A stretch of DNA of 39,709 nucleotides from Ignavibacteriaceae bacterium (GCA_013042995.1 JABDPB010000060.1:1-39709), one strand, 5' to 3'. Numbered from the stretch's first letter, positions 1 to 39,709 are shown. Notes: generated from the sequence alone by a model not told the origin. Numbers and translations: made by a program.

Positions 1-739
1 CAATTGTGTTTAGCAGCTTATCGGATAAATCCTGTGGATGTGAAGTTGTAAAACGAATTCTTACAGAGCGATCAACTTTTGCACAAGCAGCAAGCAGATC
101 GGCAAAATCATTTCCGTTATCGCGGTATGAATTTACATTCTGTCCGAGCAGTGAAATTTCTTTAAATCCTCTTTGAGCAAGCTGTGTTACTTCATCCACA
201 ATAGATTCCAGCGTGCGGCTTCTTTCCCTTCCACGTGTAAAAGGAACAACACAAAAAGTGCAGAACTTATCACAGCCGCGCATTACAGAAATCCATGCTG
301 AAAGTCCGTCTTCCCTGTGCGGTATAATATCATCGTAGGTTTCTGTTTTTGAAAGCTTAACACCAATCCCTTTATCCCCATTAAACGCAACATCAATCAG
401 TTCTGGCAAACGGCGATATTCATCGGGTCCAACCACCACATCTACAATTTTTTTCTTTTCAATTAAATCTTTTCTTAACCTTTCTGCCATACAACCAAGC
501 ACTCCGATTACAACATCCGGTTTTTTATCTTTAAACGTTTTGAAGTTTCCGAGCCTGCCGTAAATCCTCTGCTCTGCGTTTTCCCTTATGCTGCATGTAT
601 TCACTAAAATTACATCCGCATCTTCTGCGTTTTGTGCCGGACTGTAGCCGTTGTTCTGCAGAATTCCCTGCACAATTTCCGTATCAGCCAGGTTCATCTG
701 GCAGCCGTAGGTTTCTATGTAGACTTTATTTTTATTCAT
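1..739 (-). CDS. miaB: MiaB, tRNA-2-methylthio-N6-dimethylallyladenosine synthase (3' part cut by window edge)
   Basis: This radical-SAM methylthiotransferase converts i6A37 to ms2i6A37 in tRNAs reading UNN codons. The reading frame opens at the ATG at 739 and runs off the window after about 246 codons. The N-terminal UPF0004 domain shows YIETYGCQMN (Cys13), NTCSIRENAEQR (Cys49) and LGCMAER (Cys83), the three ligands of the auxiliary iron-sulfur cluster. The radical-SAM motif is RGCDKFCTFC (Cys156, Cys160, Cys163), followed by VVPFTRGRERSR and LGQNVNSY, which are typical of MiaB rather than MtaB or RimO. The C-terminal TRAM domain would lie outside the window. A TAnnTTTG promoter is visible just upstream (758-789). 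Family assignment is very secure. Confidence 0.96.
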   Translation of the reverse strand, partial: MNKNKVYIETYGCQMNLADTEIVQGILQNNGYSPAQNAEDADVILVNTCSIRENAEQRIYGRLGNFKTFKDKKPDVVIGVLGCMAERLRKDLIEKKKIVDVVVGPDEYRRLPELIDVAFNGDKGIGVKLSKTETYDDIIPHREDGLSAWISVMRGCDKFCTFCVVPFTRGRERSRTLESIVDEVTQLAQRGFKEISLLGQNVNSYRDNGNDFADLLAACAKVDRSVRIRFTTSHPQDLSDKLLNTI

Positions 740-757
740 TTACTTAAAAATTTCGCA

Positions 758-789
758 CAAATATAAGGCTATGCCAACTGTGGTTCAAT
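758..789 (-). promoter_or_regulatory. Putative Bacteroidota-type promoter of miaB
   Basis: On the minus strand the sequence reads ATTG, 20 bases, then TATATTTG. This matches the Bacteroidota pattern TTTG-N19..21-TAnnTTTG, with the -7 element perfect and the -33 element one base off. The predicted transcript start is about 12 bases before the miaB ATG. No experimental support. Confidence 0.5.
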
Positions 790-824
790 TTAATAATTGA
801 TGGTAATTTAAGGAAAAGCAGCTT

Positions 825-980
825 TTACGAAGATGAAAGCGTGTAAAGAATTACATTAAGCAGTAAAAAACCCAGCGTGCCGTAAACAATGTTGAAAATT
901 ATTCTTTTCATTTTCTGATCGCGGCGGATGTTTCTCTCTAATTTATTCCGCCCGTTAAAATTTACTAATCCAAATAACAT
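825..980 (-). CDS. Small hypothetical protein, 51 residues, one membrane segment
   Basis: An ATG at 980 opens a 51-codon frame ending in TAA at 825. The first half is polar and basic (NRREQK-like stretch NIRRDQKMKR). Residues about 27-47 form one hydrophobic helix (IIFNIVYGTLGFLLLNVILY). No Shine-Dalgarno is visible and the upstream bases are A/T-rich. The Met at residue 24 is an alternative start that would leave only the helix. It lies between miaB and the T9SS array and I do not recognise it. The sharp basic-then-hydrophobic pattern is the main reason to think it is real; chance is still possible. Confidence 0.4.
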   Translation of the reverse strand: MLFGLVNFNGRNKLERNIRRDQKMKRIIFNIVYGTLGFLLLNVILYTLSSS

Positions 981-1151
981 TTATTTTTTTTTAATTTAAT
1001 TGATTTTTAACAATGACAAACGTAATTAATTATTTGCTCAAAATCAGTGCAATGATTATGCCTAAAATAAGTTTGAGATAAATGAATTAAAGTAGAGCTA
1101 TATTCTATTTTTAGTAAAACTTTTGCTCTATTTTTTCTTATTTGCAATAAA

Positions 1152-1181
1152 AATAAAAAACCCCTCAAAAGAGAGGGGTTC
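1152..1181 (-). terminator. Rho-independent terminator after the cupredoxin T9SS gene
   Basis: AACCCCTC (1159-1166) pairs with GAGGGGTT (1173-1180) across a six-base loop. On the minus strand the stem is followed by a T-rich run. It lies about 30 bases after the stop at 1212. Confidence 0.85.
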
Positions 1182-1211
1182 AATGAAAAAATTAACGGCA
1201 CTTATGGTTGA

Positions 1212-2768
1212 TTACTTCAGCAGAGTCATCTTTTTAGATTTCACAATTCCGTTGGATTCTATTCTGTAGATGTACAATCCGCTGTTAAGGTTTTCTGCAT
1301 TGAAATTTATTGTGTGAACGCCTGCTTCTTTAAATTCATTTACAAGCTCTTCAACCTGCTCGCCTAATAGATTATAAACTACAAGCTTTACATTTCCAGC
1401 TTCCGGAAGTGAATACTTAATTGTTGTAGCTGGATTAAAAGGATTCGGATAGTTTTGTGAAAGCTCATACTCAATAGGAGATGTAATCTCAACATATACA
1501 ATATTAGAGTATTCATAACTTCCATCAAGATCTACCTGTTTTAATCTGTAGGCATAACTTCCTTCAGGCAGATTTGCATCTATAAACGAATAATGTTGTA
1601 TCTCTGTAGTTGAACCATTCCCAGTAACAAAACCAATTTTTTCCCATGCTTGAGATTCATCGTAACGCTGAACTTCAAATCCTGAATTATTTAACTCAGT
1701 AGCAGTTATCCAGCTTAATATTACTACATTCTCATTAACTGATGCATTGAATGATACCAATTCTACCGGTACGAGGCCAGACCAGGTGGTAGAAATAGTT
1801 AATCCGTCAAATAGGATGTAATGATCTTCCCCACCCTGTCTTAATGCAAAGAGTGTATTTACTTCATCAGAGGCTGTATCAATGTTTTCGGCATCTCCAT
1901 TAGTAGGTTCCGGACTAGAGAGATCCGGATTCACCCATAATTTTACTACATCATCGGTTCCAGTAGCATTGCCAATATATTCATACTTCATAACAATTAA
2001 ATATGTTACATCGTAAGAAAAATTTGATGGAACCCAGGAAACCTCGGACCCACTATTTCCTTTAGTGATTCCAAAGTTCAGGTTACCCGCGCCATCATCC
2101 TGTAAAAAAAATCTTGCTCTATAACTAAAACTTCCTATTGGAGGCATAAAATGTGCGACATATCCATTATCAGCCTCTGCAGTATCAACGTTTACAAGAA
2201 ATGCAGCATAAAGACTGCCTGAGCTAATAGGTTCAAATGCTCTGTGAATGTCCTCTCTTGAACCACTTCCCCCATCTAGTTGAGTATGATTTCCTATACC
2301 TGAAGCCGGATAACCAGGGAATGTTAGACTTCCCGAATATACACTTACAAATGTTCCGCTTCCGCTATGATTTACCCAGCCGTGGTAAGCTAATAAATCA
2401 TTTCCGTCATATTCAAAATTTTCGAGAAATGGTAATGATGCAGGTGTTGCAAACGATCCCCTCATTGAAATAGGATGGAATGAACAATTATATTCATATA
2501 CTCCAGGAACAGCTATGATGTAAGTATATGTATCACTTACTCCCGTAAATGTATAATCCCAGGTTGCTGCACCTGCAGGAACTAAAGTTGAAGTTGTTCT
2601 ATGCGTTCCTTCAACCAGTGTCCATACTACAGTATCACCTACAGCAGCATCAAATGATACCTCGGAAAAATAGAAATTGCCAACATCGATATTAAAGGTT
2701 GTACTTTGAGTTGGTTTAATACATAGTACTACCAGGGCAAGTAAAAAAAGAAAGTAGCCGTTTTTCAT
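1212..2768 (-). CDS. Secreted cupredoxin-domain protein with T9SS C-terminal sorting domain
   Basis: This 518-residue protein starts at an ATG preceded by GAGGAG. Residues 1-22 are a signal peptide. Residues 23-108 look like a plastocyanin/azurin-type cupredoxin: GTHRT supplies His56, and YNCSFHPISM supplies Cys95, His98 and Met102, a complete type-1 copper ligand set. Residues about 112-335 form a domain that is also present in the 605-residue protein at 6647-8464. A fibronectin-III-like stretch (PVELVSFNASV onward) follows. Residues about 432-518 are a type A T9SS sorting domain (SQNYPNPFNPATTIKYSLPE, then LNSGLYIYRI). The protein should be exported through Sec and the T9SS and anchored or released at the surface. 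Copper binding is inferred from the ligands, and an electron-transfer role is possible but unproven. Confidence 0.9.
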   Translation of the reverse strand: MKNGYFLFLLALVVLCIKPTQSTTFNIDVGNFYFSEVSFDAAVGDTVVWTLVEGTHRTTSTLVPAGAATWDYTFTGVSDTYTYIIAVPGVYEYNCSFHPISMRGSFATPASLPFLENFEYDGNDLLAYHGWVNHSGSGTFVSVYSGSLTFPGYPASGIGNHTQLDGGSGSREDIHRAFEPISSGSLYAAFLVNVDTAEADNGYVAHFMPPIGSFSYRARFFLQDDGAGNLNFGITKGNSGSEVSWVPSNFSYDVTYLIVMKYEYIGNATGTDDVVKLWVNPDLSSPEPTNGDAENIDTASDEVNTLFALRQGGEDHYILFDGLTISTTWSGLVPVELVSFNASVNENVVILSWITATELNNSGFEVQRYDESQAWEKIGFVTGNGSTTEIQHYSFIDANLPEGSYAYRLKQVDLDGSYEYSNIVYVEITSPIEYELSQNYPNPFNPATTIKYSLPEAGNVKLVVYNLLGEQVEELVNEFKEAGVHTINFNAENLNSGLYIYRIESNGIVKSKKMTLLK

Positions 2769-2886
2769 GTTTACTCCTCAATTTAGTATTGTAGATCAAA
2801 ATAACTTTTAATTAATACAAGTTAAAGTAATAATACGCAAAAACAATTTTCGTTAATAAATTGGCTTAACAAATTAGTGTGCAAAT

Positions 2887-4332
2887 TTATTTTACTAACT
2901 GCATCTTTTTTGCATCAGTAAAACCATTTAGTTCAATTTTATAAATGTATAATCCGCTGTTAAGATTTTCTGCATTGAAGTTGATTGTATGAACACCTGC
3001 TTCTTTAAACTCGTTAATAAGTTCTGCAACCTGCTCGCCTAATAAATTATAAACTACAAGCTTTACATTTCCTGCTTCCGGAAGCGTGTAGCGTATTTTT
3101 GTTGCCGGATTAAACGGATTAGGATAATTCTGGCTTAGCTCAAATTCCTGCGGTGAGCCAAGATCAACTTCTATTATTTTTGAGTACTCAAAACTGCCGT
3201 CTGTATCAATCTGCTTTAATCGGTAGGAATACTTTCCACCGTTTACTTCGCTATCAATGAAAGAATAATCTTTTGGTGAATTTGAATTTCCGTGTCCTTC
3301 AACAAAACCAATTTTTTCCCAATTATCATTCTGTGCAGAGCGAAGAATCTCAAAGCCATAGTTACTAACCTCTGTCTCTGTTCTCCATTCAAGCTTAACA
3401 CCACCATCCAAAACAACTGCAGAAAAGTATGCAAGTTCAACCGGCAATGGATTTATGTCGTCATAAAGACTAGTACCAACTGCATGAGGTGTATTAAATC
3501 CTAAAAGGTCTCCAATAGTAGGAGCAATATCAATCTGGTGGTGCAAATCCGGATTTTCCACACCTGCAGTTACATTTCTGCCAAGCACTAAAAGCATAAT
3601 GTGTTCGCAGCCTTCACAATTATCTCCATGACCGTTCCAGTTTCCTCCAGAATGTCTTCCGTGATCATTAGTAATAAATACTGAAGTATTTTGAGGGGTA
3701 TAACCATAGGTGCCGGTTTCAATTGTCTGCCATAGCTGATAAACCAGATTATCAGCATTAGAAATATCCGCAACATAATCATCCCAATCGTTAGAATGTC
3801 CTGCAACATCAACTTCTGCAAAATTTACAATTAAAATTTTGGGTTGATAGTTCTGCATAACAGAAATTGCCTTTGAGTATGTTAATGCATCATTTCTGTC
3901 ATCATCTCCAACCCAGACTCCACCGTACGATGAACCATAACCTGAAAAAACAGAATAGGTTAGTATATCCAGCTTATCTTTACCGGTAACTGCATAACAA
4001 TCGGATTGGGGATTTCCATCTTCTTCTCTTAAATATTCAAAAATTGTGGGAAATGTTGGTCTTTCTATACCATTATTTGCAATTGTCTGCCAGGTGCCTG
4101 TTAAAATTGATGCGTGCCCAGGATTTGTTGAAGTAATCCCTGCGTCTGCAATTCTGAAATTTGTGTAAAGATAGCCGTTCGGTTTAAGGTCGTTGTATAA
4201 ATGCGGAATGTAAGTGTTGCCCCCTCCAAATGTTTCCGAATATCTAGCACCATCAATTACAACGATAATAGCATTTTGAGCAAGTAGTAAATTTGTAAAA
4301 AGAAATAAAAGAAGTATAAGTTTTTCTTTCAA
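2887..4332 (-). CDS. Secreted type I phosphodiesterase / alkaline-phosphatase-fold protein with T9SS sorting domain
   Basis: I place the start at a TTG at 4332, behind GGGGAG. This gives a textbook signal peptide (KEKLILLLFLFTNLLLAQ); an ATG at 4404 would add 24 atypical residues in front. Numbered from the TTG, the alkaline-phosphatase-superfamily metal and catalytic residues appear in order: Asp27 (VVIDGAR), the likely nucleophile Thr69 (TSTNPGHAS), Asp175 and His179 (EVDVAGHSND), Asp223 and His224 (TNDHGRH), and a C-terminal His-rich stretch with DIAPTIGDLLG. It therefore probably hydrolyses phosphodiester or phosphomonoester bonds outside the cell; the substrate is unknown. A fibronectin-like linker and a type A T9SS sorting domain end the protein. 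No terminator is visible between it and the gene at 1212, so read-through is possible. Confidence 0.88.
   Translation of the reverse strand: MKEKLILLLFLFTNLLLAQNAIIVVIDGARYSETFGGGNTYIPHLYNDLKPNGYLYTNFRIADAGITSTNPGHASILTGTWQTIANNGIERPTFPTIFEYLREEDGNPQSDCYAVTGKDKLDILTYSVFSGYGSSYGGVWVGDDDRNDALTYSKAISVMQNYQPKILIVNFAEVDVAGHSNDWDDYVADISNADNLVYQLWQTIETGTYGYTPQNTSVFITNDHGRHSGGNWNGHGDNCEGCEHIMLLVLGRNVTAGVENPDLHHQIDIAPTIGDLLGFNTPHAVGTSLYDDINPLPVELAYFSAVVLDGGVKLEWRTETEVSNYGFEILRSAQNDNWEKIGFVEGHGNSNSPKDYSFIDSEVNGGKYSYRLKQIDTDGSFEYSKIIEVDLGSPQEFELSQNYPNPFNPATKIRYTLPEAGNVKLVVYNLLGEQVAELINEFKEAGVHTINFNAENLNSGLYIYKIELNGFTDAKKMQLVK
3326..3351 (-). repeat. Dispersed-repeat-like 26-mer inside the phosphodiesterase gene (copy 1)
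   Basis: The minus strand reads GAGATTCTTCGCTCTGCACA then GAATGA and encodes EILRSAQND. It resembles a 'GAGATTCTTCGC...CAGAATGAC' sequence that I recall as a common intergenic repeat in bacterial genomes. The other copies are at 4920-4945 and 7092-7117. Confidence 0.55.
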
Positions 4333-4430
4333 TTCGAACTCCCCAGATGGCTTCCTAATAATAATCTTGAAATAATGTAAGAAATTAAAATGAGAAAATC
4401 TCATATAATTTTTTGTTTAAACTCATAACA

Positions 4431-4458
4431 ATAAAAAAGCCCCAATATTTGGGGCTTT
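4431..4458 (-). terminator. Rho-independent terminator after the triple-repeat T9SS gene
   Basis: AAAGCCCCAA (4436-4445) pairs with TTGGGGCTTT (4449-4458) around a three-base loop, and a T run follows on the minus strand. It sits 22 bases after the stop at 4481. Confidence 0.87.
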
Positions 4459-4480
4459 ACAATGAAATATTTTTAAACAG

Positions 4481-6406
4481 CTATTTGATAAGTGTCATTT
4501 TTTTAGATTGCACAACTCCGATTGCTTCTATTTTGTAAATGAACAATCCGCTCTGTAGATTTTCTGCATTAAAGTTTATTGTGTGAACTCCTGCTTCTTT
4601 AAATTCATTTACTAGCTCTGCAACCTGCTCGCCCAATAAATTGTATACAACAAGTTTTACATTTCCTGCTTCCGGAATTGAATATTTAATTGTTGTAACC
4701 GGATTAAATGGATTTGGATAATTCTGGCTCAACTCAAATTTACCCGGTGAGCCAAGATCAACTTCGATTGCTTTTGAATACTCGAAGCTGCCGTCCGTAT
4801 CAAGCTGCTTTAATCGGTAAGAATATTTTCCAGCGGTAACATTATTATCAACAAAAGAATAATCTTTTGGTGAATTTGAATTTCCGTGTCCTTCTACAAA
4901 CCCAAGTTTCTGCCAACTGTCATTCTGAGTGGAGCGAAGAATCTCAAAGCCATAGTTATTTACCTCTGTTTCTGTTCTCCACTCTAGCTTAACACCATTT
5001 TCCAAAACAACTACAGAAAAGGAAGAGAGTTCTACTGGTAGCGGAACATCACTCGTTTTTTCAATTCTACTCAAGCTTAATCTGCTTTGGTATACACTTA
5101 TGTCCACACCAGAGGTAGGGTTTGCTGTCATATAGAGTTGATCCGTAGGATTTGAAATCAAAATAATCCCATTTCCACCCAATGCACCTCTGTCAGTACC
5201 GGATGTGGTTCTTCGGCCTGTTAATTGATCTATTTCGATTCCATTGTTCAAAATTTTAAAAGTAATATCAGCTCCTGCGCTGGTAGAATACGAAACAAAA
5301 TAATTTATTCTGTAGTACCCGGCTGAAATTCCAATTGGGGAAAATTTACTGCTGTTGAAAGACCAATAATTAATATCGGTAACATCATTTGAATAACCGG
5401 TTATTTGATTATCGGTTGAAGCAGTTAAACTTATCGGAGTGGGGGAAGATGTTGAGATATCCATGCTTGCATATGGGAATGGTTCAGAAACTTGTGATCC
5501 CCCATTAATTTTAACCAAGGAAATTTGGCAATACTTGACATCAAGATCCTTGTTATTACCATCAGCTTTTGCCTTTATTTTTAAGTTGTCTCCCTCGCTA
5601 ATGGCCAGCACTCCCCATAATGTAACATTACCAATGTCATTATTATTGCTGATTTTCCTTTCACCTTTTATCTCAACAGGATCTGAATCATTCTTTGATA
5701 CACTTAAAGTATATCCAGTGTTAGCTGAACCGTTAAAATTAAAGGAAGCACAAACAAGATAAGTCCCTGCTGAACCGGAACCCGCAGTTAGAACACCGGC
5801 CAAGTGTGACCAGTTTTGAAAGTTGGATGAAGTATAACCACTATTTGTCAAATCTGTGAATGATGTACCTATTGAGAGAGAGGAAGTACTGTTGTAAAAG
5901 CCCATCTCAGAATATGAATTGTAATCTGAAACATCCTCGACTTTTACTATACTCACAGAAGCATTTGTCACTGTAAGATTTGCAGTAGAAGGTGGATTTA
6001 CTTTAAAGTTAATATCGTCATTAGGATTTAAAGTCATATATCCTGAAGCTGAAACATTTCCTATATCCAGGTTCGATAAATATCTCGTCGCGCTTACAGA
6101 ACCCGGATTATCTGAATTAACAGCAACTCCCACGTCCCAGTCTCCAGTGACATTACCTGAAAAACTAAATGAAAAACTGACAAGGTAAAGGGCGCTGACA
6201 GAACTAACGGACTTAGATAGATCAGAGCTGCTGAAGGACCAGTCCGTACTCAATTCACCTTGTGTAAATGCGGTTAATTTCGTCCATCCGTTTATGCCAT
6301 TCTGGGAAGAAGGTGACGAAATATACATTGAAGAAAAACTCTGAGAGTTTAATTGAGTGAAACAAAAAAACATCCCTAAAACCATTGAAAATAACCAATT
6401 TCTCAT
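4481..6406 (-). CDS. Secreted protein with three jelly-roll-like repeats and T9SS sorting domain
   Basis: The start is the ATG at 6406, preceded by GGGAG and followed by a signal peptide (MRNWLFSMVLGMFFCFTQLNSQ without the last residues cleaved); an in-frame ATG at 6481 would add 25 unlikely residues. The 641-residue protein has three repeats of about 140-150 residues. Each begins with a phrase like 'MxIS...' or 'MGFYNS', continues through a 'W-S(F/H)' turn, and ends with a similar strand (ASVSIVKVE, CQISLVKIN, SRLSLSRIE). This layout resembles C1q/TNF-like or BclA-type jelly rolls, but that is inference. A fibronectin-like linker and a type A sorting domain (SQNYPNPFNPVTTIKYSIPE) follow. An adhesive or structural surface role is plausible; the ligand is unknown. 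Confidence 0.85.
   Translation of the reverse strand: MRNWLFSMVLGMFFCFTQLNSQSFSSMYISSPSSQNGINGWTKLTAFTQGELSTDWSFSSSDLSKSVSSVSALYLVSFSFSFSGNVTGDWDVGVAVNSDNPGSVSATRYLSNLDIGNVSASGYMTLNPNDDINFKVNPPSTANLTVTNASVSIVKVEDVSDYNSYSEMGFYNSTSSLSIGTSFTDLTNSGYTSSNFQNWSHLAGVLTAGSGSAGTYLVCASFNFNGSANTGYTLSVSKNDSDPVEIKGERKISNNNDIGNVTLWGVLAISEGDNLKIKAKADGNNKDLDVKYCQISLVKINGGSQVSEPFPYASMDISTSSPTPISLTASTDNQITGYSNDVTDINYWSFNSSKFSPIGISAGYYRINYFVSYSTSAGADITFKILNNGIEIDQLTGRRTTSGTDRGALGGNGIILISNPTDQLYMTANPTSGVDISVYQSRLSLSRIEKTSDVPLPVELSSFSVVVLENGVKLEWRTETEVNNYGFEILRSTQNDSWQKLGFVEGHGNSNSPKDYSFVDNNVTAGKYSYRLKQLDTDGSFEYSKAIEVDLGSPGKFELSQNYPNPFNPVTTIKYSIPEAGNVKLVVYNLLGEQVAELVNEFKEAGVHTINFNAENLQSGLFIYKIEAIGVVQSKKMTLIK
4919..5038 (-). 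repeat. Near-identical ~120-bp segment shared with 7091-7210
   Basis: By eye this stretch differs from 7091-7210 at only about a tenth of its positions, and a more diverged version lies at about 3325-3445. It encodes the start of the fibronectin-like linker in paralogous T9SS genes. The identity includes silent positions, which points to recent duplication or gene conversion. Confidence 0.75.
4920..4945 (-). repeat. Dispersed-repeat-like 26-mer inside the triple-repeat gene (copy 2)
   Basis: The minus strand reads GAGATTCTTCGCTCCACTCA then GAATGA and encodes EILRSTQND. This copy is the closest to the intergenic repeat I recall. Confidence 0.58.
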
Positions 6407-6582
6407 TTTCTCCCTTTTTCTGATTTTTGAACAAAGTGTCAGATTCACATTATTTATGCCAAAACTGTTAATATTTGTCAAAAATTAACCTTCAAATAAT
6501 AAAAAAACTGATACTTTTTAGGGTAGGTCACTCATATAATAACATAAAATTTGACAGAGTAGTTATTGATGTAAAAAAGTAA

Positions 6583-6610
6583 TGTAAAAAATCCCCGGTT
6601 AACCGAGGAC
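6583..6610 (-). terminator. Rho-independent terminator after the 605-residue T9SS gene
   Basis: On the minus strand TCCTCGG and CCGGGGA pair (6592-6598 with 6603-6609, one G-U pair) around TTAA, followed by a T run. It lies about 37 bases after the stop at 6647. Confidence 0.83.
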
Positions 6611-6646
6611 TAAGAAAAGATTTGTAAATGATTGGATTTTCAGACT

Positions 6647-8464
6647 TTATTTCAGAAGCATCATTTTTCTATTTTCAACTTTGTTTTTCGTTTCAAGTCT
6701 GTAAAAATAAATTCCGCTTGAAAAATTTTCAGCGTTAAATTCTGTTTCGTAAACTTTTTCGCCGTCTGCTAACCCGTTGAACAAAGTTGCAACTTCATTA
6801 CCTAAAACATCAAATACTTTTAGTTCTACATTTTGTGTTTTACCCAGCGCAAATTTTATAGAAGTTGTTGGATTGAATGGATTTGGAAAATTCTGTTCAA
6901 GTACAAATCCATTTGGTATATTCCCAGCATCAACTTCAATAATGTTACTGTATTCATAATCACCATCTGTATCAATCTGCTTTAATCTGTATGCAAAACT
7001 GCCGTATTGTGCATTGTTATCAGTAAAAGAATATTCTTTTGGTGAGTTTGAATTACCATGTCCCTCCACAAAACCAATTTTTTGCCCATTGTCATTCTGA
7101 GTGGAGCGAAGAATCTCAAATCCATAGTTATTTACCTCTGTCTCTGTTCTCCACTCAAGCTTAACTCCATTTTCCAAAACAACTGCAGAAAATGAGGAGA
7201 GTTCTACAGGCAAAGGTGCAAAATCCCAGCTATCTGAAATTCGGAAACCATCATATGTTGCTTCAAGTATATCGCCGCCAGGTACCTGTCTAAAACAAAT
7301 TGCATCTAATTCGTCCAATCCTGCACCTACATTAGAATATGCTCCAGGAGTTCCCGCATTTGATTCGCTGGAAGGAACACCAGCAGATTTCACCCATAAA
7401 CTTATTTCATCATTGGCACTAAAATTAATTACGTATTTGATGATAATTAAGTAGGTCTGATTTTTAGAATAGTCGGTAGGATCCCACTCTTCATTACCCC
7501 CAAGGGTTGAAACCCTTACCCCGAAATTCACGCTTCCATCTACTATTCTCATGTGAAATGCGCAGCAAAACTGATCAGTAAGTATATCAAAGTTAGGTGC
7601 ATCTGCCATGTGAAGTGAGTAGGATCCACCATCATTGAGATCAGTATCTGTTACATTAACAAGGAAAGATAGATAAAGTGTCGAACCATCTGAATTTTGA
7701 GGTGTAAGTAATCTATAAATATCCTCTCCACCAGCACCATAGAGATACGCTGCATTTCCAATACCTGATCCTTCGTAACCAGAATAAGCTAAACCAGTTG
7801 TAGTCGTAATTTGATTCTGAGTTCCCAAATAAGACACCCATCCATTGTCTCTTAGATCTCCTGAAAAATTAAAATCCTCATAAAATAGTAGTTCTCCATT
7901 TACAGTATTTATTGTAAAATCATCAATCATAATTCGTTCGGTAGATCCATTAGCCTGAAGTCTAACCTTTATATCAGGAGTTGCAGTTATAGTAAAGTTA
8001 TAAGAAAATAGTGACCAATCAGAAGTGTTGTTTAAGAATGTGTTATTAACAGTCCCAACGCTGTTCCAGACACTACCAACATCAGAGCTATACGCAACAT
8101 CAAAATCAGGGCTAGGAGCACCATCCCACCGTCTTACACGAAAAGAAAATCCATTAATTGAGTTAGTATTAACTGTGGCAATCCAGGATACACTACTATT
8201 ATCCCTTAATCGCCATGCATAAGATGAGTTGTTGTAAGTTGAAAGAGCTCCATCTTGAGTACCATCATTTTGTCGAAGTGCTGGCCCACCAGTAAAAATA
8301 ATCCCCACACCATTAATTGATGTGTTATACTGATGATCTGACTGATAAGATGCTAGAGTTCCCCCAATACCAGCAGTCCAATTTGCCACAGTGTCAAAAT
8401 TAACTGTTTGAGAAAAATTTGTAGAAATGAATGCAACAGTGAAAAATATAAAAATCTTTTTCAT
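6647..8464 (-). CDS. Secreted multidomain protein with T9SS sorting domain
   Basis: This 605-residue protein starts at an ATG behind GAGGG and has a signal peptide ending near TNFSQ. Residues about 20-190 are a beta-rich domain with the look of a carbohydrate-binding or lectin-like fold (FRVRRWDGAPSPDFDVAYS; KVRLQANGSTERIMIDDF). Residues about 193-415 repeat the domain in the protein at 1212-2768: matching phrases are GYEGSGIGN, GGEDIYRLL, LYLSFLVNV and TYLIIIKY. A fibronectin-like linker follows, containing the EILRSTQND segment. The sorting domain (LEQNFPNPFNPTTSIKFALG) is of a different subtype from the three genes to its left and matches the one in the protein at 9644-12598. Function is unknown; an extracellular binding role is inferred. 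Confidence 0.85.
   Translation of the reverse strand: MKKIFIFFTVAFISTNFSQTVNFDTVANWTAGIGGTLASYQSDHQYNTSINGVGIIFTGGPALRQNDGTQDGALSTYNNSSYAWRLRDNSSVSWIATVNTNSINGFSFRVRRWDGAPSPDFDVAYSSDVGSVWNSVGTVNNTFLNNTSDWSLFSYNFTITATPDIKVRLQANGSTERIMIDDFTINTVNGELLFYEDFNFSGDLRDNGWVSYLGTQNQITTTTGLAYSGYEGSGIGNAAYLYGAGGEDIYRLLTPQNSDGSTLYLSFLVNVTDTDLNDGGSYSLHMADAPNFDILTDQFCCAFHMRIVDGSVNFGVRVSTLGGNEEWDPTDYSKNQTYLIIIKYVINFSANDEISLWVKSAGVPSSESNAGTPGAYSNVGAGLDELDAICFRQVPGGDILEATYDGFRISDSWDFAPLPVELSSFSAVVLENGVKLEWRTETEVNNYGFEILRSTQNDNGQKIGFVEGHGNSNSPKEYSFTDNNAQYGSFAYRLKQIDTDGDYEYSNIIEVDAGNIPNGFVLEQNFPNPFNPTTSIKFALGKTQNVELKVFDVLGNEVATLFNGLADGEKVYETEFNAENFSSGIYFYRLETKNKVENRKMMLLK
7091..7210 (-). repeat. Near-identical ~120-bp segment shared with 4919-5038
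   Basis: Partner of the duplicated linker-coding segment. It encodes the same part of the fibronectin-like domain in a gene whose sorting domain is of the other subtype. The junction between the two T9SS CTD subtypes lies after this segment. Confidence 0.75.
7092..7117 (-). repeat. Dispersed-repeat-like 26-mer inside the 605-residue gene (copy 3)
   Basis: Same 26 bases as copy 2, read in the same frame as EILRSTQND. Confidence 0.58.
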
Positions 8465-8650
8465 TACACCCTCACAAATATTATGGTTGGAATATTTGTT
8501 AAAAAAATTTTTAGTGGTAACTGTGTGTTTATGCCCTCCAGCATAGCTGCATCGCTACTATGTTTTAAATACAACTAATTTAAACGTAAATATTTTTATT
8601 AAAAGAAGCCATAAAATTTGTGTTAAATTAATTTTTTAATTAATTGGGCA

Positions 8651-8680
8651 ATAAAAAACCCTGCAAATGCAGGGCTTAGT
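8651..8680 (-). terminator. Rho-independent terminator after the lipoprotein gene
   Basis: CCCTGC (8659-8664) pairs with GCAGGG (8669-8674) around AAAT, and a T run follows on the minus strand. It is about 35 bases after the stop at 8710. Confidence 0.83.
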
Positions 8681-8709
8681 TAAAATTTTCATTGAAAAAG
8701 AATTATATA

Positions 8710-9300
8710 TTATCTAACCCATCCAAATCGAGAGTCTGTTTCATACATAACATTCTGACCAATCAATACATTATCAACAATGAACTCCGGTGCTTTCAAT
8801 TCAATAATTCCGCTTGCAATATCAATATCTATTGATTCGTATAACACATTATATATCTCACCTGAACTTTGATTTATAAAATCGATGTCTTCAGGATTTA
8901 CATTAAATAAATCCAATCCTTCAAACTTTACGTACAAATCGGATGGTTGGTTGAAAATTGTTGACGGTGATAAGTCTATGACCCCAGTTTCGTTATCTAT
9001 TGTCATAGTTATCATTAAGGGCTCAGGCACGGTGTTTTCATAGATATTGAATTTCGCTATGACTTTTACCTCTCCGTGTGGTCCACCACTATATGATTCA
9101 TCGATTATCAACTCACCGCCTTCGACATCAATGTATTCTGTAACGGAGAATTGATTTTCGATTGATAAGCCATTTCCTTCAGGTAGTTGAATCCACTGAG
9201 GGATTTCAAGTTGGTTTTGATTGGATTCTACAGGTGTTTCTTCAACACAAGAAACAAGAAGAAGAAGTATCAAGAATACTAAAGTGTTCACAGTTTTCAC
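8710..9300 (-). CDS. Putative lipoprotein, function unknown
   Basis: This 196-residue protein starts at a GTG at 9300, supported by a strong AGGAGG eight bases upstream. The N-terminus is a lipoprotein signal with the lipobox LLVSC (Cys18), so it should be lipid-anchored after cleavage by signal peptidase II. The mature part is acidic and beta-rich. It contains a strand-turn pattern (GGELIIDESYSGGPHGEVKV) and ends in a segment rich in Ile and Asp. I recognise no domain. It is the only member of this array without a T9SS sorting domain, and it has its own ribosome site and terminator. A link to the neighbouring secreted proteins is only positional. Confidence 0.8.
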   Translation of the reverse strand: MKTVNTLVFLILLLLVSCVEETPVESNQNQLEIPQWIQLPEGNGLSIENQFSVTEYIDVEGGELIIDESYSGGPHGEVKVIAKFNIYENTVPEPLMITMTIDNETGVIDLSPSTIFNQPSDLYVKFEGLDLFNVNPEDIDFINQSSGEIYNVLYESIDIDIASGIIELKAPEFIVDNVLIGQNVMYETDSRFGWVR

Positions 9301-9643
9301 TAGGAAACCTCCTAAATATGAGACAAATTATTTAGTAAAATTCCTCACTTCTTTAGCATCCCTATGGCGTAGCAGTCCCAAGTTATATGCCATTAAGATA
9401 GAGAGCCACTATTTTTCTATTGTATCATTTAAAATCAAGTATTAACAACATTTATATTCTATTTAGCTGCTTTAAAGTGTGATAAATTGAAAAACCTGTT
9501 TGAAAATGAAACACATTTTTTTCAACTAATTTAAGAACTGCATTCAACAGTTAATAAAAAGATTGAATGGCATGAAGTTAGTTTCACATAAAAAAACCCC
9601 CGGTAAAACGGGGGCAAATAGTTAGTTTAGTTTTTTTTCTTAA
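9301..9643. other. 343-bp intergenic stretch
   Basis: It holds the terminator of the gene at 9644 at its right end and the AGGAGG ribosome site of the lipoprotein at its left end. Between them the minus strand has a possible weak stem around 9361-9410 and a TGGCATATAACTTGG string that only partly resembles a sigma-54 promoter. No ORF, tRNA or riboswitch that I recognise. Confidence 0.5.
9588..9615 (-). terminator. Rho-independent terminator after the Asp-box propeller gene
   Basis: CCCCCG (9597-9602) pairs with CGGGGG (9609-9614) around GTAAAA, followed by seven T on the minus strand. It lies about 30 bases after the stop at 9644. Confidence 0.87.
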
Positions 9644-12598
9644 TTATTTGAGAAGCAGCATTTTGCGGTTTTCAACTTTGTTTTTAGTTTCAAGTATGTA
9701 AAAATAAATTCCGCTTGAAAAGTTCTCCGCACTAAATACAGCTTCGTAAACTTTGCCACCATCTGCAATGCCGGAAAATAAATTAGCAACTTCGTTTCCT
9801 AAAATATCAAACACTTTTAATTCTGCTTTTTGTGTTTCTGCAACAGCAAATTTTATTGTTGTAATTGGATTAAATGGATTTGGATAATTCTGCTCAAGTA
9901 CAAATCCATTTGGAATAGTACCCGCATCGACTTCAATTACATCGCTGTATTCAAAATCACCATCTGTATCAATCTGCTTTAGCTTGTAAGCAAAGCTGCC
10001 GTATTTAGCATTTGTATCAGTAACCGTATACTCTTTCGGAGAGTTACTGTTTCCGTGTCCTTCAACAAAACTAATCTTTTCCCATAAAGTATCATTTTCA
10101 GCAAGCTGAGTTCTTTCAACATCAAAACCGAAGTTATCAACCTCTGTTTCGGTACGCCAATCAAGTTTAACTCCGCCGCTTCGTAAAACTTTTGCAGTGA
10201 AGGAAGAGAGTTCTACTGGTAAAGCAGCATCAATATTAGTTTCCCATAATCCGCGTCCATAAGTACCAGCTCTTAATTTATTGGTCCCGCCGGTATAGAG
10301 TATTTCTAGTTCTGTAACAACAACATTCGGTAAGCCTGTATTGAACGGCACCCAATTATTTATTCCATCTTTTACATAAACACCTAAATCGGTACCAACG
10401 AACAAAACGTTACGGTCTGTAGCTACTTTGTAATAAACAATACACATAACCGGAAGATCTGGAAGTCCGGTTGATATATTAGTCCAACTTCCACCACCGT
10501 CTGTTGATTCGTAGACTTTTGCTCCTGCAGTATAACCTCCGAAGGTAATCCAGAGAGTATTTGGATCATCATCCTTAACGGCGATGTAAGTTATGCTATT
10601 TGAGCTAGCCGGAAGCGTGATTGAAGACCAATTTGTTCCACCATTTGTTGTTCTCCACATGTTTGTTAAGTCTGCTGCATAGAGAAAATTTGAATTTGAA
10701 GATGCAATTGCAAGAGAACGTAATTTTGTGGTAGAGCTTAAAACAGATGACGCACTTGTCCAAGTATTTCCGCGATTGGTCGTTTCCCAAATTTGATCAT
10801 AACCTGCGAAAAGAGTTGCACTGTTATTAGGATCTATGATATAAGGGGTGACCCATGCACCCGTCGGTTGTCCACCTGGGATATTCGCCGAGATATCAGT
10901 TGGAAATGAAAGTCCTCCATTCGTACTCCTCGAAATTTGTCCCCTAACATAAGTTGCATACATATAATTAGAGTTTGAATAATCCACAATACATTCCATT
11001 CCATCTCCGCCTTTAACATCAGTCCAGAACCCGCCATTATATAACTTTGAGCCATTATCCTGCAGTCCTGTTAGAACAGTATTAACACTAGTTTGAGATA
11101 CGCCAATTCTGTAAATCTGGCTTATTACCATTCCATTTGTTAAATCAATCCAGCTTGTTCCTCCATCTGTAGTTTTATAAATACCTCCGTCATTTCCTTC
11201 GAAAAGTGTTGTGCCGCTTTGAAATGCTAATGTGTGTTTATCAGCGTGTGCAACAGGTGCGCCACTCTTGTTATAAACAAAATAACTGGTCCACATATTA
11301 CTTATAGTCCAGGTTACTCCGCCATCAGATGATTTCCAGGTATTTACGCCTCCGATATATACTGTATTTGCATTGGTTGGTGAAGCTGCAATACAAAGAT
11401 CATAAGTTCCCTGACCTGTTGTTCCACCAGATCCATCACTATAATATCCCAACATATTCTGACTAGTATTTGTATTCACCTGAGAGATACTCGTTCCACT
11501 GTTGGTAGATTTATAAACACCCAGCAACCCTCCTGAATTATTACAGGCAAGAAGATAAACGACTGTTGGATTATTGGGTGTAACAGTAATTTCGTTTCGA
11601 TATCCATTTGCTCCAATACTTAAATATGACCAACTCTCTCCATTATTCGTTGATTTAGCCAAATATCCCTGATTGTATCCAAAAGATGATCCATATATAG
11701 TATTGTGATCTCCTGGTTTAAATTCCATGTCAATCCATCGATTTGGATCTTTTTGTGTCCAGGAGGTACCAGAATTTGTAGTTTTATAAATACCACTTGA
11801 AGTAGAAGCTAACAGAATCGTATTATCTGTTGGATCTATCAATAGTCGATAAATTATCACACCACTACTATTTACAAACGTTAAGCCAGTTGCACTCCAG
11901 GTTGAGCCGCTATCTGTAGATTTGTAAACGCCTACAGAATTATTATCTGCTGATTGTCCACCACCCAAAGCCCACATGCTTCCACCATCTCGGTCACCTG
12001 TTGCAATGTATAAAATGTTGGGATTTGTATAATCAACAACAATATCACTTACGCCGACTACCAGTTCATTATCATTCAGGTTGGTCCAATTGCTTCCTCC
12101 ATTCGTTGTCTTCCACAAACCACCGGAAGGACTGCCAACCCAAAAAGTATTGGCATCGGTAGGATGGAAAGCAATACAATTAATTCTTCCGATACCGGCA
12201 TAACCTCCAGTTGAGCTGCTGGTTCCTAAATTTACCCAGTTTTCATCGTAAGTGATTTTATTAAGATTATTTTGAGAGTTCAAATATTTTTCATACTCAA
12301 TAACTGAGTTTGTGGTGGGAAATTCTCCTGTCTCCTGGTTTACTCTTTGTTCCCAGTACCATTCCCAGCGTTTAAATATTTTCCAGCCCGGAGCTTTTTC
12401 CTTAACACCATTTTCAACATAATACCCATCTGTAACATTGTATGGGGCGTAATAATCGTTGAATGATCGTTGAATTTCGTAAAAATTCTTAGGATTATTA
12501 TTATTTAGCGTGCTCAACTGAGTATTTAGTTGTGTTTGCTGAGAAAAGATAAATGAGTTATTTAAAGTTAATAAAAATAAGAAAAGCGCCTTTTTCAT
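9644..12598 (-). CDS. Secreted Asp-box (BNR/sortilin-like) beta-propeller protein with T9SS sorting domain
   Basis: This 984-residue protein has a signal peptide (to about residue 20) and an N-terminal helical-looking segment rich in Trp and Tyr (GWKIFKRWEWYWEQR, residues 71-85). From about residue 160 to 710 come eleven Asp-box-type motifs of the form S/T-x-D/N-x-G-x-S/T-W, such as TTNGGSNW, STDSGSTW, SSDGGVTW and TTDGGTSW. Such motifs mark multi-bladed propellers of the sialidase/Vps10 (sortilin) type. HADKHTLAF followed by a downstream NDGGIY is typical of this secreted BNR group. No sialidase Arg triad was identified, so an enzyme activity is not claimed. A fibronectin-like linker and a type A sorting domain (LEQNYPNPFNPITTIKFAVA) end the protein. 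Unlike its three relatives it has VERTQLAEND where they have EILRSTQND. Confidence 0.9.
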   Translation of the reverse strand: MKKALFLFLLTLNNSFIFSQQTQLNTQLSTLNNNNPKNFYEIQRSFNDYYAPYNVTDGYYVENGVKEKAPGWKIFKRWEWYWEQRVNQETGEFPTTNSVIEYEKYLNSQNNLNKITYDENWVNLGTSSSTGGYAGIGRINCIAFHPTDANTFWVGSPSGGLWKTTNGGSNWTNLNDNELVVGVSDIVVDYTNPNILYIATGDRDGGSMWALGGGQSADNNSVGVYKSTDSGSTWSATGLTFVNSSGVIIYRLLIDPTDNTILLASTSSGIYKTTNSGTSWTQKDPNRWIDMEFKPGDHNTIYGSSFGYNQGYLAKSTNNGESWSYLSIGANGYRNEITVTPNNPTVVYLLACNNSGGLLGVYKSTNSGTSISQVNTNTSQNMLGYYSDGSGGTTGQGTYDLCIAASPTNANTVYIGGVNTWKSSDGGVTWTISNMWTSYFVYNKSGAPVAHADKHTLAFQSGTTLFEGNDGGIYKTTDGGTSWIDLTNGMVISQIYRIGVSQTSVNTVLTGLQDNGSKLYNGGFWTDVKGGDGMECIVDYSNSNYMYATYVRGQISRSTNGGLSFPTDISANIPGGQPTGAWVTPYIIDPNNSATLFAGYDQIWETTNRGNTWTSASSVLSSTTKLRSLAIASSNSNFLYAADLTNMWRTTNGGTNWSSITLPASSNSITYIAVKDDDPNTLWITFGGYTAGAKVYESTDGGGSWTNISTGLPDLPVMCIVYYKVATDRNVLFVGTDLGVYVKDGINNWVPFNTGLPNVVVTELEILYTGGTNKLRAGTYGRGLWETNIDAALPVELSSFTAKVLRSGGVKLDWRTETEVDNFGFDVERTQLAENDTLWEKISFVEGHGNSNSPKEYTVTDTNAKYGSFAYKLKQIDTDGDFEYSDVIEVDAGTIPNGFVLEQNYPNPFNPITTIKFAVAETQKAELKVFDILGNEVANLFSGIADGGKVYEAVFSAENFSSGIYFYILETKNKVENRKMLLLK

Positions 12599-12756
12599 TT
12601 TTCACCATTGCTATAAAAGTTTTAATATATGTTTTATCAAAAAAAACGCCAAAATGGGTACTTAAAAAATCAGAAAACAATTGAATTATTGAAAAAAATG
12701 TTATTTTGAAACATTTGAAAGAAGTAATTTTTACTAATTTTTCATCTGAATTGAAA

Positions 12757-13671
12757 ATGGAAAAAATATTAATCACAGGTGCTACAGGCTCAATCGGGAG
12801 AAATCTTTTAGAGAAGCTTTCTGAAAGGGAAGATGAAATAACCGTATTTACAAGAAATCCGTCGAAAGCTGAAAAGAAATTACCAAGCGTAAAGAAAATA
12901 GTGAAGTGGGATTTTGAGGAAGTAGATTACTGGTCAAATGAATTAAATGGAAAGGACGTTGTCATCCATCTTGGAGGTGCAAATCTTGCGGCCAAAAGAT
13001 GGAATAAGGAGTATAAAAAATTAGCATACAACAGCAGAATAATCAGCACAAGAAATTTAGTTGGGGCAATTAAATCAGTTGAGCAAAAACCAAAAGCATT
13101 TATCTGTGCAAATGCAGTTGGAATATACGGTGATAGAGGTGATGAAACTTTAGACGAATCAAGCACACTTGGAAACGATTTCTTAGCAAACTTCTGCAAA
13201 GATTGGGAAGCTGAAGCAAAAAAAGTTGAAGAGCTGGGAGTTAGATATGTATCAGTCAGAACAGGTTTAGTGCTCGAAAAAGATGAAGGTTTAATGAAAA
13301 AACTTATTCCATCATTTAAAATGTTTTTAGGTGGATATCTTGGCAACGGCAGACAATGGTTTCCCTGGATTCACATTAAAGATATTGCTGGAATTTATCT
13401 GCACGCAATTGACAACGATTCTTTGAACGGCTCAGTAAATGGAGCGTCACCTGGAATAGTTACTAATAAAGAATTTTCTAAAATGCTTGGCAAAGTTTTA
13501 AACCGACCAGCGCTGTTCCCCATTCCTAAAATAGCCCTAAGAATTGTATCCGGTGAACTAGGAAATTATGTGGCGGACAGTCAGAGAGTTTCAATGGATA
13601 AAATTTTAAGGAGCGGTTATAATTTTAAGTTTGAAAACCTTGAAGAGGCATTGAGAGATTTATTAGAATAA
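12757..13671 (+). CDS. TIGR01777 family NAD(P)-dependent epimerase (YfcH/SDR39U1-like)
   Basis: This is an extended short-chain dehydrogenase of the YfcH group. I choose the ATG at 12757, which puts the Rossmann motif ITGATGSIG at residues 5-13 as expected and gives 304 residues, close to the family length; an in-frame ATG at 12706 would add 17 residues. Other family phrases are VIHLGGANLAAKRW, the STRNLV segment, ANAVGIYGDRGDE and WIHIKDIAGIY. The C-terminal NGASPG...LGKVLNRPALFPIP region matches the DUF1731 tail. The substrate is unknown in most members. The stop codon overlaps a hairpin shared with the convergent ahcY gene. Confidence 0.92.
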   Translation: MEKILITGATGSIGRNLLEKLSEREDEITVFTRNPSKAEKKLPSVKKIVKWDFEEVDYWSNELNGKDVVIHLGGANLAAKRWNKEYKKLAYNSRIISTRNLVGAIKSVEQKPKAFICANAVGIYGDRGDETLDESSTLGNDFLANFCKDWEAEAKKVEELGVRYVSVRTGLVLEKDEGLMKKLIPSFKMFLGGYLGNGRQWFPWIHIKDIAGIYLHAIDNDSLNGSVNGASPGIVTNKEFSKMLGKVLNRPALFPIPKIALRIVSGELGNYVADSQRVSMDKILRSGYNFKFENLEEALRDLLE

Positions 13672-13702
13672 GTAGAGACGCAGAGTATTGCGCCTCTACT
13701 TA
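13669..13702. repeat. Palindromic hairpin between convergent genes; REP-like and possible bidirectional terminator
   Basis: TAAGTAGAG-A-CGC pairs with GCG-C-CTCTACTTA around an eight-base loop; the only mismatch is one A-C. It overlaps the epimerase stop codon and ends seven bases before the ahcY stop. The core GTAGAGACGC...GCGCCTCTAC resembles palindromic repeats I recall from many genomes. Confidence 0.7.
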
Positions 13703-13709
13703 GTAAGTT

Positions 13710-15038
13710 TTAATATCGATAGTAGTCTGGTTTGTATGGCCCTTCAACAGGAACATCTATATACTCAGCTTGCTCAGGACTTAACACATCGAGCTCCGCC
13801 CCTACTTTAGCAAGGTGCAGTCTTGCAACCATTTCATCGAGATGTTTTGGCAAAGTATAAACTTTGTTTTCATACTTATCATGCTGGCTCCACAATTCCA
13901 TTTGTGCAAGTACCTGGTTGGTAAATGAATTAGACATCACAAAAGACGGATGACCCATTGCACAGCCCAGATTCACTAGCCTTCCTTCTGCTAACACAAT
14001 AATATCTTTTCCATCGATTGTGTATTTATCAACCTGTGGTTTTATGTCATCCTTTGTATCACCATAGTTTTCGTTCAGCCAGGCCATATCGATTTCATTA
14101 TCAAAGTGTCCGATGTTGCAAACAACGGTCTTATCTTTCAATGATCTGAAAATTTTCTCATCAATGACATTATAATTTCCTGTTGCTGTAACAACTATAT
14201 CTGCACGGGGCGCAGCATTTTCCATTTTTTGCACCTCATAGCCATCCATTGCAGCCTGCAATGCACAGATAGGGTCAATTTCTGTAACAATAACTCTAAC
14301 ATCTGCACCTCTTAAAGATTGAGCAGAACCTTTACCAACGTCACCATATCCTGCAACCACAGCCACTTTTCCAGCCATCATTAAATCAGTAGCTCTTCTA
14401 ATTGCATCTACTAAAGATTCGCGGCAGCCATATTTATTATCAAATTTAGATTTTGTAACTGAATCGTTTACATTAAAGGCAGGCATTGGTAACGTGCCTT
14501 TTTTCTCGCGTTCATACAAACGATGAACACCGGTTGTTGTTTCTTCAGAAATACCTTTAATATCCTTTGCTAGTTCCGGATAGTTATCTAAAATCATATT
14601 TGTAAGATCTCCACCGTCATCAAGAATCATATTCAACGGATTTTTGTCTTCACCAAAAAACAAAGTTTGTTCGATACACCAATCATACTCTTTTAAAGTT
14701 TCGCCTTTCCACGCATAAACCGGAACCCCTTCTTTTGCTATTGCAGCAGCGGCATGATCCTGTGTAGAAAAAATATTGCATGATGACCATTGAACTTCAG
14801 CACCTAGATCCCTTAAGGTTTCAATCAATACTGCGGTTTGCACTGTCATGTGCAAACAGCCTGCTATACGTGCACCCTGAAGCGGCTGCTCTTTTTTGTA
14901 TTTTTCCCTTATGGACATCAGGCCGGGCATTTCAGCTTCGGCAAGCTTAATTTCTTTTCTTCCCCAATCAGCTAGTGAAATATCTTTAACCTTAAAAGGT
15001 AATTTTTTCACATCGTCTTTAATTGCAACTTCGCTCAT
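13710..15038 (-). CDS. ahcY: Adenosylhomocysteinase (S-adenosylhomocysteine hydrolase)
   Basis: AhcY hydrolyses SAH to homocysteine and adenosine, using bound NAD+, and so relieves product inhibition of methyltransferases. The 442-residue protein has the substrate-site motifs [11 protein letters not shown] (His63), [15 protein letters not shown], and [13 protein letters not shown] (Lys196, Asp200). The NAD-binding motif is GYGDVGKG (230-237), and [11 protein letters not shown] and the C-terminal PYKPDYYRY tail are also present. Length is near the usual 430-470. It starts 21 bases after metK with an AAGGA ribosome site, so the two form a methyl-cycle operon. Confidence 0.98.
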
Positions 15039-15059
15039 TTTGATCCTTTTTCTATTTTA

Positions 15060-16202
15060 TTAAACATATTTCTTAAACAAATTTACCAGGTCTAATTGTT
15101 CCCAGCCAAAATCATTTTCTGTTCTTCCAAAATGTCCATAAGCAGCCGTTTTCTGATAAATTGGTCTTCTAAGATTCAATCTTTCAATAATTCCTTTAGG
15201 GGTCAAATCAACTTCTTTTGAGATTATTTTAGCAATTTCAACATCAGGAATTACACCTGTTCCCTTAGAATCAACAAAAATTGAGACAGGTTCAGCTACA
15301 CCGATTGCGTAAGCTACCTGTACTAAACATTCTTTTGCCAAACCGGACGCGACGATATTTTTTGCAATGTGACGAGCAGCATAGGTAGCCGAACGATCAA
15401 CTTTAGATGGATCTTTACCAGAAAATGCACCGCCGCCATGAGGAGCCCATCCACCATACGTATCAACAATGATCTTTCTTCCGGTTAATCCACTGTCTCC
15501 ATGTGGTCCACCAATTTCAAATCTTCCGGTTGGATTAACAAACACTTTAGTTTTATCATCAAAAAAATCAGTGGGAATAACTTTTCTAATTACCTGTTCA
15601 ATTATGTCGCTTTTTATTTTATTTTGGCTTGCATCAGCATCATGCTGTGTTGAAACAACAATCGCATCAACTCTAACGGGATTTTTATTTTCATCATACT
15701 CAATTGTTACCTGTGTTTTTGCATCCGGACGAAGATACGGCATTACACCATTATAACCTTTTCTAATATCTGCAAGTTTTTTTACAAGCTTATGAGCGTA
15801 CATAATAGGCATCGGCATATACTCAGGAGTTTGATCACAAGCATATCCAAACATCATTCCTTGGTCTCCCGCACCACCTGTATCTACACCCATTGCTATA
15901 TCAGGTGATTGAGAATGGAGTGCATTCAGCACTGAACAAGACTCTGAATCAAACTTATATTCTGAGCTTGTGTAGCCAATTTTTTTTATGGTTGCTCTTA
16001 CAATATCCGGGACTTCAATATAAGCGTCCGTGGTAACTTCTCCGCCAACTAATACTAAACCTGTAGTTACAAAGGTTTCGCAAGCCACACGCGCATTTGG
16101 ATCTTTATCTATAATTGCATCCAATATTCCATCCGAAATTGCATCACAAACTTTATCCGGATGACCTTCTGAAACTGATTCCGATGTAAACAAGAAAGAC
16201 AT
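15060..16202 (-). CDS. metK: S-adenosylmethionine synthetase
   Basis: MetK makes SAM from methionine and ATP. The 380-residue protein shows [10 protein letters not shown] (His14, Asp16, Lys17), the hexapeptide GAGDQG (111-116 region) and the P-loop-like GGGAFSGKD (about 257-265), all diagnostic for the family. It leads the metK-ahcY operon. Upstream lies a well-matched Bacteroidota-type promoter (16258-16289). I looked for SAM and SAH riboswitch cores in the 5' region and saw none. Confidence 0.98.
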
Positions 16203-16257
16203 ATTAAAATTTTTACCTTATGAGATTGAACGAAAAGTAATAGCCAAAAAAGGCTTA

Positions 16258-16289
16258 CAAACATAGCTAAAGGGGTTTTGAATCACAAA
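16258..16289 (-). promoter_or_regulatory. Putative Bacteroidota-type promoter of metK-ahcY
   Basis: The minus strand reads TTTG, 20 bases, then TATGTTTG: both elements match the TTTG/TAnnTTTG consensus at the expected distance. The predicted transcript would have a leader of about 50 bases. Confidence 0.65.
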
Positions 16290-16321
16290 CAAAAATCTGG
16301 TGAGCTGTATCTATAATGTAA

Positions 16322-16840
16322 CTATTTATTTAAAACTTTACCGGGTATGAATTGATTTAATAATGATTGGAATTCATTTAATTTTTCCTGGGAAAGAAAT
16401 GTTCTTTTGGGGATAATGTAAGCCAGGTTATGGTCTACAAAAATGTAAAAGTATTCTTTCGCGTTAAATACATTTTCAACCGTATCCCATCGAGTGAAAG
16501 ATTCGCTATTATCTTTTTTTATGCTAATTCCCTCATCTGTAAATTCATAAACTGTTGGACCAAAAACGAAACCATTTTCTTTCGGCTCAAGAATTTTTTT
16601 CTGCTCGTTAAAAACCATCAGAAGTAAAATAGTGCCTGCTGCAAAGCCCGATAAAAAATCAAACCAGTTTAATGATAAATCATTGCTGAGTAAAGAAAAT
16701 AAAAGAACAATGAATAATGCAGCGTAAAGAATTAAATCAGTTTGGTTAAATTTTCTTTTTTTCTTTTTTGTCCAGAATTTAATTGCAGAAGCAGTGTATT
16801 TATTAAAATCCTTGTTGTTTATCAAGACATCTACGTGCAT
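16322..16840 (-). CDS. Membrane protein with YcxB-like domain
   Basis: This 172-residue protein has two hydrophobic segments, at about residues 37-53 and 60-77, separated by a short turn. The C-terminal part (YEFTDEGISIKKDNSESFTR, then the W-x-x-V...YFYIF...IIPKR motif) fits the YcxB-like C-terminal domain. No function is established for the family. It lies alone between the metK promoter and a divergent flavoprotein gene. A weak TAGTTTTTG string lies upstream. Confidence 0.75.
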   Translation of the reverse strand: MHVDVLINNKDFNKYTASAIKFWTKKKKRKFNQTDLILYAALFIVLLFSLLSNDLSLNWFDFLSGFAAGTILLLMVFNEQKKILEPKENGFVFGPTVYEFTDEGISIKKDNSESFTRWDTVENVFNAKEYFYIFVDHNLAYIIPKRTFLSQEKLNEFQSLLNQFIPGKVLNK

Positions 16841-17003
16841 GATTATTACCTATTTACTTTAATTAAATTTTTAAGAGTTTTTCAAAAACTATGCTAAGTA
16901 AATAGGTTGAAATTTACTCATAAATAAGATTTCTGAATTATTTCACTTAAGCTTTACGTAAATTTTGGAGGCTGAATTTATTTCAAACTTATCAAGAGAA
17001 ATA

Positions 17004-17963
17004 GTGATAAAAATTAGAACAAAGATTTCAGAACTATTTAGTATTCAGTATCCGATTGTGCAAGCAGGAATGGTTTGGGTTTCTGGATGGAAGCTTGCAT
17101 CGGCTGTTTCAAATAATGGTGGATTAGGATTAATCGGATCAGGCTCAATGAAGCCTGAATTACTTCGTGAGCACATTAGCGATTGTAAAAATGCAACGGG
17201 AAAACCCTTTGGTGTGAACATTCCTTTATTGCGTGGTGATGCAGATGAACTTGTGAAAGTAACAATTGAAGAAGGAGTAAAAATAGTTTTTTCTTCAGCA
17301 GGTCACCCGGGAAAATTTATTGATCTACTTAAAAAGAATGATATAAAAGTTGTTCATGTTGTTCCATCTGTAAAGTTTGCATTAAAAGCGCAGGAAGTTG
17401 GATGTGATGCTGTTGTTGGTGAAGGTGTTGAAGCTGGAGGACACAATGGGGCAGACGAAACGACAACAATGGCTCTTATTCCACAGTTAGTTGATGCTTT
17501 AAAAGTTCCTGTTATTGCAGCAGGTGGGATTGCAAACGGAAGAGGAATTTTAGCAGCCCTTTCACTCGGTGCAGAAGGAGTTCAAATAGGAACTCGCTTT
17601 GCTGCAACTGTTGAATCATCCGCGCATCAAATTTATAAACAAAAAATTGTTGAAGCGGGCGATAACGGAACTGTATTAGCCTTCAAAAAAATTGGGCTTG
17701 TGCGTATGCTGAAAAATGATTTTGCTTTCAAAGCCATTAAAGCAGAAAAACAAGGTTGGGATGAAGAAAAATTAAAAGTTCTGCTCGGTAAAAAAAGAGA
17801 ACGCTTAGGAATTTTTGAAGGTGACAAAATAGAAGGTGAGTTAGAAGCCGGTCAGGGCTCTGGGTTGATTACAGATATTCCAAATGTTGAAGAATTATTT
17901 AAAAATTTACTAGATGAATTAAGTGAGGCTCAAAAAAGGAACAACAATTTAATTTCAATTTAA
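17004..17963 (+). CDS. Nitronate monooxygenase / FabK-like FMN-dependent enzyme
   Basis: This is an FMN-binding TIM-barrel protein of the 2-nitropropane dioxygenase/FabK family. Motifs are YPIVQAGM near the N-terminus, NNGGLGLIGSGS, KPFGVNIPL, VVGEGVEAGGHNG, PVIAAGGIANG and GAEGVQIGTRF, the last two for phosphate and FMN binding. I prefer the GTG at 17004 (IKIRTKISELFSIQYPI follows the start, as in relatives, with AAGAGAA upstream), giving 319 residues. A TTG at 16965 is the longer option. The His in AGGHNG fits the catalytic position of nitronate monooxygenases, but FabK-type enoyl-ACP reductase cannot be excluded. It converges on ispH with only three bases between stops. Confidence 0.87.
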   Translation: MIKIRTKISELFSIQYPIVQAGMVWVSGWKLASAVSNNGGLGLIGSGSMKPELLREHISDCKNATGKPFGVNIPLLRGDADELVKVTIEEGVKIVFSSAGHPGKFIDLLKKNDIKVVHVVPSVKFALKAQEVGCDAVVGEGVEAGGHNGADETTTMALIPQLVDALKVPVIAAGGIANGRGILAALSLGAEGVQIGTRFAATVESSAHQIYKQKIVEAGDNGTVLAFKKIGLVRMLKNDFAFKAIKAEKQGWDEEKLKVLLGKKRERLGIFEGDKIEGELEAGQGSGLITDIPNVEELFKNLLDELSEAQKRNNNLISI

Positions 17964-17966
17964 AAA

Positions 17967-19196
17967 CTAAACCTGCTCTAAAATTTCATTAACAACTGCA
18001 TCAACATCTTTTACATTTTCAAATAGTGAAACCATCCTGCGCATTACAGATTCAACAACCGCATCAGGACAGGAGGCTCCGCTTGTAACTAATATTTCAA
18101 CAGGATATTTATCCGGAAGAAAGCCAAGCGTAATTTTTTCAGAATTTGAATTAAAATCAAAATGGATGATTTCATTTTCAGAAATTATTTTATCAGCAGA
18201 AGAAATAAAGTATGTACTTATTTCCTGTTCACAAAGTTTTGCAATGTGTCCTGTATTAGAGCTGTTGTAACCACCTATTACAATTGCAAAATCCGCACTT
18301 TCTTCCAGCAAGCCGTAAGTTGCATCCTGATTATCATTTGTTGCATAACATAGAGTGTCGCGTGTATCAGCAAAATGTTCTTTCAAATTTTCAATTCCAT
18401 ATTTTTTAATCATCATTTCTTTTAACAGGTCTGCTATTTCCTGTGTTTCAGTTGCAAGCATAGTAGTTTGATTTACCACACCCAGTTTGTCTAAATCTTT
18501 ATCAATATCAAAATCATCAGAATACTTTCCATCAAAAAATTTCTCAAATTCTTCAGTAGTCTTTATCCCTAAAATAAAATCAGAAAGAAACTCTGCTTCT
18601 TTAATATCCCGAACCATTAAAGAAGGCGCTTTTTTTGTAGAATGAGAAAAGGTTGCCCTGGTTTCTTCATGATAATGTTTCCCGTGGATGATTACTGTAT
18701 AGCCTCTGCTGCCAAGTTCTGCTGAACGGTTCCATACTTTTTCAACAAAGGGACAGGTTGTATCGTATTTATACGGATCAATTCCAAGTTTGTTAAGTTT
18801 CTTTTCAATTTCAATTGTAGTTCCAAAGGCAGGAATAATTACAATGTCTTTAGGTGAAATTTCGTCCCAAGCAACAAGCTGACTTCCGTCTGTATCCATT
18901 ATAAATCTAACACCCATACTTATTAAATCGTTGTTAACAGCAGGATTGTGTATCATCTCGCTTAATAAAAAAATTCTTTTGCCCGGATTTTCTTCAATAG
19001 TCTTATATGCAATTTCAATTGCGTTTTCAACACCGTAACAAAAACCGAAGTGCCTTGCAAGATAAAATTTAACAGGTCCAAAATCTAAAACAGTCGGACT
19101 AAAATCTTTTTTCCTGGGATCATCTGTCTTTCGGTTGTTTTTAATTTGCGTAATAAATGAGCTTCTATAATGAACCGGTATGTCAAATTTTTTCAT
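17967..19196 (-). CDS. ispH: 4-hydroxy-3-methylbut-2-enyl diphosphate reductase
   Basis: IspH carries out the last step of the MEP isoprenoid pathway, reducing HMBPP to IPP and DMAPP with an iron-sulfur cluster. The three cluster ligands are Cys53 (HFGFCYGVENA), Cys148 (YDTTCPFVEKVW) and Cys283 (DTLCYATNDNQ). SEMIHNP (His83), HGKHYHEETRATFSH and GYNSSNTGHIAKLCE match the active-site regions. At 409 residues it is the long form, known for example from cyanobacteria and plants, with an N-terminal extension and an insert compared with the ~310-residue E. coli type. It lies 54 bases downstream of a membrane-protein gene on the same strand. Confidence 0.96.
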   Translation of the reverse strand: MKKFDIPVHYRSSFITQIKNNRKTDDPRKKDFSPTVLDFGPVKFYLARHFGFCYGVENAIEIAYKTIEENPGKRIFLLSEMIHNPAVNNDLISMGVRFIMDTDGSQLVAWDEISPKDIVIIPAFGTTIEIEKKLNKLGIDPYKYDTTCPFVEKVWNRSAELGSRGYTVIIHGKHYHEETRATFSHSTKKAPSLMVRDIKEAEFLSDFILGIKTTEEFEKFFDGKYSDDFDIDKDLDKLGVVNQTTMLATETQEIADLLKEMMIKKYGIENLKEHFADTRDTLCYATNDNQDATYGLLEESADFAIVIGGYNSSNTGHIAKLCEQEISTYFISSADKIISENEIIHFDFNSNSEKITLGFLPDKYPVEILVTSGASCPDAVVESVMRRMVSLFENVKDVDAVVNEILEQV

Positions 19197-19250
19197 CGTT
19201 TATCTTTTCTATTTACTATTGAAACAAAATTAATAAAAATATGGTCAACT

Positions 19251-19754
19251 TTATTGGGACAAATTTCTTCTAAGAATTATTTCTGATTCATCCGCAGAAA
19301 CATTAAAATCATTCACAAAACCTTCCCGCGATGGTTTTATCATAAATAAAAATCCGATGAGAAAAACCAACACAAAAACATACAGGTAATTTGCTGTTAT
19401 CATAAAACCGACTAAAGCTAAAAATCCTGCACCTTCAATTAAAGCAAATGAAATTATTTTGAAAGTTCTATAAAAACTCAATTTTGAAAGTAAATCAGTA
19501 TTTTCTGCTACCTTTGCAACCTGATTTCTATATAGCATTCTGGAAATAAACATCATAGTTATGCCTGTTAAGGGTATTAAAATTTGAAGCACATTGTCTA
19601 AATCCATATTTGGTACAAATTCATCAGCTCGCACTAGCCACAGCGAAACGGCAAATAACATTAACATTCCACTTAATAACGCAAGGAAAACTGTAAAGGT
19701 TATTTTAAAGTGTTCGTTTACTTTTTGAATATCTATAGTCTGTTTGCTTTCCAT
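19251..19754 (-). CDS. Hypothetical membrane protein, four predicted helices
   Basis: This 167-residue protein has hydrophobic stretches at about residues 17-40, 52-70, 88-112 and 120-138, in two pairs, with a polar C-terminal tail. I recognise no family. It is upstream of ispH on the same strand (54-base gap) and divergent from prfA (70 bases between starts). Confidence 0.72.
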   Translation of the reverse strand: MESKQTIDIQKVNEHFKITFTVFLALLSGMLMLFAVSLWLVRADEFVPNMDLDNVLQILIPLTGITMMFISRMLYRNQVAKVAENTDLLSKLSFYRTFKIISFALIEGAGFLALVGFMITANYLYVFVLVFLIGFLFMIKPSREGFVNDFNVSADESEIILRRNLSQ

Positions 19755-19792
19755 AATTTATATACAGCTTAGAATTTAAGCACTCTGTTATT

Positions 19793-19800
19793 TATATTTG
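19793..19800 (+). promoter_or_regulatory. Putative -7 promoter element of prfA
   Basis: TATATTTG, a perfect TAnnTTTG, lies 24 bases before the prfA ATG and is followed by CA. No good -33 match is at the expected distance (TTAG is the nearest). Confidence 0.45.
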
Positions 19801-19824
19801 CACACAATTTTTTAAGATATTATT

Positions 19825-20904
19825 ATGAATTTAACAGAGAAATTAGAAAAAATAAAAACCAAATACGATAATATTTGCGAACTTCTTTCAACATCAGATT
19901 TTGCAAATGACCGTGAAAAGTTAATAAATCTGAATAAAGAAAGAAGTGAACTGGAGCAAATTGTTTCCGTTTACGATAAATACAAAAATATCATTAAAGA
20001 TATCGATGGTAATCAGGAGATTATGGATTCCGGCGATGATAAAGAATTAATTGAAATGGCTGAAGCAGAATTAATTGAATTAAAGGAAACAAAAGAAAAT
20101 TTGGAAGATGAAATAAAAATTATTCTACTTCCAAAAGATCCGAATGATGACAAGGATATAATTATGGAAATAAGAGCTGGGACTGGTGGTGACGAAGCTG
20201 CTTTGTTTGCGGGAGATCTATTGAGAATGTACTCACGTTATGCAGAAACCAAAGGATGGAAAACCGAATTTGTTGATGTAAACGATACGGGCTTAGGTGG
20301 GATTAAAGAAGCCGTATTTACTGTAAGCGGCAATCACGTGTTTAGTGAATTAAAATTTGAAAGTGGTGTACACCGGGTTCAAAGGGTCCCTGAAACAGAA
20401 GGAAGCGGAAGAGTACACACTTCTGCTGCATCTGTTGCTGTTCTGCCCGAAGCCGAAGATGTTCAAATAGATATAAATTCGAATGATTTAAAAATTGATA
20501 TTTACCGTGCTGGGGGTGCTGGGGGACAAAATGTAAACAAAGTTGAAACAGCTGTCCGTATAACTCACCTACCCTCAAGAATTGTTGTTCAATGCCAGGA
20601 TGAAAGATCACAGTTGAAGAACCGACAAAAAGCAATGAAGGTTTTACGTGCGCGCTTGTATGATGCGGAACTAAAAAAACAAAGCGAAGAGATTTCGGCT
20701 CAGCGCAAAACAATGGTTAGAAGTGGTGACAGAAGTGATAAAATAAGAACTTACAACTTTCCACAAAATAGGGTTACAGATCATAGAATTGGCTTAACCC
20801 TTTATAATCTTTCTAACATTGTGGAGGGACAACTTGATGAGCTTATAGAACAGCTGAAGATGGCAGACCGGGCTGAAAAACTACAAGCCACAGAAAGTGT
20901 TTAA
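19825..20904 (+). CDS. prfA: Peptide chain release factor 1
   Basis: RF1 recognises UAA and UAG and triggers peptide release. The 359-residue protein has the GGQ motif in [13 protein letters not shown] (Gly233-Gly234-Gln235). The codon-recognition tripeptide is PET (189-191) in [14 protein letters not shown], the P-x-T form of RF1; RF2 has SPF there. The N-terminal coiled domain and the C-terminal [18 protein letters not shown]-like segment are intact. UAA, UAG and UGA stops are all used by genes in this window, so an RF2 should exist elsewhere. Confidence 0.97.
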
Positions 20905-20921
20905 CTTTCCCAATTATACTA

Positions 20922-21191
20922 TTACCCGCCTTTAAAATTCTGAAATATTCTTACTAAGTAAAAAGACACAAATCCAATTAATGAAAGCACAACATCACTT
21001 ACATTTACAATAAAGTAATTTTGATTGCTTACCAAAAACAGAAAAGTTTTAACCAAAAGTAATGCAGTAAAGAAAATTGCAAAACCAAACAATCCGGAGC
21101 GAAATGGAACCAGAAGGTATGTTGAAAATAAACGAAAAAATGAATTTTTTCTATTGTTTATAGCCAGATTTGGAATTATTACGCCTTTCAT
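20922..21191 (-). CDS. Small hypothetical membrane protein
   Basis: This 89-residue frame encodes two clear hydrophobic helices (residues about 34-54 and 62-82) and a basic N-terminus (NNRKNSFFR). It converges on prfA with 17 bases between stops. I recognise no family and see no strong ribosome site. Confidence 0.5.
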   Translation of the reverse strand: MKGVIIPNLAINNRKNSFFRLFSTYLLVPFRSGLFGFAIFFTALLLVKTFLFLVSNQNYFIVNVSDVVLSLIGFVSFYLVRIFQNFKGG

Positions 21192-21381
21192 ACTCTACCT
21201 ACCATATTAAAATTTTTCCATTTGCCCACTAAATATAATAGTTTAACCCAATAACTTCAAAAATACTTTATAAATTTTATCTAACTCATTGTTTTATAAT
21301 AGATTAATGAGGGGTTGGAAATTGAAATTTTCTCTATTTCTTATACGAAAATTATGCAGCAAATAGTTGCTTATAATTAAT

Positions 21382-22956
21382 CTACTCAAAAGATTGAATA
21401 GTAATCAGGCTAATATCATCTTCAAAATTTCCATTAGAAAATTCGGAAACTGTTCCCTTAATCTTTTCAATAATTGAATCTTTACCATTGGTGCTATTAA
21501 GAAGATTTAATAACCGGGCAGAACCAAACTGTTCTTTCTTTTCATTTGTTGTTTCAATAATTCCATCTGAAATTAGAACTGCGCAATCACCCGGATTCAT
21601 TTTTACTTCTGAATTTTCGTAATCAGAATCATTAGAAAAACCAAGCAGCATACCTTCCGATAAAATTTTAATAGAATTGTTTTTACCTGCTTTCTTATAT
21701 ATGACCGGCAAATCCCCTGCACCAGAATATTTTAAAACCATGTTTTTATTATCAAGAACAATAACGGATAGTGTTGTAAACACCTCAGAAATTTTTGAAT
21801 CCTGATAAATTGAATGATTCACTTTCCTTAAAATTGCTGCTGGTGTAGTAGCATCACCGCTCTCCAAAACAGTTCTTACTGCACTGCGAACATAGCCGGC
21901 GTATGCAAAAGCGAAATACCAGGCACCCCATTTTTTCCCCATTACATCACCTAAAATTATAGCTATATTATTTTCATCAAGCGGAATAAAATCTATAAAA
22001 TCACCGCCAGGAACACCAGCGTATGGAACATGCCAGTGCTCAATTTTAAAATTGCTAAAATCGGGTTCTTGAGTTGGAACAACTTTTGCTCTAATCGAAT
22101 CTGCTGCATGGTGAAGTTCCGATACAACTTTATTGCGGGTTTTGTTTAAACTTTTAACAATTGCTTTAACTTTTGCAACAACTACTTTAGGACCGGATGT
22201 TTTAACTATGTAATCGGCAATGTCTAAGTTGTAGCCTTCCAGAATATCTTGCTCGTTGCCTTTTGCAGTTAAAAATATAAACGGGATTGAAGAGAGGTTG
22301 GAATCTTCTAAAATTATTTTTCTAAATTGAAAACCGTCAGTTTTCGGCATCATAATATCAGATATAATTATATCAGGCATAAAAGATTTAACAAGCACCA
22401 ATCCTTCATCTGCGCTTAAAGCTGCTTTGCAATCGAAACCGGCTTTGTTCAAATTATATTCAAACAACTGTGAGATAGTTACATCGTCATCAATTAAAAG
22501 AATTTTAATATTTTTATAATCATCTTCAAATGTGCCATCGAATCCTGATTTTGTACCATATAATTTATGTATTTCGAATCTTCTGATTAATGATTTTACT
22601 TTTATAATTAATTCCTGAACATCAAACGGCTTAGTGATAAAATCATCGCCTCCGACTTCGAGAGCTTTTGTTTTATCCTTCAACGTATTTTTAGCTGTTA
22701 CAAAAACAAATGGCACTGAACGATAATCAGGATTTTCTCTTACTTTTTGGCAGAATGTAAATCCGTCCATCTCTCCGAGGTTTACATCACACAACACGAG
22801 ATCTACAGGGCCTTTATCCAAGAAATCAAAACCCTCATAGGTATTCTGTGCTTGCAGAACTTTGTAGTTATTTAAGTTTAAATGGTGGGAAATGAGCTTG
22901 CGGATGGTGATATCATCATCTATAACAAGGATAGTTTTTTTATCATCTGTAAACAT
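21382..22956 (-). CDS. Double-receiver PP2C-type phosphatase (RsbU/SpoIIE-like response regulator)
   Basis: This 524-residue protein has two receiver domains and a C-terminal SpoIIE-type PP2C phosphatase. REC1 (about 8-130) has Asp57 (LVLCDVNL) and Lys109; REC2 (about 150-270) has Asp200 (IIISDIMMP) and Lys252. The phosphatase (about 300-524) shows metal-binding motifs PGGDFIDF, LGDVMGKKW, LISDGIIETTN and DDISLI. Such proteins dephosphorylate STAS anti-anti-sigma factors in a signal-dependent way. The STAS gene 96 bases upstream is the obvious candidate substrate. Both receivers keep their phospho-acceptor Asp, so two inputs could tune the phosphatase. Confidence 0.92.
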   Translation of the reverse strand: MFTDDKKTILVIDDDITIRKLISHHLNLNNYKVLQAQNTYEGFDFLDKGPVDLVLCDVNLGEMDGFTFCQKVRENPDYRSVPFVFVTAKNTLKDKTKALEVGGDDFITKPFDVQELIIKVKSLIRRFEIHKLYGTKSGFDGTFEDDYKNIKILLIDDDVTISQLFEYNLNKAGFDCKAALSADEGLVLVKSFMPDIIISDIMMPKTDGFQFRKIILEDSNLSSIPFIFLTAKGNEQDILEGYNLDIADYIVKTSGPKVVVAKVKAIVKSLNKTRNKVVSELHHAADSIRAKVVPTQEPDFSNFKIEHWHVPYAGVPGGDFIDFIPLDENNIAIILGDVMGKKWGAWYFAFAYAGYVRSAVRTVLESGDATTPAAILRKVNHSIYQDSKISEVFTTLSVIVLDNKNMVLKYSGAGDLPVIYKKAGKNNSIKILSEGMLLGFSNDSDYENSEVKMNPGDCAVLISDGIIETTNEKKEQFGSARLLNLLNSTNGKDSIIEKIKGTVSEFSNGNFEDDISLITIQSFE

Positions 22957-23052
22957 AATATTCGGGTATACATTTTCGTGTTGTCATTCAAAATTTATCT
23001 TACAAAAACTAACCAATGAAAAGTTTTTTTAGATTCAAAACAAAAATTAGTT

Positions 23053-23391
23053 TCAAACAAAACTTTTTACAGCCTCCTCAGGTGATTTATAACTTTCAAA
23101 AACTCTGTACATACGTGTAAGTTCGAACATTGAACTGACTGCTGGTTTAAAACCAACCAATCTTAGATCGCCGCCGCTGCTGGTTACTTTCTTTAAAGCA
23201 ACAACAAGGCTTCCAAGAAAAGTTGAATCGATGAATTCACAACGGGAGAGATTTACAACAATTTTTTTGTTTCCTATATTTATTTCTTCCATTAGCTGGT
23301 TTTTAAATTCCTCAGCTTCTTTTAGAGTTGCGCGAACAAGATTTACATTTAATACAACTACTTTATTATTTGTGGTTCTTTCAAAATCCAT
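23053..23391 (-). CDS. STAS-domain protein (anti-anti-sigma factor family)
   Basis: This 112-residue protein is a single STAS domain of the SpoIIAA/RsbV kind. The phosphorylation loop reads CEFIDSTFLGSLV, with Thr57 at the place of SpoIIAA Ser58 (Asp55-Ser56-Thr57). It would bind a partner when dephosphorylated. It sits 30 bases after the sigma-54 regulator and 96 bases before the PP2C phosphatase. No HATPase anti-sigma kinase (RsbW/SpoIIAB) is in the window, so its kinase and final target are unknown. Confidence 0.9.
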   Translation of the reverse strand: MDFERTTNNKVVVLNVNLVRATLKEAEEFKNQLMEEINIGNKKIVVNLSRCEFIDSTFLGSLVVALKKVTSSGGDLRLVGFKPAVSSMFELTRMYRVFESYKSPEEAVKSFV

Positions 23392-23421
23392 ATTATTTAT
23401 CCCTGCGAATCTTTAAAAAGA

Positions 23422-24807
23422 TCATTCAAAAGACCGATTTTCGATGCTGTATTTCTCCATAAGTCTGTAAATCGTAGCTCTTCCTAGCTGCAACCTTTTG
23501 GCTGCTTCAACTATATTGCCTTTTGTAACTTTTAATGCATGCCTTATTGCTTCTTCTTTGATTTTTTCAAAAGGAACTATATTATCATCTGTAAATATAG
23601 TTCCGGGCTGATCGAAGAAACCAGATTTATCTGCTGCTCTGATGTGCTGCGGAAGCTCATCAACTTCAATTACATCCTTGTCAGAAATAATCAAACATCT
23701 TTCAATAGTGTTTTCCATTTCACGAATGTTGCCCGGCCAATCGTATTCGTAAATAAGTTTTAGAGATTTTTTTGTAAAGCCTTTCATGTTTTTACCAAGT
23801 TTCTTGTTGAACTCTTCAACAAAGTGTTCGGCTAAAACTAAAATATCGGATCGTCGTTGTCTTAAGGGAGGAATGAATATTGGGAATGAGTTTAATCTGT
23901 AATACAAATCTTCTCTAAATTCTTTATCCTCTACAGCAGCTTTTAAGTCCCTGTTGGTTGCTGAAATAATTCTAACAGTCGTTTTTATCAATTCTGTTCC
24001 ACCGACCCGTTCAAATTCTTTATTTTGAATTACACGCAGAAGCTTAGCCTGCAAAAGCATTTCCAGTTCACCAACTTCATCTAAAAAAATTGTTCCATCT
24101 TTTGCAAGTTCAAATTTTCCAAGCTTACGTTGATGAGCACCGGTAAAGGATCCTTTTTCATGTCCGAAGAGTTCACTTTCTAAAAGTTCACGCGGTATTG
24201 AAGCACAATTAACAACAACAAACGGTTTTTCTTTTCTTCTACCGTTGTAATGAATGGCACGCGCTATAAGTTCTTTTCCAGTTCCGCTTTCGCCGTAAAT
24301 AAGTACTGATATATCGTTATCCAAAACCTTACTAACAAGTTTGAAAACATCCTGCATCTTTCCATCAGCGGTAATTATGTTATCGAAACTATATTCCTTA
24401 CGGACATTCTCTTTAAGATTTTGAAGTTCTTTTTGAAGATCATAATTCTTAATTGCATTCTTAATAGCAAGTTCAAGCTTCTGCTGATCAATAGGTTTTG
24501 AGAAGTAATCGTATGCACCGTATCGCAGAGATTCAACTGCAACTTCAATGCTGCCCTGAGCCGAAAGCATAATTACCGGAAGGTTCTGATCCATCTGTCT
24601 GATTCTCTTTAAAGTTTCAATGCCGTCTAAGCCTGGAAGCATAATATCTAAAAGAATAAGATCAGGTTTTGAGTTAACTTTTTTCAGCATGGATTCACTG
24701 TTTGAAAAAACTTCAACACTATATCCCCATTTATCTTTAACCCAAAAAGAAAGTAATTTAGAGATTGATTGTTCGTCATCAACTATGTAAATAAGCTTAT
24801 TACTCAA
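23422..24807 (-). CDS. Sigma-54-dependent NtrC-family response regulator
   Basis: This 461-residue protein has a receiver domain (Asp54 in LILLDIMLP, Lys104), an AAA+ sigma-54 interaction domain and a Fis-type DNA-binding helix-turn-helix. Walker A is GESGTGKE (172-179), the sigma-54 contact loop is GSFTGA (219-224) and Walker B is IFLDE (240-244). The C-terminal helices contain GNIVEAAKRLQLGRATIYRL. It starts at a TTG behind GAGG, and that ribosome site overlaps the stop codon of the upstream kinase, so the two are translationally coupled. It should activate sigma-54 promoters after phosphorylation. The targets are unknown. Confidence 0.95.
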   Translation of the reverse strand: MSNKLIYIVDDEQSISKLLSFWVKDKWGYSVEVFSNSESMLKKVNSKPDLILLDIMLPGLDGIETLKRIRQMDQNLPVIMLSAQGSIEVAVESLRYGAYDYFSKPIDQQKLELAIKNAIKNYDLQKELQNLKENVRKEYSFDNIITADGKMQDVFKLVSKVLDNDISVLIYGESGTGKELIARAIHYNGRRKEKPFVVVNCASIPRELLESELFGHEKGSFTGAHQRKLGKFELAKDGTIFLDEVGELEMLLQAKLLRVIQNKEFERVGGTELIKTTVRIISATNRDLKAAVEDKEFREDLYYRLNSFPIFIPPLRQRRSDILVLAEHFVEEFNKKLGKNMKGFTKKSLKLIYEYDWPGNIREMENTIERCLIISDKDVIEVDELPQHIRAADKSGFFDQPGTIFTDDNIVPFEKIKEEAIRHALKVTKGNIVEAAKRLQLGRATIYRLMEKYSIENRSFE

Positions 24808-24815
24808 GAGTTACC

Positions 24816-26450
24816 TCAATTATTTTCAATTTTACTTGATTTTGGCAATTTTACCATAAAAGTTGTGCCGCTACCTACATCACTTTGAACCGTAATTAAG
24901 CCTTTATGCAAATCGACTATTTGTTTTACAAAAACCAAGCCAACTCCCGTTCCTGGTATATCTGAGCCAGGTCTACTAACCCTGTAAAACCTCTGGAATA
25001 TGTATGATAAGTCCTTTTCCGGAATGCCAAGGCCAGTATCGCTTATTATTATTTCAACTTCTCTAAAAAGATCATTTACGATTATTTTTACTCTTCCAAA
25101 ATCATCGGTAAACTTTATTGCGTTATTTACTAGTGCATTTATTGCCTGATAGAGTCTTTCGTTATCTGCCTCTAAAACAACTTCTTCATGCGGTGATTCA
25201 AAAATTAGAGTGATATTTTTTTGCTCGGCAAAATCTTTATTGGTTTCTTCAACTTCGTTTAAAAGTTTTACAATATCAAAATTGTCTCGCTTAAGTATTA
25301 TACCGGATCCCTCAAACTTAGAAAGGTTAAGTATGTTATTTATAAGTTTCGCTAATCGTTTTCCTTCATTAAGAATAACATTGTTAAATTCTTTTTTCAT
25401 CTCGGGTGGGAGATCAGGATCGGATTCAATTGTTTCTGAAAATCCTATAATTGATGCAAGTGGAGTTCTAAATTCATGTGAGATGTTCGAAACAAAATCC
25501 TGCTTTAATCTGTTGAGCTCTTCAATTAATGATTTTTTTTGCTGCGCACGTGTTCGTTCAATTTTTATAAGCCTGTTTGCTTCTAAAATTTTCGGTTTAA
25601 TTTTATTAAGCTCTACTTCAATATTTTTTTGCTTACCGAGATTTCTGCCGATACCGATCATTCCAATTACTTTGTTATCCTTCTCAATTATCCGGCAGCT
25701 TATTTGCATCAGAATTGTATTCTCATATTTTGAAAGTAGTGATACATCAAAAGTAACTGCAGTTTTTTTTATGAGTGCCTCGTTAAATAAATTTGATACT
25801 TTTGTTTGATTTTCGGGATCAACAAATTCTGTAAAATGTTTGCCCTTTAAATTATTTGCAGAATACTCAAGAAATTCCAATCCTGATTTGTTAACTAAAA
25901 GAAATTTACCCTCGCCATCTAAAATAAAAACTAAATCGGGTGAGGTTTCAATTAGGTTATTAAAATTTTGCTCCCAGTTGTTAAGTAAACCATTTCCATC
26001 AAGATCTTCACCTGATTTATTAATCAAAATATTTTGCTGAGTATTTTCAAAATCATCTTGCTTGAGGAGTTTTTTAACCTGCCGGCTCAAAATTGGAAGC
26101 ACAGACACAACATTATTAACAGATTCATTTTCATATTTATTTGTGTCTTCAGCAAAAAGTAAAATATAAACAGCTTGATTTTTCTCGTTATCTAAAATTA
26201 AATCTTTGAGAAAGTAGGAGTTGAGAGAATTATTTTTTAACAGATTGTCTAGATTTACAGAATTGCAATCTAATTCATTTGTTTTTTTTAAGTTGAACAA
26301 GTAATCATTTACCAGATCAAACTCCTCGGGCTTTCCACCCCACATTGTAAGCACTTTAAAACCATCGCCACTTACTTTGAGTAAGTAACCACATTTACTC
26401 GAGCTTATCTTAGAAATAATCTGAAGTGTATTTTCTATTAGTTCAATCAT
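24816..26450 (-). CDS. PAS-domain sensor histidine kinase
   Basis: I choose the ATG at 26450 (544 residues); an in-frame TTG at 26471 would add seven. The N-terminal 150 residues have no clear membrane segment, so the kinase is probably cytoplasmic. A PAS domain lies at about 160-270, then a coiled linker and the HisKA box (ISHEFRTPL, His325). The HATPase has the N box (NALVNNAIKF), G1 (ISDTGLGIP), F (IFQRFYR) and G2 (GTGVGLVFVKQI). It is the likely partner of the NtrC-type regulator immediately downstream (eight-base gap, coupled). Confidence 0.94.
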   Translation of the reverse strand: MIELIENTLQIISKISSSKCGYLLKVSGDGFKVLTMWGGKPEEFDLVNDYLFNLKKTNELDCNSVNLDNLLKNNSLNSYFLKDLILDNEKNQAVYILLFAEDTNKYENESVNNVVSVLPILSRQVKKLLKQDDFENTQQNILINKSGEDLDGNGLLNNWEQNFNNLIETSPDLVFILDGEGKFLLVNKSGLEFLEYSANNLKGKHFTEFVDPENQTKVSNLFNEALIKKTAVTFDVSLLSKYENTILMQISCRIIEKDNKVIGMIGIGRNLGKQKNIEVELNKIKPKILEANRLIKIERTRAQQKKSLIEELNRLKQDFVSNISHEFRTPLASIIGFSETIESDPDLPPEMKKEFNNVILNEGKRLAKLINNILNLSKFEGSGIILKRDNFDIVKLLNEVEETNKDFAEQKNITLIFESPHEEVVLEADNERLYQAINALVNNAIKFTDDFGRVKIIVNDLFREVEIIISDTGLGIPEKDLSYIFQRFYRVSRPGSDIPGTGVGLVFVKQIVDLHKGLITVQSDVGSGTTFMVKLPKSSKIENN

Positions 26451-26583
26451 TGATGAAATTAAAATTCTCAAAAAAATACATTAAGAAATTTAAATTTAAT
26501 TCAAACAAAAACTAAATAAACCTTATTTTTAACTACTAATGAAAATGGTCGAAAAAAGTTAGATATTGAATAATAGGCGGGCA

Positions 26584-29500
26584 TTAATTTTCTAATTGTT
26601 CAGATTGCAAAGCCTCATAGTATCTTCTGATTAGTTCTTCGTAATCTCTTGAATATCCTTCTTTTACAGCTTTGTTTAGTTCATCTCTTAACTTACTTAC
26701 AATTCTATCATCTGAAAGGTTTAATTTGTTCGGAGAATTTCTTAAAACAGTTTCGCCTGTTCTCGACTTTCTTTCTTTTTCAAAATCTCTTTCATTGATT
26801 GAGCGCTGAGCATCAAGCATTTTAGATAAAATATTTTCCTGCTTTTGAATCAGCTCATCATCCAGTTTTTCAGTATTCATATCTGTAATCACTTCTTTCA
26901 TTTGCTTTACGATATCATCCAGATCACCTGGCAGTTTGGATGATTGCCCTGAAAGCTTTGCTTCCTGATTCAACTGTGCCATTGACTTACCTATCAGCTC
27001 TTGCTGCTGCGCTAATCTTTGAAACTCCATTTGCTGCTGCTGGTTTAACCCACCCTGCTGCATTTTCTGAAGCATTTGTGTCAAGTTATTTAAATTCATT
27101 TGCTGACCGGATAGCTGTTGAAGTTGCTGCATCAATGACATCATTCCTCCACAGCTTCCTCCCTGCATCATTGATTCCATAGAATTCTTCATCATCATTG
27201 CGGATTCGTTTAACGATTTCATTGCTTCGGTTTGCTGAATTGCAGAAAATGATCCGTTCCTGTTTTGCATTGATTGAATTGCCATTTCCATTTGCTGCAT
27301 TGCCTCACCAATTGATTTTCCCATCTCCGGTGTAATGGCAAAAGTTTTCTGTGATAGGTCACCCATTTGCTTTAAAAGATTTTGCAGGTTGCTGCTAAGA
27401 TTTTTTTGCTTTTGAGCTAGCTCATTTAAGCGCAGAGAATTGGGATCCAATTTTTCAGTTTCGTTTTTTAATTCTTCCTGCTTTTTTGAAAGAGAAATCA
27501 AGTTATCTAATATTTTCATCATTTCAGTAAATGTCTGCATTTGATTTTGCTGCTGCATAGACTCTTTCATTTGCTGCATCATCTGGCTCATTTGGTTCAT
27601 GTTCTGCGATAATTGCTGTTGCTTGTTCATTGCATTTTGCTGCTGCGTTTGCTGTAAGTTTTTTGAAGCATCTTCTGACAACTTCTGGTTTTGCTGTTTA
27701 TTAAATTCTTCCATCATTTTTTGCAACTCCTCTAGCGGCATATCTTCAAGTTCACTCATTTTCTCTTTAAGATTTTCCATTTCCTGCTTTAAACGATCTA
27801 AATCTTTTGTTAACTCATCTTGTTGTTTGGATAGATTTTCATTTTTGTTTTGATCGGAGGAATTTGATTGCTTTGTTTGCTCAAGTAAATCTTCTTGCTG
27901 TTTAGTAAATTCTTCAGTGCGTTTTACAAGTTCGTCAACTTTTTGTTCAATTTGAATTCTCTTTAACAGATTAAGTGTTCTTTCAATGCTTTTCTGAAAT
28001 TTCTCCTCATCAATTTTAAAATCTTCGAGTGCATTTTGAGTCAAATTCCTGTTCATATCTTTTAGCATATTCTGAAGCTGTTCCATTGCACGTTTCATTT
28101 CTTCGCTGGTTAATTCATCCATTAATTCTTGCAATTCCATATATTTTTGAAGTGTTTCTTCTGAAAGCAAATTATTTTCACTCAGGTTTTGTTTCATTTC
28201 ACTAAGCTGATCGTTTATATTATCAACTTTATCCTGAAGTTTCTGAAATTTTTCCAGGGCATTTTCAATCTTTTCTTTTTCTTCCCAGGTAATTTTCTGA
28301 TCATCTTTTTTTAATTCCTGATCAATTTCTTCTAAAGATTTTTTCAACAGCTCGGCTTCTTCTAAAGTTTTCTCAAGTTTCTCCTCAGTCTGTGCATGAA
28401 TTTGATCTGCATCAATTAATATTTCATCAAGTGAAGGAATTCGTATTGTAAACTGTGGAGTTTTTGCTGATTTTGGTCCGCTTACATTATCGTTATCAAA
28501 TATTTCCAAATAATAAGTAACTACATCATCCACCCCGAGAGTCAATTCTGTTAGATTCCAAATATAATTTACATCTGCTTCAGTAAGATTTTTATTGAAC
28601 TGGATTTCAATGGAATTGAAATCGGATTGCGGTGGTTCGTATCTAGAAGCTGACAACCTATAGTGAAGCAGTAGTTTTGTAAATCCGAAATCATCCGAAA
28701 CTTTTGAAATAAGATTTACACGGTTGTCATTCGCCAGCGGAATGTTTTTGTTTGGTGCAATTAATTCAATTGATGGATAAGCATCGTAATCAGCTTTTAT
28801 CTTGTATGTTATTGGAGCTAAATTATTGTTTCCGTTTATATCCTCTATTTTAATTTTATAATCTGTGTCACCTTTGATTCTAAATGATGCTGTTGAGCTA
28901 TTTTCTTTAACCGATAGTTTAACAACTGAAGAATCACTGAATTCAAGATATGCTTCTTTTAATTTTTTATTAGAAAATAAATTATATTCAACTCTTGTCC
29001 CAAACAGTGAATTTATATTGCCGTTATCTTTCTGTACCGTTCCTGGAATTTTTGAATATGCTGGAGGTTTAATTAACAGTTCAAGTGATTCAATTATGGG
29101 ATGATCTATTACAGTGATTTCATACAAATCGCTTTTTATATTTTCTGCTGATGCAAAATATTTGAAGGAACTTATGACATTACTAATGCCATAAGAAAAT
29201 ATTCTGCCAGAATCTGTAGTAAGTTTTTGTTCATTAAAAGCTGCTTCTTCTTGGTTACGAATTGAAAGGAAAATATCGTCCGGCATTGAGCCGATTACTT
29301 TCACAGAAATAGAAAGTTCATCCCCCTTTATAATTTCTTTGTTTCCGGGATTTACTTCCAAAATAAATTTGGGCGGAGGTACAAATTCTTTTGTAAAATT
29401 AATCAAACGGTTGGAAGCTGCAGTCATTTCAGGTAGAAGTGCAAACAGCGCAATGCAAAAAAATATCAGCCCAATAAAATATGGTAGAACTTTTTTAGGT

Positions 29501-29970
29501 CGCTCGAACTTCACAATCGAACTAAAGTTTAATTCTTTAACACGATTGTATAGATTTTTAAATGCCGCATCAATTAAGCTTCTAGAATAAAACGATTTTC
29601 GTTCTTCCTCCGAAACGAGCTGTATTGAGTTAAGAAGATCATCATTAATATCCGGATAGTTTTTCCCAACTTCCTGTGCTGCGCTTTTGTAGGTGCCGTT
29701 TCTTAAAATTCCAAAATATCTGAGTATTGGAATGACGATTAGATACAAAAATAGCGCAGCTGCAAGTAATATTAAAAGAATAAACAAAACAGTTCTAACA
29801 ATTGAATTAAAGTTTGCAATTAATTCGAGGAGTGAATAAAAAGTAAAGTTAGCAATTACAACTAAGAGAAAGACCTGAATGCCCAAAAGCAAAAACTGAA
29901 AATGCTCTTTGCGTATGAAGCCTTCAAGCTTACTTAAAATTTCTTTGTAATATTTTGATTCGGTTCCCAT
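26584..29970 (-). CDS. DUF4175-type membrane protein with long coiled-coil, Gln/Met-rich region
   Basis: This 1128-residue protein has two membrane helices near residues 26-50 and 58-84 and a third near 163-181. A periplasmic beta-rich region follows (FILEVNPGNKEIIKGDELSI; repeated Ig-like strands to about residue 530). The rest is largely coiled coil, with long Glu/Lys/Leu stretches and a Gln/Met-rich part. This layout matches the DUF4175 family of Bacteroidota. Such proteins are often neighbours of DUF4159, DUF58, MoxR and BatA proteins, but their function is not established. It follows a DUF4159 gene with a five-base gap and is probably cotranscribed. The heavy low-complexity region makes the exact domain edges uncertain. 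Confidence 0.85.
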   Translation of the reverse strand: MGTESKYYKEILSKLEGFIRKEHFQFLLLGIQVFLLVVIANFTFYSLLELIANFNSIVRTVLFILLILLAAALFLYLIVIPILRYFGILRNGTYKSAAQEVGKNYPDINDDLLNSIQLVSEEERKSFYSRSLIDAAFKNLYNRVKELNFSSIVKFERPKKVLPYFIGLIFFCIALFALLPEMTAASNRLINFTKEFVPPPKFILEVNPGNKEIIKGDELSISVKVIGSMPDDIFLSIRNQEEAAFNEQKLTTDSGRIFSYGISNVISSFKYFASAENIKSDLYEITVIDHPIIESLELLIKPPAYSKIPGTVQKDNGNINSLFGTRVEYNLFSNKKLKEAYLEFSDSSVVKLSVKENSSTASFRIKGDTDYKIKIEDINGNNNLAPITYKIKADYDAYPSIELIAPNKNIPLANDNRVNLISKVSDDFGFTKLLLHYRLSASRYEPPQSDFNSIEIQFNKNLTEADVNYIWNLTELTLGVDDVVTYYLEIFDNDNVSGPKSAKTPQFTIRIPSLDEILIDADQIHAQTEEKLEKTLEEAELLKKSLEEIDQELKKDDQKITWEEKEKIENALEKFQKLQDKVDNINDQLSEMKQNLSENNLLSEETLQKYMELQELMDELTSEEMKRAMEQLQNMLKDMNRNLTQNALEDFKIDEEKFQKSIERTLNLLKRIQIEQKVDELVKRTEEFTKQQEDLLEQTKQSNSSDQNKNENLSKQQDELTKDLDRLKQEMENLKEKMSELEDMPLEELQKMMEEFNKQQNQKLSEDASKNLQQTQQQNAMNKQQQLSQNMNQMSQMMQQMKESMQQQNQMQTFTEMMKILDNLISLSKKQEELKNETEKLDPNSLRLNELAQKQKNLSSNLQNLLKQMGDLSQKTFAITPEMGKSIGEAMQQMEMAIQSMQNRNGSFSAIQQTEAMKSLNESAMMMKNSMESMMQGGSCGGMMSLMQQLQQLSGQQMNLNNLTQMLQKMQQGGLNQQQQMEFQRLAQQQELIGKSMAQLNQEAKLSGQSSKLPGDLDDIVKQMKEVITDMNTEKLDDELIQKQENILSKMLDAQRSINERDFEKERKSRTGETVLRNSPNKLNLSDDRIVSKLRDELNKAVKEGYSRDYEELIRRYYEALQSEQLEN

Positions 29971-29975
29971 AAAAC

Positions 29976-30632
29976 TTATTGTGATAAAGCCCAGACGACA
30001 ATATTAGTTCCAAATTTTAATGCCTCTTCCCTTTTCTCTGGTGGATTGTTGTGCACTGTTGCATCTGCCCAACCGTCACTTGGATTCGATTCATAAGTAA
30101 AATAAACTGCCAAACGTTCATCTAAGAAAATTCCAAAACCTTGCGGAACATTTTTATCGTGCTCGTGAGTTTTTGGCGGTCCGTTTTCAAAATTATAAAA
30201 AGCATTATACAAACCGTAGCTGAAGGGAAGTTCAACAAAATCTTTTTCGGGAAAAACTTTTTTCATTTCACGTCTAACTGCATTATTGAAACCGTAATCG
30301 TCATCGATGTAAATAAAGCCGCCATTTTCCAAATACAATCTAAGTCTTTCAGCTTCATCTTTAGAAAAAACAACATTGCCATGTCCTGTCATAAATAAAA
30401 ACGGATAAGAAAAAACTTCATCGGAAGATATTTCAACAAACTGATACTTCGCATCTACTTCTATGTTTGTATTCTGCTCAATGAAGTTAAGCAGATTAAC
30501 TTCCGCAGACGGATCGTTGTACCAATCGCCACCGCCATTGTATTTTAAGCGTGCGATTTGAAAATCACCTGACGATTGCGAAAAAATTACAGCGCAAGAA
30601 ATGATTAAAAGTAACATTTGAAAATGCTTCAT
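29976..30632 (-). CDS. DUF4159-domain secreted protein
   Basis: I choose the ATG at 30632, which begins a signal peptide (MKHFQMLLLIISCAVIFSQ); the longer frame from 30683 adds 17 residues without signal character. The mature part has the features of DUF4159: ARLKYNGGGDWYNDPSAEVN at the start, YPFLFMTGHGNV, LRLYLENGGFIYIDDDYG and a C-terminal NPPEKREEALKFGTNIVVWALS. The fold is thought to be flavodoxin/GATase-like, and the exact role is unknown. It precedes the DUF4175 gene by five bases. Confidence 0.88.
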   Translation of the reverse strand: MKHFQMLLLIISCAVIFSQSSGDFQIARLKYNGGGDWYNDPSAEVNLLNFIEQNTNIEVDAKYQFVEISSDEVFSYPFLFMTGHGNVVFSKDEAERLRLYLENGGFIYIDDDYGFNNAVRREMKKVFPEKDFVELPFSYGLYNAFYNFENGPPKTHEHDKNVPQGFGIFLDERLAVYFTYESNPSDGWADATVHNNPPEKREEALKFGTNIVVWALSQ

Positions 30633-30645
30633 TACTAAGTTTAAT

Positions 30646-30675
30646 TTTGTAACGAATATATTCTGACTAAATTTG
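30646..30675 (+). promoter_or_regulatory. Putative promoter of the EVE-domain gene
   Basis: TTTG, 18 bases, TAAATTTG. The -7 element is a perfect TAnnTTTG; the spacer is slightly short. It overlaps the divergent promoter at 30653-30684. Confidence 0.4.
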
Positions 30676-30684
30676 AATAGCAAT
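30653..30684 (-). promoter_or_regulatory. Putative promoter of the DUF4159-DUF4175 operon
   Basis: On the minus strand ATTG, 20 bases, TATATTCG: one mismatch in each element relative to TTTG/TAnnTTTG. The leader would be about 15 bases. Confidence 0.35.
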
Positions 30685-30743
30685 CTATAAATAAATCGTT
30701 CGTAAAGTAATTCATTGACTTGATTAATTTAAGAGTAACGGCT

Positions 30744-31214
30744 ATGAGCAAAAAATACTGGCTTTTCAAATCAGAACCTGGTGATTTTTCTTGGGATGAT
30801 TTAAAGAAGAGAAAAAACAAGACCACATATTGGGATGGTGTTCGAAATTACCAGGCTAGAAATTTTCTTCGCGATGAGATTAAGAGAGGTGATGGCGTTC
30901 TGTTCTATCACAGCAATGCTGATCCGCTTGCTGTTATGGGACTCTGCGAAGTTGTAAAAGAAGGCTATCCCGATCACACACAATTCGATTCTGATAATAA
31001 ACATTTCGATCCAAAATCGGATGAAGAAAATCAAACCTGGTTTATGGTTGACATCAAATTAAAAAAAGAATTGAAAAATCCAGTTGCTCTTATAGCGATG
31101 AAATCAAATCCTAAACTAAAAGATTTAAAACTTATACAAAGAGGAAACAGGTTATCGGTTTTACCGGTAACTAAAAAGGAATGGGATGAGATTTTGAAGA
31201 TGGGTGGCTTATAA
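30744..31214 (+). CDS. EVE-domain protein (THYN1-like)
   Basis: This 156-residue protein is a single EVE domain, a PUA-like fold whose members bind modified bases in DNA or RNA. Key phrases are YWLFKSEPGDFSWDDL, TYWDGVRNYQARNFLR, GDGVLFYHSNADPLAVMGL and FDPKSDEENQTWFMVDI. Start at the ATG at 30744; an in-frame TTG at 30720 exists but would put eight residues before the conserved N-terminus. Bacterial members have no settled function. No methylase or McrBC gene is next to it here. Confidence 0.93.
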   Translation: MSKKYWLFKSEPGDFSWDDLKKRKNKTTYWDGVRNYQARNFLRDEIKRGDGVLFYHSNADPLAVMGLCEVVKEGYPDHTQFDSDNKHFDPKSDEENQTWFMVDIKLKKELKNPVALIAMKSNPKLKDLKLIQRGNRLSVLPVTKKEWDEILKMGGL

Positions 31215-31272
31215 ACTTAGCGTCTTTGCGCCTTAACGGATTTAAATTTGCCGCTGAGACGCAAAGTTGCTA
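31215..31272. repeat. Intergenic imperfect inverted repeat of the CTTTGCG...CGCAAAG type
   Basis: The 65-bp gap between two convergent genes holds AGCGTCTTTGCG...AACGG and CCGCTGAGACGCAAAG, which can fold on each other. The wording resembles the 'CTTTGCGTCTCTGCG' intergenic repeats I recall from many genomes. It may also end transcription from both sides. Confidence 0.6.
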
Positions 31273-31278
31273 GAACAA

Positions 31279-31836
31279 TTATGGTTTAATACGCCAAGCT
31301 AAAATCAATCCTGCCAAAAACCACGTTACACAAACATCAATAACATTAACAAGAGTAAAACCAATTGCCACATTCCACCAATTCCAGTTCATAAAATGAA
31401 CTACAAATCCAGCAAACAATCCAAGCAACATAACAAAAACAGCTCTTCGTATAAATGATGGATTTTGCGCCAAAGTCATCATCAACAAAACAGCTGCAAT
31501 AAATGCTGAGATGAAATTTATAATAAAACTTTTAATCATAGATGCACCCATATTCCATTCGGCACCTGTGGGATCATATACCATAAAATGAATCATTGGA
31601 CCTGCTTTACGTAATTCCTGCCATTCCTCCATTTCAAGTGCTTCGCCTGTTTCAGAATAACCAGGGTAAATGTAAATTCCCGGCTCAGTCAATTCAGTCT
31701 GTATTTGCTTAGCAAGCTCTGTGCTGGTTATACCCTTCATATCAATTTCATGCCATCCGAGCACCATCCACGAAATCGCAGTCCATATAAAAACAACAAT
31801 TGCAGCAAGTAAAGCAGGGATTACTAATTTTTTCAT
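31279..31836 (-). CDS. Hypothetical membrane protein
   Basis: This 185-residue protein has an N-terminal helix (residues about 5-27), a polar segment of about 80 residues (WHEIDMKGITSTELAKQIQ onward) and then three hydrophobic helices. Two tandem ATGs follow an AGGAGG; the second (31836) has the better spacing. The layout, with one helix, an exported-looking domain and three helices, is seen in small conserved proteins without assigned role. It lies 33 bases downstream of rmuC and may be cotranscribed with it. Confidence 0.72.
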   Translation of the reverse strand: MKKLVIPALLAAIVVFIWTAISWMVLGWHEIDMKGITSTELAKQIQTELTEPGIYIYPGYSETGEALEMEEWQELRKAGPMIHFMVYDPTGAEWNMGASMIKSFIINFISAFIAAVLLMMTLAQNPSFIRRAVFVMLLGLFAGFVVHFMNWNWWNVAIGFTLVNVIDVCVTWFLAGLILAWRIKP

Positions 31837-31869
31837 CATACCTCCTATTAATTATGGATAAAATAAATT

Positions 31870-33165
31870 TTATTTTTCCTCTGAATCTTCTATTGCCCTA
31901 TTTAGTATTGATTGAGGAAGCGACTTCGAGGTTTTTGCACCGAGTTCTTTTATTTTTTCAGCTCTCTTAACAAGATTGCCTGAGCCATCGACTAGTTTAT
32001 TCATGGCCGCCACATAACTGCTTTTTGTTTGATCCATTCTTTCACCAACACTTTTTAGATCATTTATAAATCCAACAAACTTATCGTAAAGGGCACCTGA
32101 TTGTTTTGCGATTTCCAATACATTCTGATTTTGATATTCCTGCTTCCAGATGTTTGCAATTGTACGCAAAGTTGCAAGCAATGTTGAAGGACTTACAATA
32201 ATTATGTTTTTATCGTATGCATCCACATAAAGATTTTCCCCGTACTGGATAGCGAGCGAAAATGCCGGCTCAATTGGAATAAACATTAATACAAAATCCA
32301 GCGAATCACTTTCAAAAATCGTTTGATAATTTTTATCACTTAAATCTTTAATATGTCTTTTTACAGAATCAATAAATGCTTTTAAGTGAATGTTTCGTTC
32401 ATTATCCTCATCAGCAGATACAAATCGCTCGTAGCTTACAAGTGAAAGCTTGGAATCTATAATAATTTTTTTCTCTTCGGGAAGATTAATGATCACGTCC
32501 GGTCTTTTTCTTTTTCCATCGTCTACAGTAAAACTTTCCTGAATGGAATACTCCTCTCCTTTCCGCAACCCTGATCGTTCTAATATTCTTTCAAGCTGAA
32601 TCTCTCCCCAATCACCCTGAGTTTTTGTATCACCCTTTAGAGCTTTAACAAGATTTTGTGCATCGGAACTCATCTGCTGGTTCATATCTTTAAGTGCCTG
32701 CAATTGTTCACGCAAGGCTGCTGTTCTGCTGATACTATCTTTATTTGTTTCTTCAACTTTTGTTTGGAATTCTGTTATTCGTTCCTTTAAAGGATTCAAT
32801 ATTTCCGAAAGGTTGGCTTTACTTTGCTCTGAGAACTTTGTGGTTTTTTCTTCAAAAATTTTATTTGCAAGATTTTCAAACTCTTTTGTAAATTTTTTCT
32901 GCAGCTTTTCTAACTCTCCTTTTTGCTCCGCAAGCTTCTCCTGAAGGTTTGAATAATTTGACTGAAGCGAGGAAAGTTTTGAATTTAATTCTAATACGTT
33001 TTCTCTTTCAGATTTCAGTTCAGCTTCAATTACTTCTTTATCCTGTTCAAGAATTTTAGTTCTTTCCGCAACTCGGCTTACTTCACCTTTATACTTGAAA
33101 GATGCAATAAACCATGCAGCGATTGCTCCAACAACTAATCCGACAAGTAGATATAATAATTCCAT
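31870..33165 (-). CDS. rmuC: RmuC-family DNA recombination protein
   Basis: This 431-residue protein starts with one membrane-spanning helix (residues 1-22), continues with a long coiled coil (about 30-190) and ends with the RmuC domain. Family phrases are LKGDTKTQGDWGEIQLERIL, KRPDVIINLPEEKKIIIDSK, SLDFVLMFIPIEPAF and IIIVSPSTLLATLRTI. RmuC restrains rearrangements at inverted repeats; the domain is nuclease-like. It is divergent from the MscS gene. Confidence 0.95.
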   Translation of the reverse strand: MELLYLLVGLVVGAIAAWFIASFKYKGEVSRVAERTKILEQDKEVIEAELKSERENVLELNSKLSSLQSNYSNLQEKLAEQKGELEKLQKKFTKEFENLANKIFEEKTTKFSEQSKANLSEILNPLKERITEFQTKVEETNKDSISRTAALREQLQALKDMNQQMSSDAQNLVKALKGDTKTQGDWGEIQLERILERSGLRKGEEYSIQESFTVDDGKRKRPDVIINLPEEKKIIIDSKLSLVSYERFVSADEDNERNIHLKAFIDSVKRHIKDLSDKNYQTIFESDSLDFVLMFIPIEPAFSLAIQYGENLYVDAYDKNIIIVSPSTLLATLRTIANIWKQEYQNQNVLEIAKQSGALYDKFVGFINDLKSVGERMDQTKSSYVAAMNKLVDGSGNLVKRAEKIKELGAKTSKSLPQSILNRAIEDSEEK

Positions 33166-33267
33166 TTTAATCCAATTTAATTTTATACTGCTGATAAAAT
33201 ATAAAAAACCGTAAATAAATTTTCTTCTTATTCCTAAAATAAACAGGATTTATTCATTTTTAGAGAT

Positions 33268-33275
33268 TATATTTG
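33268..33275 (+). promoter_or_regulatory. Putative -7 promoter element of the MscS gene
   Basis: TATATTTG followed by CA, 32 bases before the start codon. No good -33 element is at the expected spacing. Confidence 0.42.
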
Positions 33276-33307
33276 CATTTATCACTAACTACTTAAAAAA
33301 AATTTTT

Positions 33308-34225
33308 ATGATAGAATGGGTTCAACATAACATTGGTATTTCCCCGGATGTGCAGTATGAAATTGTCGCATCAGCAGCTATAATATTTATTGTTGGTTTA
33401 CTTCGGTTTATTTTGCTTCGATTATTTGTTTCCAAACTATCTGATTTAAATCAGCGATACCAGTGGCGGAAATTTTCGCTCTATATTGCTGTATTTATAA
33501 CTGTTATTTTTCTTCTAAGCACTTGGTTAGGATTTATTGGATCTGTAGGAACTTTTTTGGGTTTACTTTCCGCTGGAATTGCAATTGCATTAAAGGATCC
33601 GTTGGTAAATATTGTTGCATGGTTTTTTATACTAATACGGCAACCTTTTAAAGTTGGGGATAGAGTTCAGATAGAAAATTTTTCCGGTGATGTAATTGAT
33701 ATACGAATATTCCAATTTTCACTTATTGAGATCGGCAACTGGGTTGATGCTGATCAAAGCACGGGAAGAGTGATACATGTTCCTAATGGAATTGTATTTA
33801 CGCAACCGCAGTTTAACTATACAGCAGGATTCGATCACATCTGGCACGAAATTCCAATGCTCGTAACTTTTGAAAGTAACTGGAAAAAAGCAAAAAAAAT
33901 TTTAACGGATGTTGTTAATAAACACTCAATGCACTTAAGTGCTGAAGCTGAAAGACAAATTAAATCTGCCGCAAAAAAATATTTAATATTTTATTCAAAG
34001 CTCACTCCAATCGTTTACACAACAATTAAAGACAGCGGTGTGTTGCTTACGATGCGTTTCTTGTGCGAACCTCGCAGGCGTCGGGGCACTGAAGAGTTAA
34101 TATTAGAAGATGTTCTAAATGAATTTCATGAATGTGATGATATCGATTTTGCATACCCCACTACGCGTTTTTATAACAATGTTGGTGAAGGAAAAGAAGG
34201 GACAAAGCCAAAATCTGAACAATGA
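33308..34225 (+). CDS. MscS-family mechanosensitive channel
   Basis: This 305-residue protein has three membrane helices (about residues 16-38, 55-75 and 80-105) and then the MscS beta domain. Family phrases are GLLSAGIAIALKDPLVNIVAWFFILIR split across the pore helix, PFKVGDRVQIENFSGDV and RVIHVPNGIVFTQP. It should open under membrane tension and release solutes on osmotic downshift. It abuts the convergent hutH gene with no base between the two stop codons. Confidence 0.93.
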   Translation: MIEWVQHNIGISPDVQYEIVASAAIIFIVGLLRFILLRLFVSKLSDLNQRYQWRKFSLYIAVFITVIFLLSTWLGFIGSVGTFLGLLSAGIAIALKDPLVNIVAWFFILIRQPFKVGDRVQIENFSGDVIDIRIFQFSLIEIGNWVDADQSTGRVIHVPNGIVFTQPQFNYTAGFDHIWHEIPMLVTFESNWKKAKKILTDVVNKHSMHLSAEAERQIKSAAKKYLIFYSKLTPIVYTTIKDSGVLLTMRFLCEPRRRRGTEELILEDVLNEFHECDDIDFAYPTTRFYNNVGEGKEGTKPKSEQ

Positions 34226-35749
34226 CTATTCTAAACTTCCTACAATTTTTTCCACTTCTTCCAAAATCTCACAGGATTTAACAAGCGCTTTCATATTATT
34301 ATGATCATCATAAAGCGGACGGTCTACATCTAAAAATTCTACGTGTTTCCTAATAACCTCTTTCGCTTTGCTTACACCTTTTCCTGTTTTGTGTTCGCGA
34401 AAATCAAGTGCCTGTGCAGCAGCCATAAACTCGATGCCCAAAATTCCATATGCATTATCAATTATTTGTGCATTTTTAATTGATGTATTCATTCCCATTG
34501 AGACAAAATCTTCCTGATCCGCTGCAGCAGGAATTGATTGAATAGATGCAGGAGTAGAAAGTATTCTCTGTTCAACGATCATCATATCTGCAGTATATTG
34601 GCTAAGCATCAACCCAGAGAACATACCGGCACCTTTGGTTAAAAAAGCAGGCAAGCCAACACTCAATGCTGGATTGTTTAAACGATTCATCCTGCGTTCA
34701 CTTAAAACAGAAATCATTGTAACTGCAGCACCAACCATATCCATTGGAAGTGAAATAGGCGAGCCTTGAAAGTTTGCACCAGTTAAAGTGAGTTTGTCTT
34801 CGGGAATAAATATTGGATTATCTCCAACGCCGTTCAATTCAATTTCAACCTGTTCCTTAGCCCATCTAACTGAATCGTGAGCGGTGCCGATAACTTGTGG
34901 TGATGAACGCATGGAGTAAGCATCCTGTACCTTTACTTTTAACTTCCCTGTAATTAAATCACTTCCCTTTAAAAGTTTTTGCAAAGCTTTCGTACTTCTG
35001 ATGGCGCCAGGAAATCCACGAAGCTCGTGAAGTTTTTCAGTGTAAGGTTTCATGTTTGCAAGTAATGCTTCCAGTGACATAGCACATGCTACCTCAGCTT
35101 GCTTTAACCATTTGTTAATATCGTAAAGCTGAAGTGCACTGATTGCAGTTATAAAATTTGATCCGTTGATAACTGATAAACCATCGCGTGCCTGTAAACC
35201 GGGAATTTTTATCCCGGCTTTGTCCAGCGCCTCTTTACCGGTTAGTCTTTTGCCTTCATAAAATGCTTCACCTTCACCCATCATCAGCAAAGCTATTTGA
35301 GACATTGGTGCTAAATCTCCGCAAGCAGCAACTGAACCCTTCTCACATACAACCGGAGTAACACCTTTGTTAAGCATTTCGACAAGTGTTTGGGTAATTT
35401 CAGGTCTGCAGCCGGAGTTGCCGTGTGCGTGAACGTTTACTCTTCCAGACATCGCGCCTCGAACATATTCGATCGGCATTGGCTCACCAATTCCAGCAGC
35501 GTGGTTGTAAATTAGATACCTCTGAAAATCTTTTACCTGCTCATCACTTAGAACAACTTCTGAAAATTCACCAATGCCTGTATTTATGCCATACATAATT
35601 TCTTTTGCTTCAATTTTTTCTTCGAGCATTGCACGGCAGGTTTTTATTCTATCGAGTGCTTTTTTATCAAGTTCAACTTTCTGATTGTGGCGGGCTATTT
35701 TAACTAATTTCTCAACTGTTAATCCTGATCCATCCAATACGATAGGCAT
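34226..35749 (-). CDS. hutH: Histidine ammonia-lyase homologue with Ala-Cys-Gly at the cofactor triad
   Basis: This 507-residue protein belongs to the MIO-dependent ammonia-lyases. Numbering matches Pseudomonas HAL: Tyr53 (YGINTGIG), His83 (NHAAG), Asn195 (INGSNF), Tyr278 and Arg281 (DAYSMRSSPQ), and Glu413 (DQEDFVSMG). His83 and the Glu favour histidine as substrate, giving urocanate. The MIO cofactor normally forms from Ala-Ser-Gly; here the motif reads GSVAACGDLAP, with Cys143 in place of Ser143. Cys substitutions at this position are reported to keep some function in HAL. No other hut gene is in the window. It starts at an ATG behind GGAGG, with a TAnnTTTG promoter upstream. Another amino-acid substrate remains possible. 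Confidence 0.85.
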   Translation of the reverse strand: MPIVLDGSGLTVEKLVKIARHNQKVELDKKALDRIKTCRAMLEEKIEAKEIMYGINTGIGEFSEVVLSDEQVKDFQRYLIYNHAAGIGEPMPIEYVRGAMSGRVNVHAHGNSGCRPEITQTLVEMLNKGVTPVVCEKGSVAACGDLAPMSQIALLMMGEGEAFYEGKRLTGKEALDKAGIKIPGLQARDGLSVINGSNFITAISALQLYDINKWLKQAEVACAMSLEALLANMKPYTEKLHELRGFPGAIRSTKALQKLLKGSDLITGKLKVKVQDAYSMRSSPQVIGTAHDSVRWAKEQVEIELNGVGDNPIFIPEDKLTLTGANFQGSPISLPMDMVGAAVTMISVLSERRMNRLNNPALSVGLPAFLTKGAGMFSGLMLSQYTADMMIVEQRILSTPASIQSIPAAADQEDFVSMGMNTSIKNAQIIDNAYGILGIEFMAAAQALDFREHKTGKGVSKAKEVIRKHVEFLDVDRPLYDDHNNMKALVKSCEILEEVEKIVGSLE

Positions 35750-35787
35750 TTATTCCTCCAGTGTAAAAAGATGACTAATTGTGAGTG

Positions 35788-35818
35788 CAAAATTAAATAT
35801 TAAGCGTGAGAAATCAGA
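35788..35818 (-). promoter_or_regulatory. Putative Bacteroidota-type promoter of hutH
   Basis: On the minus strand TCTG, 19 bases, TAATTTTG followed by CA. The -7 element matches TAnnTTTG perfectly; the -33 has one mismatch. Confidence 0.48.
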
Positions 35819-35837
35819 GTAGAGTGTATATTAAGTT

Positions 35838-37103
35838 TTAATATTTTAGAAATAACTTTTTTATCTTTTCAGCAACCTCTTGATTTGCTTTAAACTTAAA
35901 CAATACTGTATCATGATCGTATTTAACTGAAGTTACTTCTGCAAGCTCATGAATTTGTGATGCAAGTTTAGTTTGTTCAATTCCAAGTTCAATCTCATCC
36001 TCAACAACGGATTCCCCAAGTATATTTTCAATCATTTTCATTAAAGAAATAATGTTAATTCCTTTCTGAGCTGATATGACAACGCTATCAGCATAAGTGT
36101 TTCTTACATATTCCATTTTACTTTTATCTTCAATTAAATCCACTTTGTTAAATACTTTTATTTCTCTCTTATGCTCGCTTCCAAATTCTTTTAATGTTTC
36201 TTCAACAACCTTTAAATGGTCTTCGTAATACTGATGCGATAAATCAATTACGTGAAGGATTAAATCTGCATATCTAACTTCATTCAATGTACTTTTAAAT
36301 GAAGCAACCAAATTCGGTGGTAATTTTCTTATAAATCCTACCGTATCACTTATCAAAATCTTCTCTTTGCTGTTAAAATTAATTGTTCGTGTTGTAGAAT
36401 CCAGTGTAGCAAAAAGTTTATCTTCAGCAAAAACATCTGCGTTTGTTAAAAGATTGAACAATGTTGATTTGCCAGCATTGGTGTATCCTGCAATTGAAAT
36501 ACGAACAAAATCTTTTCGTCCTTTGCTTTGTGTTTCCCGCTCAGTTTCAATCCCTTTTAATTTTTTCTTCAGGTGACTTATTCTTGTTCTGATCAACCTT
36601 CGGTCAGTTTCAATCTGCGTTTCACCGGGTCCTTTTGTGCCGATTCCGCCGTACTGTTTGGAAAGATGAGTCCATGCACGTGTCAATCTCGGAAGCATAT
36701 ATTCAAGCTGTGCAAGTTCTACCTGAGTTTTTGCTTCTCTTGTTTTTGCTCGTGATGCAAATATATCCAGTATCAGTCCGCTTCGATCAACAATTTTCCT
36801 GTTAAAAAGTTTTTCTAAATTTCTAACCTGTACCGGGGTTAAATCATCATCGAAAATTACAAGATTAATATCGTTCAACTCTATCAGCATTGCAAGCTCT
36901 TCAGCCTTTCCTTTGCCGATGTAGAAAGCCGGATCAATACTGCTTTTAGATTGTACAATTTTGAATATAGATTCCGCCCCTGCGGTATTAGATAGTTCTT
37001 CTAATTCGGATAGGTGTTCTTCAACCAGTTCCCTGCTTTGCTTTTTTGTTTGAAGCGCAACAAGCATTGCTCGTTCTGTTATTTTTTTTGAAAGCTCAAT
37101 CAT
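35838..37103 (-). CDS. hflX: GTPase HflX
   Basis: HflX is a ribosome-associated GTPase that splits stalled or hibernating 70S ribosomes under stress. The 421-residue protein has the N-terminal HflX domain (YIGKGKAEEL, IFDDDLTPVQVRNLE, VDRSGLILDIFA) and the linker motif GPGETQIETDRR. The G domain has G1 GYTNAGKS (206-213), G3 DTVGF (253-257), G4 NKVD and a G5 SAQKG. Its ATG overlaps the stop of the upstream BatA-like gene by four bases (ATGA), so the two are translationally coupled. Confidence 0.97.
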   Translation of the reverse strand: MIELSKKITERAMLVALQTKKQSRELVEEHLSELEELSNTAGAESIFKIVQSKSSIDPAFYIGKGKAEELAMLIELNDINLVIFDDDLTPVQVRNLEKLFNRKIVDRSGLILDIFASRAKTREAKTQVELAQLEYMLPRLTRAWTHLSKQYGGIGTKGPGETQIETDRRLIRTRISHLKKKLKGIETERETQSKGRKDFVRISIAGYTNAGKSTLFNLLTNADVFAEDKLFATLDSTTRTINFNSKEKILISDTVGFIRKLPPNLVASFKSTLNEVRYADLILHVIDLSHQYYEDHLKVVEETLKEFGSEHKREIKVFNKVDLIEDKSKMEYVRNTYADSVVISAQKGINIISLMKMIENILGESVVEDEIELGIEQTKLASQIHELAEVTSVKYDHDTVLFKFKANQEVAEKIKKLFLKY

Positions 37104-39199
37104 CCCTTCAACTCAGCTATTTCCTTTTTTGCATTTCTTGCTATTGCCATTTCAATTAATGCAATAAATATAGCGGCAATTAAAAAATACCTCCATAATT
37201 CTGAGCCAAATCGTGCTTGTAAAATCTGTTGAACCGGATTTTCATCATTATCAATCATTAAAAATGTACCCTTAAATTTTATTCCTTTCAGATAATTCAC
37301 GAAATCATTTTCTGATAAATATTCAACCACAGATTCGAGTGGATCTGTATTTACACATACACTATTTAACAATTTTTCACCTGAAAAGAATTTATAATTT
37401 CCAACCAGTTCAGTTGAATTATATGTTAAAAAATTTGATGAAATAATCTCATTCATATTAACCAAGTCTTCTTTACTATCCGGTCGTAATATTTTTATCT
37501 GTGGCAGTGTTCTGTTTGAGACATTGACATTTATTTTTTCGCCGGCAAATTGCTCCTCATTAACAGATTTATTTGAGGAAATATATAACACAATCTTATT
37601 TAGTAATGGAGCAAAAATACTTTTAAGTGGAAAATCATTCCACGCTAGATCAGCAGAAGAGTTAAACAAAAAGATTTTTCCACCGTTCGTACTGTATTCA
37701 CTTAAAAAGGAACTACCATCAATCAGTTTTATAATACTTTTTCCGTTTTCCGTAACATTAATTTTATGATAAGAATTAATCTTCGGAGATTCAACCTGCT
37801 TCTTTTCTTTTTCTAAAAAGATATTTTCAAATAACGGATGATGAAAATCAATTTCATCAAACTCCATGGTATTTCTTCCCTCGATTTTTACAATTCCATT
37901 CGATGCAGGAATATTTAATTCGGCTAGTGAGGAATTTAATATTTCAACAGTGCCATTTGAAGAAGGAAAAATTACAATTCCTTTTCCCTGGCTTAGAAAT
38001 TCCTGAATCTTTTTGCTGATATTTTTTAAGCTGCTGCTATTAATTATCACTGCATCATAATTCTGTAATTGAATTGCGCCTGCTTGATTTACATTTCTAT
38101 TAGTAACATTAAAAAATCCATCTACACTTGCTGACCGTATAGCTAAATTAATAAATCTGCCGTTTTCAATTGCATCATTCAAAACAAGTACATCTATTTT
38201 TTCGGGAATATAAATTGAAGTATATCTTTTGTTATCCTTCAGAATATCATCCTCTTCAATTTCAACAAAAGCTTCTATTAAGCCACTGCTTTTTGTAGGA
38301 GCTTCCAGATTTGCAGTTTTTGTTTCTCCGGGATTTAAATTCAAACTTTGTTGTGCGGATCTTTCATCCTCGATAAATAATGATACAACAAGATTATTTA
38401 TAGATGTAGATGAGTAATTTGTTACTTCTGCTTCAAACTTTACGGGTTTGTTTTTTTCGAAGATTTGCGTGTTCAGTTTTAAATCTGAAATTCCTACATT
38501 TAATATTTCTCTGCCGGAAAAATCAAAAGCGTAAAAACGGACCTGCTCATTTAAAAGCTCGTTTAAATTTGTTACGTTTTCCTGAGTCGTTAATCTTCTT
38601 TTTTGAAAATCTGTAAGTAAGTAAATTTCTTTATTGAAATTTCGTGACGTGCCGATCAGCTTTGCAGCTTTTACTATTGCACTGTTCAATTCATTGCTGA
38701 TAAAAGAGATTTGAATATCATCAAGTTCTGATTTAAATCTTTCCAAATTTGTTGTATGATTTATTTCTTCCGGCTGATGCGAGACCAAAATCAATCCCGC
38801 TTCATCACCCTCCTGCATTTGATTTAAAATTTCTTTTATTGTTTGCTTTGCATTATTAAAGTAGGAACCCTGCTGATCAATTACAGACATGCTGAACGTG
38901 TCATCCAAAATAAAAACTGCTGTAGTTTTTGCTGCAGAAGTTGTTCCGCCAACTGAAACACCTTCAAGTGTTGGTCGCGCAAATGCAGTTACAATTAAAA
39001 GAATAATTAAAACTCTCAGTGCAAGAAGCAGCCATTGCTTTAACTTGATTTTTCTGATTTTATTCTTTTGAAGTTCTTTAAGAAACTGTAACGTACTGAA
39101 CTCAATTTTTTTCAACTTTCGCAGGTTAAGCAGATGAATCAAAATCGGAATAGATGCAGCAAGCAATCCGAACAATATCGCCGGGTTTAAAAATGTCAT
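37100..39199 (-). CDS. BatA-like membrane protein with VWA domain
   Basis: This 699-residue protein opens with the two-helix BatA N-terminal domain (FLNPAILFGLLAASIPILIH and an RKIKLKQWLLLALRVLIILL segment split by basic residues). A von Willebrand A domain follows at about residues 88-260, with a MIDAS-like DDTFS (Thr at the second ligand position instead of Ser). A long extracytoplasmic beta region and a final helix (RYFLIAAIFIALIEMA) complete it. Such proteins usually sit with MoxR AAA+, DUF58 and DUF4159 genes; here no MoxR is visible, though DUF4159 and DUF4175 genes are within 10 kb. Function is not settled; an assembly or stress role is suggested for the family. It is the first gene of a unit with hflX. 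Confidence 0.86.
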   Translation of the reverse strand: MTFLNPAILFGLLAASIPILIHLLNLRKLKKIEFSTLQFLKELQKNKIRKIKLKQWLLLALRVLIILLIVTAFARPTLEGVSVGGTTSAAKTTAVFILDDTFSMSVIDQQGSYFNNAKQTIKEILNQMQEGDEAGLILVSHQPEEINHTTNLERFKSELDDIQISFISNELNSAIVKAAKLIGTSRNFNKEIYLLTDFQKRRLTTQENVTNLNELLNEQVRFYAFDFSGREILNVGISDLKLNTQIFEKNKPVKFEAEVTNYSSTSINNLVVSLFIEDERSAQQSLNLNPGETKTANLEAPTKSSGLIEAFVEIEEDDILKDNKRYTSIYIPEKIDVLVLNDAIENGRFINLAIRSASVDGFFNVTNRNVNQAGAIQLQNYDAVIINSSSLKNISKKIQEFLSQGKGIVIFPSSNGTVEILNSSLAELNIPASNGIVKIEGRNTMEFDEIDFHHPLFENIFLEKEKKQVESPKINSYHKINVTENGKSIIKLIDGSSFLSEYSTNGGKIFLFNSSADLAWNDFPLKSIFAPLLNKIVLYISSNKSVNEEQFAGEKINVNVSNRTLPQIKILRPDSKEDLVNMNEIISSNFLTYNSTELVGNYKFFSGEKLLNSVCVNTDPLESVVEYLSENDFVNYLKGIKFKGTFLMIDNDENPVQQILQARFGSELWRYFLIAAIFIALIEMAIARNAKKEIAELKG

Positions 39200-39333
39200 T
39201 CAGTTGTATTTTGATTTGAAATTTACTTTAAATGTGAAAATAGGTATATACTTAGCGTTAAGCTACACTCAATTTTGCATACAAAACAGTTAAGTCTATT
39301 TCTGTAAAAGCTATGTTGTCTGTAATTTAGTTG

Positions 39334-39362
39334 TTGAGATTTCGGTATACAGGCTATATAAT
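39334..39362 (+). promoter_or_regulatory. Putative sigma-70-type promoter of the MarR gene
   Basis: TTGAGA, 17 bases, TATAAT, with the -10 perfect and the -35 one base from TTGACA. It ends 33 bases before the start codon. It differs from the TAnnTTTG type seen elsewhere in the window. Confidence 0.55.
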
Positions 39363-39395
39363 TGCATACGGTTATTTTTCAATAATTCAAATGTT

Positions 39396-39709
39396 ATGGG
39401 CGAAATATTAGAAAAAAGGTTAAAGCAGAAAAAGTTCAGCAGCGTTGAACAAGAGGCACTTTTAAATCTATTTATTGCTTCAAACTATTTGAGATTGAAA
39501 ATAGATAGTGTTTGCAATCATTTTGAATTAACCCATGCACAATTTAATGTTTTAAGAATTTTAAAAGGTGCACATCCACACGGATACCCGCGGGGTGAAA
39601 TTATCAGACGAATGGTAGAACCTTCCCCCGATGTAACGCGTTTAACAGATAGATTAATTAAAGATGGTCTGGTTGAACGATATAATTCTGATGAAGATAG
39701 AAGGCTTTC
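39396..39709 (+). CDS. MarR-family transcriptional regulator (3' part cut by window edge)
   Basis: The frame opens at an ATG at 39396 and has 104 complete codons before the window ends. It reads as a winged helix-turn-helix of the MarR family: LTHAQFNVLRILKGAHPHG is the recognition-helix region start, then RGEIIRRMVEPSPDVTRLTD and RLIKDGLVERYNSDEDRR, the wing with its Asp-x-Arg-Arg. Dimerisation and any ligand site are missing at the cut end. It is divergent from the BatA-hflX unit, so autoregulation or control of that unit is possible. Confidence 0.92.
   Translation, partial: MGEILEKRLKQKKFSSVEQEALLNLFIASNYLRLKIDSVCNHFELTHAQFNVLRILKGAHPHGYPRGEIIRRMVEPSPDVTRLTDRLIKDGLVERYNSDEDRRL

Follow-up and report, generated by a model that had tools for sequence, protein, structure and literature searches.

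A dispersed hairpin repeat captured in frame in T9SS cargo genes of Ignavibacteria-type bacteria

T9SS genes and repeat copies in the window

The window is a stretch of 39,709 nucleotides from an Ignavibacteriaceae bacterium (GCA_013042995.1 JABDPB010000060.1:1-39709). Five paralogous genes are situated between 1212 and 12598, and all five scored above cut-off for the C-terminal T9SS type A sorting domain (TIGR04183/PF18962). In the T9SS-secreted proteins concerned the sorting domain is preceded by a fibronectin-like (FN-like) module, and the product of 2887..4404 also contains a sulfatase/phosphodiesterase-like domain along with its FN-like module and type A sorting domain. An earlier note on this DNA had pointed out a 26-mer, GAGATTCTTCGCTCCACTCAGAATGA, in three of the genes. 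It was found on the minus strand at three places, 3326-3351 (3 mismatches), 4920-4945 and 7092-7117 (both without mismatch), while its chance expectation in 100 dinucleotide shuffles is 0. All three copies share one frame and read FEILRS[TA]QND, and the paralogues 1212-2768 and 9644-12598 possess no repeat but FEVQRYDESQAWEK and FDVERTQLAENDTLWEK at the corresponding site, as the earlier note had observed. The 26-mer itself is present but incomplete, as the true unit is 28 nt (...GAATGACA). The unit was also said to replace the start of a strand; it instead covers the end of one strand and the following beta-hairpin turn. The features are listed in Table 1.

Table 1. Repeat copies, host genes and repeat-less modules, in window positions
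Feature	Position	Strand	Remark
Captured 28-nt hairpin repeat, copy 1	3324..3351	-	EILRSAQND(N); 23/27 bases as in dispersed consensus
Captured 28-nt hairpin repeat, copy 2	4918..4945	-	EILRSTQND(S); 25/27 bases as in dispersed consensus
Captured 28-nt hairpin repeat, copy 3	7090..7117	-	EILRSTQND(N); strand end and beta-hairpin turn
T9SS cargo gene hosting copy 1	2887..4404	-	
T9SS cargo gene hosting copy 2	4481..6481	-	
T9SS cargo gene hosting copy 3	6647..8464	-	Mosaic
Repeat-less FN-like module (FEVQRYDESQAWEK), paralogue 1212-2768	1491..1772	-	Control site
Repeat-less FN-like module (FDVERTQLAENDTLWEK), paralogue 9644-12598	9926..10222	-	Syntenic G001 orthologue with repeat

The FN modules of the three repeat-bearing genes share 76-81% identity. 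In 6647-8464 the FN module resembles those of the two repeat-bearing neighbours, while the sorting domain resembles that of 9644-12598 (79% identity, against 44% to the repeat-bearing neighbours). The sorting domain of 1212-2768 is 82-83% identical to those of 2887-4404 and 4481-6481, and its FN module 49%. As the FN and sorting-domain identities disagree, modules have been exchanged between neighbouring genes. The three window copies probably represent one capture. For these copies only, a single capture, with the FN modules shuffled among sorting domains, is the simplest reading. Across the five paralogues at 1212-12598, the FN-like module and the sorting domain differ in their nearest neighbour, and the mosaic genes look as they would after recombination at the module boundary.

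Hairpin structure and genomic spread of the repeat family

The repeat unit is a 28-nt imperfect palindrome, GAGATTCTTCGCTTCGCTCAGAATGACA, with TGTC-ATTCT-GA-GC-GAA-GC-GA-AGAAT-CTC on the other strand. It is the shortest form of a family composed of TC-[5-bp stem]-GA-[inner stem-loop, 3 to about 30 nt]-GA-[stem']-CT, the units of which range from 25 to about 47 nt (common form 28 nt) and occur singly or as inverted pairs, normally between genes. An inverted neighbour within 80 nt was found for 60/117 units, and a direct neighbour only for 0/117. Analysis of the intergenic copies (n=85) revealed covariation in the 5-bp outer stem and the 2-bp inner stem, with compensatory double Watson-Crick changes at pairs 5-21, 7-19, 10-16 and 11-15 (each 0/1000 shuffles). 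The adjacent non-pairing TC/CT (GA/GA) positions were invariant in 82/85 and 81/85 copies. On the purine strand, tandem G-A mismatches adjoin the GC-GAA-GC loop, and members with a long inner stem retain the GA/GA pair. Loops of the GC-GAA-GC type and sheared GA pairs stabilise single-stranded DNA, and sheared GA pairs are predicted in the purine strand, TGTCATTCTGAGCGAAGCGAAGAATCTC. With the standard energy model, the predicted folding of the short unit was no better than that of shuffles.

The own genome (3.44 Mb) showed 12 matches to the core pattern and 0 to the reversed control pattern. T9SS genes account for eight of the matches: seven lie at the FN-like turn (contigs C50, C60, C71 with three, C147 and C14) and one lies in a sorting domain (C101). 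Of the other four, those on C144, C84 and C129 are intergenic, and the match in rho is due to chance. The own-genome enrichment has P about 6e-10 after duplicates were collapsed. A general pattern added two units, on C30 and C171, the C30 unit being intergenic. Among relatives, 24/59 genomes possess matches, compared with 1 match in total for the control pattern; most relatives were sampled by the DNA pattern, which biases toward well-preserved copies, and many are draft assemblies, while G001 and G023, two genomes with key examples, are single contigs. Exact matches were also found in Planctomycetes, Cyanobacteria, Firmicutes (Clostridia), Chloroflexi and other phyla. The earlier reading as an intergenic repeat of many bacterial genomes is borne out: the sequence is a dispersed, imperfectly palindromic repeat, intergenic as well as genic here and in relatives, and its pattern recurs in many phyla. 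The genome-wide search found copies between genes and not in T9SS genes only. Rfam gave no match to the element, and literature searches by DNA motif and translated peptides gave no description of it.

Own genome and relatives together gave 120 distinct classified copies. Of these, 85 are intergenic (a count that takes in a C147 copy with a frameshift or stop), 27 fall within T9SS genes and the remaining 8 within other ORFs. T9SS cargo genes thus hold 27/35 intragenic copies, and the intragenic total becomes about 31 after removal of chance and marginal matches; in-frame copies comprise the 27 in T9SS genes and about 4 in other ORFs. The more credible of these other ORFs encode a type I restriction methylase/specificity fusion, a GT2 glycosyltransferase, a phage-type terminase and an NRPS, and in the methylase fusion and the terminase the repeat sits between Pfam domains. 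The rho match on C6 (GERFFALLRVEAVNG) and L022, with 3 mismatches each, were rejected as chance. The strict FN form was present in 10/391 genomes (8 genera) of a class-wide sample, and two of these matches are non-T9SS, so the phenomenon is patchy.

G045, of the same order, shows about 80 element matches, many of them regular inverted pairs ~26-39 nt apart with two inner loops. A second dispersed palindrome, CCTGCCTGCCGGCAGGCAGG-like and read LPTGQAG or SCLAGRQV, was observed inside genes at L018 (GT2, TVDMLRQAQNDSLLTTNLPTGQAG), L016, L142 and L267, and once nested within the inner loop of a hairpin unit at the FN turn. At L009 (C84) a related yet distinct dispersed sequence, GTCATTGCGGGCAAAGCGAAGCCATCTCC, adjoins the hairpin unit upstream of the copy, and on a Bacteroidia contig (L057) a tandem-like run read EILRCAQNDRRSAQIDRRCAQNDRRSAQID lies downstream of the repeat.

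Protein site, origin and recurrence of the captured copies

Almost all T9SS copies are situated at the beta-hairpin turn of the FN-like module (FEILR[S/F][A/T]QND). For the window module, AlphaFold gave a model (pLDDT 85) composed of a strand at 29-40, a turn at 41-46 and a strand at 47-58, in which the repeat of copy 3 forms residues 36-44. The model of the repeat-less paralogue 1212-2768 has the same hairpin, with strands 28-40 and 44-57. The sorting-domain sites, mapped by alignment and by eye on the AlphaFold model, align with turns 126-129 and 178-181. A fold search recovered FN3 pairs and T9SS PorU, and phmmer against PDB sequences gave no match. With the common form the linker length changes by 0 to +3 residues, and with the longest by about +7.

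About 38 distinct FN-like modules were found in the own genome by a protein search, which avoids bias from the repeat. Seven have EILR in near-identical codons, and about 31/38 have diverse, unrelated native codons. In this set the same-amino-acid codon agreement reaches 85% within the element, while the flanks show 53% and 60%, and the probability of the codon string by local codon usage is 2e-4 per gene. Judged by their codons, the T9SS gene copies are derived from the repeat at the DNA level. At codon 5, Ser, the native residue, is found in 13/20 T9SS copies against 18/85 (p = 3e-4), and the A/T inner pair, which would change Arg, in 0/20 against 31/85 (p = 6e-4). The Ser bias and the absence of the A/T pair suggest selection on the protein, though the distribution of the variants among genomes confounds both comparisons. 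Native sites score 10.9/28 against the repeat (background 7.1, sd 1.3), and their median rank places them among the top 6% of positions. Only moderate support is obtained for a choice of the native site by its resemblance to the repeat.

Two other loci may be mentioned here. The sequence FEVLRSRKNENEDW at L111 (C153:9160-9844 of the own genome) may represent a captured repeat in decay. On contig C147 of G000 (L084/L008), a repeat-bearing T9SS gene has an in-frame TGA just upstream (VKLC*RTETE), representing a pseudogene, recoding or an assembly error.

The capture was earlier suggested to precede the duplication of the genes, which fits only the window copies; elsewhere captures are recurrent. 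To account for the repeat on a tree of 56 FN plus sorting-domain modules, built with the repeat columns removed, 12 changes are needed. A single clade of repeat-bearing modules was rejected (p-AU 7e-6 for all modules and 7e-6 for the own genome), and the repeat labels cluster on the tree more than shuffles. One orthologous gene, compared between two genera (labelled g1 and g19), carries the unit in opposite orientations. In the genus of the window, two species possess the forward unit (FEILRS[AT]QND), while a third and a fourth have native AVERSVDNKF and DVERGQDNITF. In the other genus, three species show the opposite-orientation unit (EIQRSVIPSGARNLSW and decaying forms) and three have native EIQRTSDRTF or similar.

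At the G001 locus, which is syntenic with the window (sister species), both the presence and the variant of the repeat differ. The orthologue of 9644-12598 contains the repeat as FEILRSAKYD where the window counterpart has FDVERTQLAEND, and its neighbour has a long unit, FEILRGVYPAKSRTQND. As in the window, no repeat is present in the orthologue of 1212-2768. Longer family members with other inner loops occupy the same FN turn (EILRGVYPAKSRTQND, EILRSCLAGRQVTQND), as do further long variants (FEILRSCLAGRQVTQND) and double units (EILRSAQND-SHSEEQSDEES-W). Two turns of the sorting domain also bear units, read in other frames (IPDNVILSEAKNLTTLKVYD and FVIPSGARNLVTLKVYD, and YTLRVADSSLRSEFYETKKM). 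Hairpin captures in T9SS genes are therefore recurrent, nearly always at one turn and in the right frame.

Explanation of the captures and relation to known systems

It is highly probable that a dispersed intergenic hairpin family of Ignavibacteria-type genomes has been repeatedly captured into T9SS genes, chiefly at one FN turn. The observed parts of this explanation are the presence of the repeat and its family, the covariation in its hairpin, and its recurrence, frame and position. A copy would land, or be copied, into turn-coding DNA and take the place of native codons, while the net length would hardly change. Copies would persist only if they are in frame and free of stops and lie in surface turns that tolerate them, and persistence may be helped because the frame GAG ATT CTT CGC TCC GCT CAG AAT GAC (EILRSAQND) resembles native FE[IV]ERSxDN. 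Within gene clusters a captured copy could then spread with its FN module via recombination between paralogues, and its inner loop could later be exchanged or extended. No clean insertion with target-site duplication was found; the length of repeat-bearing linkers is within 0 to 3 residues of that of native ones, and replacement must therefore be assumed. As the unit replaces rather than inserts, we infer an insertion-plus-trimming or template-switch step. On the simplest view the captured repeat is tolerated selfish DNA which adds turn diversity. A bolder and rather doubtful idea is that the family acts as an exchangeable beta-turn cassette, in which the DNA arms encode fixed flanks (EILR ... 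[AT]QND) and the variable loop encodes the turn. Recombination among genomic copies would then swap turns on T9SS surface proteins and may seed the shuffling of FN modules and sorting domains.

Resemblance of native FE[IV]ERSxDN to the peptide, together with the raised score of native sites, might hint that EILRSTQND is a conserved protein linker under amino-acid selection and its likeness to the repeat due to chance. This is scarcely credible, as the identical 28 nt lie between genes and on either strand, and the intergenic copies already refute it. The unrelated codons of most paralogous modules, the far too uniform synonymous codons, and the other frames and orientations used at the FN turn or at other turns also stand against it. 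One ancient T9SS capture, followed only by duplication, vertical descent and loss, would agree with the similar FN modules of neighbouring window genes and with the clustering of labels on the tree. The rejection of a single clade, the opposite-orientation copies at the same position of the same gene lineage, the other turns hit and the several inner-loop variants make it very improbable. Short-tract gene conversion among T9SS paralogues could have copied one captured repeat into many genes, and module exchange in the window cluster is real. It is unlikely, since distant paralogues are identical only within the repeat unit, identity drops at once outside, and loop variants and orientations differ; it may account for part of the copies.

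The source of mobility was considered in relation to REP/REPIN, which are short imperfect hairpins, mostly extragenic and often in inverted doublets (PMC3116915, where small dispersed repeats, SDR, are also mentioned). The hairpin element shares with them the imperfect palindrome with compensatory changes, the inverted doublets within 80 nt and the predominantly extragenic position (85/120 copies). These features, the many matches in one relative (up to about 80) and one inverted pair of G045 about 290 nt from a Y1_Tnp (IS200-type transposase) gene, L276, would fit a RAYT/REP (REPIN) system proper, mobilised by a Y1 transposase. In contrast, Y1_Tnp is absent from the own genome (assembly 91.6% complete), its correlation with repeat copy number among relatives is weak (rho 0.27), and most Y1_Tnp genes examined have no repeat unit within about 1 kb and no consistent neighbourhood. 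Such a system is thus quite improbable. Unlike REP/REPIN with RAYT, no linked RAYT (Y1 transposase) gene was found for the hairpin element, and the element enters coding sequence. The cyanobacterial SDR, reportedly described by Elhai in 2008, are said to be 21-27 bp with hairpin potential and to enter functional sequences; the likeness of the hairpin element to them is one of description, in size, hairpin potential and entry into functional sequences.

Rickettsia palindromic elements (RPE) are described, in the part of PMC10969869 that cites Ogata 2000, as dispersed palindromic DNA found in frame in protein-coding genes and translated. The likeness to RPE proposed earlier is apt, as here also a hairpin element sits in frame inside protein-coding genes. 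An RPE unit is about 100-150 bp, compared with a common form of 28 nt for the hairpin element, which is mostly intergenic. RPE insertion adds 30-50 residues, a long peptide, whereas the hairpin element replaces native codons. The hosts of RPE are unrelated metabolic genes, while 27 of about 31 plausible in-gene copies of the hairpin element lie in T9SS cargo genes. On these descriptions, which set the two apart, the hairpin element may be taken to work like RPE without being one.

To our knowledge, in-frame capture of palindromic repeats was previously documented mainly in Rickettsiales. Compared with those, the captured repeat is here much shorter, recurs at one structural site and belongs to free-living Ignavibacteria-type bacteria. 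Caution is needed with predicted proteins that contain strings such as EILRSAQND, VILSEAKNL and DSSLRSE, since these can come from a translated repeat. Capture is traceable among orthologues by sites that are empty, by units in opposite orientations, by loop variants and by copies in decay, so that the way in which mobile repeats turn into protein sequence is open to direct test.
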